A stretch of 42,558 nt of DNA from an uncultured bacterium (GTDB lineage Bacteria > Vulcanimicrobiota > Vulcanimicrobiia > Vulcanimicrobiales > Vulcanimicrobiaceae), in NCBI GenBank assembly GCA_903829325.1, contig CAIKPM010000013.1:1-42558 (forward strand), written 5' to 3'. The notes under the pieces were generated by a model, which saw nothing but the letters and a program-made list of their open reading frames with translations, was not told the DNA's origin and did no database searches. Shown piece by piece: positions 1 to 42,558 of the stretch (within the stretch, counting starts at the first letter, position 1; each line of letters starts with the position of its first letter). The position numbers were made by a program, and so were the translations under genes.

Positions 1-116
1 AGCATCGTTGGGTTAAGCTGATGTTCAGAGGCAATCTGGGTGGCGGTTTTTTCTCCAGCTAAGATCTCTTAAACGATTTTAGCCTTGAAGGCTGAGGTAA
101 AACGGCGACGTTTCAT
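1..116 (-). pseudogene. IS3-family transposase OrfA, interrupted by in-frame stop
   Basis: The start codon lies at 114-116 and the frame is broken by TAA at codon 16 (69-71), after which recognisable OrfA sequence resumes (EILAGEKTATQIASEHQLNP). In intact relatives a leucine or similar residue normally occupies the stop position, so a single base change would explain it. A sequencing error cannot be excluded from this window alone. The gene continues beyond position 1. Confidence 0.7.
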
Positions 117-169
117 AATGATATATTCGCTTAGGCTGGCCGTCTTTTCTGTCTAAAATCATGGGTCCA
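1..169 (-). mobile_element. IS3-family insertion sequence, end plus start of orfA (cut by window edge)
   Basis: On the minus strand an ATG at 116 opens MKRRRFTSAFKAKIV, then a TAA stop at 69-71, then EILAGEKTATQIASEHQ continues in the same frame to the window edge. This is the typical N-terminal helix-turn-helix of an IS3-family OrfA transposase. Just upstream, the minus-strand sequence TGGACCC near 169 followed by an AGACAG block looks like the terminal inverted repeat of IS3-group elements, so the element's end is placed at about 169-173. The in-frame stop suggests a decayed copy. The rest of the element is outside the window. Confidence 0.75.
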
Positions 170-1137
170 TTATAGTTTGCCGCATAAAGCGCTGATGAAG
201 GAGACAACTCAAGGGCGATGCGGCCGAGCATACGTAAATCATTGTTGTGACTTAACGGAAAACAGAGCAATCTGATTTCTTGTTCAGCTAAGACGCGATT
301 GTATTCAAATAATGTTTCGGGGCTTGGATGTTCCAGATAGGCAGACGCAATCGTAAGGTGACGTTTGGTGAAAATTATTTTCGTAGTCTCTGATTCTGGT
401 TCTCGTTTTTCTGGAAGGGAGGGTGCTGCATCGAGAAAAGCCTGAAGATGGATTTCGCCCATCCGTTTCTGTAGTGGCTCTCGCAGCGCGAGCAATCTTT
501 TTCGTAAGTCGGTCGCAGGAACGAAGGGGAATGTTTCTTGTAATGCTAGGCAGCGATCGGTGAGAGCTCGCACCTTTTCTTTGGGCATTTGTTCGATCGA
601 CGGATGTGCTGAAAACTCTTTTTCTAATGCGTGAAGGATGCTTTCACGCGAGCGCTTCTGGACAATAGAAAGCTTTTCTTCAGCAGCGTATTGCTGTTGA
701 ATATACAGCTTGAGGAATTTAAAATATTGCTCTTGTAGTTTTTGATTCAGTCGGAATGCATAAATCATGATCGTAGCCAGTTGATTGGCCCTAGTGCCTG
801 TGATGCGTATATTGAGATCCTCAGGTCGACGGGTGTCGCCGCTTTGGGCTCGGATCTTGTTTAATGCCTGACACCAATCGGTTGAGGTGCAGGCGCGATG
901 CATGATGTGTTCATCATTGTCATCTTCGAGTAGGGGCTTACTGCTGTGCGCCAAGATGGTCAGCGCTACCAGCTTTGAAAGCGTCGGGCTGACTGGCCCA
1001 GTTTGTAAGCTGTCCGCAACGCTGTGTGCCCCTGCTATCGGATCCGATTGGTCTACTAGCGCTAAAATATTCTCAGCCGGTCGTGGTTCCCGACATTGCA
1101 ATCTCATCTCTGTTACTGCCCGCACCACTGGTTCCAT
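79..1137 (-). CDS. Unknown helical protein, 3' end replaced by IS3 sequence
   Basis: I do not recognise this family. The 352-residue frame is mostly charged and helical, with a likely coiled-coil stretch around residues 130-190 (many K/E/Q, QEQYFKFLKLYIQQQYAAEE). There is no signal peptide and no obvious membrane segment. The ATG at 1137 has an AAAAGG sequence about 11 bases upstream. The last ~30 residues (from about NGPMILDRKDGQP) are encoded by the inverted repeat and start of the IS3 element at 1-169, so the native C-terminus has been lost and the visible stop is fortuitous. It stands alone: the next gene upstream (ridA) is also on the minus strand but 127 bases away. It could be a real but truncated gene or a decaying one. 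Confidence 0.5.
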   Translation of the reverse strand: MEPVVRAVTEMRLQCREPRPAENILALVDQSDPIAGAHSVADSLQTGPVSPTLSKLVALTILAHSSKPLLEDDNDEHIMHRACTSTDWCQALNKIRAQSGDTRRPEDLNIRITGTRANQLATIMIYAFRLNQKLQEQYFKFLKLYIQQQYAAEEKLSIVQKRSRESILHALEKEFSAHPSIEQMPKEKVRALTDRCLALQETFPFVPATDLRKRLLALREPLQKRMGEIHLQAFLDAAPSLPEKREPESETTKIIFTKRHLTIASAYLEHPSPETLFEYNRVLAEQEIRLLCFPLSHNNDLRMLGRIALELSPSSALYAANYNGPMILDRKDGQPKRIYHYETSPFYLSLQG

Positions 1138-1264
1138 ATTACGTCATGACCTTTTGCCAAATGAAAAAAAAATCGCAGCCTGGCGACACCAGTATTTCAT
1201 GTAGCAAGAAGTTCACTTTTGCAAGGGATACAATGGGGACTTTCGTCGGTATTTCAGCGCCCTG

Positions 1265-1669
1265 TTAGGGCCCAACTACCGCCGTTACTTCAATCTCCAC
1301 CCTGGCGCCGCGAGGCAACGCGCTAACGGCTACGGTCGAGCGAGCAGGTGCGAGGGTTGCGAAGCGTTCTGCGTAGATTTCGTTGACGGCGGGGAAGTCG
1401 TCCATATCCACCAGGTAGATCGTCGTTTTGACGATGTGCGCAAAGCTGGCCCCAGCAGCTTTGAGTACACCGGCAATATTCGCCATGACTTGTTGGGTTT
1501 GGATGGAGACATCGTCGCTGACCAGCTCACCAGTCTTTGGGTCAAGCGGAATCTGGCCACTGCAGAAGAGGAAGTTGCCGACCCGGACTGCTTGGCTATA
1601 CGGTCCGATCGGTGCTGGTGCATGCTGCGTGAAGATGGCAATTGGGGCGGCAACGTTCGTCTGACTCAC
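1265..1669 (-). CDS. ridA: RidA/YjgF family reactive imine deaminase
   Basis: RidA enzymes hydrolyse reactive enamine/imine intermediates (for example 2-aminoacrylate from PLP enzymes) in the cytoplasm and act as trimers. The 134-residue length is that of the family. Visible signatures are the N-terminal PIGPYSQAVRVGNFLFCSGQIPLDP, the PARSTVAVSALPRGARVEIEVTAV C-terminal block including the arginine that binds the substrate carboxylate, and the conserved glycine-rich turns. The gene lies just after an aldo/keto reductase on the same strand (6 bases between them), which suggests co-transcription. The order is reductase then ridA. Which PLP enzyme it serves cannot be told here. Confidence 0.93.
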   Translation of the reverse strand: MSQTNVAAPIAIFTQHAPAPIGPYSQAVRVGNFLFCSGQIPLDPKTGELVSDDVSIQTQQVMANIAGVLKAAGASFAHIVKTTIYLVDMDDFPAVNEIYAERFATLAPARSTVAVSALPRGARVEIEVTAVVGP

Positions 1670-1675
1670 TGCTTG

Positions 1676-2731
1676 CTAGACCCCCGCCGCTACTGGCTGC
1701 GCTTGAGAATCTGGTCGGATCATCGTGCCTTTGAACCGTTGCTCGTCCTCGCTGACGCCGAAATTTGTTTGGGCGAGTTCGGCGATGCGCGCGAGTTCGG
1801 TTGGGGTCAGGTCGGGCGCTTCGCAGGTGGTCGCGAATGCTTTGAGGCCGGCGGCATCGTAGATGTTCGGCAACACCGTCATGACGCGTGGGTTCGTGAG
1901 GATCCATTGCAGCGCAGCTTGGCCGAGATTGCGATTGGGTAGCTCGAGGAAGCGCAGGGTCTCGACCTTCTTGACCCCATTGAGGAGCCAAGAACGCGGG
2001 CGGTGCTTGCGGTGATCGTTGGCGGGGAACACCGTATCGACGGTGAGGTTGCCTTCGAGCATGCCGCTGGAATGAGGCACGCGAATCACAAAGCCCGTAT
2101 CGGTGTTGCTGCGTTCGGCGGCGGCGAGGATCTCGTTGCCGGGGAACGGCTCGAACAGGTTGTAGATCATATGCATGCTCTCGATCTTGCGTTGCTCGAT
2201 CGCGTCGATACCCTCGTAGAGCCAGCCGATTGCCGGCCCCAGGGTCACGCCGTAATGGCGGATCTTGCCTTCGGCTTTGAATTCTTCAAGCAAGCCAAAC
2301 AATTCGTCGCTGACGACTTGCTCATGGCGTACGTTGTGGATTTGATACAGATCGATATAATCGGTTTGCAGCCGCTTGAGCGATTGCTCTAGGGCGAAAC
2401 GCACGAATTTGGGCGAAAAATCGTGGGGAATCTCTTGCTGGCCGCGGCGTTCATCGCCATGGTTATAGAAGTCGTAGCCAAACTTGGTGGCATAGATGAT
2501 TTTATCGCGGCAACTTTTGAAGGCGCTACCTAGCTGTGTCTCACTCCGGCCGTTGCCGTAGGAATCGGCGGCATCGAAGAAGGTGACTCCGTAGCTGTGG
2601 TACGCCTCTTGAATCAGCGAGATCGCCTGCTCGTCGTTGACTGCGCCCCACCAGCCGGTGGACGTGGTCCACAAGCCAAAACCAATGGTGCTCACAGAAA
2701 AATCGGTGCCAGGGTAGCTGCGATACTTCAT
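1676..2731 (-). CDS. Aldo/keto reductase
   Basis: This is an NADPH-dependent oxidoreductase of the AKR superfamily (TIM barrel), 351 residues. The catalytic tetrad is visible: Asp and Tyr in FFDAADSYGNG, Lys in YATKFG, His in LYQIHNV. The C-terminal part has the usual LGQAALQWILTNPRVMTVLPN cofactor-binding strand. The frame stays open far upstream (to 3421) but the real start is the ATG at 2731: it has a near-perfect GGAGG (2738-2742) seven bases ahead, and homology begins at MKYRSYPGTDFSVSTIGFG. The upstream extension is antisense to the GGDEF gene. The natural substrate is not deducible. It probably forms a two-gene unit with ridA. Confidence 0.92.
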   Translation of the reverse strand: MKYRSYPGTDFSVSTIGFGLWTTSTGWWGAVNDEQAISLIQEAYHSYGVTFFDAADSYGNGRSETQLGSAFKSCRDKIIYATKFGYDFYNHGDERRGQQEIPHDFSPKFVRFALEQSLKRLQTDYIDLYQIHNVRHEQVVSDELFGLLEEFKAEGKIRHYGVTLGPAIGWLYEGIDAIEQRKIESMHMIYNLFEPFPGNEILAAAERSNTDTGFVIRVPHSSGMLEGNLTVDTVFPANDHRKHRPRSWLLNGVKKVETLRFLELPNRNLGQAALQWILTNPRVMTVLPNIYDAAGLKAFATTCEAPDLTPTELARIAELAQTNFGVSEDEQRFKGTMIRPDSQAQPVAAGV

Positions 2732-2833
2732 ACGAATTCCTCCGGCACGCTCTTTCGTTGCCGACTTGCGATTTTCAGCTGTTGTGACATCTGAACAATG
2801 CGCGGGTTTTATGCTCGAGCGCTCTAGGAGGTC

Positions 2834-4564
2834 GTGGTTCTGTTGTCCCCTGCACCGGTAGCACAATCTGCCGCCGAAGCTTTTGCTCGTTTGGCGGCTT
2901 CGTGTTGCGGCGTTGAAGCCGGCCTTTTTCTTCGGGTTCACGATGGGCGCTTTGAAGTTCAGGGCGCTTATGGCTTGCGGGGTGATGTCGAAACCCTGCG
3001 CGGGAGTGCGATTTTCGCTGCGACCCTGCGGCATCGAGATATTCTCGAGGTGGTGCAGCGGCCGAAGTCGGCTCGGGAACAGCGCCAGGGCGAGCATCAC
3101 GTCTATCGTTTCTATGCTGGGGTTGCCGTGCGCGCGGCCGACGGCACCCCGTTGGGCGTGGTCGTGGTCTTGGACCCCTCGGCGCGCATGTTGGAACCAC
3201 GCGCCCGCGATCAAATGCGACTCCTCGCCCAGGGGCTGTCGTCGCTGGATATGGCCCAGCCGCAGAGCGTGCTCGAACTGGTCATTCGTTGCTATGAGCG
3301 CTCGCCAGAGCCGACTCTCGTCTATGTGCGACGCGAAACCGAAGTGCGCGGGCAGTTGGTGTGCGCGAACCGGGCGTTCGAGCGGATGGCCGGTGTAGTG
3401 GCTGACACGCTCCTCTCCCAAGGGCTGGATGCCTTACTGGGACCGAAGACCGATCAGACGATCGCAGCTGCGATGCGCACCGCGCAGCATCGGGGTAAGC
3501 CCATGCGGGCGACGCTCGCGCTCTATCCTGCGGGGAATCGAACCCTGGCGCCTCGTTGGTTTGAGGTTAGTGGCTACCCGGTGGAGGCGGAAACCAGCGG
3601 TGTTCACTACTGGGTCGAATCGTATCACGACGTGACCGAGCGTGCTTCGCGGATTACCGAGCTTGCTACCGAACGGAATCGCTTGCAATTTACTCTGGCT
3701 TCTATGGATGAAGCGGTGGTAACGGCTGATCGGTTTGGCAAACTGTTGTTCATGAATCATGCTGCGCGCGATTTGTTTGCCGATGGTGTTTTGCAGCTGC
3801 GTGATTTGGAAACCGAAAAAGTCCTGATTTCTCCGCTGGAATATGCGCGAAAAAATGGCAGTATCAAGCGCGAACGGGCTTTGGTTTTGACCAAGGATGA
3901 TACTCGACGCTATGTCGAGTATTCGGTTGCGCCGATTGAGCGGCCGAATCAACAGAGTGATGGTTTCGTTATTGTGATGCGGGATGTGACCGAAGAAGAA
4001 GGGCTTACTCGTCGTTTGTCTTTCGAAGCGAGTCACGACCAATTAACGAGTATTTTCAATCGTCGCTATTTTGATCAGGCGCTCGGTCGTGCACTCAATA
4101 GCTTGAAGCATCGTGAAGAAGCGCAACACGCTTTAGCCTTTTTGGATCTTGATCGATTCAAAATTATCAACGATACGTGCGGTCATGCTGCTGGTGATGA
4201 CGTCTTGCGCGATGTTGCACAATTATTTAAAAAGCAATTGCGGGGCAATGATGTTCTCGCGCGGTTTGGCGGCGACGAATTTGCGATCCTGATGCACGAT
4301 TGTCCCTTACCGGTCGCCGCTCGCATTATGGAGCGGATTCGAGCGAAGTTACAAGACTACGTTTTCCCGTGGGATGGCTACGACTTCCGTTTAGGTGTGA
4401 GTATTGGCTTGGCAGAAATAACACCAAAAACGACGAGTGCGCAAGAGGTCATGAAAGCCGCCGACGCGGCGTGCTATGCCGACAAACTCCAACGAAAAAC
4501 CAAACAAGCCGGAACGATTCGCGGCAACATCGGCCCCAACACCGGCATCGCCTGGCTACGCTGA
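2834..4564 (+). CDS. GAF-PAS-PAS-GGDEF diguanylate cyclase
   Basis: It synthesises cyclic di-GMP from two GTP. Order: an N-terminal GAF-like sensor (about residues 5-135), a PAS domain (about 155-260, CANRAFERMAG), a second PAS (about 275-385, RNRLQFTLASMDEAVVTADRFGKLLFMN), then GGDEF (about 395-555). The active-site GGDEF is intact at residues 479-483. An allosteric product-inhibition site RGND sits five residues before it (470-473), so feedback control is expected. There is no EAL or membrane segment, so the sensor is cytoplasmic. The start is uncertain: GTG 2834 lies only two bases after AGGAGG (2826-2831), while CTG 2840 or TTG 2843 would be better spaced. The gene is divergent from the aldo/keto reductase. 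Confidence 0.9.
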   Translation: MVLLSPAPVAQSAAEAFARLAASCCGVEAGLFLRVHDGRFEVQGAYGLRGDVETLRGSAIFAATLRHRDILEVVQRPKSAREQRQGEHHVYRFYAGVAVRAADGTPLGVVVVLDPSARMLEPRARDQMRLLAQGLSSLDMAQPQSVLELVIRCYERSPEPTLVYVRRETEVRGQLVCANRAFERMAGVVADTLLSQGLDALLGPKTDQTIAAAMRTAQHRGKPMRATLALYPAGNRTLAPRWFEVSGYPVEAETSGVHYWVESYHDVTERASRITELATERNRLQFTLASMDEAVVTADRFGKLLFMNHAARDLFADGVLQLRDLETEKVLISPLEYARKNGSIKRERALVLTKDDTRRYVEYSVAPIERPNQQSDGFVIVMRDVTEEEGLTRRLSFEASHDQLTSIFNRRYFDQALGRALNSLKHREEAQHALAFLDLDRFKIINDTCGHAAGDDVLRDVAQLFKKQLRGNDVLARFGGDEFAILMHDCPLPVAARIMERIRAKLQDYVFPWDGYDFRLGVSIGLAEITPKTTSAQEVMKAADAACYADKLQRKTKQAGTIRGNIGPNTGIAWLR

Positions 4565-4599
4565 GAGAACGACCGAAGTCAGTGATTATTGATTGCGAT

Positions 4600-4650
4600 T
4601 TCGCCGGAAAACCTCAATCAGGGAGTGTGAAAAAATGAGATTCCGGCGAA
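4600..4650. repeat. Inverted repeat between convergent genes
   Basis: TTCGCCGGAA at 4600-4609 is repeated inverted at 4641-4650 with a 31-base loop. It lies between the convergent ends of the GGDEF gene and the MEMO gene and overlaps the latter's last codons. It has no clear T-run and may act as a bidirectional transcription barrier. Confidence 0.4.
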
Positions 4651-5814
4651 GCTGACTACGCTGTCTGGGTCGATGTTCCACTGTTCGTAGTGCTGTAGCG
4701 TGCCGCGGGCGTTGGGCATGATTTTTAGGAATGAGTAGAATGGAGCTGAACCGCACCAACGCAGGTCGTCGTGGTTTTCTCGTATCTTTTCCCAGAACGT
4801 CGTTGCATCACCGGCGTTGAGACTCTGGATGCGATCATGATCGCGCTCTCTCACTCGTAGCAAGTGCTCTTGCTCGGCGTGCGCGGCGATTGGATCGCCG
4901 TAGCGCAGGCCGATGTGCGCCATATCGACACCGAGGATCCAATAGAGTTGCTCGGCGCGTTGTTCGGCAATTTCTCCGAGAGTTTCGAAAAAACGATGCA
5001 CGAGATCGTCGTCTTCTGGTTTGCCGTTGTTGTAGATGCTGGGATAAAACGAACCGCAGAGTAATGGCAGTATTTTGACGTCTGGACCGTAGAGATGTTG
5101 CAGAAAAATAACCTGGAATTCGATCGTGTGCTCAATCGCGTGGCAATAATCTTCTTGAATGACAGTTGGTTGCGCTGCAAGCAGATCGAGCAGAGCTGGA
5201 TCGGTGCGGGTGATACCAAGCGGGGTTTCAAATGGTTTGCGCGTCAACCCAAAGCGATTCGCTTGGCCGTAGTGCGACGTCCCGAGAATAACAAAGGTGC
5301 GGTCCTTGAGATCGGGGGTGAGTTGACGATACGCCGCTCCGTATGAGCGGGCGCCTCCGCCAGGACTGACATGCGGAGCCGCGATGCCAACCGGGTGAGG
5401 CCGTAGAACCGGGGTTTCGCCGACGAGAAAGCCCTGCAGCGTTGCGTGGATATTCTCGGCGGTATCGAAGACGTGCGCGGCTTGACGCACTGGACTTTGC
5501 ACAAATGCCTGATACTTGGCGTCGCGAAGCTGCGTGAATGTCTCGTTTTCGAGGAAGCCAGCCTTATCGAGAGCTTCAAACAAGTGCTGCGCGGTATCCG
5601 CTGCGTTTGCCTGGTTGCTCAAGCGAGCAAATTCGGCCGCTAGCTCAGCTTGCGTATGTCCGCCATCGAAAAAAGATAAGCGCTGTGCAAGAAACGCCGG
5701 AATAATGAGCCAGGCTTCGGTGAAACGATAATGATCGCGTATATAGAGACCCGGATTTTGTGGATCAGGCGAGGGTGAAACGTTGAGCTCGGGACGCAGC
5801 CGAGGAAGAATCAT
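4618..5814 (-). CDS. MEMO-family (AmmeMemoRadiSam system protein B-like) with N-terminal PqqD-like domain
   Basis: The C-terminal ~280 residues match the MEMO1/AMMECR-associated family, a fold related to nonhaem iron dioxygenases. Recognisable blocks are IAAPHVSPGGGARSYGAAY, VILGTSHYG, HAIEHTIEFQVIFLQ, LPLLCGSFY and the ILGVDMAHIG block, with the conserved His/Asp/Cys residues that line the metal-site pocket. The first ~120 residues (AQRLSFFDGGHTQAELAAEFARL) resemble a PqqD-like winged helix and are not in minimal MEMO proteins. Bacterial relatives often sit beside AMMECR1 and radical SAM genes. Neither is here. The start at 5814 has GAGAGG eight bases upstream. The substrate is unknown for the family. 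Confidence 0.85.
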   Translation of the reverse strand: MILPRLRPELNVSPSPDPQNPGLYIRDHYRFTEAWLIIPAFLAQRLSFFDGGHTQAELAAEFARLSNQANAADTAQHLFEALDKAGFLENETFTQLRDAKYQAFVQSPVRQAAHVFDTAENIHATLQGFLVGETPVLRPHPVGIAAPHVSPGGGARSYGAAYRQLTPDLKDRTFVILGTSHYGQANRFGLTRKPFETPLGITRTDPALLDLLAAQPTVIQEDYCHAIEHTIEFQVIFLQHLYGPDVKILPLLCGSFYPSIYNNGKPEDDDLVHRFFETLGEIAEQRAEQLYWILGVDMAHIGLRYGDPIAAHAEQEHLLRVRERDHDRIQSLNAGDATTFWEKIRENHDDLRWCGSAPFYSFLKIMPNARGTLQHYEQWNIDPDSVVSFAGISFFHTP

Positions 5815-5968
5815 GAGTACCTCTCGTATGCTTGGTGAAACCAGCTTTCTTGTTGCTTCGGCAATTTGCGTGAGAAACTGTGGTCAGCATATTTTATCGC
5901 ACGGTGAACTTTTGGCTTGCGTGTGGCGTTTCTCTGATGATCTTGTTGTGTTTTTGGGGATGTTACTG

Positions 5969-6697
5969 ATGATGTTAAAGAAAAAAATAGCCGTCGCGTT
6001 GGCGAGTGCCTTGTCTGTCTTGCCTTTGGCAGTGCAGGCTCAAGAGGTCCCTACGTATAGTCAACAGTTGTACGGTGTCGATCGAATCCAGGGGCGTATC
6101 GCTTCATTTGATGGCGGTTACGATTTGCGTGTGCGCGATGAGCGTGGCTATATCGATCGGGTGCACATTCATCCAGGGACGATAATTAATCCAACCGGGA
6201 TTACGCTAACTCCAGGTATGGTTGTAAGTATTGTTGGTGAAAATGAAGGCGATTATTTCTCAGGCGATGAGGTTGATACGCCGTATACGATCTATGGCGG
6301 TGTTCCGTATTATCGTGATCGTGTTTGGACCGACTACGGCAACGGTTTTGCGTTAGGGTTCTTTTTTGCCAACACAAATTGGTGGCATGGAAGCTATTTT
6401 AATGGATATCACTACGGCTGGTCGAATGGCTATCGCCGGTATTCAATCCCCAATTATCATCCCGGTGCCTGGCATGGTGCAGGCGAGTGGCGTGGCGATA
6501 ATCGTGGCGAGTGGCGCGGCAATGGCGATAATCGCGGCGAGTGGCGTGGGCGCGCTGGTGGCGACGCGCGTCCGCATGATGGCGGAGACGCTCGTGCGCA
6601 CGATGACCGTGGTGATGCACGCGGGCATGACGGCGGTGACGTGCATGGGCGTGATGGTGGTGATGCGCGTGGGCGCGATGGGGATTATTCTCGGTAA
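5969..6697 (+). CDS. Secreted protein with Gly/Asp/Arg/His repeat tail
   Basis: The family is not recognised. A start at ATG 5969 (or 5972), with GGGGA at 5956-5960, gives MMLKKKIAVALASALSVLPLAVQAQE, a clear signal peptide with cleavage after AQA. The open frame begins earlier (5783) but that part overlaps the divergent MEMO gene and has no ribosome site. The mature protein has an OB-like beta-rich region (about residues 25-100, VHIHPGTIINPTG), an aromatic/glycine stretch rich in Trp, Tyr and His, and then about 90 residues of low-complexity repeats of the type GDAR(G/A)HDGGD and GEWRGDN. It is likely periplasmic or exported. The His/Asp-rich tail could bind metal, but that is only inference. 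Its 3' end overlaps the antiporter gene by 13 bases, tail to tail. Confidence 0.7.
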   Translation: MMLKKKIAVALASALSVLPLAVQAQEVPTYSQQLYGVDRIQGRIASFDGGYDLRVRDERGYIDRVHIHPGTIINPTGITLTPGMVVSIVGENEGDYFSGDEVDTPYTIYGGVPYYRDRVWTDYGNGFALGFFFANTNWWHGSYFNGYHYGWSNGYRRYSIPNYHPGAWHGAGEWRGDNRGEWRGNGDNRGEWRGRAGGDARPHDGGDARAHDDRGDARGHDGGDVHGRDGGDARGRDGDYSR

Positions 6698-7848
6698 ATC
6701 CAGCGCAGGACGGGTTCTAGCGGCCCACCCTGGATCACGATTGTCAGGATAACAGCAGCGGCGACGCCATCGAAAATGAGATGGCGCGCCGCTATTGTTG
6801 TTGGCAGGGCGAGCGCCAACGCTAGGGGGAGCGCGCCGCGCATACCTGCTAGGAAAAGCACTGCTTGGGTTTTTGTATCGCGCGCACCAAAGTAGGCGAT
6901 CAGTGCGCGGGCTCCGATTAAGCTCAAGAGGGCGAGCACAATCAGCCCAGGATGTAGCCCCAGGGTAAGCGGATCGATCAAGAGACCGCTTGCAAAGAAG
7001 AGCACGGTATTCGCGAGCGAGGCGCTGGCGTTCCAGAAAATATCGACATCGTCACGATGCAGCAGCCCTTCCCGCGCTGCAATCAAGCCGCGTAGGGTAA
7101 TCGCGCTGGCGGCGGTGGCGAAAATCCCCGAGAGGTGGAAGTGTGAGGCGCTCAGATAGGCCAGATATGCGAGAGCGACCGTTGCCGCGACTTCGTACTC
7201 TGATGAGCGAGTTGCACGCAGAGCGAGATACAGAGGCAAGGCCATTGTGGCCCCCAGAATACTCCCACCCCAGAGTTCGAAAAATGGGAGCAGCGTAATC
7301 GTGGCCAGGTGCAAACCGCTCGCGTCAAAATTGCTGCTGGTCGCTAGGCCGAGTGCGATTCCGAACAAGGCCACGGCCACGCCGTCGTTCGCGAGGGACT
7401 CACCCTCGATGATGGTTTTGATATCGCTGGGAATATTGACGCGGCGAAAGACCCCGACAACCGCGATCGGGTCGGTTGCCGCAATGATCGATCCGAAGAG
7501 GAAGGCTGCGGGCCAGCTCAGTGCGTGACTTGCACCCAGCGTTAATGTGAGCGATCCAGCGGTGGCGAGGGTCCCGATGAACGCCAAGAGCGAGATACGC
7601 AGGGCGTTGCGGGTGAGTGCAGCGAGATCGATATTCCAGGCGGCTTCAAAGACCAGCGGCGGCAAAAAAACGTAGAGCAAGGTTGGCCCGAAATGAAACG
7701 GCGTGCGCAGATGAAAGCCAGCCTGAATCAGCGCGCCAACTCCAACCAGGGCCGCGGCGGCCGGAATACGCAGACGTTCCGCAGCAATCGAAATGATCAA
7801 TGCCATCGTGAGGAGACCGACAAAGATCAGAACCGTCAGCTCAATCAC
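6685..7848 (-). CDS. CPA1-family sodium/proton antiporter
   Basis: This is a monovalent cation/proton exchanger of the inner membrane, with about 10-12 hydrophobic helices over 387 residues. The family's ion-binding signature is visible: ATDPIAVVGVFRR (helix with Thr-Asp-Pro) and EGESLANDGVAVALFG (ESxxNDG). It is somewhat short, lacking the cytoplasmic C-terminal regulatory tail seen in many NhaP/NHE proteins. The start is GTG at 7848. It is the last gene of a minus-strand operon behind glcD-glcE-DUF2600, 26 bases after the DUF2600 stop. Whether it moves Na+ or K+ cannot be told. Confidence 0.88.
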   Translation of the reverse strand: MIELTVLIFVGLLTMALIISIAAERLRIPAAAALVGVGALIQAGFHLRTPFHFGPTLLYVFLPPLVFEAAWNIDLAALTRNALRISLLAFIGTLATAGSLTLTLGASHALSWPAAFLFGSIIAATDPIAVVGVFRRVNIPSDIKTIIEGESLANDGVAVALFGIALGLATSSNFDASGLHLATITLLPFFELWGGSILGATMALPLYLALRATRSSEYEVAATVALAYLAYLSASHFHLSGIFATAASAITLRGLIAAREGLLHRDDVDIFWNASASLANTVLFFASGLLIDPLTLGLHPGLIVLALLSLIGARALIAYFGARDTKTQAVLFLAGMRGALPLALALALPTTIAARHLIFDGVAAAVILTIVIQGGPLEPVLRWIYRE

Positions 7849-7874
7849 GAAACTGCTCTAGCGGCGCAACTGCG

Positions 7875-8954
7875 CTAGCATGCCAAGAGCGCGTTGCTTG
7901 GCTTGTCGAGGGCTTGCTCAAAGACTTTCGGGTGGGTGAGATAGAAGCCGCGCATGGCTTCGAAAAGGAAGTGGTGTGGCTGAGGGTGAGCCAGCTGCGC
8001 GATGCCTTGTTGCGCTTCGTGGATAAATCTGGCAAGCCGTTCGAGGGCGTCGGCTTCCGAAGCGTAGCAAGCATAAAAATTGAGTTCGTCATGTTCTCGA
8101 TCTTCGGCTTGATCAAGGAAAGAATCGAGCAAGATGTGCAACCCGGCGATCGCCGGTAGGTAGGTCGCAAAGACGGCTTCGGCTTGCGCGGGCTGAAAAT
8201 CGGGCATTTCGGTCAGGGCAAGCAGGGCGAACACCGGTAGCGATGATCCGCACGCTGCGGCAAATTCGTACCAACGCAATTCGTCAAAGCGTGGATCACG
8301 TTCGGCATACCACGCCTGACAGCGCGCTTCACGCTGTCCTGCCGGGAGGTGTTTATAGCTCTGGAGATCCCGATACAGGGTTACGGCGTAACTGAGGTGC
8401 GGGCGGATGCTGTGGTAATGAGGTAGCGTCGCGAGGTTTGCGCGAACGCTGGCGACGAGTTCGGCTAAATATCCGCCATCGTCGCGGAAGGGGCCATCGC
8501 GATACGGCGCTCCGGGGCTGCGCTCGAGGTCGACCGCATCGAGCAAGGCATCGTGCAAACTGGGATAGGCTGTGCTGGATACTTCTGGCAAGCGATCACA
8601 CAACGTATCGAGATAATCGTAGATTGTTTCCAGGGCGGCGACGATGCGGAGGTGCCGGCTGGCTGCGGGGAGGGGCAAAAACGTGGCGAGCACGCAGCCG
8701 CCTTGAACGTGGTAGGCTTTTTCGTGAATGCTGCTGAGGGCGAGCTCGCGTAAGATGGGGTCGGGAATGCGCTCGGCGCGTTGTTCGATCCAACTCAGTT
8801 CGTCTAAGGCTTGCGGGATGATGCCGCTCAGGAAGCGAGCGAGCGAGCTACAATACGCGGGGCCGAGATTGAGCAGATAGCCGAGACGTTGCCGATGGAC
8901 GAGAATCGTTTTGAGGGTTGCGTGGAGGTCATGCGCGAGTGTGCGCGTGCTCAC
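7875..8954 (-). CDS. DUF2600 family, YtpB-like sesquarterpene (tetraprenyl-beta-curcumene) synthase homologue
   Basis: YtpB of Bacillus cyclises a C35 prenyl diphosphate into tetraprenyl-beta-curcumene. This 359-residue protein has the family's two acidic motifs, YDYLDTLCDR (about residue 115) and FLDQAEDREHDELNFY (about residue 280), which are expected to coordinate magnesium and diphosphate. The helical pattern and length agree. The start is a GTG at 8954 overlapping the glcE stop (GTGA), so translation is coupled. The enclosing operon encodes two FAD oxidase subunits and an antiporter, not prenyltransferases, so the substrate in this organism is unclear. Outside Bacilli the family is little studied. 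Confidence 0.85.
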   Translation of the reverse strand: MSTRTLAHDLHATLKTILVHRQRLGYLLNLGPAYCSSLARFLSGIIPQALDELSWIEQRAERIPDPILRELALSSIHEKAYHVQGGCVLATFLPLPAASRHLRIVAALETIYDYLDTLCDRLPEVSSTAYPSLHDALLDAVDLERSPGAPYRDGPFRDDGGYLAELVASVRANLATLPHYHSIRPHLSYAVTLYRDLQSYKHLPAGQREARCQAWYAERDPRFDELRWYEFAAACGSSLPVFALLALTEMPDFQPAQAEAVFATYLPAIAGLHILLDSFLDQAEDREHDELNFYACYASEADALERLARFIHEAQQGIAQLAHPQPHHFLFEAMRGFYLTHPKVFEQALDKPSNALLAC

Positions 8955-10282
8955 AGCAGGCTGCGATCGATTGCATACAGCGAGCGCGGGTCGAAATGAC
9001 TGCGTAGGGTTGGCACCAGGCTCTCGGATGAACGCTCGCGATTGACGGCGATGGTAAAGCGGTCGTGAAAAGAAGCCGGTGCCCCGAGCAAGCTGGCGCG
9101 GGTTGCTTCGTGGGCGAGCTCGACGAAGATTTCGCGCGCTGCAATATCCAGCGCGCGCGGACCGAAGGCTTTGACGCGGGCGTAGACATCTCCATTGTGG
9201 AGATCGGTGATCGTTTCGGCTTTGAGATTGACCTCGCCCAGTTGGCGATGCACGGTGTTGCGCAGCGCGACGGCTTTGCTCGGCGGCCCCCAGAGTCGGA
9301 TGGTCGCGGTGTTATCGCCGTGGTTGTGGTGCAGTGGCACGGGGGCGTTGATGACGCCTTCGAGCAGCGCTTCGGCATCGCGATCGAAGAGACGCGTCTC
9401 GGATACGCCGATCGCCCCGAGGGCGGTGCGCAAATCTCTGGTGGCGCGCGCAATCGATGTTTCGGAGCCTTCGAAAGCGAGGAAAACCCGCCCATCTGGC
9501 CCTTCCCAGCCCGGAATTTCACGCATGAAGCCATCGATCAAGAGCGCCGCAGTCGGTTCGACCGGGAGCGCCTCGATGCTAGCGAGGACGCGACTACGGG
9601 TTCCTTCGGGCAAGGTCGCAACGATACAACGATGGGTTTCCGGCAAAGGCACGGTGCGCAGGTGGAGTGTGGCGTAGGCGCCGAGACAACCGTGCGCGCC
9701 GACCATCACCCGGCCGAGATTGTAGCCCGAGGCTTGGCGTTGTACGCGTCCGCCGGATTCCACCAGCGAGCCATCGGCGAGAACGAGCTGGGCCCCCAAG
9801 AGGGCGTCGCGCGTATAACCGAGGCTGCGGCGCCGCGGGCCAGCATAGCCACTGGCGAGCAAGCCGCCGATGGTGCCTTGTTGGGCATGGGGGCTATCGA
9901 GCATGAGCGTTTGGCCACGCATCGCGAGTTGTTCGCGCAGTTGGGCCAGCGGGATGCCTGCCTCGACGGTGACGGTAAAATCCATCGGGCGGAATTCGAG
10001 GACCCTATTAAGCCCATCGAGAGCAATCGCAATCGTCGGTTGACCGTGGAGCTGCGGAGCAACGGGGAGAGGATGGTTGCTCAGGCGCGTGCCCCCACCG
10101 ACAAAAAAGAATGGAAAGCCGGCATGATTGGCGCGGCGCACGATCTCGACCAGCGCGGCCAGGCTGTTCGGCCGTAAGGTTCGGCCGCTGGGCGGAAAAG
10201 CGGGCCGCTGACTTTCTGGGGGACGTACCCAGCCCTTGGTCACCAGCTCTTCAAAGGGGTCGAGGGTGTCGTGAGCGATCAT
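8951..10282 (-). CDS. glcE: FAD-binding oxidase, glycolate oxidase GlcE-like
   Basis: This is a PCMH-type FAD-binding protein of the glycolate/D-lactate oxidase group, 443 residues. The FAD-binding N-terminal domain is visible as GFPFFFVGGGTRLS and, further on, DSPHAQQGTIGGLLASGYAGPRRRSLG (FAD pyrophosphate loop). GlcE is the smaller FAD subunit that works with GlcD and the iron-sulfur subunit GlcF to oxidise glycolate to glyoxylate. This copy is longer than typical GlcE (about 350). Its ATG overlaps the glcD stop (ATGA) and its stop overlaps the DUF2600 start. No glcF follows, so its partner for electron transfer is missing or elsewhere. Confidence 0.82.
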   Translation of the reverse strand: MIAHDTLDPFEELVTKGWVRPPESQRPAFPPSGRTLRPNSLAALVEIVRRANHAGFPFFFVGGGTRLSNHPLPVAPQLHGQPTIAIALDGLNRVLEFRPMDFTVTVEAGIPLAQLREQLAMRGQTLMLDSPHAQQGTIGGLLASGYAGPRRRSLGYTRDALLGAQLVLADGSLVESGGRVQRQASGYNLGRVMVGAHGCLGAYATLHLRTVPLPETHRCIVATLPEGTRSRVLASIEALPVEPTAALLIDGFMREIPGWEGPDGRVFLAFEGSETSIARATRDLRTALGAIGVSETRLFDRDAEALLEGVINAPVPLHHNHGDNTATIRLWGPPSKAVALRNTVHRQLGEVNLKAETITDLHNGDVYARVKAFGPRALDIAAREIFVELAHEATRASLLGAPASFHDRFTIAVNRERSSESLVPTLRSHFDPRSLYAIDRSLL

Positions 10283-11700
10283 GCGTGCTCGAGTTCGCGG
10301 GGTGGAAGCAATTTTTCGGGATTGAAGCGTTGCTGAGGGTCGAGGGCATGGTGGAGGCGATGTAACGCCGCACGATCAGTCGCATCGCGCTGCTGATACA
10401 CGATCTCGCGCTTGGTGAATCCGATGCCGTATTCGCCCGCGCCACCGCCGAGGGTCAACATGGCCTCGAGCATTTCGTTGCTTGCGCTTTCGACCGCGGC
10501 GTTTTCGTCGATATCGGTGCGGTCGTAGAGCAGAATTGGATGAAGCCCGCCGTCACCAAGATGGCCGACGGTCGAACAACGGAGGCGATGCTGTTTGGCG
10601 ATCGCCGCTATTGCGCGGACCGCTTGAACGAGGCGCGAACGCGGCACGGCGAGATCGCATACCATGAGATCGGGGCTGATCCGTGAGAGCGCTTTGCGCA
10701 CATCGTGGCGTCCTGACCACAGGCGCTGGGCTTCGGCCACGGTGTGGGTGCTGACCCAGCTGTCCGCAGCGTAGCGACGCACGAGGGCTTCGGCGCGGTC
10801 TTCGCTTTCGCGCGTATCTTCGAGTAAGCCGGCAAACTCGATCAGGAGCACCGCTTTGGCGTTGCGCGGGTAGGGGGAAGTGCTTGTTGCGGCGATCGCC
10901 ATCAGCGCGAGCTCATCGAGAAGCTCCAGGGCGACCACGGCAGTGCAGCGTTCCCGAATCGCGGTCGAAGCTTCGATTGCGCTCTCGAGGTCGGGGAAAG
11001 ATGCCACACCGATGCAGATCGATTCGGGCGCTTTCCGCAGGCGGACATCAAGGCAGGTGACGATACCGAGCGTGCCTTCGCTGCCGGCCAGGATGCTGCA
11101 GACATCGATACCACCGTCATCGAGGTTGCTCTGGCGAATATCGCCACTGGCGTCGACGTATTCGATCGCGAGCACTTGCTCGGCGGTCGCGCCGTAAGCG
11201 AAGGCGTGTGGGCCAGCGGCGTTGGTTGCAAAGTTTCCGCCAATGGTGCAAATCCGTTCACTCGCCGGGTCGGGGGCGAAGAAGAGACCGTAGGGAGCGG
11301 CGGCGTAGGTGAGGTCGAGGGTGACGACACCGGGTTGAACGCGGGCCCGGCGATGAGCCGGGTCGATTTCGAGGATATGATTCATCCGCACCGTCGAGAG
11401 GAGAATTCCTCCTGGTACGGCCACTGCACCGCCGGTCATGCCGGTAGCGGCACCGCGGGCGGTGATTGAACGTTCGAAGCTGGCAGCGATGCGTACGGTC
11501 ATTGCGACATCCGCGGCGGAGCGTGGCAAGACAACAACGACCGGCGGCGGAGCATCAACGAGGGCATCGCAAGCATACGCGAGGAGATCATCCGGGGTGT
11601 CCAGGATCGCTTCACGACCGAGCGCGGAGACAAGCCGTCGCCGCAATTCCATATCGGTATCTGCCAAATCAGCCATGAACCGATGAGGTACGAAATTCAC
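10279..11700 (-). CDS. glcD: FAD-linked oxidase, glycolate oxidase GlcD-like
   Basis: This is an FAD-dependent 2-hydroxyacid (probably glycolate or D-lactate) oxidase/dehydrogenase subunit, 473 residues. It has the PCMH FAD domain (ITARGAATGMTGGAVAVPGGI, then CTIGGNFATNAAGPHAFAYG) and the C-terminal FAD-oxidase domain with STVGHLGDGGLHPILLYD, whose histidines are typical of the active site. I place the start at GTG 11700 because GAGGA lies nine bases upstream. The open frame reaches 11853, but that extension overlaps the divergent PilZ gene. It is the first gene of the overlapping glcD-glcE-DUF2600-antiporter operon. Confidence 0.85.
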   Translation of the reverse strand: MNFVPHRFMADLADTDMELRRRLVSALGREAILDTPDDLLAYACDALVDAPPPVVVVLPRSAADVAMTVRIAASFERSITARGAATGMTGGAVAVPGGILLSTVRMNHILEIDPAHRRARVQPGVVTLDLTYAAAPYGLFFAPDPASERICTIGGNFATNAAGPHAFAYGATAEQVLAIEYVDASGDIRQSNLDDGGIDVCSILAGSEGTLGIVTCLDVRLRKAPESICIGVASFPDLESAIEASTAIRERCTAVVALELLDELALMAIAATSTSPYPRNAKAVLLIEFAGLLEDTRESEDRAEALVRRYAADSWVSTHTVAEAQRLWSGRHDVRKALSRISPDLMVCDLAVPRSRLVQAVRAIAAIAKQHRLRCSTVGHLGDGGLHPILLYDRTDIDENAAVESASNEMLEAMLTLGGGAGEYGIGFTKREIVYQQRDATDRAALHRLHHALDPQQRFNPEKLLPPRELEHA

Positions 11701-11772
11701 GCGAGTTTGTCCTCGAGTCGGCCTCTGCTTGATCAATAAGTTTTCGTGTAGTCGCCAGGGCGCAAGGTCGGG

Positions 11773-12291
11773 GTGGAGAATCCCGCCCTGATGAGCCAGG
11801 GTATGCCTCAGAGGCGTTCTGCGTATCGGATTGTAGTGGGTATCGAGGCTCACTATATTCCCGTATCCCCAACATCGACCGTTCCTCTGTCTCGCTTACG
11901 TTCTTCGGCGCCCTGGGTTCGTGGCAAAATTCACGATATTAGCGTGGGTGGCTTGCGTTTGACTGGTCCGATGGGTTTGAAATCAGACGAACACGTTGCG
12001 GTTTCTTTTGTCCCATCTTCACATTTTCTCAACGATATGCTGGTCACGCGAGAACACCATGTGTTTAGTCCGCTTGGGCTACGCAAACAGCGGATCGTGT
12101 ATCGTGAGGCCGATTTCCCCGAAATTGTGGTCAAGGGGCGTATTTGCCACTCTACGTACGACGCCGATCATAAGTATTTTCGCTACCATATTCAGTTTAT
12201 TCAGCTTGATAAACGCATCGAAGAAGAAATAGCTCGGTTTGTCAATCTGGCCCAACGACACGCCTTGCGGAAAAAAGCGGAGTCCGATTAG
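11773..12291 (+). CDS. PilZ-domain protein (cyclic di-GMP receptor)
   Basis: This 172-residue protein has the two-part cyclic-di-GMP binding signature of PilZ domains: an RRSAYR (RxxxR) near residue 15 and DISVGGLRL (D/NxSxxG) near residue 55. The rest is a six-stranded barrel-type sequence ending in a charged helix. It has no partner domain, so it probably acts by binding another protein, as YcgR-like or adaptor PilZ proteins do in controlling flagella or secretion. The start could be GTG 11773 (AAGG five bases before) or ATG 11791 or 11803. It is divergent from glcD and converges on the TPM gene. A diguanylate cyclase is 7 kb upstream. Confidence 0.88.
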   Translation: MENPALMSQGMPQRRSAYRIVVGIEAHYIPVSPTSTVPLSRLRSSAPWVRGKIHDISVGGLRLTGPMGLKSDEHVAVSFVPSSHFLNDMLVTREHHVFSPLGLRKQRIVYREADFPEIVVKGRICHSTYDADHKYFRYHIQFIQLDKRIEEEIARFVNLAQRHALRKKAESD

Positions 12292-12320
12292 GAGTCTGCG
12301 CGACTTCTCACCGGACTCCG
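12278..12320. terminator. Hairpin between convergent genes
   Basis: CGGAGTCCG at 12278-12286 pairs with CGGACTCCG at 12312-12320 across a 25-base loop, spanning the gap between the convergent PilZ and TPM genes. There is no strong T-run. It is a plausible bidirectional barrier. Confidence 0.4.
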
Positions 12321-12331
12321 AGGGTATTGCG

Positions 12332-13321
12332 CTACCAACCGCCGCCGTTGTCGCTACCGCCACCGCTATCTCCACCCCAATCTCCGAAGCTGGAGTCGTC
12401 GAGGTTGGCTTGACCGGCGTCGTTTTGGAAGCCGCTGGCATCGTAGTTTGAGGCGGTGTCGTTAAAATTGGCGGCGTTCGCATCGTAGGTTTGCGGCTGT
12501 TGGAGATACTCGTTGCCCTGGGGGCGATTGAACGCGTTGAACAGCTCATTGCCGAGAAACGCCCCGCCGAGACCACCGAGCATGCTGCTGAAGAAGCCAC
12601 CGCCACCGCCACCGCCGAAGCCGGGTGCGCCGTAGCCCGGGCCGGGGCCATAGCCTGGGCCTGGACCGTAGCCAGGGCCGCCGCCGGGTGTGTTAGGCGG
12701 ATAGTAGTTCGTGTTTGATGAGGCGCGGACAATCGCGCGGATGATGAAAATCAGGCCGAGTCCGATAACGATGACCCAGAACCAGTTGATTTGCGGTTCG
12801 GGGCGTTGCACTGCGTATGCCGGGTGGTAGGCCGGGGCGAAGGCGTGTTGGCGGCGGACTGTGAGGGCGCCGGCATGGCTTTGGTAGGTGTTGACTATGA
12901 GATTGACCCCGGTGGTGATCCCCCCGTCGAAATCGTTCGCCTTGAAGCTCGTACGGATCGCTGCACGGACACTCGCGATCAAGCTGGGGGGAAAAATTGC
13001 CCTCGCGGCTTCATCCGGAATAATTCCTAGAGATTTAGGCTGTTTGGAGACGAAGATCATGACGCCATTGACATTATGGCTAGCAAATTCGCGTCGGGCG
13101 AAGTTTTGGGGAGTGTCGCCGTTGGTGCTGGGGACGATGTCCACGACGACTTCTTTTCCGGTCTGTGTTTGGAGATGCTCGATCGTGGCGTTGAGGCTGG
13201 TCACCGTGCTGCTTGAAAGCAGGCCAGCGCTGTCAAAAATGTGGCTAGTGCTCGCAGCGGCGGGCAAGCTCAGGCCTGCACAGAGCGCGATTGTGGTCAG
13301 AATGCGAGGGACAATCTTCAT
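12332..13321 (-). CDS. TPM-domain (YgcG-type) secreted/membrane protein with glycine-rich tail
   Basis: The N-terminus MKIVPRILTTIALCAGLSLPAAAS is a signal peptide. Residues ~28-150 form a TPM domain (DSAGLLSSSTVTSLNATIEHLQTQTGKEVVVDIV, then the IIPDEAARAIFPPSLI block), a fold found in YgcG, Psb32 and related acid-phosphatase-like proteins. A transmembrane helix follows near 180-200 (WFWVIVIGLGLIFIIRAIV), then a Gly/Pro/Tyr-rich low-complexity tail ending in GGSDNGGGW, a common end in this family. The domain would face the periplasm. The ATG at 13321 is preceded by AAGAG. It is the last gene of the tsaE-tsaB-rimI-rsfS operon, 12 bases after the small ORF. Confidence 0.85.
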   Translation of the reverse strand: MKIVPRILTTIALCAGLSLPAAASTSHIFDSAGLLSSSTVTSLNATIEHLQTQTGKEVVVDIVPSTNGDTPQNFARREFASHNVNGVMIFVSKQPKSLGIIPDEAARAIFPPSLIASVRAAIRTSFKANDFDGGITTGVNLIVNTYQSHAGALTVRRQHAFAPAYHPAYAVQRPEPQINWFWVIVIGLGLIFIIRAIVRASSNTNYYPPNTPGGGPGYGPGPGYGPGPGYGAPGFGGGGGGGFFSSMLGGLGGAFLGNELFNAFNRPQGNEYLQQPQTYDANAANFNDTASNYDASGFQNDAGQANLDDSSFGDWGGDSGGGSDNGGGW

Positions 13322-13333
13322 CGATGACTCTTT

Positions 13334-13474
13334 CTATTGATGCGACGATTGGGTGACGAAGGCGAGGCCGATGATGCTGGCAATGAAGCTAGCGAGGAAG
13401 AGCCATACTCCCAGTTGCTTGAGGCGGTGGACCCGTCTGCGAGCTCGGCGGGTTGTCTGATTCAGCCGCCCCAT
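13334..13474 (-). CDS. 46-residue basic single-span membrane miniprotein
   Basis: This is a short ORF of 46 codons plus TAG. The N-terminal half is strongly basic (TTRRARRRVHRLKQ), followed by a hydrophobic helix (VWLFLASFIASIIGLAFV) and a short polar end. This gives a single membrane span, probably with the N-terminus in the cytoplasm by the positive-inside rule. The ATG at 13474 overlaps the last codons of rsfS and has GGAG six bases upstream, and the stop lies 12 bases before the TPM gene, so it sits tightly within the operon. The family is not recognised. Position, ribosome site and amphipathic/basic composition argue that it is real. Confidence 0.6.
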   Translation of the reverse strand: MGRLNQTTRRARRRVHRLKQLGVWLFLASFIASIIGLAFVTQSSHQ

Positions 13475-13830
13475 AACCGCTCCAGGTTATAGAAGGCTCG
13501 TTGCTCTGGGGTAAAGATATGCACGAGGATGCTGCCTAAGTCGAGTAAGATCCACGTGCCTTCCTCGTACCCTTCGACACGTGGGCTCGCTAAACCCGAG
13601 TCACGGACGCTCTCCGTGATCTGATCGGCGATCGCACGTGTTTGGATGTTGGATCGGCCGGTTGCGATAATGAAACAATCGGCTAAGATGGTGCGCTGGG
13701 CCACATGGAGTGTGCGGAGATCTTCCGCTTTTTTCTCGAGGGCAGCGTCACAAACGAGGGTGACCAGGCGACTGAGCATCACCCTGTCTGCGCTCTCCGG
13801 AAAAGCGGGCCCTGGTGCGGTTTGCGTCAT
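13462..13830 (-). CDS. rsfS: Ribosomal silencing factor RsfS
   Basis: RsfS binds ribosomal protein L14 on the large subunit and blocks joining with the small subunit under starvation. It has 122 residues with the family's core: AALEKKAEDLRTLHV, ILADCFIIATGRSNIQTRAIADQI and the C-terminal WILLDLGSILVHIFTPEQRAFYNLERLWG. The start ATG 13830 (or in-frame GTG 13833) follows the rimI stop by nine bases. The frame is open further up to 13923 but that part is rimI in another frame. Elsewhere rsfS often follows nadD. Here it follows tsaE-tsaB-rimI. Confidence 0.93.
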   Translation of the reverse strand: MTQTAPGPAFPESADRVMLSRLVTLVCDAALEKKAEDLRTLHVAQRTILADCFIIATGRSNIQTRAIADQITESVRDSGLASPRVEGYEEGTWILLDLGSILVHIFTPEQRAFYNLERLWGG

Positions 13831-13838
13831 CACCCGAC

Positions 13839-14381
13839 TCAAAAGACGAGCTGCTTCGAGAGCTGGTCGCGCAGGGCGGCAAGGCGGCTTCGATAGAGCG
13901 GGCCGCGCAAATCGCCGGCCCACATCACCAGCGCGTCCTCTTGGTTATCGGTGTAGTAGCCGCGCCTGGTTGCAACGGTGGTGAAGCCGTATTTTTGATA
14001 CAGGCGTTGTGCCGATTGGTTGCTGACCCGGACTTCAAGCGTCATCCAGGCGGCATTTCGTTCAATCGCTTGCTCGAGTAATGTGAGCAGGAGCGCTTCG
14101 CCAAAGCGACGTCGTTGCCAGTTAGGGTGCACTGCGATCGTGGTAATATGCGAGTCCTCCATAATAACCCAGATCCCGCCGAAGCCCACGATGATGTCGT
14201 CATGGCGTACGACAAAGTAATGCGCCAAGCGATTTTCCTCCAGCTCGTGGCGGAAGGCATTATCGGGCCAGCTTGATTGGAAAGCTGCATCCTCGATCTC
14301 TAAGACGCTCGCAACGTCATCGGGTTGCATGGGAGCAAGCAGAATGTGTGGCCGAAGCGCGGCGTCGCTGGTCACTGGCAT
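13839..14381 (-). CDS. rimI: Ribosomal-protein alanine/N-terminal acetyltransferase RimI
   Basis: This is a GNAT-family N-acetyltransferase, 180 residues. The acetyl-CoA pyrophosphate loop is seen as [22 protein letters not shown], preceded by the strand [11 protein letters not shown]. The C-terminal region has [37 protein letters not shown], the usual RimI ending with the substrate-binding tyrosines. It acetylates the N-terminus of ribosomal protein S18 or similar proteins. It overlaps the tsaB end by ten bases and precedes rsfS. The tsaE-tsaB-rimI arrangement is common in bacteria. Confidence 0.93.
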
Positions 14382-14881
14382 AGTGCCTTGGCGGTGGTAG
14401 CCGGTGCTGCGCCATATTCCGCACGGACCGCATGCGCCGGCGGCCAGCTAGCAGCGTCGCCCAGGTGAAGCGCGGCGTAGCGCGCGATGCTCAGGGCGGG
14501 CAATTCGTAGTGGGTGCCGACGTTCTGTCCGCGGATGGCTGCCGCGAGCAGCGCACTGGCCGTTTCGGAGGGGAGCGTGGCTAACGCTTGAGTCGAATCG
14601 ACGCCGAGCAGGGGGCGATCGAGCGCCAGGGCGAGTGCCTTGGCGAACGAGAGCATAATCCGTAAGCCGGTAAAGCTGCCAGGGCCAACACCGACTGCCA
14701 GTGCGTCAATTTCAGGCAGGGTGGTGCAAAGTTCCTGACAGACGGCCTCGACGAGTGCGAGACCGTTTTCAAGGGCGTCGTTGCCACGGCCGGAGCGGGT
14801 GGCGCAGGTCGAGCCACGGAGGAGCGCAACCGAGCACGGGCTCAGGGCGCCGTCAAGCGCCAGGATGATCGGAGTGTTCAT
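14372..14881 (-). CDS. tsaB: tRNA t6A biosynthesis protein TsaB
   Basis: TsaB is the non-catalytic ASKHA-fold partner of TsaD in making threonylcarbamoyl-adenosine at position 37 of ANN-decoding tRNAs. Visible are the first ATPase strand [16 protein letters not shown] and the diagnostic [32 protein letters not shown]. At 169 residues it is shorter than most TsaB (about 220), lacking part of the second lobe, so it resembles the short TsaB-type forms. It overlaps tsaE by 29 bases and rimI by ten. tsaD and tsaC are not in the window. Confidence 0.93.
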
Positions 14882-15299
14882 GCAGCGAGTAGCCTAGTTC
14901 GAGGTGACGCGGCTCATCGCCCGCGCCCTGGAGCTTGAGGTACACGGTATGAGCAGGCAGCAGTGTCGGTGCTTGCTCGGGCCATTCGACGAGGGTGACG
15001 CTGCTCGAGTCGAAGGCTTCGTGTAAACCGAGTTCAGGCAGATCGGCTTGGTTTTCGATGCGGTAGAGGTCTAAATGGTTGACGGGGATGCGGCCTTCGT
15101 AGCGTTGCCAGAGCAGAAAACTCGGGCTCGAGGCCACATCATCTCCGGTCAAGGCGGTGGTCAGGCTACGGATGAGGGTAGTTTTGCCGCTGCCGATGGG
15201 GCCGCTGAAGGCGATCACGTCGCCGCCGCGCAGACCGAGCGCAAGGCCTTGCGCGAAAAGCTGCGTGTCATGTAATGAAGTGAGCTGAACTCGTGGCAT
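14853..15299 (-). CDS. tsaE: tRNA t6A ATPase TsaE
   Basis: This is the P-loop ATPase that regenerates the TsaBD complex in t6A formation. The Walker A motif GPIGSGKTT is at residues 33-41, followed by the family's [23 protein letters not shown] and VTLVEWPEQ blocks. With the ATG at 15299 the protein is 148 residues, the normal length. The frame is open to 15650, but the extension is a low-complexity Ala/Ser/Gly/Thr shadow of the plus-strand gene. There is no strong ribosome site. It is the first gene of the tsaE-tsaB-rimI-rsfS operon. Confidence 0.94.
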
Positions 15300-15669
15300 G
15301 GTAAGCGCAAGATACGCAGTGACCGAGCGCGAACCTTGGGCTTTCATGAAACGCGAAGAGATTGCTGCCGTGCAGAAACTCGAGCTTGAGGAAGTGGCTG
15401 AGGCTGAAATCGCCGAGATGCGCCGCGAAGCCCGTGCTGCCCGTGAGCGAATCGAGCTTGCCGCGGCGGCTCTCGCGGCGAAGCTTGGGCTTGCTCCGCC
15501 GGTGGTCGAGCCTGTGGTGCCGGTTTTGCCCGAGCCGGCTCCGGTGGTCGAGCTGCCTGTAGAACCGCCGGCCTTGCCCGAACCGGTGGTGGCAGAAGCG
15601 CATCGCGAAACGGCGAATTTTGCCGATATTGCTGCAAATATTGCCGGCAATGACTGGAAGGATCTGTAG
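15298..15669 (+). CDS. Acidic, proline/valine-rich protein with coiled coil
   Basis: The family is not recognised. The middle (from about MKREEIAAVQKLELEEVAEAEIAEMRREARAARERIEL, residues 17-55) is a charged Glu/Ala/Arg coiled coil. Then comes a 40-residue Pro/Val/Glu linker (PVVEPVVPVLPEPAPVV) and a short polar end NFADIAANIAGNDWKDL. There is no signal peptide. The start is uncertain: ATG 15298 overlaps the divergent tsaE start, while GTG 15319 or ATG 15346 are alternatives without a clear ribosome site. It lies 58 bases ahead of gyrA on the same strand. The opposite-strand frame is low-complexity and a less likely gene. Confidence 0.6.
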   Translation: MVSARYAVTEREPWAFMKREEIAAVQKLELEEVAEAEIAEMRREARAARERIELAAAALAAKLGLAPPVVEPVVPVLPEPAPVVELPVEPPALPEPVVAEAHRETANFADIAANIAGNDWKDL

Positions 15670-15680
15670 AGCTTTCCATC

Positions 15681-15699
15681 TGCCCTCGTTTCGAGGGCA
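15681..15699. terminator. Hairpin between small ORF and gyrA
   Basis: TGCCCTCG (15681-15688) and CGAGGGCA (15692-15699) form a perfect 8-bp stem with a TTT loop just upstream of gyrA. No T-run follows, so it may be a weak terminator or a leader hairpin for gyrA. Confidence 0.4.
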
Positions 15700-15727
15700 T
15701 CGGATGTTCCTGTCGTAAGAGTGCCGC

Positions 15728-18259
15728 GTGAGTATCGATCAGATTACAGCGGTTGCCGTTGAAAATGAGATGCGCGATTCGTATCTCTCCTATGCGATGT
15801 CGGTTATTGCTTCGCGGGCGTTGCCCGATGTGCGCGATGGCCTGAAGCCCGTCCAACGGCGTATTCTTTACGCCATGCGCGAGATGGGACTCAATCCTGA
15901 TCGTCAGCACCGCAAGTGCGCCGGTGTAATCGGTGAAGTGCTTAAGTCATACCATCCGCACGGCGATTCGTCGGTGTACGACGCGCTCGTCCGTATGGCG
16001 CAAGATTTTACGCTGCGCTATCCACTGATCGATGGCCACGGGAATTTCGGTTCGATCGACGGCGACCCACCAGCGGCGTATCGCTATACCGAATCACGTC
16101 TGGCTCGTGCGGCGCTCGATTTGCTGATCGATATTGAAAAAGAAACGGTCGATTTTCTTCCCAATTTCGATAACCAAGGTACCGAACCGGCCGTTTTACC
16201 AGCGCGCTTGCCGCAGCTGTTGATCAACGGTTCCAGTGGTATTGCCGTTGGCATGGCGACCAATATTCCGCCGCATAATTTGCGCGAAATCGGCGCTGCG
16301 ATTGAACGCTTGATCGACGATCCAAATTGCACCGTCGATGATTTATGCGACATCGTTTTGGGCCCTGATTTCCCGACCTTCGGTTTCGTGCTCGGGAAAG
16401 AAGCGATTCGCACTGCCTATCGCACCGGCCGTGGCTCCGTGACGATGCGTGGTAAAGCCGAAATTGTTGAGGAACGCGGTCGCCATAAGATCGTCATTAC
16501 CGAGGTTCCGTTCCAGGTTACCAAGTCGCGTATTGTCGAGGCGATTGCTGAAGCCCACGCGGAAAAGCGCATTCCGAATATCGTGCGGATGGATGACGAA
16601 TCCAATCGCAAAGGCATGCGTGTGGTGATTGAGCTTAATCGTCAAGCCACGCCGAATGTGGTCTTGAATCAGCTCTACAAACACACACCGTTGCAGAGCA
16701 ATTTTGGCTTTAATATGTTGGCCCTGGTGCCGTCGACGTATCCGGCTTTAGATCGGACGGTCAGCGCTGAGCAAATCATGAATTTGCCGGTTGGAGCGCT
16801 TGAACCGCGTACACTTTCGCTCAAGGAATTGCTCGAATATTTCTTGGCGCATCGTCGTCATGTCGTCGTCCGGCGCGCGTATTACGAACGGCGTAAAGCG
16901 CAAGAGCGGATCCATCTGCTCGAGGGTTTCCGCATCGCCCTCGATCACATCGATGAAGTGATCGCGATTATTCGCGGCAGCCAAACCCCCGATGAAGCGA
17001 AGTCGGGTCTGCGTGAACGCTTTGCCCTCTCCGAGATTCAAGCGACGGCTATCGTTGATATGCGTCTTCGTACGCTCACTGGTTTAGAGCGGCAAAAAAT
17101 CGAGGACGAATATAATAAACTTCTGGCACTGATTGAAGAACTCACCAGCTTGCTCGGCAGCACCGCGCAGCAGTACGCTTTGATTAAGAGCGAAACGGCG
17201 GATATCGTCAAGCGCTTGGGTGATGCACGCCGCACCGAAGTGCTGCCGGCCGAAGACGAATTTGCCATGGAAGACATGATCCCCGATACGGATGTTGTCG
17301 TCACCTCAACGGTTGGTGGTTATATCAAGCGCGTCTCGGTGGATACATTCCGCGCGCAAAATCGTGGTGGTCGTGGTGTGGTTGGCATTGCCAACCTCAA
17401 GCGTGAAGACGTGGTCAGCAAATTCTTTGTTGCGACGACGCATCAACACGTGATGTTCTTCACCAATAAAGGCCGTGCGTATCGTTTACGCGCCTACGAA
17501 ATTCCTGACACGACGCGTCAAGCGCGCGGCACGGCGCTGGTGAATCTTTTAACCTTACCCCCGGGTGAGCATGTCACCGCCGTTTTCCCGATCTCGAATT
17601 TTGAGGGAGAGCGTTACCTCGTGATGGTGACCCGCCAGGGTGTCATTAAAAAATCCCGTCTGAGCGAATTCGGCAATGTTCGTCGGAGCGGATTGAATGC
17701 GATTGGCCTCGATGACGGGGACGAATTGCTATCGGTGGATCTTTCTGATGGTGAAGGCGATATTCTGCTCGCGACTCGCGATGGTATGGCGGTTCATTTT
17801 AGTGAACGCGACGTGCGCGCGATGGGTCGTAATGCGCGTGGCGTAAAAGCGATTACCTTAGCGAAGGGTGATGAGCTCGTCGCGATGGATGTGGTCGAAG
17901 AGGGTCGCGGCGAAGTGTTGATTGTGACCTCGCAGGGTTACGGTAAACGTACTCCGATTGAGGATTATCGTCATACGTCGCGTGGTGGCAAAGGCGTCAA
18001 GGCCTTCGCCAAGGAGAAAGAAATTGGTCACGTCGTTGACCAAATTCTGGTTGCCCCCGAAGATGATTTGTTGATGATTACCTCGGCCAATCAAGTGATT
18101 CGTTTACCGATTTCGCAGATTCGTCGTGCGGGTCGCTCCACCAAGGGCGTCAAGCTCCAGAACTTGGGCCCTGGCGACGAAGTCATTGCGATTGCGAATC
18201 TCGGCGTGCAGGCCGAGGGTGTCGAAGAAATTACTGGCGAGCCTCCCGCAGTTGGGTAG
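15728..18259 (+). CDS. gyrA: DNA gyrase subunit A
   Basis: This is the breakage-reunion subunit of gyrase, which introduces negative supercoils with GyrB. Its 843 residues are of normal length. The quinolone-resistance-determining region reads [17 protein letters not shown], with the usual Ser and Asp (E. coli 83 and 87), so no classical resistance change is seen. The catalytic tyrosine lies in [10 protein letters not shown]. The C-terminal beta-pinwheel has repeats, with a GyrA-box-like QNRGGRG near residue 545 and a second RGGKG further on. The start is GTG 15728 with TAAGAG upstream. gyrB is not adjacent. Thioredoxin follows 42 bases downstream. Confidence 0.97.
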
Positions 18260-18301
18260 CTGCGGGGAGGACGTACACGTTGTGGGAGAAATGGGCGAGA
18301 T

Positions 18302-18634
18302 ATGAGTGCTGTAGATGATGTAACAACTGCGAATTTCCAGAGCAAGGTTTTGGATTCGGGTCTGCCGGTTTTGGTTGATTTCTGGGCGTCGTGGTGCGGT
18401 CCGTGCAAGCAATTAGCACCGGTCGTCGATAAATTGGCGAACGAATTCGCCGGTAAGCTCAGCGTAGTGAAGCTCAATACCGACGAAAATCCCGATATTG
18501 CAGGCAATTACGGTATCTCCGGTATTCCTTGCTTGATTCTCTTTCGGGATGGCAAAGCGGTCGATCGTTTCGTCGGTTTCGACAGCGGCGCCCGCATCAA
18601 ATCGATGCTCAGCAAACACCTCCCCGTCAGCTAG
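18302..18634 (+). CDS. trxA: Thioredoxin
   Basis: This is a cytoplasmic dithiol-disulfide oxidoreductase of 110 residues with the redox-active motif WCGPC in FWASWCGPCKQLAPVVDKLA, and the cis-proline in YGISGIPCLILFRDG next to the active site. That region carries an extra cysteine (IPC), where most thioredoxins have threonine. It is reduced by thioredoxin reductase in other bacteria. Length and all key residues agree with TrxA. The ATG has GGGAGAAATGGGCGAG upstream. It follows gyrA on the same strand. Confidence 0.96.
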   Translation: MSAVDDVTTANFQSKVLDSGLPVLVDFWASWCGPCKQLAPVVDKLANEFAGKLSVVKLNTDENPDIAGNYGISGIPCLILFRDGKAVDRFVGFDSGARIKSMLSKHLPVS

Positions 18635-18706
18635 ACGGCTTTCCCAGGTTTCTGATTTCCCCAGAGCTTGCCAATCCCGCGGAACGTGGGGTATGATGAC
18701 GGCAAG

Positions 18707-19072
18707 ATGGATAAGGCTGCGAAGAGTTTTCGGTGCTACGTGCGCCCTGAGGGGAAGCGCCTTGTTGCAATTTGTGTTGATCTCAACCTCTACGCGACTG
18801 GCGAGACCGCTGAGGAAGCGAAGCAGCGGTTGCATCAGCATCTTCAGAACGCTATCTATGCGGCTTCGATCGATAACTCACTCGACACATTTCTGAGCCA
18901 GACACCTTCTCCGACCTTGCTGCGTGAGTATCAGAAGGCTGTGCGTACATATCGCTTCTTACAGCGCTTTGCTCGTTTTATCGCGCCAGCTGTGGGTTTT
19001 TTCTTGCTCGTTGAATCAGCACTTGCCACGCTGATATACACAGAAGCTCCCGATAGTTTTTGCCCAGCGTAA
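18707..19072 (+). CDS. HicB-like domain protein with C-terminal membrane span
   Basis: Residues 1-50 (FRCYVRPEGKRLVAICVDLNLYATGETAEEAKQRLHQHLQNAI) look like the partial RNase H-type fold of HicB antitoxins and their solitary relatives (UPF0150-type). The C-terminal half contains a hydrophobic segment (FLQRFARFIAPAVGFFLLVESALATLIY), so the protein is probably anchored in the membrane. A HicA toxin gene is absent on either side, so it is not a normal toxin-antitoxin pair. The frame opens at 18668, but ATG 18707 gives a start matching the domain. Function unknown. Confidence 0.6.
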   Translation: MDKAAKSFRCYVRPEGKRLVAICVDLNLYATGETAEEAKQRLHQHLQNAIYAASIDNSLDTFLSQTPSPTLLREYQKAVRTYRFLQRFARFIAPAVGFFLLVESALATLIYTEAPDSFCPA

Positions 19073-19136
19073 TTGGTGCGGATTGGGCGGGAAACAGTAT
19101 CCGAATCTCTCAAAGCGTGGGGCTAAAAAAATTGGC

Positions 19137-19170
19137 AAGAGGTGGCAAGGCTGATACTCTGCCACTTCTT
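19137..19170. repeat. Hairpin upstream of clpB
   Basis: AAGAGGTGGCA (19137-19147) and TGCCACTTCTT (19160-19170) form an 11-bp stem with one G-T wobble and a 12-base loop, 26 bases before the clpB start. It could be a leader hairpin or a terminator from the preceding gene. No CIRCE element is seen. Confidence 0.35.
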
Positions 19171-19196
19171 CGGGGGTTTTTGGGTTGTAGTGAGCG

Positions 19197-21806
19197 ATGA
19201 ATGTTGATCGTATGACTGAGCGCGTACAGCTCGCGCTCAATGACGCGTATGCTCGGGCGTTACGTGAGCACAATACCCAGACCAGTCCCGAACACTTGAT
19301 GGCGGCGCTGCTCGAACAAGAAGAGGGGATCGTTCCCTCGGTCTTGCTCAAGGCGGGGATTGATCCGCGCGATCTTGCGAAACGTGTCAATGAAGCAATC
19401 GCCCAGCTGCCGCGGCTCTCGGGGCCGAACGCTGATAATGCTACGGTTTCTTTGGCGCCACAGGTGAGTCGTCTGTTGACAAGCGCGGAGGCCGAAGCAA
19501 AGCAGTTGGGCGACGAGTACGTTTCGGTCGAGCATATGCTTTTGGCGCTGATTGATGACAGCGGTGCGGTTGGCCGGGCACTGCGTGAAACCGGCGTGAC
19601 TCGCGACGTTGTGCTCAAAGCTCTGCGCGATGTGCGCGGTAACCAGCGGGTGACTTCGCAAAATCCGGAGGGAACCTATCAGACCCTCGAGCGCTACGGG
19701 CGTGATTTGACACGTGATGCGGCTGCGGGCAAACTCGATCCTGTGATCGGGCGTGATGATGAGATTCGGCGTGTGGTGCAAGTGCTCTCACGCCGCACGA
19801 AAAATAATCCTGTCTTGATCGGTGAGCCCGGCGTTGGGAAGACGGCGATTGTCGAAGGGCTCGCCCAGCGGATTGTGCGTGGCGACGTGCCCGAAGGGCT
19901 GAAAAAGAAGCAGTTGATTTCGCTCGATATGGGCGCGCTGATTGCCGGGGCGAAATATCGCGGTGAATTTGAAGAGCGGCTCAAGGCCGTTCTGAAGGAA
20001 GTACAGAGCGCCGCGGGGCGGGTTTTGCTCTTTGTCGACGAGCTGCATACCGTCGTGGGCGCCGGCCGTACCGAAGGCAGCATGGATGCGGGTAATCTGC
20101 TCAAGCCGCTCCTAGCACGCGGTGAGCTGCACATGATTGGCGCGACCACCCTCGATGAATATCGCAAATATATCGAAAAAGATGCTGCGCTCGAGCGGCG
20201 TTTCCAGCCTGTTGTCGTCGACCAGCCGAGTGTCGATGATACGATCTCGATTCTGCGCGGCTTGCGTGAACGCTACGAAGTCCATCACGGCGTGCGCATT
20301 AAAGATTCAGCCTTAGTTGCCGCCGCGACCTTATCAAATCGCTATATCGCGGATCGTTTCTTGCCTGATAAGGCGATCGATTTGGTCGATGAGGCGGCGG
20401 CGCGCTTGCGTACCGAAATCGACTCGATGCCGAACGAGCTGGATGAAATTTCCCGCCGTACGATGCAGCTCGAAATCGAACGCGAGGCGTTGCGCAAAGA
20501 AGTCGACGCACCCAGCCAAGCGCGTTTGGAAAAGCTTGAACGCGAATTGGCGGAATTGCGCGCTTCTGGTGCTGGTTTGCAAACCCAATGGCAGCGCGAA
20601 AAAGATGCCGTCCAGACCTTGCGCGCTCTGCGTGAACAGATCGAGTCGACCAAAACCGAAATCGAGCAAGCCGAGCGCAATTACGATTTAAATCGGGCTG
20701 CGGCGCTGAAATACGGCACGCTCGCTGGGCTCGAGCGCGAGCTGGCTGATGCTGAGCAACGCCTGAGTCATAACGATGGAGCCGCGCGTTTGCTCAAAGA
20801 AGTCGTTGACGAAGAAGATATTGCTGAAGTCGTCAGTCGGTGGACCGGCGTGCCCGTATCGAAATTACTCGAGGGCGAAATTCGGAAGCTGCTGGATTTA
20901 GAGCAAGAATTGCACCACCGGGTTATCGGGCAAGACGAAGCGGTCAAGGCGGTGGCGCAAGCGGTCGTCCGGGCTCGCTCGGGGCTGGCTGATCCCCAGC
21001 GGCCGATTGGTTCGTTTCTGTTCCTGGGGCCGACCGGCGTCGGCAAAACCGAGCTAGCGCGGGCGTTAGCTAGCTACCTCTTCGACGACGAACGCTCGTT
21101 GATTCGCATCGACATGTCCGAATATCAGGAACGGCACGCGATCGCCCGCTTGATCGGTGCGCCGCCGGGCTATGTCGGGTTCGAAGAAGGCGGCCAACTG
21201 ACCGAAGCGGTCCGCCGTCAGCCGTTTTCGGTGCTCTTGTTCGATGAGATCGAAAAGGCTCACCCCGACGTGTTCAATACGTTCTTGCAAATTCTCGATG
21301 ACGGGCGTCTGACCGATGGTCAGGGTCGCGTCGTCAATTTCAAAAACACGATTATTATTATGACCTCGAATATCGGGAGTCATCGCATCTTAGATAGCGC
21401 AGGTGATGCGAGCGGTGCTGAAGCAGCGGTGATGCGCGCAACGGTGCTCGATGAGCTGCGGCGTCACTTCCGTCCCGAATTTCTCAATCGCATCGACGAG
21501 ATTGTCGTCTTCACGGCTTTGAGCCAAGCACAGTTGGGCGAAATCGTCGAGTTGCAGCTCGGACGTCTGCGCGCGCGCCTAGCCGAGCGGCGTATGACGC
21601 TCACCCTGACTCCCGCCGCGCGGCAACATCTCGTGCTCGAGGGCTACGACCCCGTCTACGGCGCCCGCCCGATCAAGCGGACGATCCAGCGCGAGCTCGA
21701 GAGCACGCTAGGCCGCAAGCTCTTGGCCGGCGAGGTGCGTGAGGGTGATCGGCTACTGGTGGATTACGACGAACGCCAAGCTGCGTTGACTTTCGTCGCC
21801 GAATAA
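19197..21806 (+). CDS. clpB: ATP-dependent chaperone ClpB
   Basis: This is a hexameric AAA+ disaggregase that works with DnaK to recover aggregated proteins. Its 869 residues contain the Clp N-domain (1-145), AAA1 with Walker [10 protein letters not shown] (about 209), the long coiled-coil middle domain (about 400-530, rich in LEREL and QREKD repeats) that distinguishes ClpB from ClpC/ClpA, AAA2 with Walker [10 protein letters not shown] (about 611), and the C-terminal D2 small domain. No ClpP-binding loop is expected. The start may be 19197 or the in-frame ATG 19212. It is transcribed alone, with a terminator-like hairpin downstream. No heat-shock operator is recognised. Confidence 0.95.
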
Positions 21807-21828
21807 GCCCACCGGGCACCTCGATATA

Positions 21829-21856
21829 TGGAAAGGGGCCTTTTTGCCCCTTTCCA
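21829..21856 (+). terminator. Strong hairpin terminator after clpB
   Basis: TGGAAAGGGGC (21829-21839) and GCCCCTTTCCA (21846-21856) form a perfect 11-bp stem with a CTTTTT loop, 22 bases after the clpB stop. No U-run follows the stem, so it may be an imperfect rho-independent terminator. Confidence 0.7.
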
Positions 21857-21925
21857 TTCTCCGGGAAGATAATTCGTGTATATTGTCGCGATTCGGTGGT
21901 CGTAAACGTATAGTACGATTGATTC

Positions 21926-22543
21926 ATGGGGAACAAAGACGGAATCAGCTGGGCCACAGACGCCATGCTGGCCTGCAATGATCGACTTGAGGTGGCAAAC
22001 CAAAATCTTGCCAATGCCTCGAGCCGTGATTTTCACAAAATTCTCGAGCGGATTGTGATGACACCCAACGGCCTGGCTGCGGTGCATACCCAGACAACGG
22101 GGGCCGGGCCACAACGCTCCACGGGGCGCCCGCTTGATTTGGTGATCGATGGCGAGGGTGGCTTCCGCGTGACCGACCCGTCTACCGGTGCCGTCAGCGA
22201 AACCCGCAACGGCTCGTTCAGTCGCGATAAAGAGGGCTATTTGGTCGATCCCACTGGCAAGCGATTATTGGCCGATACCGGCATGGTCAAAGTGAGTTCT
22301 GATCAAGTCCATGTGCGTGCGGATGGTTCGATTTTCGATGCTGGAAAACTCGTGGGCAAAATTGGCTTGCAGCCCGGAACCTTGGTACGTAGCGGGTTTA
22401 TCGAAATTTCTAATGTTGACTCCGCAGAGATGATGATTCAAGTTATCGATGCGCAGCGCAGTTTTGAAACTGCGGAAAAAGCTCTGAGCTCAATCGACTC
22501 AGCACGTCAGAAGATGGCCAACGAGGTCGCGAGGTTAAAATGA
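21926..22543 (+). CDS. flgF: Flagellar basal-body rod protein, FlgF-like
   Basis: This is a proximal-rod/hook-basal family protein of 205 residues. The N-terminal rod motif is LEVANQNLANASSRDFHKIL (normally ANNLANxxTxGFK). The middle has the DLVIDGEGGFRVTDPSTGAVSETRNGSFSRDKEGYLVDPTGKRLL block typical of FlgF/FlgG. The C-terminal helix VIDAQRSFETAEKALSSIDSARQKM pairs with the N-terminal helix in the rod. It is shorter than FlgF in E. coli (251). Its stop overlaps the flgG-like start (ATGA), so the two are coupled. It is exported by the flagellar type III system. Confidence 0.85.
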   Translation: MGNKDGISWATDAMLACNDRLEVANQNLANASSRDFHKILERIVMTPNGLAAVHTQTTGAGPQRSTGRPLDLVIDGEGGFRVTDPSTGAVSETRNGSFSRDKEGYLVDPTGKRLLADTGMVKVSSDQVHVRADGSIFDAGKLVGKIGLQPGTLVRSGFIEISNVDSAEMMIQVIDAQRSFETAEKALSSIDSARQKMANEVARLK

Positions 22544-23256
22544 ATCGTGCAATGATTTCCGCCGCGTCGGGCATGTCCATGGAAGAAGCCAATCTCGAAC
22601 AAATCAGCGAAAATGTTGCCAACGCCGATAATCCCAGCTATAAAGCGAGCAATACCTGGTTTTCGGCGTTATCGTCGGGCTTGGGCGCGACGATTGGGGG
22701 AACTCGGCTTGATTTGACCCAGGGAAAGCTGCAAAAAAGTGGCGGACCCTTCGATTTGGCGATCAACGGCAGTGGCTTCTTTAAAGTAGTTGCACCTAAT
22801 GGCGATCTGGCGTATTCGCGCTTAGGTGATTTTTCGCGGACGGCTGATGGGAAAATGCAAAATGGCCAAGGCTGTACCTTGGTTGGGGTCAATTTGCCGG
22901 CGAACGCGAGCGATGTCACCGTCCTGGGTGATGGCACGATTCAAGCCACGCTCGACGGTCACAAAAACTTTACGATTGGCCACATCACTCTAGCAACGTT
23001 TGCTGCTCCTGAGCAGTTACGACAAGGGGGAGTGAAGGGGATTTTTACACCCACTGCTGATTCCGGTCCAGCACTCGATCTGCGGCCTGGTGGTGAGACC
23101 AAAATTGCGTTTGGGATGTTAGAGAAATCAAATATCTCGATTGTTGAATCAATGCTCGCAATGCTCGCTGCTCAGCGCGCGTACGAGGCGGATAGTAAAG
23201 GAGTGCAATCGGCCGATGAAATGCTCCGCATCGCAAACAGCCTCCAAAAGAGCTGA
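22540..23256 (+). CDS. flgG: Flagellar basal-body rod protein FlgG
   Basis: This 238-residue protein matches the distal rod family. It has the N-terminal ISAASGMSMEEANLEQISENVANADNPSYKA, the central block LAINGSGFFKVVAPNGDLAYSRLGDFSRTADGKMQNGQGC, and the C-terminal coiled-coil IVESMLAMLAAQRAYEADSKGVQSADEMLRIAN. It is short for FlgG (about 260), so FlgF versus FlgG (FlhO/FlhP in Bacillus terms) cannot be fully separated. It overlaps flgF by four bases at its start and flgJ by 41 bases at its end. It forms the axial rod of the flagellum. Confidence 0.85.
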   Translation: MNRAMISAASGMSMEEANLEQISENVANADNPSYKASNTWFSALSSGLGATIGGTRLDLTQGKLQKSGGPFDLAINGSGFFKVVAPNGDLAYSRLGDFSRTADGKMQNGQGCTLVGVNLPANASDVTVLGDGTIQATLDGHKNFTIGHITLATFAAPEQLRQGGVKGIFTPTADSGPALDLRPGGETKIAFGMLEKSNISIVESMLAMLAAQRAYEADSKGVQSADEMLRIANSLQKS

Positions 23257-23470
23257 TTCGCTTTCTCTTGACCATGCTGCGCCGGCTAGCGACGAGCGTC
23301 TGCGTCAACTTGCCGCCGAGTTCGAAGCACAATTGCTCAGTGTCGCTTTGCGCCCGATGACCAAACGTCTCGGTCCGATGAGCGAGATTTTGGCTCAGAA
23401 TTTGGCGATGAATATTGCCAAGCAGAGCAGTGAGCCGTTGTACGAACAATTACGGCACGAGATGAGCTGA
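23216..23470 (+). CDS. flgJ: FlgJ-type rod-binding protein (rod chaperone only)
   Basis: An 84-residue rod-binding domain corresponds to the N-terminal half of FlgJ. The conserved core is RLRQLAAEFEAQLLSVALRPMTKRLG, followed by AMNIAKQSSEPLYEQLRHEM. The muramidase half of gammaproteobacterial FlgJ is absent, as in alphaproteobacteria and others with a stand-alone rod domain. The ATG 23216 lies within the flgG 3' end (41-base overlap) and a GGAG about 12 bases upstream supports coupling. The frame is open to 23141 but the upstream part is flgG in another frame. Confidence 0.75.
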   Translation: MKCSASQTASKRADSLSLDHAAPASDERLRQLAAEFEAQLLSVALRPMTKRLGPMSEILAQNLAMNIAKQSSEPLYEQLRHEMS

Positions 23471-23476
23471 TTCATT

Positions 23477-24343
23477 ATGGGAATGCTCTTTGCCTCAAAG
23501 GCCTTTAATAACAAGCGGAAAGCCGCCGTTGGAGTTTCTCCAATGGGTAATTCAACCTACGATAAACATTCGGTGTGGCAACACCTCGAGCGTGAAGTCG
23601 CGGGTGAAGAAGCTTTTGCTGCGGATTCGGCTATCGATTTTCCAGCGGTGGCAGAATTAACGGAAGCACAGAAGCTGGAGTTGCGTAATGATCGCATTCA
23701 GCAATTGTATCCACTTGTGAAATCGGTGGCGCGTCGTGTGGCGCGTGCCTATCCAAAAGCTGATGTCGAAGAGCTGATTAGCGATGGCTGCGTGGGCCTC
23801 ATTCGCGCGGTTGATTTGTTCGATCCGACGCGTGGAGTGGTGATTGAGGCGTATGCCCGGCGCTTGATCATCGGCGCGATTTTTAATGGTTTGCGCAAGC
23901 GAGACCCGCTCACGAGTCGGGTGCGTCGCGCGTTGCGCGAGACTGAAGAAGAACGCTACCGGATTGCGGCTGATCGGGGCACCATGCCAACGATGGTTGA
24001 AATGGAGCAGCGCGATAAAAAATTGAGCGCGGTGCGCACGAAAGCGATGCAGCGTTCGGTTGTTTCTTTGGATGCGCCCTTGCCGAGTGGCGTGACGATC
24101 GGTGCCTCAAACGAAAAAGATCCCGAGACGATTGCAGTCGAGCGGACGCTAATTACGGCTGCATTGACGGCGATTAATACCTTGCCTGCTCGTCAACGCG
24201 AGGTTATGATGTTATACTACATGGGCCAGGTGCCCTTACCGGCGATTGCGCAAAAACTTGGCGTTACTCGTCAGCGGGCTTCGCAAATTCATCGCGAAGC
24301 CCTTAAATCCGTAACCGACTATATTAACACCCACCCTTATTAA
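23477..24343 (+). CDS. fliA: Flagellar sigma factor (sigma-28/FliA/WhiG type)
   Basis: This is an alternative sigma factor of the flagellar class. Region 2 is at about residues 70-140 (YPLVKSVARRVARAYPKADVEELISDGCVGLIRAVDLFDPTRG). The intervening region 3 carries RRALRETEEERYRIAADRGTMPTMVEM. Region 4 with the helix-turn-helix is LPARQREVMMLYYMGQVPLPAIAQKLGVTRQRASQIHREAL. Members normally transcribe late flagellar genes. The start is uncertain: ATG 23477 has no clear ribosome site, while ATG 23543 has GGAG eight bases upstream and loses only a non-conserved tail. It lies six bases after flgJ. No anti-sigma FlgM is recognised, though the next gene is a possible partner. Confidence 0.85.
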   Translation: MGMLFASKAFNNKRKAAVGVSPMGNSTYDKHSVWQHLEREVAGEEAFAADSAIDFPAVAELTEAQKLELRNDRIQQLYPLVKSVARRVARAYPKADVEELISDGCVGLIRAVDLFDPTRGVVIEAYARRLIIGAIFNGLRKRDPLTSRVRRALRETEEERYRIAADRGTMPTMVEMEQRDKKLSAVRTKAMQRSVVSLDAPLPSGVTIGASNEKDPETIAVERTLITAALTAINTLPARQREVMMLYYMGQVPLPAIAQKLGVTRQRASQIHREALKSVTDYINTHPY

Positions 24344-24431
24344 CCACGCGTCTCTCAATTGCATCCGTTCTTTGCTCTCCACTTTCGCGCTGTAAATTTG
24401 CTTTTTATCTTTCTGAGAATCGACTATTATT

Positions 24432-24995
24432 ATGGCACCCGTTGGTAATAATGGACCGTATATTCCACGTATCGACCCGAATGAGCTCGCTGCGAATAAG
24501 CGCTCTTTGGCGTTGCGTGATGCCTCGTCTACGGTGCTGAGTGATGTCACGAACACCCGCAGCAGTCAGCGTAACGGGCAGGTTGATGAGCGCGTTACCG
24601 CGACCCAGGTTGCTTTTGATCCCCTGGCACCACGCGCGAATGATCCTTCGGTTGATTCGATTAGCATCTCGCCAAAAACGCGGCGAGCGATGGAGCAACG
24701 CCGTGCGCAAGGCTACCAGCTGGGTAAACAGCTCAATGCGACCGGGTTTCATCCTAATCACACGCCGACGAGTCAGTATACAGCGGGCAATTGGTCGACC
24801 CAAGGCAATCAGGCTTCGCACCTTGCCAATCCCAATGTGAGCGTCACTCCGGCGGGACTCTATCAAATTACGGCGGCGGTGCCCCCCGAGGCGAACAAAG
24901 TTGCCCCCGTACGACGGGCGGCTCCGCCTCGTAGTGGGCTGCGTCCGCTCACCCCGATCTCGCCGGCCCGCACTCCGCTGACGCTGATGCGCTAG
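24432..24995 (+). CDS. Unknown disordered Pro/Asn/Ser/Thr-rich protein in flagellar block
   Basis: I do not recognise it. Its 187 residues have low complexity, with no predicted membrane segment or signal peptide, and it is rich in Asn, Gln, Pro, Thr and Arg. A short DSISISPKTRRAMEQRR near residue 76 resembles the (D/E)xVxISPEAR motif often seen in small flagellar/secretion-associated proteins. It starts at ATG 24432, 88 bases after the sigma factor and 43 before fliJ, so it belongs to the flagellar cluster. It might be a type III secretion substrate, hook-length or chaperone-like protein, or a FlgM-type anti-sigma factor. None is shown by the sequence. Confidence 0.55.
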   Translation: MAPVGNNGPYIPRIDPNELAANKRSLALRDASSTVLSDVTNTRSSQRNGQVDERVTATQVAFDPLAPRANDPSVDSISISPKTRRAMEQRRAQGYQLGKQLNATGFHPNHTPTSQYTAGNWSTQGNQASHLANPNVSVTPAGLYQITAAVPPEANKVAPVRRAAPPRSGLRPLTPISPARTPLTLMR

Positions 24996-25038
24996 GGCAG
25001 TAGAGCGGTTGTTGGGTTGAGGGTGGAAAGCGGCGATT

Positions 25039-25506
25039 GTGGCTCCGTTTCAGTTTAATCTTCAACCCTTGCTTGAGATCCGCGAACGCACCGAAGATGA
25101 GCGCAAGCGTGAGTATGCTGCGGGTCTTGGCGAGCATCGGCGCTATTTGAGCGCGCTGCGTGCCGCCGAGGCCGAGTTACAGCGGAGCCTGCAGAAAATG
25201 CGCGCGAACCAAGTGCGGACCGACCCACGGGCGATCGAGGATGCCTTCGCCGAAGTTGCTTATTTGCGCGAACGTGCCCAGCGGGCGCAAGCCGATGTCG
25301 AGCGTTCGGAGCAGCATGTGGCCGAGCTGCGCGATGCCCTGCTTGAAGCCAGCAAGGAAAAAAATGTGCTGGAGAAGCTCAAAGAGCGTCGTCGCGAGGC
25401 GTATTTGGAGGCGCGTCGCCTGCGTGAGGAGGAGGAAATCGACGATACCAACGTCATTCGTACGAGTAATGCGGCGACTTTACGGCGCGAACACGAAAAT
25501 TTGTGA
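25039..25506 (+). CDS. fliJ: Flagellar export protein FliJ
   Basis: FliJ is the coiled-coil stalk of the FliI/FliH ATPase complex in flagellar type III export. Its 155 residues are almost wholly helical and charged. The family pattern is FQFNLQPLLEIRERTEDERKREYAA at the N-terminus, and EKNVLEKLKERRREAYLEARRLREEEEIDDTN at the C-terminus. The start is GTG 25039. It is close to the flagellar rod and sigma genes, which supports the call. fliI and fliH are not in the window. Confidence 0.75.
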   Translation: MAPFQFNLQPLLEIRERTEDERKREYAAGLGEHRRYLSALRAAEAELQRSLQKMRANQVRTDPRAIEDAFAEVAYLRERAQRAQADVERSEQHVAELRDALLEASKEKNVLEKLKERRREAYLEARRLREEEEIDDTNVIRTSNAATLRREHENL

Positions 25507-25629
25507 TATTTGTCGTAATGATGCAGGGGGTAAGGCCCCTATGTAACGAAATTGAGTTTTGGAAAGGCAATTGTCGAAAAATTTTTTGACACCGCCTTTT
25601 TTCTAACAGAACTTGTGGAGATTATGAGC

Positions 25630-26403
25630 ATGCTTGAGAATGTGTCGCCTCGTTCAACGACTGAATCGCCTACCGTCTTATTGGTACGAAGCGAGCATGC
25701 GGCCTATCGTGAATTGGCTGATCGTCTCCAGGTTGAAGATTTCGCGGTGACTCAAGCAGCCGATGGACGCGAGTTGCTCGTGACCGCGCGCGAATCGCGT
25801 TTTGATATGATCATCATCGATATGGTGATGCCGGGGGTCGATGGCTTGTCGGTCTTGCGGACGCTGCGTAATGCGAATATTTGGACGCCCACCCTGGTGT
25901 ATGCCACCCAGAGTTCCGAGATCGATTGCATGCTGGCATTCGAATTGGGCGCGGATGATTTCGTGGTTGCCCCGCGTTCGGATCGCGAGCTGGTGTCTCG
26001 GATTCGGGCTATTTTACGGAGAGTCACTGGGGTTGCTTCATCGGTTGCAGCGGCGCCGGTTACCGCTTCGACCCGGACCCTCAAGTACGGCAGTCTCGAA
26101 ATAGATGAAGATGCCCGCGACGCGCGTGTGAATGGTGAGCCGTTGCAGCTGCGCCCACGCGAATTTGCTTTGTTGCTGGCCTTAGCCAAGCAGCCAGGGG
26201 TCGCGCTTTCGCGCAAGACCCTGGTTGATCGCGTGTGGGGCTATGATTATTTCGGCGATGAGCGTACGGTCGACAATCATGTTCGCCAAATTCGGGCCAA
26301 ACTCGAAGCCCACCCAACTTCGCCTTCGCCAGTCCGTACGATCTACGGCTTCGGCTATCGCTTCGAACCCGCGCAAGCCGCTCGCCCAGCGCAGGCGATC
26401 TAG
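25630..26403 (+). CDS. OmpR/PhoB-type response regulator with degenerate receiver
   Basis: The receiver domain (about residues 10-130) is followed by a winged-helix DNA-binding domain (SLEIDEDARDARVNGEPLQLRPREFALLLALAKQPGVALSRKTLVDRVWGYDYFGDERTVDNHVRQIRAKL). The phosphoacceptor Asp is present (MIIIDMVMPGVDG). The other canonical residues are changed: the acidic pair in the first strand is Arg-Ser (LLVRSEH), the conserved Thr after strand 4 is Ala (VYATQ), and the conserved Lys after strand 5 is Ala (VVAPRSDREL). Phosphorylation control is therefore doubtful. ATG 25630 is preferred because GGAG lies nine bases upstream (ATG 25624 is too close). No histidine kinase is adjacent. Its stop is seven bases from the convergent gene that follows. 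Confidence 0.85.
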   Translation: MLENVSPRSTTESPTVLLVRSEHAAYRELADRLQVEDFAVTQAADGRELLVTARESRFDMIIIDMVMPGVDGLSVLRTLRNANIWTPTLVYATQSSEIDCMLAFELGADDFVVAPRSDRELVSRIRAILRRVTGVASSVAAAPVTASTRTLKYGSLEIDEDARDARVNGEPLQLRPREFALLLALAKQPGVALSRKTLVDRVWGYDYFGDERTVDNHVRQIRAKLEAHPTSPSPVRTIYGFGYRFEPAQAARPAQAI

Positions 26404-26409
26404 GCAGAT

Positions 26410-26811
26410 CTAGTTTTTGGAGTAGCGTTGCCGACTGGCGCGGATGATGCGGGTCTTGCCACCGGTCTGGCGTTGATCGGAATCGGCGGATTTCTTTGCC
26501 AGATCGAGCGCAAACGACGTGAGGGCTGCTTCGGGGCCGAAATCTTCGGAAAGTGCGTCGAAGTAGCTGACGACTAGCTCCATATCAAGCGCCGCTTGCT
26601 GTAAGGCTGCAGGGTCGTGTTTGGGGCTGGTGGTGAGCCGTTCGATCGCTTGCTGCACCGCTTCCTCGTCGATGGCTGTTGTGTTTGCTGGGCTAGCGAA
26701 CGAGCTGCGCGTTTTGCGCGGTGCCGGCGCAGCGCTATAGGCGTACATGGAGGCCGGGTTGAGGAGCGCAGGTCCGGTGAGGTAGGCGCCGGCGGTATAT
26801 GGGCGTTGCAT
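26410..26811 (-). CDS. Unknown 133-residue protein
   Basis: This protein is unrecognised. The N-terminal third is Pro/Ala/Tyr-rich and probably disordered (YTAGAYLTGPALLNPASMYAYSAAP). The middle is helical and acidic (AIDEEAVQQAIERL, DPAALQQAALDMELVVSYFDALSEDFG), and the end is basic. There is no signal peptide or membrane segment. ATG 26811 has AGGAAG 10 bases upstream. It converges on the response regulator and is divergent from the unknown cluster at 27-31 kb. Its N-terminus has the same Gly/Tyr/Pro flavour as the first protein of that cluster, a weak hint of a common export or assembly route. Confidence 0.5.
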   Translation of the reverse strand: MQRPYTAGAYLTGPALLNPASMYAYSAAPAPRKTRSSFASPANTTAIDEEAVQQAIERLTTSPKHDPAALQQAALDMELVVSYFDALSEDFGPEAALTSFALDLAKKSADSDQRQTGGKTRIIRASRQRYSKN

Positions 26812-27073
26812 GTAGTGGCACTTCCTAAAGCGATGAGCGCAAACGGGCTCTTACCAGTCTTAATGGGCCTACCACCGCAAATGGAAAGGCTCATTAGGGG
26901 AAAACTTTTGTGCGTGCCGCTCTGCGTGGTGCCGAATCGGTTTGTTTGCACAATTCGTGGAAAATGCGCTTTCCATGTATGAGCTTTTGTGACATTAAAG
27001 GGGTTACAACTCATAGGCGCCCGATTGAGAGTGCCTGAGTGATTCTCTTGTGCAGAAGAAAGGACAACACGCT
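26812..27073. other. Intergenic region between divergent genes
   Basis: About 260 bases separate the minus-strand gene ending at 26811 from the 49-residue ORF beginning at 27074. The AAAGGA ribosome site for the latter lies at its right edge (27059-27064). I recognise no tRNA, riboswitch or clear sigma-70 promoter. A TAAA at 26996 with CCGAT at 27021 superficially resembles a sigma-28 promoter but its spacing is wrong. Confidence 0.4.
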
Positions 27074-27223
27074 ATGTCGATGACATCGATTGCCGCAGCT
27101 GTCAAGCGCGCCTCATCGGATTGTCTCGTCATGTGCGGCCCGATGTGCTGCTGTTGTCTCTGTATGCTGCGCACCGTCGCGGACGTGTGCGCACCCTTCT
27201 CTCGAGCTGTGCGCTCGAGCTAG
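27074..27223 (+). CDS. 49-residue cysteine-rich peptide
   Basis: This ORF of 49 codons plus TAG has eight cysteines, clustered as CLVMCGPMCCCCLC at residues 17-30, with one more at 39. The N-terminal segment is short and weakly amphipathic (MSMTSIAAAVKRASSD), and the C-terminal end is basic. The ATG at 27074 has AAAGGA (27059-27064) nine bases upstream, a good ribosome site. No protein family is recognised. Candidate ideas are a metal-binding or lipid-modified peptide or a RiPP precursor. No maturation enzyme is seen nearby. It lies 132 bases before the first of five unknown membrane proteins on the same strand, which suggests, without proof, a shared role. Confidence 0.5.
   Translation: MSMTSIAAAVKRASSDCLVMCGPMCCCCLCMLRTVADVCAPFSRAVRSS
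27201..27219 (+). repeat. Perfect hairpin at the end of the Cys-rich ORF
   Basis: CTCGAGC (27201-27207) and GCTCGAG (27213-27219) form a perfect 7-bp stem with a 5-base loop just before the stop codon. The same region has a second longer-range inverted repeat, GGCGTAGC at 27261-27268 and GCTACGCC at 27297-27304. Either may be an mRNA structure in the leader of the downstream operon. Confidence 0.4.
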
Positions 27224-27355
27224 AGCACTACTCGCAAACCCTTGAGCGCCATATCTCGTTGGCGTAGCGTGCATCGCGCGTATCGATCGTAAATTTGCTA
27301 CGCCGCTCTGCCAGCTCCGGGGCTTGCTGTTGAGGATCACAGGAACACAACCTAC

Positions 27356-28249
27356 ATGGCCATTACTGGCGTCGCCCCGTTGTATTCGGGGTACAGCGGA
27401 CCCCCGGCCAACTCGCCTCCTGCGTGGACGCAGACGAGTGTCTTCCCTGCGGGACTGGGTTCGGATTCGATCGGCCCGTCGGGTTCGGCGCAAGAAGGCG
27501 TTGCTGTTCCGCTGTTGTCCAATATGGCCCCGAACGATGCGACGTACGCGGCGAAGCATCCGGACACGCACCTCGATGGCATGAAGGCGATTGCGCTTCT
27601 TGGTGCGGTCATCTCTGGTTTAGCGGTAGTGTTGGTGCCTTTGCTCATGGAAATTCGTGAGACGCGGGGCAAGACGAAAGCCGAGCTCCAGCGTGAGAAT
27701 TTTGTGCATATCATTACCAACGCATCCCGTGCGACGAAAGACCCTTCGGTTGAGTGGGTGCACTCGTTGGAAGCGACCGGCAAAGAAAATATTGATGCCG
27801 TCGTGTCAGAGGGCTTGGCCAGGCTCATGCTCGATGCGTGGGGTACGGCGCGTTCTGCGCCTGCCGACTCTGCACAGTATCAGCAGGCTAAGACACTGCT
27901 CTCGCAGTTGCAAGCCCCGGTGAAAGAAGTTGGCGGAAAGCTGGTGCTTGAGGAAGGGATGATCCACCCCGTCGAAGTCCTCGCTCCCTCGGCTGGCACG
28001 GCGATTACCCATCTCTATACCAATTATTTAGCGCAGCTCAAGCAACGCAATGCGATGGACGGTGATAACGGGCGCTTGGTCCAGATGCAAGCCCAACACT
28101 ATTTGGACAGTGTATCTGGGGTGGGCAATAGGGCCGGCTTCTTGCAAGAAGGGCAGCGCTTGGCTGCGCGATCGGTTGACTACATTCAGAAGCTGCAAAA
28201 GTTACACGCGCTTGCGAAGCAGCATTTTATCAACTGGGTGGTGGCGTAA
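27356..28249 (+). CDS. Unknown membrane protein A of five-gene cluster
   Basis: Not recognised. There are 297 residues with no N-terminal signal peptide. Residues 1-60 are Gly/Pro/Ser-rich and probably flexible (PLYSGYSGPPANSPPAW). One hydrophobic helix lies at about 77-98 (KAIALLGAVISGLAVVLVPLLM), followed by a long, soluble, mainly helical C-terminal domain with Gln/Lys-rich segments. AGGAAC lies 9-11 bases upstream of ATG 27356. The stop overlaps the next gene's start (TAATG), so the pair is translationally coupled. Topology by charge would place the C-terminal domain in the cytoplasm. Function unknown. Confidence 0.6.
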   Translation: MAITGVAPLYSGYSGPPANSPPAWTQTSVFPAGLGSDSIGPSGSAQEGVAVPLLSNMAPNDATYAAKHPDTHLDGMKAIALLGAVISGLAVVLVPLLMEIRETRGKTKAELQRENFVHIITNASRATKDPSVEWVHSLEATGKENIDAVVSEGLARLMLDAWGTARSAPADSAQYQQAKTLLSQLQAPVKEVGGKLVLEEGMIHPVEVLAPSAGTAITHLYTNYLAQLKQRNAMDGDNGRLVQMQAQHYLDSVSGVGNRAGFLQEGQRLAARSVDYIQKLQKLHALAKQHFINWVVA

Positions 28250-29163
28250 TGAGTGTGGCTGCAGTGCCACCGCGATTCTCGGCGCACGGCGTCGGGATTA
28301 ATCTCAAAACCGGTTATTTAATCCCATCGCTTCGTGACGGGGTGATCCGCCGGATGAATGCGGTTGAGGCGACGCGCGTCGCGATCGCTAAACAGCGCGC
28401 AGCCGGTGTAAAGGTGCAAGTACCGGAGTCCGCAGCAGAGGCGCTGCGCTTGCCCAATCTGGTCGAAGGCACATGCGAGGCGCCTCGCAATGCTGCTGAG
28501 ATTGAGGCTTTGCTCAAGCGCCTTCAAACCAAGCAGGCGAACGAAGATACCCCAGCGTTGGTGCTGGATGTACTCGTGTCGGCTGAGCAACTGAATTTAA
28601 TCCATCCGGGTGTTGGGGTGCATTTCCCTCACCTGCATCCTAATCAACCTGGCTTGTCGACTGGTAGTGCAGAAGATAAGAAAAAAATTCGGGTGATTTG
28701 GAAATATCGTGCACCGGTGAAGGGTGAGATTCATCCGGAGAAGCTTGAGTTTACTGATGGCCGTTTGACTGCTGCGTGGTTGACGTCTGAAGAAGCTGGT
28801 TTACCGAAGGGTACTCTGGACGAGTTTCATCGTCATACCGCGCGTTCGATTGATTTTCTCTTTGGTCATGAGGGGGCATTTACTGAGGGTGCAGCGCGGC
28901 GGCTTCTCAGTGGGATGCTATACCGCTACAAGTCGTATTTCATCGGACTCAAAGAAGGCTTGACTGATCCTCGTTTCAACGGCCGCATTGCTGCGAATTT
29001 GTTGGTGAACAGTCTGCCGCTTTCGGCTGCGTTGTATGCGATTTTCTACGGAGTCGACTACGAGTTAACGAAGCATGAAAATAACAAAGTCGATAAACAG
29101 CCTAATGCGAACTTGCCATATCCGGTAACCTATACCAACGCGAGTGTCGCGCTCACTACGTAG
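28249..29163 (+). CDS. Unknown membrane-associated protein B of five-gene cluster
   Basis: Not recognised. There are 304 residues beginning MSVAAVPPRFSAHGVGINLK with no signal peptide. The large middle part is soluble and mixed alpha/beta, with a His-rich stretch (VHFPHLHPN) near residue 125. A hydrophobic helix lies at about 247-268 (NLLVNSLPLSAALYAIFYG), close to the end, and is followed by a polar tail. It could be a tail-anchored or reentrant protein. Its start overlaps gene A and it is followed by a 118-base gap without genes. Confidence 0.6.
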   Translation: MSVAAVPPRFSAHGVGINLKTGYLIPSLRDGVIRRMNAVEATRVAIAKQRAAGVKVQVPESAAEALRLPNLVEGTCEAPRNAAEIEALLKRLQTKQANEDTPALVLDVLVSAEQLNLIHPGVGVHFPHLHPNQPGLSTGSAEDKKKIRVIWKYRAPVKGEIHPEKLEFTDGRLTAAWLTSEEAGLPKGTLDEFHRHTARSIDFLFGHEGAFTEGAARRLLSGMLYRYKSYFIGLKEGLTDPRFNGRIAANLLVNSLPLSAALYAIFYGVDYELTKHENNKVDKQPNANLPYPVTYTNASVALTT

Positions 29164-29281
29164 CGTTGAGTCTAAATGCTTAGTGGGCTAGGTTGCCAGG
29201 TTGGCCTGTGGGGACATAACCCTTATGCGGGGTAGCTCTTCAGCGAGGTGTCCTGACGTACTCACTTGAGAAGGTGTCGCG

Positions 29282-30001
29282 ATGACGATATTTCCGGGCT
29301 ACCACGAAGTTGTGCCGCCGGGTTATGAGCAGTGGTTTATCAATGATCCGAGCAAAAATTTTGGCGGCATCTTCGAAGTCACGCGTGACAAAAACCTGGG
29401 CATGGTTAAGCATGGGAGCGTGATACTTGGCCGTTTGCGTGAGAGTAATCTCTTGGCGAAAACCCCCAAGGCTGATCTCGATCTCGTGTCTTATCATAAT
29501 TTTTTGGAGAGCAATCCTCAAGTCTTGTACTACGCCCGGTTTTCCGATTTACGGCGCTTGCCGCGGAGTGTGTGGGCGAGTCTCGAGTCCAGCTTTTCGC
29601 GGACCCGCGATGATGCGCGGGCTACTATGGCGGCGGTCGCGGCGGAACTGCGTGTAGCCCAGCGCAAGCTTGAGCAGACGTCTGATGCTACGGAGCGTAA
29701 CGCGCTTGAGAGCAAGATCAATGAGTTGGAGACGAAACATATTGGTTGTAGCGAGTGTCAGGCGGTTGCTCAGGAATACGTTCAGCTGGTGGGGATGGCG
29801 CGTGCGTTGACGCAGCATCCTTCGTATCGTTGGATTGGGCGTCGGACACCGGGGTGGGTTTTTACGCATATCCCTGCGTTTGTGGGTGGGTTTATGATGT
29901 TGATTATGGTGGCGACGCTACCGATGCAGATCGACGGGATGCGTCAGTGGGTCGACCAATATCGCCACCCGCAGGGGGACCCAAGCCAAGCCACAAGCTA
30001 A
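29282..30001 (+). CDS. Unknown coiled-coil membrane protein C of five-gene cluster
   Basis: Not recognised. There are 239 residues with an unstructured or beta-rich first third (MTIFPGYHEVVPPGYEQWFIND), then a charged coiled coil at about 105-150 (RVAQRKLEQTSDATERNALESKINELETK), a CSEC motif near residue 156, and a transmembrane helix at about 192-217 (HIPAFVGGFMMLIMVATLPM). The tail is short and Pro/Gln-rich. GAGAAGGTG lies just upstream of ATG 29282. It is followed by a strong terminator hairpin (30065-30131), so genes A to C probably form one transcript. Confidence 0.6.
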   Translation: MTIFPGYHEVVPPGYEQWFINDPSKNFGGIFEVTRDKNLGMVKHGSVILGRLRESNLLAKTPKADLDLVSYHNFLESNPQVLYYARFSDLRRLPRSVWASLESSFSRTRDDARATMAAVAAELRVAQRKLEQTSDATERNALESKINELETKHIGCSECQAVAQEYVQLVGMARALTQHPSYRWIGRRTPGWVFTHIPAFVGGFMMLIMVATLPMQIDGMRQWVDQYRHPQGDPSQATS

Positions 30002-30064
30002 TCCGCGTCCGCGGATTGAATCAAAGGTCCTAATATCGCCCGAAACCGCTTGCTGTCATCATCG

Positions 30065-30131
30065 CTCGAGACATTATATAAATGAGCCCCTTCTATTAAA
30101 TCAGGCTCAAATGTCTCGAGTTTTTATTTTT
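30065..30131 (+). terminator. Long bipartite hairpin with T-tract
   Basis: The outer arms CTCGAGACAT (30065-30074) and ATGTCTCGAG (30111-30120) are perfect over 10 bases. The inner arms TGAGCC (30083-30088) and GGCTCA (30104-30109) are perfect over 6. A TTTTTATTTTT run follows at 30121-30131. This fits a rho-independent terminator with an internal bulge, located between genes C and D. It may alternatively act as an attenuator for D. Confidence 0.75.
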
Positions 30132-30156
30132 CGATATAAATATAGTTGGTGATTTT

Positions 30157-30834
30157 ATGGCTTTAGCATCGGTTGCTGAATCGGGTATCAAACGCGCTGA
30201 ATCGGGTATCGAGCACATTAAGGGAAAAGCGACGACGCACTCCGGGGCGGAAAATGCTAACTCGCATACTGCAACTCTTCCAGCTGGTGGTATAGTTCCT
30301 GGTCCGTCTTCGACAGGAACCATACAGGGAGAAGTCGCGAAAACTGGGTTAAATACCGGGCCGGATGAGAGTGCTATTAAGGCGATGACGAAAGAGCAGG
30401 CGTCTAGTGCCTTGGTTGTGCAGCAGCAACGTGTTAGTGATGCTGCTAGTGCGCTTAAAGTTGCACAAGACAGCAAGGATCCGGCGAAAATCGCTGCGGC
30501 TGAAAAAGATTTTGCTCAAGCTCAAGCGACGCAGAAAGCTTTGGAAAGCAAAAGTAAGGGGCTGCTGGGCAAAGTCGGTGATTTTGCAGCCAATCCACTG
30601 GTTGGTATCGGCGCGATGGTTGGGCTGCCGATGGCTCTGAGTGCCTTCACGGGCTCGGGATCAAGTGGTGCTGGCGCTGGATCGGGAGCTTCTGGCAGTG
30701 ATCCCACCGCTGCGGGGAATGCCGCCGCAGGCGGCGCTGCACCGGGAACCTACGGCGGTGCCGCCGCCGGTGGTGGACTTACCTCTGAAATCACCGATCC
30801 GATGAGCGGTCAAAAATTGATGGTAACTGCATAA
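30157..30834 (+). CDS. Unknown coiled-coil/hydrophobic protein D of five-gene cluster
   Basis: Not recognised. There are 225 residues: an N-terminal polar region with a near-repeat (AESGIKRAESGIEHIKGKA), a Gln/Ala/Lys coiled coil at about 85-130 (VVQQQRVSDAASALKVAQD), the motif KGLLGK at 134-139, a hydrophobic segment at about 146-166 (NPLVGIGAMVGLPMALSAFTG), and a 59-residue Gly/Ala/Ser low-complexity tail. There is no signal peptide. Its layout matches gene E downstream (coiled coil, KGLLGK, hydrophobic segment, tail), so D and E look like distant paralogues. ATG 30157 is preceded by GGTGA. Coiled coil plus one hydrophobic stretch is also the outline of some type III translocators, an analogy only. 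Confidence 0.6.
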   Translation: MALASVAESGIKRAESGIEHIKGKATTHSGAENANSHTATLPAGGIVPGPSSTGTIQGEVAKTGLNTGPDESAIKAMTKEQASSALVVQQQRVSDAASALKVAQDSKDPAKIAAAEKDFAQAQATQKALESKSKGLLGKVGDFAANPLVGIGAMVGLPMALSAFTGSGSSGAGAGSGASGSDPTAAGNAAAGGAAPGTYGGAAAGGGLTSEITDPMSGQKLMVTA

Positions 30835-30940
30835 GGCGTGCCGGCAGCGCAACAAGCGTGCATAACCGGGGATGCATAGCTCTAATAAATGATTTAATCC
30901 CTAAACAATATAGCAATAATATAAAGAATGGAATAAATTC

Positions 30941-31579
30941 ATGATCGATTCGATTGCTTACTTACGTGAGCATTGGTTTGGCGAAAAGGGACGTTTTACG
31001 CCCCTGCCTGCTGCTAATGGTGTTACTGCGCAGGCTGACGTCGCCTCCTACCATCTGGACGCGGCGAACAAAGCGCTGATGCCGAGCAATGCGGTTGAGG
31101 CTAGAAAAGCGCTGAGTGGAAAAATCGAAAGTGACGATCAAAGAAAAAGGATTGATACGGACGTAAAGGAGATAAAACAACGCGGTAGCCTAGCAGTTGA
31201 ATCTCATATTTCGTTATTAAAAAGCGAGTATGAAAATTCGGAAAAACTCGCAATGGAAAAAATCTCCGCACATAAAAAGGTCGTTGATAAACTGAAGAAT
31301 GACTCTAACAATACAGCATTGCTCAAAGACAGAGATGAATTGGAAGCAGATATACTCGCAATTGTTAAACAACAAGATGCAATTGTGTATAAGTCTGCGA
31401 AACTCGGTGAAAAAGGTTTGTTGGGAAAATTTGCTGAGAGCAAAAGCCTCGCATTTGTCATGGGCTTAGGGAATGTCTTGATGCTGCCGCTTATGGTTGG
31501 TCCGATGATTGCACAAATGGTCCGAAAACCACCTCCGCCGCCATCCTCGCAAAACGGCTACGCCTCCCCGGCTGCCTAA
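30941..31579 (+). CDS. Unknown coiled-coil/hydrophobic protein E, paralogue of D
   Basis: Not recognised. There are 212 residues, AT-rich compared with its neighbours. Order: an N-terminal mixed region, a long charged coiled coil (about 60-150, SEKLAMEKISAHKKVVDKLKNDSN), KGLLGK at 158-163, a hydrophobic segment at about 169-194 (LAFVMGLGNVLMLPLMVGPM), and a short proline-rich tail PPPPPSSQNGY. It shares KGLLGKxxxFA with gene D. ATG 30941 is preceded by GGAAT. The AT-rich 106-base gap before it may contain its own promoter (none called). A rho-independent terminator follows at 31619. Confidence 0.6.
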   Translation: MIDSIAYLREHWFGEKGRFTPLPAANGVTAQADVASYHLDAANKALMPSNAVEARKALSGKIESDDQRKRIDTDVKEIKQRGSLAVESHISLLKSEYENSEKLAMEKISAHKKVVDKLKNDSNNTALLKDRDELEADILAIVKQQDAIVYKSAKLGEKGLLGKFAESKSLAFVMGLGNVLMLPLMVGPMIAQMVRKPPPPPSSQNGYASPAA

Positions 31580-31618
31580 TAGACACGTCGTATATTCACG
31601 CTGTCGCTCGTGATATTC

Positions 31619-31643
31619 AAAGCCCCTTCGGGGGGCTTTTTTT
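31619..31643 (+). terminator. Rho-independent terminator after gene E
   Basis: AAAGCCCC (31619-31626) pairs with GGGGCTTT (31632-31639) across a TTCGG loop, followed by T-run to 31643. This marks the end of the unknown cluster. Confidence 0.9.
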
Positions 31644-31787
31644 CTTGCATTTTGGTTGTCGCGCTCAAAAAATAAATTGTTCAAATATCGCTTGTCATCG
31701 ACATAAACCGTGACATAAGAAATGCAGAAGATCGGTTCTTGCATCTTTGGTCGATACATCCCGCCGATAAAGCCCGTCAACTAGCGT

Positions 31788-31933
31788 AAAAGAAACCCAC
31801 GTATCATCCTCCTGGTCGTGCAAAAACAACTGCACACCGAGCCTTGACCGCTCGCAAGCATCCGTGCGAAAGATGCAAACCGAGCGACCCAAGCCTCGTC
31901 ACACCAGCGACCTGATACGTGGGTTTTTCTTTT
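31788..31933. mobile_element. MITE-like 146-bp inverted-repeat unit
   Basis: The arm AAAAGAAACCCACGTATCA (31788-31806) is repeated inverted at 31913-31933, with two extra T bases in the second arm, giving about 19-21-bp terminal arms around a 106-base centre. It lies in a 410-base intergenic stretch (31580-31989) with no supported gene. The minus strand shows short open frames, none convincing. The structure resembles a small non-autonomous element or a long-hairpin RNA. No target duplication could be confirmed. Confidence 0.4.
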
Positions 31934-31989
31934 CCTCAGCTGACCGCCCGAGAGACCCGTGTTCACGCTTCGCCCCAGCCACTCGCGGG

Positions 31990-33024
31990 CTAGCTCAGTG
32001 TGAGCATGCCTCTGCCGACGGTGGTGGTGGTGAGGTTGGCTAAGGCTTCGTTGATGGCTTCGAGAGGGTACTCGCGGTCGAGGAGCTGCTCGAAGGGCAT
32101 GCTGCCGTCGGCCATGCCGGCAAGATAACGCGGGATGTCGCGGTCGGGCTGGCTGTCGCCGCCCCACGAACCCAGCAGTCGCTTGCCGCGGATCAAATCG
32201 AAGGGGTCGATGCTAATCCTCTCGCCGGCGCCGACGTTGCCGGCGAGGACCGCCGTGCCGCCCGGGCGGATCACTTGGAACGCGGCTTCCATCGTCGCGG
32301 TCAGCCCGGCTGATTCGAGCGCGAAATCGGCTCCAGCCCCGCCACAGAGGGCTTGGACGCAGGTGGGGATGTCGCTCGAGTGTGGATCGAGCGCGTGGGT
32401 CGCACCCAACGCTAACGCCTTCTCGCGCCGCGCGGCGTGGGGTTCGACGACGATCAGCGGAGCCGCACCGCTGGCTTTGGCGGCGATCACCGCGGCAAGC
32501 CCGACGCCGCCGGCGCCGAAAATCACCAGACTCTGTTGGGGCTTGAGCGCGAAAGTGTTGAGAATAATCCCCGCTCCAGTGGGGACCGCGCATCCTAATA
32601 ACGCGGCGGCGGCAAGCGGAACATCGCGCGGAATCGGGACGAGTCGATTTTCCGAAATGAGCGCGTGGCTTTGAAACGTTGCAACCGCGCCGGAATTGAT
32701 GTGGCCCTGGGCGCAGTCGTAATGAGCGCTGGGAATATCCGCACCGCTGCCTTTGAGCCAGGTGACGACGACATGATCACCGATCGTGACTTTGCGAACA
32801 TCGGCGCCGATCGCTAGGACAATGCCCGAGCCTTCGTGCCCGAGGGTGTGCGGCAAATAGCGATCAGGGCCTTTGCGGCCGCGCACTTCCGATAATTGCG
32901 TATGACACACCCCGCTATAGGCGAGCTGAACGAGCACCTGCCCCGGCGCGAGCGGGGGCAGGGAGATGTCTTCAACGACCAGGGGGGTATTTTGGGCGCG
33001 GAGGATCGCAGCGCGGGCGTTCAT
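31990..33024 (-). CDS. Zinc-binding alcohol dehydrogenase family protein
   Basis: This is a medium-chain dehydrogenase/reductase of 344 residues. Catalytic zinc ligands are visible: Cys in SGVCHTQ, His-Glu in GHEGSG, and Cys in LLGCAVPTGAG. The NAD(P) fold is GAGGVGLAAVIAAKASG. The structural zinc lobe with its four cysteines is missing (the segment reads IPSAHYDCAQGHINSG), so it resembles the reduced members of the family. The ATG at 33024 overlaps the methyltransferase stop (ATGA). It ends the nine-gene sugar operon, so it might reduce or oxidise a nucleotide-sugar intermediate, but that is inference. Confidence 0.85.
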   Translation of the reverse strand: MNARAAILRAQNTPLVVEDISLPPLAPGQVLVQLAYSGVCHTQLSEVRGRKGPDRYLPHTLGHEGSGIVLAIGADVRKVTIGDHVVVTWLKGSGADIPSAHYDCAQGHINSGAVATFQSHALISENRLVPIPRDVPLAAAALLGCAVPTGAGIILNTFALKPQQSLVIFGAGGVGLAAVIAAKASGAAPLIVVEPHAARREKALALGATHALDPHSSDIPTCVQALCGGAGADFALESAGLTATMEAAFQVIRPGGTAVLAGNVGAGERISIDPFDLIRGKRLLGSWGGDSQPDRDIPRYLAGMADGSMPFEQLLDREYPLEAINEALANLTTTTVGRGMLTLS

Positions 33025-33695
33025 TCGGCAATAAACCAATAGTAATCGTGGGTGTAGCCAATTTCGTCAAAGAGTTGCACCCACTCATCAACGTGCATAT
33101 ACGTTAAGGCTGTGAGATTCCACTTGAGCATGTTTTCTTTTTCGCGCTCGTTGCGCCAGGCATCCATCGTGACAAAAGCGTGGGCGCTGGTGACTCGTTC
33201 TATTTCTTGCAAAGCGACTTTGCAATTTTTCAGTGGGAGATTATGCACGGTGTTAATCGAGATCACCAGATCAAAACTGTTGTCTTCGAACGGCAATGTT
33301 TGCGCATCACCCACGCTGACAAAAGGGCGCATATCTTCCATCGCGTTTTCGATTGCATAGCGTGAGATATCGATGCCCTGAACGGTTGCTTCAGGCATCA
33401 ACTCGTGAAAGTCGTGCAACATGAAACCTTTACCGCAGCCAACATCGAGGATGCGGGCATCGGGCTTTAATTGATAGTGATCACGGAAACGCTTGACGGT
33501 TTCTTGCCAAAAACGGGGATGGTAGTTGTAGCCGCCATAGCCGGTCAAACGGTCGCCGTCGAAAAAATTGCGATCAAAACGCCGCGCGATTTCGCGATGT
33601 TCGGGCGTAATCGAATTCCCTCGTTCTTCGATGGGACGCTTGGAACGCGGGTATTTATCCAAGAGATTAATTTCACGTTGAGCAACTTGTGTCAT
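33021..33695 (-). CDS. Class I SAM-dependent methyltransferase
   Basis: This is a 224-residue Rossmann-fold methyltransferase. Motif I is ILDVGCGKGFMLHDF, with the later blocks GIDISRYAIENAMEDM, VGDAQTLPFEDNSFDLVISINTVHNLP (motifs II/III) and VTMDAWRNEREKENMLKWNLTALTYMHVDEW. It is coupled to the alcohol dehydrogenase downstream (ATGA). Within a surface-sugar operon it may methylate a sugar or nucleotide-sugar, but the acceptor is not identifiable. Confidence 0.88.
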   Translation of the reverse strand: MTQVAQREINLLDKYPRSKRPIEERGNSITPEHREIARRFDRNFFDGDRLTGYGGYNYHPRFWQETVKRFRDHYQLKPDARILDVGCGKGFMLHDFHELMPEATVQGIDISRYAIENAMEDMRPFVSVGDAQTLPFEDNSFDLVISINTVHNLPLKNCKVALQEIERVTSAHAFVTMDAWRNEREKENMLKWNLTALTYMHVDEWVQLFDEIGYTHDYYWFIAE

Positions 33696-33723
33696 CGAAA
33701 CTCCTATTGCGAAAGCACGGATG

Positions 33724-34722
33724 TTAGGCGGCGTGTTGGTACTCGTGGGGTAGTTTGAGAATATCCGACCAAAAACGTTCGACCCAAGCGATCACGCCGG
33801 TGAGGCCCTGATCGATCGAAACTTGTGGTGACCACGCAAATTCATTGCGCGCTTTGGTACTATCGATTACATACGCGGCATCCTGGCCGAGCCGTTCGGC
33901 GACGACGCGAGTCGAGGTAGCGAAATTCTTGCCGAGAGCGATGCAGATTCGCTCGACAATATCGCAGACGCGGTAGCCCTGATCGGGTGAGAGATGGTAG
34001 AGCTCGCCAACGCGGCCTTTTTCGAGAATTAGTTCTTCGCCGCGAGAGATATCACGAATATGAATAAACGATTTGACTGCTTGACCACCGCCGTGTAATT
34101 CGATGATTTCATCGCGCCGCAGACGGATGACCGAGCGGGGGATAATTTTAAACAGCTGTTGATGTGCTCCGTACACATTCGTCGAACGAACCGTCACCAA
34201 CGGAAAATCGTAATTGCGCAGATAGGTTTGCAGTAGCAAATCTGCAGCGGCTTTTGACGCGGCATACGGCGTGGAAGGATTGAGCGGCGCGGTTTCGTCG
34301 ATGCTGCCGACACACGTGCCGTACGCTTCGGGCGAAGAAATATGCAAATATTTGCGCAGATAGCGACGATCTTTGAGCGCATGAATCAGCTTCGCTAAAG
34401 CAACGGTGTTTGTCTCGAACCAGTGCTCGGGATGCTGCCAACTCGGCGCAACTTCGCTTTGTGCCGCGAAATTGACGATGTACTGAGGCTCGAAGGCATC
34501 GATTTCACGCAAGATCGTGGGAATATCGTGATTGAGATCAGCCTGGACAAAACGCAGTGGAGGAGAAGAACGATCACGATAAGGTAAAAAGACGGCACTT
34601 TTTTCGGGCGAACGACTAATCGCGAGAATTTCGGTTGCGGGTTGATCGAGCAGATGATCGATAAAATCACTGCCGGAAAAAGAATTACTTCCGAGTACAA
34701 CAATACGGCGTGCATTTTGCAT
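33724..34722 (-). CDS. NAD-dependent epimerase/dehydratase (nucleotide-sugar SDR)
   Basis: This is an extended short-chain dehydrogenase of 332 residues acting on nucleotide-sugars. The cofactor loop is IVVLGSNSFSGSDFI, a variant of the usual GxxGxxG. The catalytic Tyr-Lys is in TPYAASKAAADL, with HISSPEAYG before it. RSTNVYGAHQQLFKIIP is the dehydratase-type substrate loop, similar to RmlB/Gmd. GTG 34770 would give a 16-residue extension, but ATG 34722 begins directly at the Rossmann strand and is preferred. It may make a 4-keto or 4-keto-6-deoxy intermediate. Confidence 0.85.
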   Translation of the reverse strand: MQNARRIVVLGSNSFSGSDFIDHLLDQPATEILAISRSPEKSAVFLPYRDRSSPPLRFVQADLNHDIPTILREIDAFEPQYIVNFAAQSEVAPSWQHPEHWFETNTVALAKLIHALKDRRYLRKYLHISSPEAYGTCVGSIDETAPLNPSTPYAASKAAADLLLQTYLRNYDFPLVTVRSTNVYGAHQQLFKIIPRSVIRLRRDEIIELHGGGQAVKSFIHIRDISRGEELILEKGRVGELYHLSPDQGYRVCDIVERICIALGKNFATSTRVVAERLGQDAAYVIDSTKARNEFAWSPQVSIDQGLTGVIAWVERFWSDILKLPHEYQHAA

Positions 34723-34773
34723 GCCTGCCGCTTCCGCGGAAATCGAGAACGACCCTGTGTTCCTCGGCACGAA

Positions 34774-35832
34774 TTAAAATGGCCCGCGAAAGTTTTTATC
34801 AGGCACGTCGCGATGCAGGGGAATCGTGAGTTGCATGTCACTTTCGCTCATTGGTGTGCGCTTGAACATGTGCAGCGCGGCATTAACGATCTCGGCTACG
34901 CCCGGATAATAGAGGTTGGCGTGAGCTGGCGTCGTGGCGGGGTAATGATCAGGCGCGGTGACGCGTTGGGGTGCGCTGATCAGATCGGTAAAGGCGATCT
35001 CGCTCATGCTGGCAATAATTTCGCCGGCTACGCCAAAGCTTTTCCAGCCGTGATCAACCACGAGCAAACGCTTGGTTTTCTTGAGAGAAGCGTGAATCGT
35101 TTCGCGATCAAGCGGTTGAATCGAGCGTAAATCGAGCACTTCGGCCGAGATATTGTGTTGAGCGAGGATATTCGCGGCTTGCAAAGCTTCGATATGAGCA
35201 AGCGAGCTTGCAACCAACGTGATATCGCTGCCAGGGCGGCTCACGAGCGCTTGCGATAAAGGGGCGTGGTAATGCTCTGGCGGCACGTGCCCGAAGGTCG
35301 AATGCAACCAGCGGTGCTCGAGAAATACAACGGGGTTCGGGTCGGCAATCGCGGCGAGCAGCATCCCTTTCGCATCGTAGGGCGAGGTTGGCATCACGAC
35401 TTTTAAGCCGGGAAAATGCGCGAACGTCGCTTGCAAGCTTTGCGAGTGTTGCGGACCCTGTCCCCATCCGCGACCGATCAAGAGCCGAATGACGAGTGGC
35501 ACCGATTGTTTTCCGGCGAAGAGAAAGCTCCATTTTGCGGCACTATTCGCGATTTGGTCTAAGGCTAAGAGCGCAAAGTCAACCCGCTGATGGACCATTA
35601 CCGGGCGCATCCCAGCTAGCGCGGAACCGATCGCAACGCCGGTCATGCCGTTTTCGGCGACTGGCATATCGAAGACGCGTTGCGGACCATACTTTGCTTG
35701 CAAACCGGCGGTTGTCCCAAAAATCGCTTTGGGATCGGGGACGCCTAGGCCCATCACATAGACGCGTTGATCAGCAGCCATAGCGAGATCAAGCGCTTCG
35801 CGAATAGCCTCGGTATATAATAAGGTTCTCAT
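34774..35832 (-). CDS. ThDP-dependent dehydrogenase E1 component, beta subunit
   Basis: This is a transketolase-family C-terminal/PYR domain protein of 352 residues, homologous to pyruvate/2-oxoacid/acetoin dehydrogenase E1-beta. Blocks seen are RVYVMGLGVPDPKAIFGTTAG, VFDMPVAENGMTGVAIGSALAGMRPV (including the PYR-domain glutamate), WSFLFAGKQSVPLVIRLLIGRGWGQGPQHSQSLQ and the C-terminal transketolase block (RLLVVDHGWKSFGVAGEI). ATG 35832 overlaps the E1-alpha stop (ATGA). No E2 or E3 gene lies near. Its placement in a nucleotide-sugar operon suggests a two-carbon or decarboxylation step on a sugar, inferred only from context. Confidence 0.88.
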   Translation of the reverse strand: MRTLLYTEAIREALDLAMAADQRVYVMGLGVPDPKAIFGTTAGLQAKYGPQRVFDMPVAENGMTGVAIGSALAGMRPVMVHQRVDFALLALDQIANSAAKWSFLFAGKQSVPLVIRLLIGRGWGQGPQHSQSLQATFAHFPGLKVVMPTSPYDAKGMLLAAIADPNPVVFLEHRWLHSTFGHVPPEHYHAPLSQALVSRPGSDITLVASSLAHIEALQAANILAQHNISAEVLDLRSIQPLDRETIHASLKKTKRLLVVDHGWKSFGVAGEIIASMSEIAFTDLISAPQRVTAPDHYPATTPAHANLYYPGVAEIVNAALHMFKRTPMSESDMQLTIPLHRDVPDKNFRGPF

Positions 35833-36821
35833 GCGGCTTGCACACAAAGCTCGGTCGGGACAAAAAGATCGGTAAACAAGGTGCTTTCATCAGGGAATGG
35901 AGCTTCACGCGCTGCCGTAAACGCAGTCTCGATTTCGTCTTGCAAGCTCGCTTTGATGTCGCTCAGCGTTGCGGCGCAAAGCTCGCCGGAGGCGAGCAGT
36001 TCTCGTTCGGTGCGCGCGAGTGGATCGCGCTGTTGCCAGGCGAGAAATTCAGCTTCGCTCCGATAGCCAATATCATTGTCGTAGTGCGGACCGCAATGCT
36101 CACGCCAGCGATACGTCGCAAATTCGAGAAAACTCGGTCCACCGCCATTGCGTGCGCGGGCAACTGCGTTTTCGGTGAGGCTGAAAATTGCTTCGACATC
36201 ATCGCCGTCGCCCAGCGCCGCGGTGATGCCGTGCGCCGCTGCTAAGGCCACGCGATCACGCGCGGGTTGCCGCACCTCGAGCGGTGAGTACACCGAATAC
36301 AGATTGTTTTCGCAGATAAACACGATCGGTAATTGCTGCAGCGCCGCAAAATTGAGCGATTCGGAAAACACGCCTTCTTCGGTGGTGCCGTCGCCAAAAA
36401 AGACCACGGTCACGCGCTGATCGCCGAGCAATTTGCTGCCAAACGCTGCACCGGTCGCGATCGGCAGGGTCGAGCCGACGATCGGCATGGTCGCAAGAAT
36501 GCCGACATCAAGATCGCATAAGTGCATCGAACCGCCGCGACCACGAACACAGCCGGTATTGCGGCCGTAGATTTCGGCGATTAGGCCTGGCAAATCCCCG
36601 CCTTTGGCGAGATAATGCGCGTGCGAGCGGTGGGTGCTAAAGAGATAATCGCTGCGCGTAAACGCCGCGCACACCCCAGCGGCGATGGCTTCCTGCCCGA
36701 TGCTCAAATGCACCGGGCAGCGCATTTCTTGCTCGTCGTAGCGCGCGGCGATCATTTCTTCGACCATACGGATGCGCAGCATCGTGGTGAAACGCGCGAG
36801 CTTGTCGCTGATCAAGGTCAT
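35829..36821 (-). CDS. ThDP-dependent dehydrogenase E1 component, alpha subunit
   Basis: This is the ThDP/Mg-binding partner of the beta subunit, 330 residues. The ThDP motif is GDGTTEEGVFSESLNFAALQQLPIVFICENN (GDG to NN). The early segment SIGQEAIAAGVCAAFTRSDYLFSTHRSHAHYLAKGG is typical of E1-alpha. ATG 36821 overlaps the stop of the epimerase upstream (ATGA). Together with the beta gene it forms a two-subunit E1 without E2 or E3 nearby. Confidence 0.9.
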   Translation of the reverse strand: MTLISDKLARFTTMLRIRMVEEMIAARYDEQEMRCPVHLSIGQEAIAAGVCAAFTRSDYLFSTHRSHAHYLAKGGDLPGLIAEIYGRNTGCVRGRGGSMHLCDLDVGILATMPIVGSTLPIATGAAFGSKLLGDQRVTVVFFGDGTTEEGVFSESLNFAALQQLPIVFICENNLYSVYSPLEVRQPARDRVALAAAHGITAALGDGDDVEAIFSLTENAVARARNGGGPSFLEFATYRWREHCGPHYDNDIGYRSEAEFLAWQQRDPLARTERELLASGELCAATLSDIKASLQDEIETAFTAAREAPFPDESTLFTDLFVPTELCVQAA

Positions 36822-37825
36822 ACGGTGAGTAAGCGCTGCATCATGCGGATATTGTAATAGCTCGGGTCATCCATCGAATTGACGATGCGCTTGTCGGCAA
36901 ATGCGGCGACCAAGTCTTTGACCGCGGATTTGATCGAGCGGTGAGGGGTAAAGCCCAGCTCGTCTTTGAGTTTTTTCGAGGAGATATGATACGAGCGGAT
37001 ATCATCGGTTGGTTCACTGACGATCTCGACGTCTTTGCCAACGACGTGCTTGACGATGTTGGCGATGCTATCGACGGTTTCGTTACTGTAACCGGCGTTG
37101 AAGATCTGACAATCAATCGTTTCGGCTGGCACTTGCAGACAGTGAACATAGAGATCGGTCATATCGTCGATATGAATATTCGGCCGGGTTTGCGCGCCAC
37201 CCAAGACGCGAATTTTGCGATTGACGAGCGCATGATTTGTGAGAATATTCACGATCACGTCGAGCCGTTGGCGGGGAGCGTAGCCACACACGGTGGCTGG
37301 ACGGATGATCACCGGGGTGAAGCTGCGTCGGCGCCCACGCTTTTCTAGCAGAATCGTTTCGCAGAGTGCCTTGTATTTTGAATAGTCGGTCAACGGCATG
37401 AGGGGCAAATCTTCGGTCACGTTGAGCTCGGATTTGATGCCATAGACGCTTGAAGAGGACGCGTAGATAAAGCGTCGCACCTTCGCGCGTTTGGCTGCAT
37501 CGACCATCGGTCCAAAACAGGCGTAATTAATGCTGCGTCCCAACGCGGGATCGAGTTCAAAACTCGGATCGTTCGAGATACACGCGAGATGAATAATCGC
37601 TTCGCAGCCGGTCAAGGCTTTTTCGACGGTGGGGAGATCGCGAATATCGCCGATGATTTGGGTCAAGCCTGGATGCGAAGCGATATCGGCAAAAACATGC
37701 GGGCGAAAAAGGTACAGATCGAGCACGCGCACATTCCAGCCTGCGGCAAGCAGTTTGGGTACGAGGGCACTGCCTACATACCCGGCGCCGCCGGTGACGA
37801 GGACGGTTGGTTGTGTCGAACTCAT
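36818..37825 (-). CDS. NAD-dependent epimerase (nucleotide-sugar SDR)
   Basis: This is a 335-residue extended SDR. The cofactor loop is VLVTGGAGYVGSALVPKLL, then IIGDIRDLPTVEKAL. The catalytic Ser/Tyr/Lys lie in YASSSSVYG and TDYSKYKALCE. PATVCGYAPRQRLD and FNAGYSNETVDSI are typical C-terminal blocks. It may be a 4-epimerase or dehydratase of the GalE/RmlB/heptose-epimerase group. Its stop is coupled to the E1-alpha start. It begins 15 bases after the bifunctional heptose gene. Confidence 0.87.
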   Translation of the reverse strand: MSSTQPTVLVTGGAGYVGSALVPKLLAAGWNVRVLDLYLFRPHVFADIASHPGLTQIIGDIRDLPTVEKALTGCEAIIHLACISNDPSFELDPALGRSINYACFGPMVDAAKRAKVRRFIYASSSSVYGIKSELNVTEDLPLMPLTDYSKYKALCETILLEKRGRRRSFTPVIIRPATVCGYAPRQRLDVIVNILTNHALVNRKIRVLGGAQTRPNIHIDDMTDLYVHCLQVPAETIDCQIFNAGYSNETVDSIANIVKHVVGKDVEIVSEPTDDIRSYHISSKKLKDELGFTPHRSIKSAVKDLVAAFADKRIVNSMDDPSYYNIRMMQRLLTV

Positions 37826-37840
37826 GGACGTCAGATCCCC

Positions 37841-39406
37841 TTATTTGAGTAGTGAAGCGATAAACTTGAGGGTTGCAATGCGATCAACCGCGGAGCGATT
37901 GCCGATAATCTGCACTTTTTGCGCGCCGATCACGTTGGCTAAAAAGGCCACGATTGGCCCCGGCGCTCCCACCGCAACCGCTGCCGAAGTAATTGCGAGA
38001 ACCGCATCGCCCGAGCCGGTCCGTTCTACGACCGTGGTGGCAAACGCCGGGCTACTGTGTTCGGTCGCGCGTTCGAAATACGTGACCCCGGAGCTGCCGC
38101 GGGTTACCAGCAAACGTTCGCAGACTAAGCGCGCCGAAAGCTGTTGCACTAGCTCGGAGAGTTCGGCGTGACGGTTGCGCGCATCCAATCGGACTTCTTG
38201 CTCATTGATGCAAATATAATCGGCACGGTCATACGCCGAAATCGCGTGATAGCGAATATTCGCTGCATTGATTTGGGTATTGACCGCGAGAAAGCGACTA
38301 TTTTGGGTGAGGTGGGCAATCGCGTTGGTGGTGAGTAAACCATGGCCGAAATCAGCGGCGACCACCATATCTGCTTGGGGCAGGTATTCGTCGAACAACG
38401 CACACAGGGTTGTTTCTTCTTGTGAGGTCAGCGGCTCGTCGTTGATGTGGTACACTTCGAAATGTTTCGAACGCAAATAATGCTCGACATAACGACGCTT
38501 GACGATAGTTGGAGAATCGGCTTTTTCAAAAAAAACGGGAGTAACATTCGGTGCGAGTTTGCTGCGAATAAATGCTTCTTGGGGTTCGTGTTCGCCCAAA
38601 AAGGTTAGTAAGGTCACCCGTTTAACGAAATTGGCGAGATGATTGGCGACCGCTAACGACCCGCCGGCAAATAATTCGCGTGAATGATAACGCATCGCCA
38701 GAACGGGATCTTTTGCTGATTTGCCCATCTGTTCGCAATAAATGTATTCGTCGAGAATTGCTTCACCGGTGACAACGACCTCGAGCTCGCTGAGGCGGTC
38801 GATATAGTGCATGATATCGCTGAAAGAATATGCCTGGCGGAAGCCCTCGAGATAGGTTTCGGTCGCTGGGGCAAACGTCGGGACGTGGCGATTAAGCAGC
38901 GCTGAGGAGCTATACGTCTCGCCGTCGGTATAGTGCACAATCCCGCCATGGGCGCGGACCGCTTGTTCTTCGAGATCAATCCCGCCGGTAATGTCTTCGT
39001 GGTGGTTTTTATAGTCAGGGCCTTTGACGTAGACATCGGGGCGCAGCCCAGCGATCATCTCACCAGCGTTGGCTGAGCGGGAAATCGTGACAAAATCAAC
39101 CCCGGCGAGGGCGGCGATCGCTTCTGCGCGCAAATGTTCCGGGAAGGCTGGGCGATGCGGGCCTTTGTTGACGTAACGATCCTCGGTGAGCGATACGACG
39201 AGAATGTCGCCGAGCGTTTTTGCTTCGGCAAAGTGCCGCATGTGGCCGATATGCAGCAAATCAAACACACCATGACAATGAATGATGCGTTTTCCGTTGG
39301 CTTTTAATTCGGCGATGAGCGGGGCGAGCTCCGGCAACTCATAGATTTTGCGTTTTGCGGGATCACTGTGCTTGATGGATTCAAGCGGTTTTCGACTTGT
39401 TGTCAT
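37841..39406 (-). CDS. Bifunctional heptose nucleotidyltransferase-kinase with reversed domain order (HldE-like)
   Basis: The N-terminal domain (about 38-175) is a nucleotidyltransferase of the cytidylyltransferase-like group, with the HIGH motif (residues 52-55) in HGVFDLLHIGHMRHFAEA and SLTEDRYVNKGPHRPAFPEHLRAEAIAAL. A linker leads to a C-terminal PfkB-family carbohydrate kinase (about 205-515) ending in RTGSGDAVLAITSAA, where the usual GAGD is GSGD. In E. coli HldE the kinase precedes the adenylyltransferase. Here the order is inverted. Adjacency to gmhA supports a role in activating D-glycero-manno-heptose. Its start overlaps the epimerase stop (ATGA). A kinase of another sugar is not excluded. 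Confidence 0.85.
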   Translation of the reverse strand: MTTSRKPLESIKHSDPAKRKIYELPELAPLIAELKANGKRIIHCHGVFDLLHIGHMRHFAEAKTLGDILVVSLTEDRYVNKGPHRPAFPEHLRAEAIAALAGVDFVTISRSANAGEMIAGLRPDVYVKGPDYKNHHEDITGGIDLEEQAVRAHGGIVHYTDGETYSSSALLNRHVPTFAPATETYLEGFRQAYSFSDIMHYIDRLSELEVVVTGEAILDEYIYCEQMGKSAKDPVLAMRYHSRELFAGGSLAVANHLANFVKRVTLLTFLGEHEPQEAFIRSKLAPNVTPVFFEKADSPTIVKRRYVEHYLRSKHFEVYHINDEPLTSQEETTLCALFDEYLPQADMVVAADFGHGLLTTNAIAHLTQNSRFLAVNTQINAANIRYHAISAYDRADYICINEQEVRLDARNRHAELSELVQQLSARLVCERLLVTRGSSGVTYFERATEHSSPAFATTVVERTGSGDAVLAITSAAVAVGAPGPIVAFLANVIGAQKVQIIGNRSAVDRIATLKFIASLLK

Positions 39407-40425
39407 ACGCCCACGCGCGGCGGCGCAGCGAGGTTCTCGAACCAGGCTTTGGTTGCATCGGCAATGCGTTCAGGCGTCCACACCGGTGCGTCGGCGTAGG
39501 CATCCAACGTGGCGAGCATACGGCGCACGCCCTCTTCGAAAGGTACCTGGGCTTGCCAGTTGAGCAGACGTCGTGCTTTGCTCACGTCAGCAAACGTGCA
39601 GTCGGGCTCCCCGGGGCGTTTGGGGATATGCACAACCGGACCACCCAGCAGCGTGATGAGCTGGGTGATACTATAGGTGCCGCCAGAGCCGATATTGATT
39701 GATTCACCGCTAATGTCGGAGTCACGCGCGGCGATGCACGCGCTGACGACGTCGTCGACATAGGTGAAGTCGCGCGTTTGGCTGCCGTCGCCGACGACGG
39801 TGAACGGTTGGCCGGCGCGTTTTTGCGCGAGAAAAACGCCGAAAACCGCGCCGTAGGTGCCATTGGTGCGCGCGCGTGGGCCGAAGACATTAAAAAAACG
39901 CAGGGCGACGCTCGGCAGGTTGTACACTTGCGCCCAATGCAGCACGAGTTCTTCGCCGAGCCGTTTGGTCAACGCGTAAGGATACGCCGGGGCAATCGGC
40001 GCGGTTTCGGGCGTTGGGAATTGTTCCGCGAGACCATAGCACGAAGAAGAAGCGGCGTAGACCAGGCGGCGCACGTTTGCTTTTCGCGCGGCTTCGACGA
40101 CCGCGAACGTGCCGTCAACATTAGCGCGGAAATATGCGGTGGGATTTTCTACCGACGGCACGATATCTGCTAGCGCAGCAAGATGAAAGATCGAGTGTGC
40201 ACCTTGAAAATTCGTTTCGAGTAGCGCTTGGTCGTTGATATCGCCAATCTCAAGTCGAAACGAAGGTGATGTTTGGGCTGCGGCGAGATTTTCGCGTCGA
40301 CCGACGGCGAGGTTATCGATGCCGATGACGCTTTCGCCGCGGGCAAGGAGCGCATCGACCAGGTGGCTGCCAATAAACCCCGCGGCACCGGTCACCACGC
40401 TGACGGGGCGCTGTGCTGATTTCAC
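39403..40425 (-). CDS. NAD-dependent epimerase/dehydratase (nucleotide-sugar SDR)
   Basis: This is a 340-residue extended SDR. VVTGAAGFIGSHLVDALLARGESVIGIDNLAVG is the cofactor loop, AASSSCYGL and PAYPYALTKRLGEE hold the catalytic residues, and RFFNVFGPRARTNGTYGAVFGVFL is the GalE/UDP-glucuronate 4-epimerase-type substrate loop. It probably acts on a UDP-, GDP- or ADP-sugar. Its start overlaps the gmhA end by four bases and its stop overlaps the heptose bifunctional gene. Confidence 0.87.
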   Translation of the reverse strand: MKSAQRPVSVVTGAAGFIGSHLVDALLARGESVIGIDNLAVGRRENLAAAQTSPSFRLEIGDINDQALLETNFQGAHSIFHLAALADIVPSVENPTAYFRANVDGTFAVVEAARKANVRRLVYAASSSCYGLAEQFPTPETAPIAPAYPYALTKRLGEELVLHWAQVYNLPSVALRFFNVFGPRARTNGTYGAVFGVFLAQKRAGQPFTVVGDGSQTRDFTYVDDVVSACIAARDSDISGESINIGSGGTYSITQLITLLGGPVVHIPKRPGEPDCTFADVSKARRLLNWQAQVPFEEGVRRMLATLDAYADAPVWTPERIADATKAWFENLAAPPRVGV

Positions 40426-41012
40426 GCTTGCAGGAGGGCTTGGTGTGAATTACGGGCTTGGATGCGTTCGCGCAGCGCGAGGGCCACAACGTGGTTGAGG
40501 ATCAGATGTCCGTCTTCTTGTTGCCCGATGCGATCGGCGGGGAAAATGATGCGATGATTGGCTAATTTCGCGAGCATGCCGCCGGGGGAGCCGCAAAAAC
40601 CGATGACGGTCGCCATATTTTCCAAGGCGTATTCGCACGCACGAATGATATTGCGCGAATTGCCCGACCCCGAAATAGCGACGAGTACGTCGCCCGGGCG
40701 GAGCACATTTTCTAACGGATGGATGAAGATATCATCGAACGAGATATCGTTGCCGACCGCTGTCATGAGTGGGACATTATCGGTCAGGGCGATGGCGCGA
40801 AATGGTTTTTGCCCTTCGATTCGGGTGAATTTGCAGAGATCGTTCATCATGTGCGAAGCGGTTGCGGCGCTTCCGCCGTTACCGATGATATACGTTGTTG
40901 CTTGCCGTTCCCAGACTGATTCGAGGACGGCAACAACCGAGCGAATATCTTGCCGTGAAAGTCGTTGGACTGCAGTTTCGATCTCGGATAAATATTGCTC
41001 GATGATATCCAT
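40422..41012 (-). CDS. gmhA: Sedoheptulose-7-phosphate isomerase (GmhA-like SIS protein)
   Basis: GmhA converts sedoheptulose 7-phosphate to D-glycero-manno-heptose 7-phosphate, the first step to activated heptose for LPS core or S-layer glycans. The SIS-domain motifs are visible: YIIGNGGSAATASHMMNDLCKF, LVAISGSGNSRNIIRACEYA, and a C-terminal DGHLILNHVVALALRERI helix with the conserved His. With ATG 41012 it has 196 residues. GAGG lies upstream at a good distance, whereas the in-frame GTG 41021 overlaps that site. It is the first gene of the operon. The closest function is GmhA, but DiaA-like SIS proteins are an alternative. gmhB is absent here. Confidence 0.85.
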   Translation of the reverse strand: MDIIEQYLSEIETAVQRLSRQDIRSVVAVLESVWERQATTYIIGNGGSAATASHMMNDLCKFTRIEGQKPFRAIALTDNVPLMTAVGNDISFDDIFIHPLENVLRPGDVLVAISGSGNSRNIIRACEYALENMATVIGFCGSPGGMLAKLANHRIIFPADRIGQQEDGHLILNHVVALALRERIQARNSHQALLQA

Positions 41013-41096
41013 CAAGGCCACCTCGAAAAACAGGGAGTCACGAAGGCTCTCTAATTCTGGTCCCCCGATGTATGCCCTGCTCTATGCGGGTTAACG

Positions 41097-41129
41097 CATT
41101 CTCGCTTGCTTGGTCGGCAAGCGAGAATG
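41097..41129. terminator. Perfect 13-bp hairpin upstream of gmhA
   Basis: CATTCTCGCTTGC (41097-41109) and GCAAGCGAGAATG (41117-41129) pair perfectly across a 7-base loop. It lies between the vgb-like fragment and gmhA. No T-run follows on either strand, so it could be a terminator against readthrough or an operator/insulator for the sugar operon. Confidence 0.55.
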
Positions 41130-41168
41130 TGTATAAAAAATGCATGATGTCGCTTTTTCATCACCCTG

Positions 41169-41471
41169 CTAATACACAAATTTGCCGATTTTATTGGTGG
41201 TATTTTCGCAAAACCAAATATTCCCATCGGGTCCCAGCGCAATTCCCACGAGCCCTGCTCCAGCAGTTGGAATCGTGTATTCTGTCAGCGTCCCGCTGGT
41301 GGTGATGCGGGCTATTTTGTTTGCACCCTGTTCTGTGAGCCACAAATTTCCATCTGGGCCGCTCACAATTGCTTCTGGATTCGATCCCACACTGAAAATT
41401 GTTTGAACACCTTTCATGCTTGTTCTTCTGACGGTGTTGCCATTCAAATCGGTATGCCATATGTTGCTATC
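41169..41471 (-). pseudogene. Vgb/streptogramin-lyase-like beta-propeller fragment, truncated by IS66
   Basis: The minus-strand frame carries repeats typical of Vgb/NHL propellers: VSGPDGNLWLTEQGANKIARITTSGTLTEYTIPT and then IALGPDGNIWFCENTTNKIGKF. It covers only about two blades (~100 residues) and ends normally at 41169. Upstream the frame runs into the IS66-end repeat at 41472, so the N-terminal part of the gene has been cut off. The wider open frame to 41567 is partly IS sequence. Intact relatives have about 290 residues. Confidence 0.75.
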
Positions 41472-41519
41472 GTAAGCGTCGCTTTGACACCGTCTGTAAG
41501 CGTCGCTTTGACACCGTCT
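41472..41519. repeat. 24-bp tandem direct repeat at the IS66 end
   Basis: Two identical 24-base units lie head to tail (41472-41495 and 41496-41519), each beginning GTAAGCG, the usual first bases of IS66-family terminal inverted repeats. The IS66 end is thus either 41472 or 41496, and the duplication is probably a slip or double-end event. Confidence 0.8.
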
Positions 41520-41618
41520 TGCGTCGCCCATTTGATCTTGGGATAATCCAGGCATACCCTCACTCATTGCGAGGTTTGCATGCCTAGATCACATTTACTT
41601 CGTCGTCGTGGTTCTTCA

Positions 41619-42558
41619 CTAAGTAGACGCGTGCGGAGAGTCCGACTCTGCCTGTTCAGATTCAGTCATCTTGAGATTCCACGGCAGCAAGTCTTCGATA
41701 CGTGAAATCGGATGATCCGCAATACGCCGCAGCACTTCTCGCAAGTACGCTTCGGGGTTGATATTATTGAGCTTGGCGCTTCCAATAAGGCTATAAAATG
41801 CCGCTGCACGTTGTCCACCAGCATCACTTCCCGCGAATAAATAATTCTTGCGACCTAAGGCAACACAGCGCAACGCACGCTCCGCCGCATTATTATCAAT
41901 TTCTATCCGTCCGTCATCACAAAAGCGCTCAAGCGCTTTCCAACGCGTCAAGGCATACTGAATGGCCTTTGCAACTTCAACTTTCCGCGAGAGACTTTGC
42001 AGCATTTCATTGAGCCAGATGTGCATCGCATCCAGAATCGGACGACTTCGTGCTTGGCGTGCGGCGCGACGTGCTTCTGCGGATTGCCCGCGGATTTCGC
42101 TTTCAATCAGGTAGAGCGCACCAATTCGTTCAAGCGCCTCTTTGGCAAGAGGAGATTTTTGTGCATGCCCAATATCGAAGAACTTGCGTCGCACATGCGC
42201 CCAACACGCAGCCTCGAGTACCTCGCCATTTTCATAGAGCTTTGAAAATCCCGCATACCCATCGGCCTGAAACACTCCGCGGAACCCCTCCATCTGGCGC
42301 TGTGGATGAATTCCCTTGCGATCAGGCGTGTACGCAAACCATACACCGGGTGCCGCTCCACCTGCAGCAGGCCGCTCATCGCGTACATACGTCCACAAAC
42401 GACCGGTTTTTGTTTTCCCATTTCCTGGAGCAAGTACCGGGATGGGCGTGTCATCTGCGTGCACAACGTCAGCTGCAAAAATATGCGCGCGTAGTGCATC
42501 GATGAGAGGTTGCAACAAAGCCGCACAATTTCCGACCCAATCAGCTAAAAGCGTGCGC
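41619..42558 (-). CDS. tnpC: IS66-family transposase TnpC (5' end beyond window)
   Basis: This is a DDE transposase. The catalytic residues are visible: Asp in VVHADDTPIPVLAPG, Asp in FQADGYAGFSKLY, and Glu in IEIDNNAAERALR. Other IS66 blocks are GRLWTYVRDERP, EAACWAHVRRKFFDIG, YLFAGSDAGGQRAAAFYSLIGSAKLNNINPEAYL and the C-terminal DDMF-type tail. The open frame continues upstream to the window edge (RTLLADWVGNCAAL), so the TTG at 42518 is not the true start. The C-terminus ends at 41619. Confidence 0.92.
   Translation of the reverse strand, partial: RTLLADWVGNCAALLQPLIDALRAHIFAADVVHADDTPIPVLAPGNGKTKTGRLWTYVRDERPAAGGAAPGVWFAYTPDRKGIHPQRQMEGFRGVFQADGYAGFSKLYENGEVLEAACWAHVRRKFFDIGHAQKSPLAKEALERIGALYLIESEIRGQSAEARRAARQARSRPILDAMHIWLNEMLQSLSRKVEVAKAIQYALTRWKALERFCDDGRIEIDNNAAERALRCVALGRKNYLFAGSDAGGQRAAAFYSLIGSAKLNNINPEAYLREVLRRIADHPISRIEDLLPWNLKMTESEQAESDSPHAST

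What the first reader, a model, noticed from the sequence alone, without database searches (positions are those of the whole stretch)
27074..31579. Unrecognised cluster: a Cys-rich peptide gene and five single-hydrophobic-segment proteins
Five co-oriented genes (A-E) have no family I recognise. Each has one hydrophobic segment, no signal peptide, and coiled coils or low-complexity tails (C, D, E) or long helical domains (A, B). They are preceded by a 49-aa peptide gene and bounded by a rho-independent terminator. They lie directly after flagellar genes and sigma-28. Such proteins could form a new membrane complex, or be substrates of a flagellar-type export system (translocator-like layout). 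The link is positional only.
Basis: partly seen in the sequence, partly recalled or inferred. Interest (0 to 1): 0.8.

Follow-up and report, generated by a model that had tools for sequence, protein, structure and literature searches.

The report
Orphan cargo beside flagellum-derived secretion genes
Five protein genes found in no other sequenced relative sit beside spare parts of a flagellum-like export machine that many bacteria of the phylum Vulcanimicrobiota keep without having a flagellum, so they may be what one copy of that machine exports.

Summary
The five genes A-E are real coding genes, each with one hydrophobic segment. They match nothing in Pfam, NCBIfam, PHROGs or PDB sequences, nor any of the other 148 held genomes of the phylum (Vulcanimicrobiota/Eremiobacterota). 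The Cys-rich peptide and the coiled coils were not confirmed. A strong terminator-like hairpin separates C from D.

The genome has a canonical flagellar set on other contigs, plus two sets of a divergent flagellar-type export apparatus ("type 2"). Type 2 occurs in 51 of 61 family genomes; 21 of those lack both FliG and flagellin. The second core set (contig C18) lacks FlgF, FlgG, sigma, FliJ and a response regulator; the window carries exactly these just before A-E.

All five hydrophobic segments share [LV]P[LM] (permutation p about 0.002). A-E are poor in Cys, and their N-termini are rich in S/T/P/N/G.

Best reading: A-E are lineage-specific exported cargo, perhaps membrane-inserting, of that second flagellum-derived system. 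The apparatus is well supported; the cargo role is inferred. No held paper found describes the system. Separateness from known injectisomes is favoured by the FlhA tree but not proven (AU p 0.14).

The parts
21926..22543 (+). FlgF-like rod protein, type-2 lineage
   Evidence: Pfam Flg_bbr_C and LlgE_F_G_D1; NCBIfam FlgEFG subfamily over its cutoff; closest to type-2 loci of relatives
22540..23256 (+). FlgG-like rod protein, type-2 lineage
23477..24343 (+). FliA/WhiG-type sigma factor, divergent; the canonical FliA is on contig C62
   Evidence: NCBIfam FliA_WhiG 118.8 bits, below its 189.6 cutoff, against 252.6 for the C62 copy
24432..24995 (+). X: orphan 187-aa protein, no Cys, S/T/P/N/G-rich N-terminus
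   Evidence: No family; no relative in the family; composition
25039..25506 (+). FliJ-like export protein, second copy in the genome
   Evidence: NCBIfam FliJ 55.8 bits, cutoff 50.45; second copy at C62:18872
25552..26403 (+). OmpR-type response regulator, 50% identical to the one in the G037 type-2 locus
26410..26811 (-). Y: orphan 133-aa protein, no Cys, S/T/P/N/G-rich N-terminus
27074..27223 (+). Cys-rich 49-aa ORF, doubtful gene
   Evidence: Plausible ribosome-binding sequence but negative coding score and no relative
27356..28249 (+). Orphan A, 297 aa; hydrophobic segment 79-97 with VPL; low-charge N-terminal 75 residues
28249..29163 (+). Orphan B, 304 aa; weak hydrophobic segment about 247-269 with LPL
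29282..30001 (+). Orphan C, 239 aa; hydrophobic segment 197-215 with LPM
30064..30121 (+). Terminator-like hairpin followed by TTTTTATTTTT, between C and D
   Evidence: -24.5 kcal/mol, z -5.45 against shuffles
30157..30834 (+). Orphan D, 225 aa; hydrophobic segment 148-166 with LPM, Gly/Ala/Ser tail; weakly like E
30941..31579 (+). Orphan E, 212 aa; hydrophobic segment 172-190 with LPL, Pro-rich tail; GC 0.46
31619..31643 (+). Rho-independent terminator after E
   Evidence: 9-pair stem and T run

Best explanation
The genome carries a canonical flagellar gene set and, separately, two sets of a divergent flagellum-derived export apparatus without its own FliG or filament, here called type 2. The window holds the accessory block of the second set: rod proteins FlgF and FlgG, a FliA-like sigma, FliJ and a response regulator. 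A-E (perhaps with X and Y) are most likely lineage-specific cargo of that set. In this model they are made under the locus's own sigma or regulator, delivered with the help of FliJ and the FliI-like ATPase to the FlhA gate, and threaded out N-terminus first; their proline-bearing hydrophobic segments then insert into a membrane outside, as translocator proteins do. Shown: the apparatus genes, their split between contigs C18 and C13, the lack of FliG and flagellin in 21 type-2 genomes, A-E as orphans, and the shared [LV]P[LM]. Inferred: that the C13 parts work with the C18 core, that A-E are exported, and that they insert into a target membrane.
For: Three FlhA-type proteins in this genome: type 1 on C56, type 2 on C62 and C18. 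The C18 locus holds FlhA, FlhB, FliR, FliQ, FlgC, FliE, FliF-like, FliH, ATPase, lytic transglycosylase, FliM, FliN and FliP but no FlgF, FlgG, sigma, FliJ or regulator; these five are what the window carries. G037, with no FliG or flagellin, has a comparable second set with FlgF, FlgG, sigma and a 50%-identical regulator in one locus, and its C188 FlhA groups with the C18 FlhA (97/93). A-E hydrophobic segments share [LV]P[LM] (12 and 8 of 5000 random sets do as well). A-E N-termini are S/T/P/N/G-rich (p 0.007) and the proteins Cys-poor (p 0.015), stronger with X and Y. Second-set loci elsewhere have different orphan neighbours.
Against: A-E occur in one genome only, so there is no co-inheritance to test. 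Core (C18) and window are on different contigs. Trees of FlgF, FlgG and sigma do not place the window copies with the second sets of G037 and G028. The window FliJ is closest to canonical FliJ of relatives. Composition and motif tests were chosen after reading the sequences. No convincing consensus sigma-28 site before A, C, D or E. No chaperone recognised. Single-sequence structure models were unusable.
Confidence: 0.45

Rival explanations
1. A-E are a lineage-specific inner-membrane complex that stays in the cell: single-pass proteins whose shared proline-bearing segments pack together, acting as an accessory or anchoring part of the second export apparatus rather than its cargo.
For: One hydrophobic segment each with a shared motif; adjacency to apparatus genes; positively charged residues follow the segment in A and E (sequence).
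Against: Low-charge S/T/P/N/G-rich N-termini and low Cys fit export; no other type-2 locus seen has such a complex.
Confidence: 0.22
2. A-E are young or recently acquired genes with no functional link to the neighbouring export genes; the order is accidental.
For: Found in one genome only; D and E have low GC3 (0.45-0.46 against 0.55-0.69 for the neighbours) and coding scores fall from A to E; a terminator-like hairpin splits them; an IS66 transposase lies on the contig.
Against: The shared segment motif and composition suggest that the five belong together and resemble exported proteins; no plasmid, phage or viral relatives.
Confidence: 0.28
3. The window block is part of the canonical flagellum of this organism, and A-E are unusual external flagellar parts replacing the missing flagellin.
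For: The genome has type-1 FlhA and FliG but no detectable Flagellin_N protein; the window FliJ is closest to canonical FliJ of relatives.
Against: FlgF, FlgG and sigma of the window match type-2 loci rather than the canonical set; the genome is 96% complete, so flagellin may simply be missing.
Confidence: 0.05

Closest known systems
Bacterial flagellar type III export apparatus (FlhA/FlhB/FliPQR/FliHIJ with rod proteins)
   Same: Type 2 has the export gate, ATPase, FliE, FlgC, FlgF, FlgG, FliM/FliN-like and FliF-like proteins and a FliA-like sigma; in the FlhA tree it lies next to flagellar FlhA.
   Different: No FliG and no flagellin in 21 genomes that have type 2; FlhA and FliF-like score below the flagellar cutoffs.
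Non-flagellar T3SS (injectisome; SctV/SctU/SctN and others)
   Same: A flagellum-derived export apparatus without motor or filament; SctV, SctU and SctN models match type 2 about as well as the flagellar ones do.
   Different: Keeps recognisable FlgF/FlgG rod proteins and a FliA-like sigma; FlhA is apart from the SctV clade in the best tree, though a joint clade is not rejected (p-AU 0.143).
Myxococcota non-flagellar T3SS
   Same: A non-flagellar T3SS in free-living bacteria; one of two in Myxococcus xanthus acts in prey killing (as reported in PMC12403147).
   Different: Not compared by sequence here.
T3SS translocator proteins (SctE/SctB, for example YopB/YopD)
   Same: Layout only: one or two hydrophobic segments, no Sec leader, helical remainder (from general knowledge).
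   Different: No sequence match in Pfam, NCBIfam or PDB; no chaperone recognised; no coiled coil detected.

Membership tests
Bacterial flagellum (for the type-2 apparatus) | FlhA over the flagellar equivalog cutoff | tested here: not met
   629 bits against a cutoff of 772.1 for the C18 copy; type 1 scores 828.8
Bacterial flagellum (for the type-2 apparatus) | FliG motor protein and flagellin in the same genomes | tested here: not met
   Absent in 21 of 51 genomes with type 2; FliG otherwise goes with the canonical set
Bacterial flagellum (for the type-2 apparatus) | Rod proteins and export gate | tested here: met
   FlgC, FliE (weak), FlgF/FlgG-like; FliP over its cutoff
Non-flagellar T3SS (injectisome) | SctV over its cutoff and inside the SctV clade | tested here: inconclusive
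   510.3 bits against 692.25; outside the SctV clade in the best tree, but a joint clade is not rejected
Non-flagellar T3SS (injectisome) | Secretin, needle and tip proteins | not tested
T3SS translocator (SctE/SctB) for A-E | Sequence match to a translocator family | tested here: not met
T3SS translocator (SctE/SctB) for A-E | Hydrophobic segment, no N-terminal leader | tested here: met
   sequence
T3SS translocator (SctE/SctB) for A-E | Export by the apparatus and insertion into a target membrane | not testable with these tools
   Needs experiments; only composition hints

The most novel reading that the evidence does not exclude
Vulcanimicrobiota turned a flagellum into a secretion machine separately from the known injectisomes, and A-E are the membrane-inserting cargo set of a second copy of that machine, with no sequence relation to any known translocator.
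Probability: 0.25. Interest if true: 0.85.

Novelty: new variant of a known kind. Interest (0 to 1): 0.6.

Why it matters
Injectisomes are usually traced to a conversion of the flagellum (general knowledge; Abby and Rocha, cited in PMC12403147). A conserved flagellum-derived export apparatus in a phylum whose cultured member has no flagella would give another case to compare, and the window shows part of a duplicated set beside what look like its own cargo genes. The cultured Vulcanimicrobium alpinum would make the apparatus testable.

Tried and rejected
Weak E hits in relatives proved to be chance matches to a hydrophobic stretch of AMP-ligase-like proteins. A prophage or plasmid origin of A-E was looked for and not found. 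Consensus sigma-28 sites occur before canonical flagellar operons, but none convincing lies before A, C, D or E. A below-cutoff EAD9 match in C was not believed. AlphaFold without relatives gave unusable models (mean pLDDT 34.6 and 44.8), so no fold search was run. No Rfam RNA in the window. A profile of the five hydrophobic segments found only A-E in the genome. Coiled coils were not supported by a heptad test. Trees of FlgF, FlgG and sigma could not place the window copies.

Full report
What is there. The window is one whole contig (C13) of a 1.89-Mb genome in 70 contigs, 96% complete; no other genome of its genus was found among those held. A-E are intact and coding by codon usage. Each has one hydrophobic segment, weakest in B. 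They match nothing above chance in Pfam, NCBIfam, PHROGs or PDB sequences. They are absent from the other 98 held family genomes and from all other 148 held genomes of the phylum. B has no relative among 84,980 species genomes (a pattern scan that reaches close relatives only). A has none in viral contigs, and A-C none in plasmids or phages. The Cys-rich ORF has a plausible ribosome-binding site but poor codon usage and no relative, so it is left open. A hairpin with z -5.45 and a T tract lies between C and D, and a terminator follows E.

Who it is. A scan with the export-gate protein FlhA named the closest titled relative as Candidatus Eremiobacterota, now Vulcanimicrobiota. One held family genome (G008) has the size reported for Vulcanimicrobium alpinum (3,508,363 bases; 3.50 Mbp in PMC9758169); that G008 is this species is an inference.

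The apparatus. A search of the family for FlhA-type proteins gave two classes of complete matches: type 1 at about 835-880 bits and type 2 at about 610-665 bits. Type 1 passes the flagellar model; type 2 falls short of both the flagellar and the injectisome cutoffs. Counted by hand over, 51 of 61 genomes have type 2, and 21 of these have no type 1, no FliG and no flagellin. FliG and flagellin go with type 1. So type 2 is a flagellum-derived apparatus that is kept without a motor or filament. Its genes include FliF-like, FlgC, FliE, FliH, an ATPase, a lytic transglycosylase, a hook/rod-like protein, FliM, FliN, FliP, FliQ, FliR, FlhB and FlhA (FliH, FliQ and some others by position and similarity to neighbours only). 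In the FlhA tree type 2 is one clade with full support and a long stem, next to flagellar FlhA of Actinobacteria and apart from four SctV sequences. A smaller test could not reject a joint clade with SctV (p-AU 0.143), so a separate origin is favoured, not shown. No held paper describing the system was found. The V. alpinum paper reports no flagella and no flagellin gene, and its text does not mention secretion.

The second set. This genome has type 1 (FlhA on C56; FliF, FliG, FliI, FliJ and FlgE-like genes and a canonical FliA on C62), type 2a (C62:70-80 kb, with FlgF-FlgG-sigma on C58) and type 2b (C18). The C18 locus has the core but no FlgF, FlgG, sigma, FliJ or regulator. The window has precisely FlgF, FlgG, a FliA-like sigma, a second FliJ and a response regulator, followed by A-E. 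In G037, a genome with no FliG or flagellin, a comparable second set lies in one locus: core genes, a 50%-identical regulator, a kinase, FlgF, FlgG and sigma. One of its FlhA proteins, on another contig, is the closest relative of the C18 FlhA (97/93). That the window block serves the C18 core is a reasonable inference, but trees of FlgF, FlgG and sigma do not resolve it, and the window FliJ is closest to canonical FliJ of relatives.

A-E as cargo. Three composition tests, all chosen after reading the sequences, point the same way. All five hydrophobic segments hold [LV]P[LM], which about 10% of hydrophobic segments in the fetched loci do; an equally rare shared pattern arises in 12 or 8 of 5000 random sets. 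The first 40 residues are rich in S/T/P/N/G (p 0.007) and the proteins are poor in Cys (p 0.015); adding X and Y gives 0.0007 and 0.002. A profile of the five segments finds nothing else in the genome. Other second type-2 loci have different, mostly unmatched genes beside them: three very large proteins in G037 and a small protein with a late hydrophobic segment in G028. A conserved machine with changing neighbours is what cargo genes would look like, but chance neighbours look like that too, so the cargo role is held at 0.45.

Verdict. The most interesting result is the phylum's flagellum-derived export apparatus and its second copy here; A-E remain orphans with a testable role.

Noticed in passing
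G000 contigs C56 and C62 (L046, L020, L048): A canonical flagellar gene set with FliG and type-1 FlhA, but no Flagellin_N match anywhere in the genome, unlike nearly all other type-1 genomes.
   Followed up: partly
L035:17922-20000 and L036:28-9315 (G037 contig C198): Three very large proteins follow the second type-2 locus of G037; the first has no Pfam match and two of them are related to each other. Possible cargo of that system.
   Followed up: partly
L044:13938-14697 (G000 contig C18): Two small orphan proteins (about 125 aa each, one Gly-rich) start the FlgC-FliE operon of the second type-2 core; candidates for a needle or cap.
   Followed up: partly
L019 (G000 contig C58) and loci L023, L028, L029, L030: In many relatives the type-2 FlgF-FlgG-sigma genes sit in a conserved cell-division and housekeeping neighbourhood (LGT, SepF, DivIVA, isocitrate/isopropylmalate dehydrogenase).
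   Followed up: no
window 41619-42518: IS66-family transposase at the contig end.
   Followed up: no
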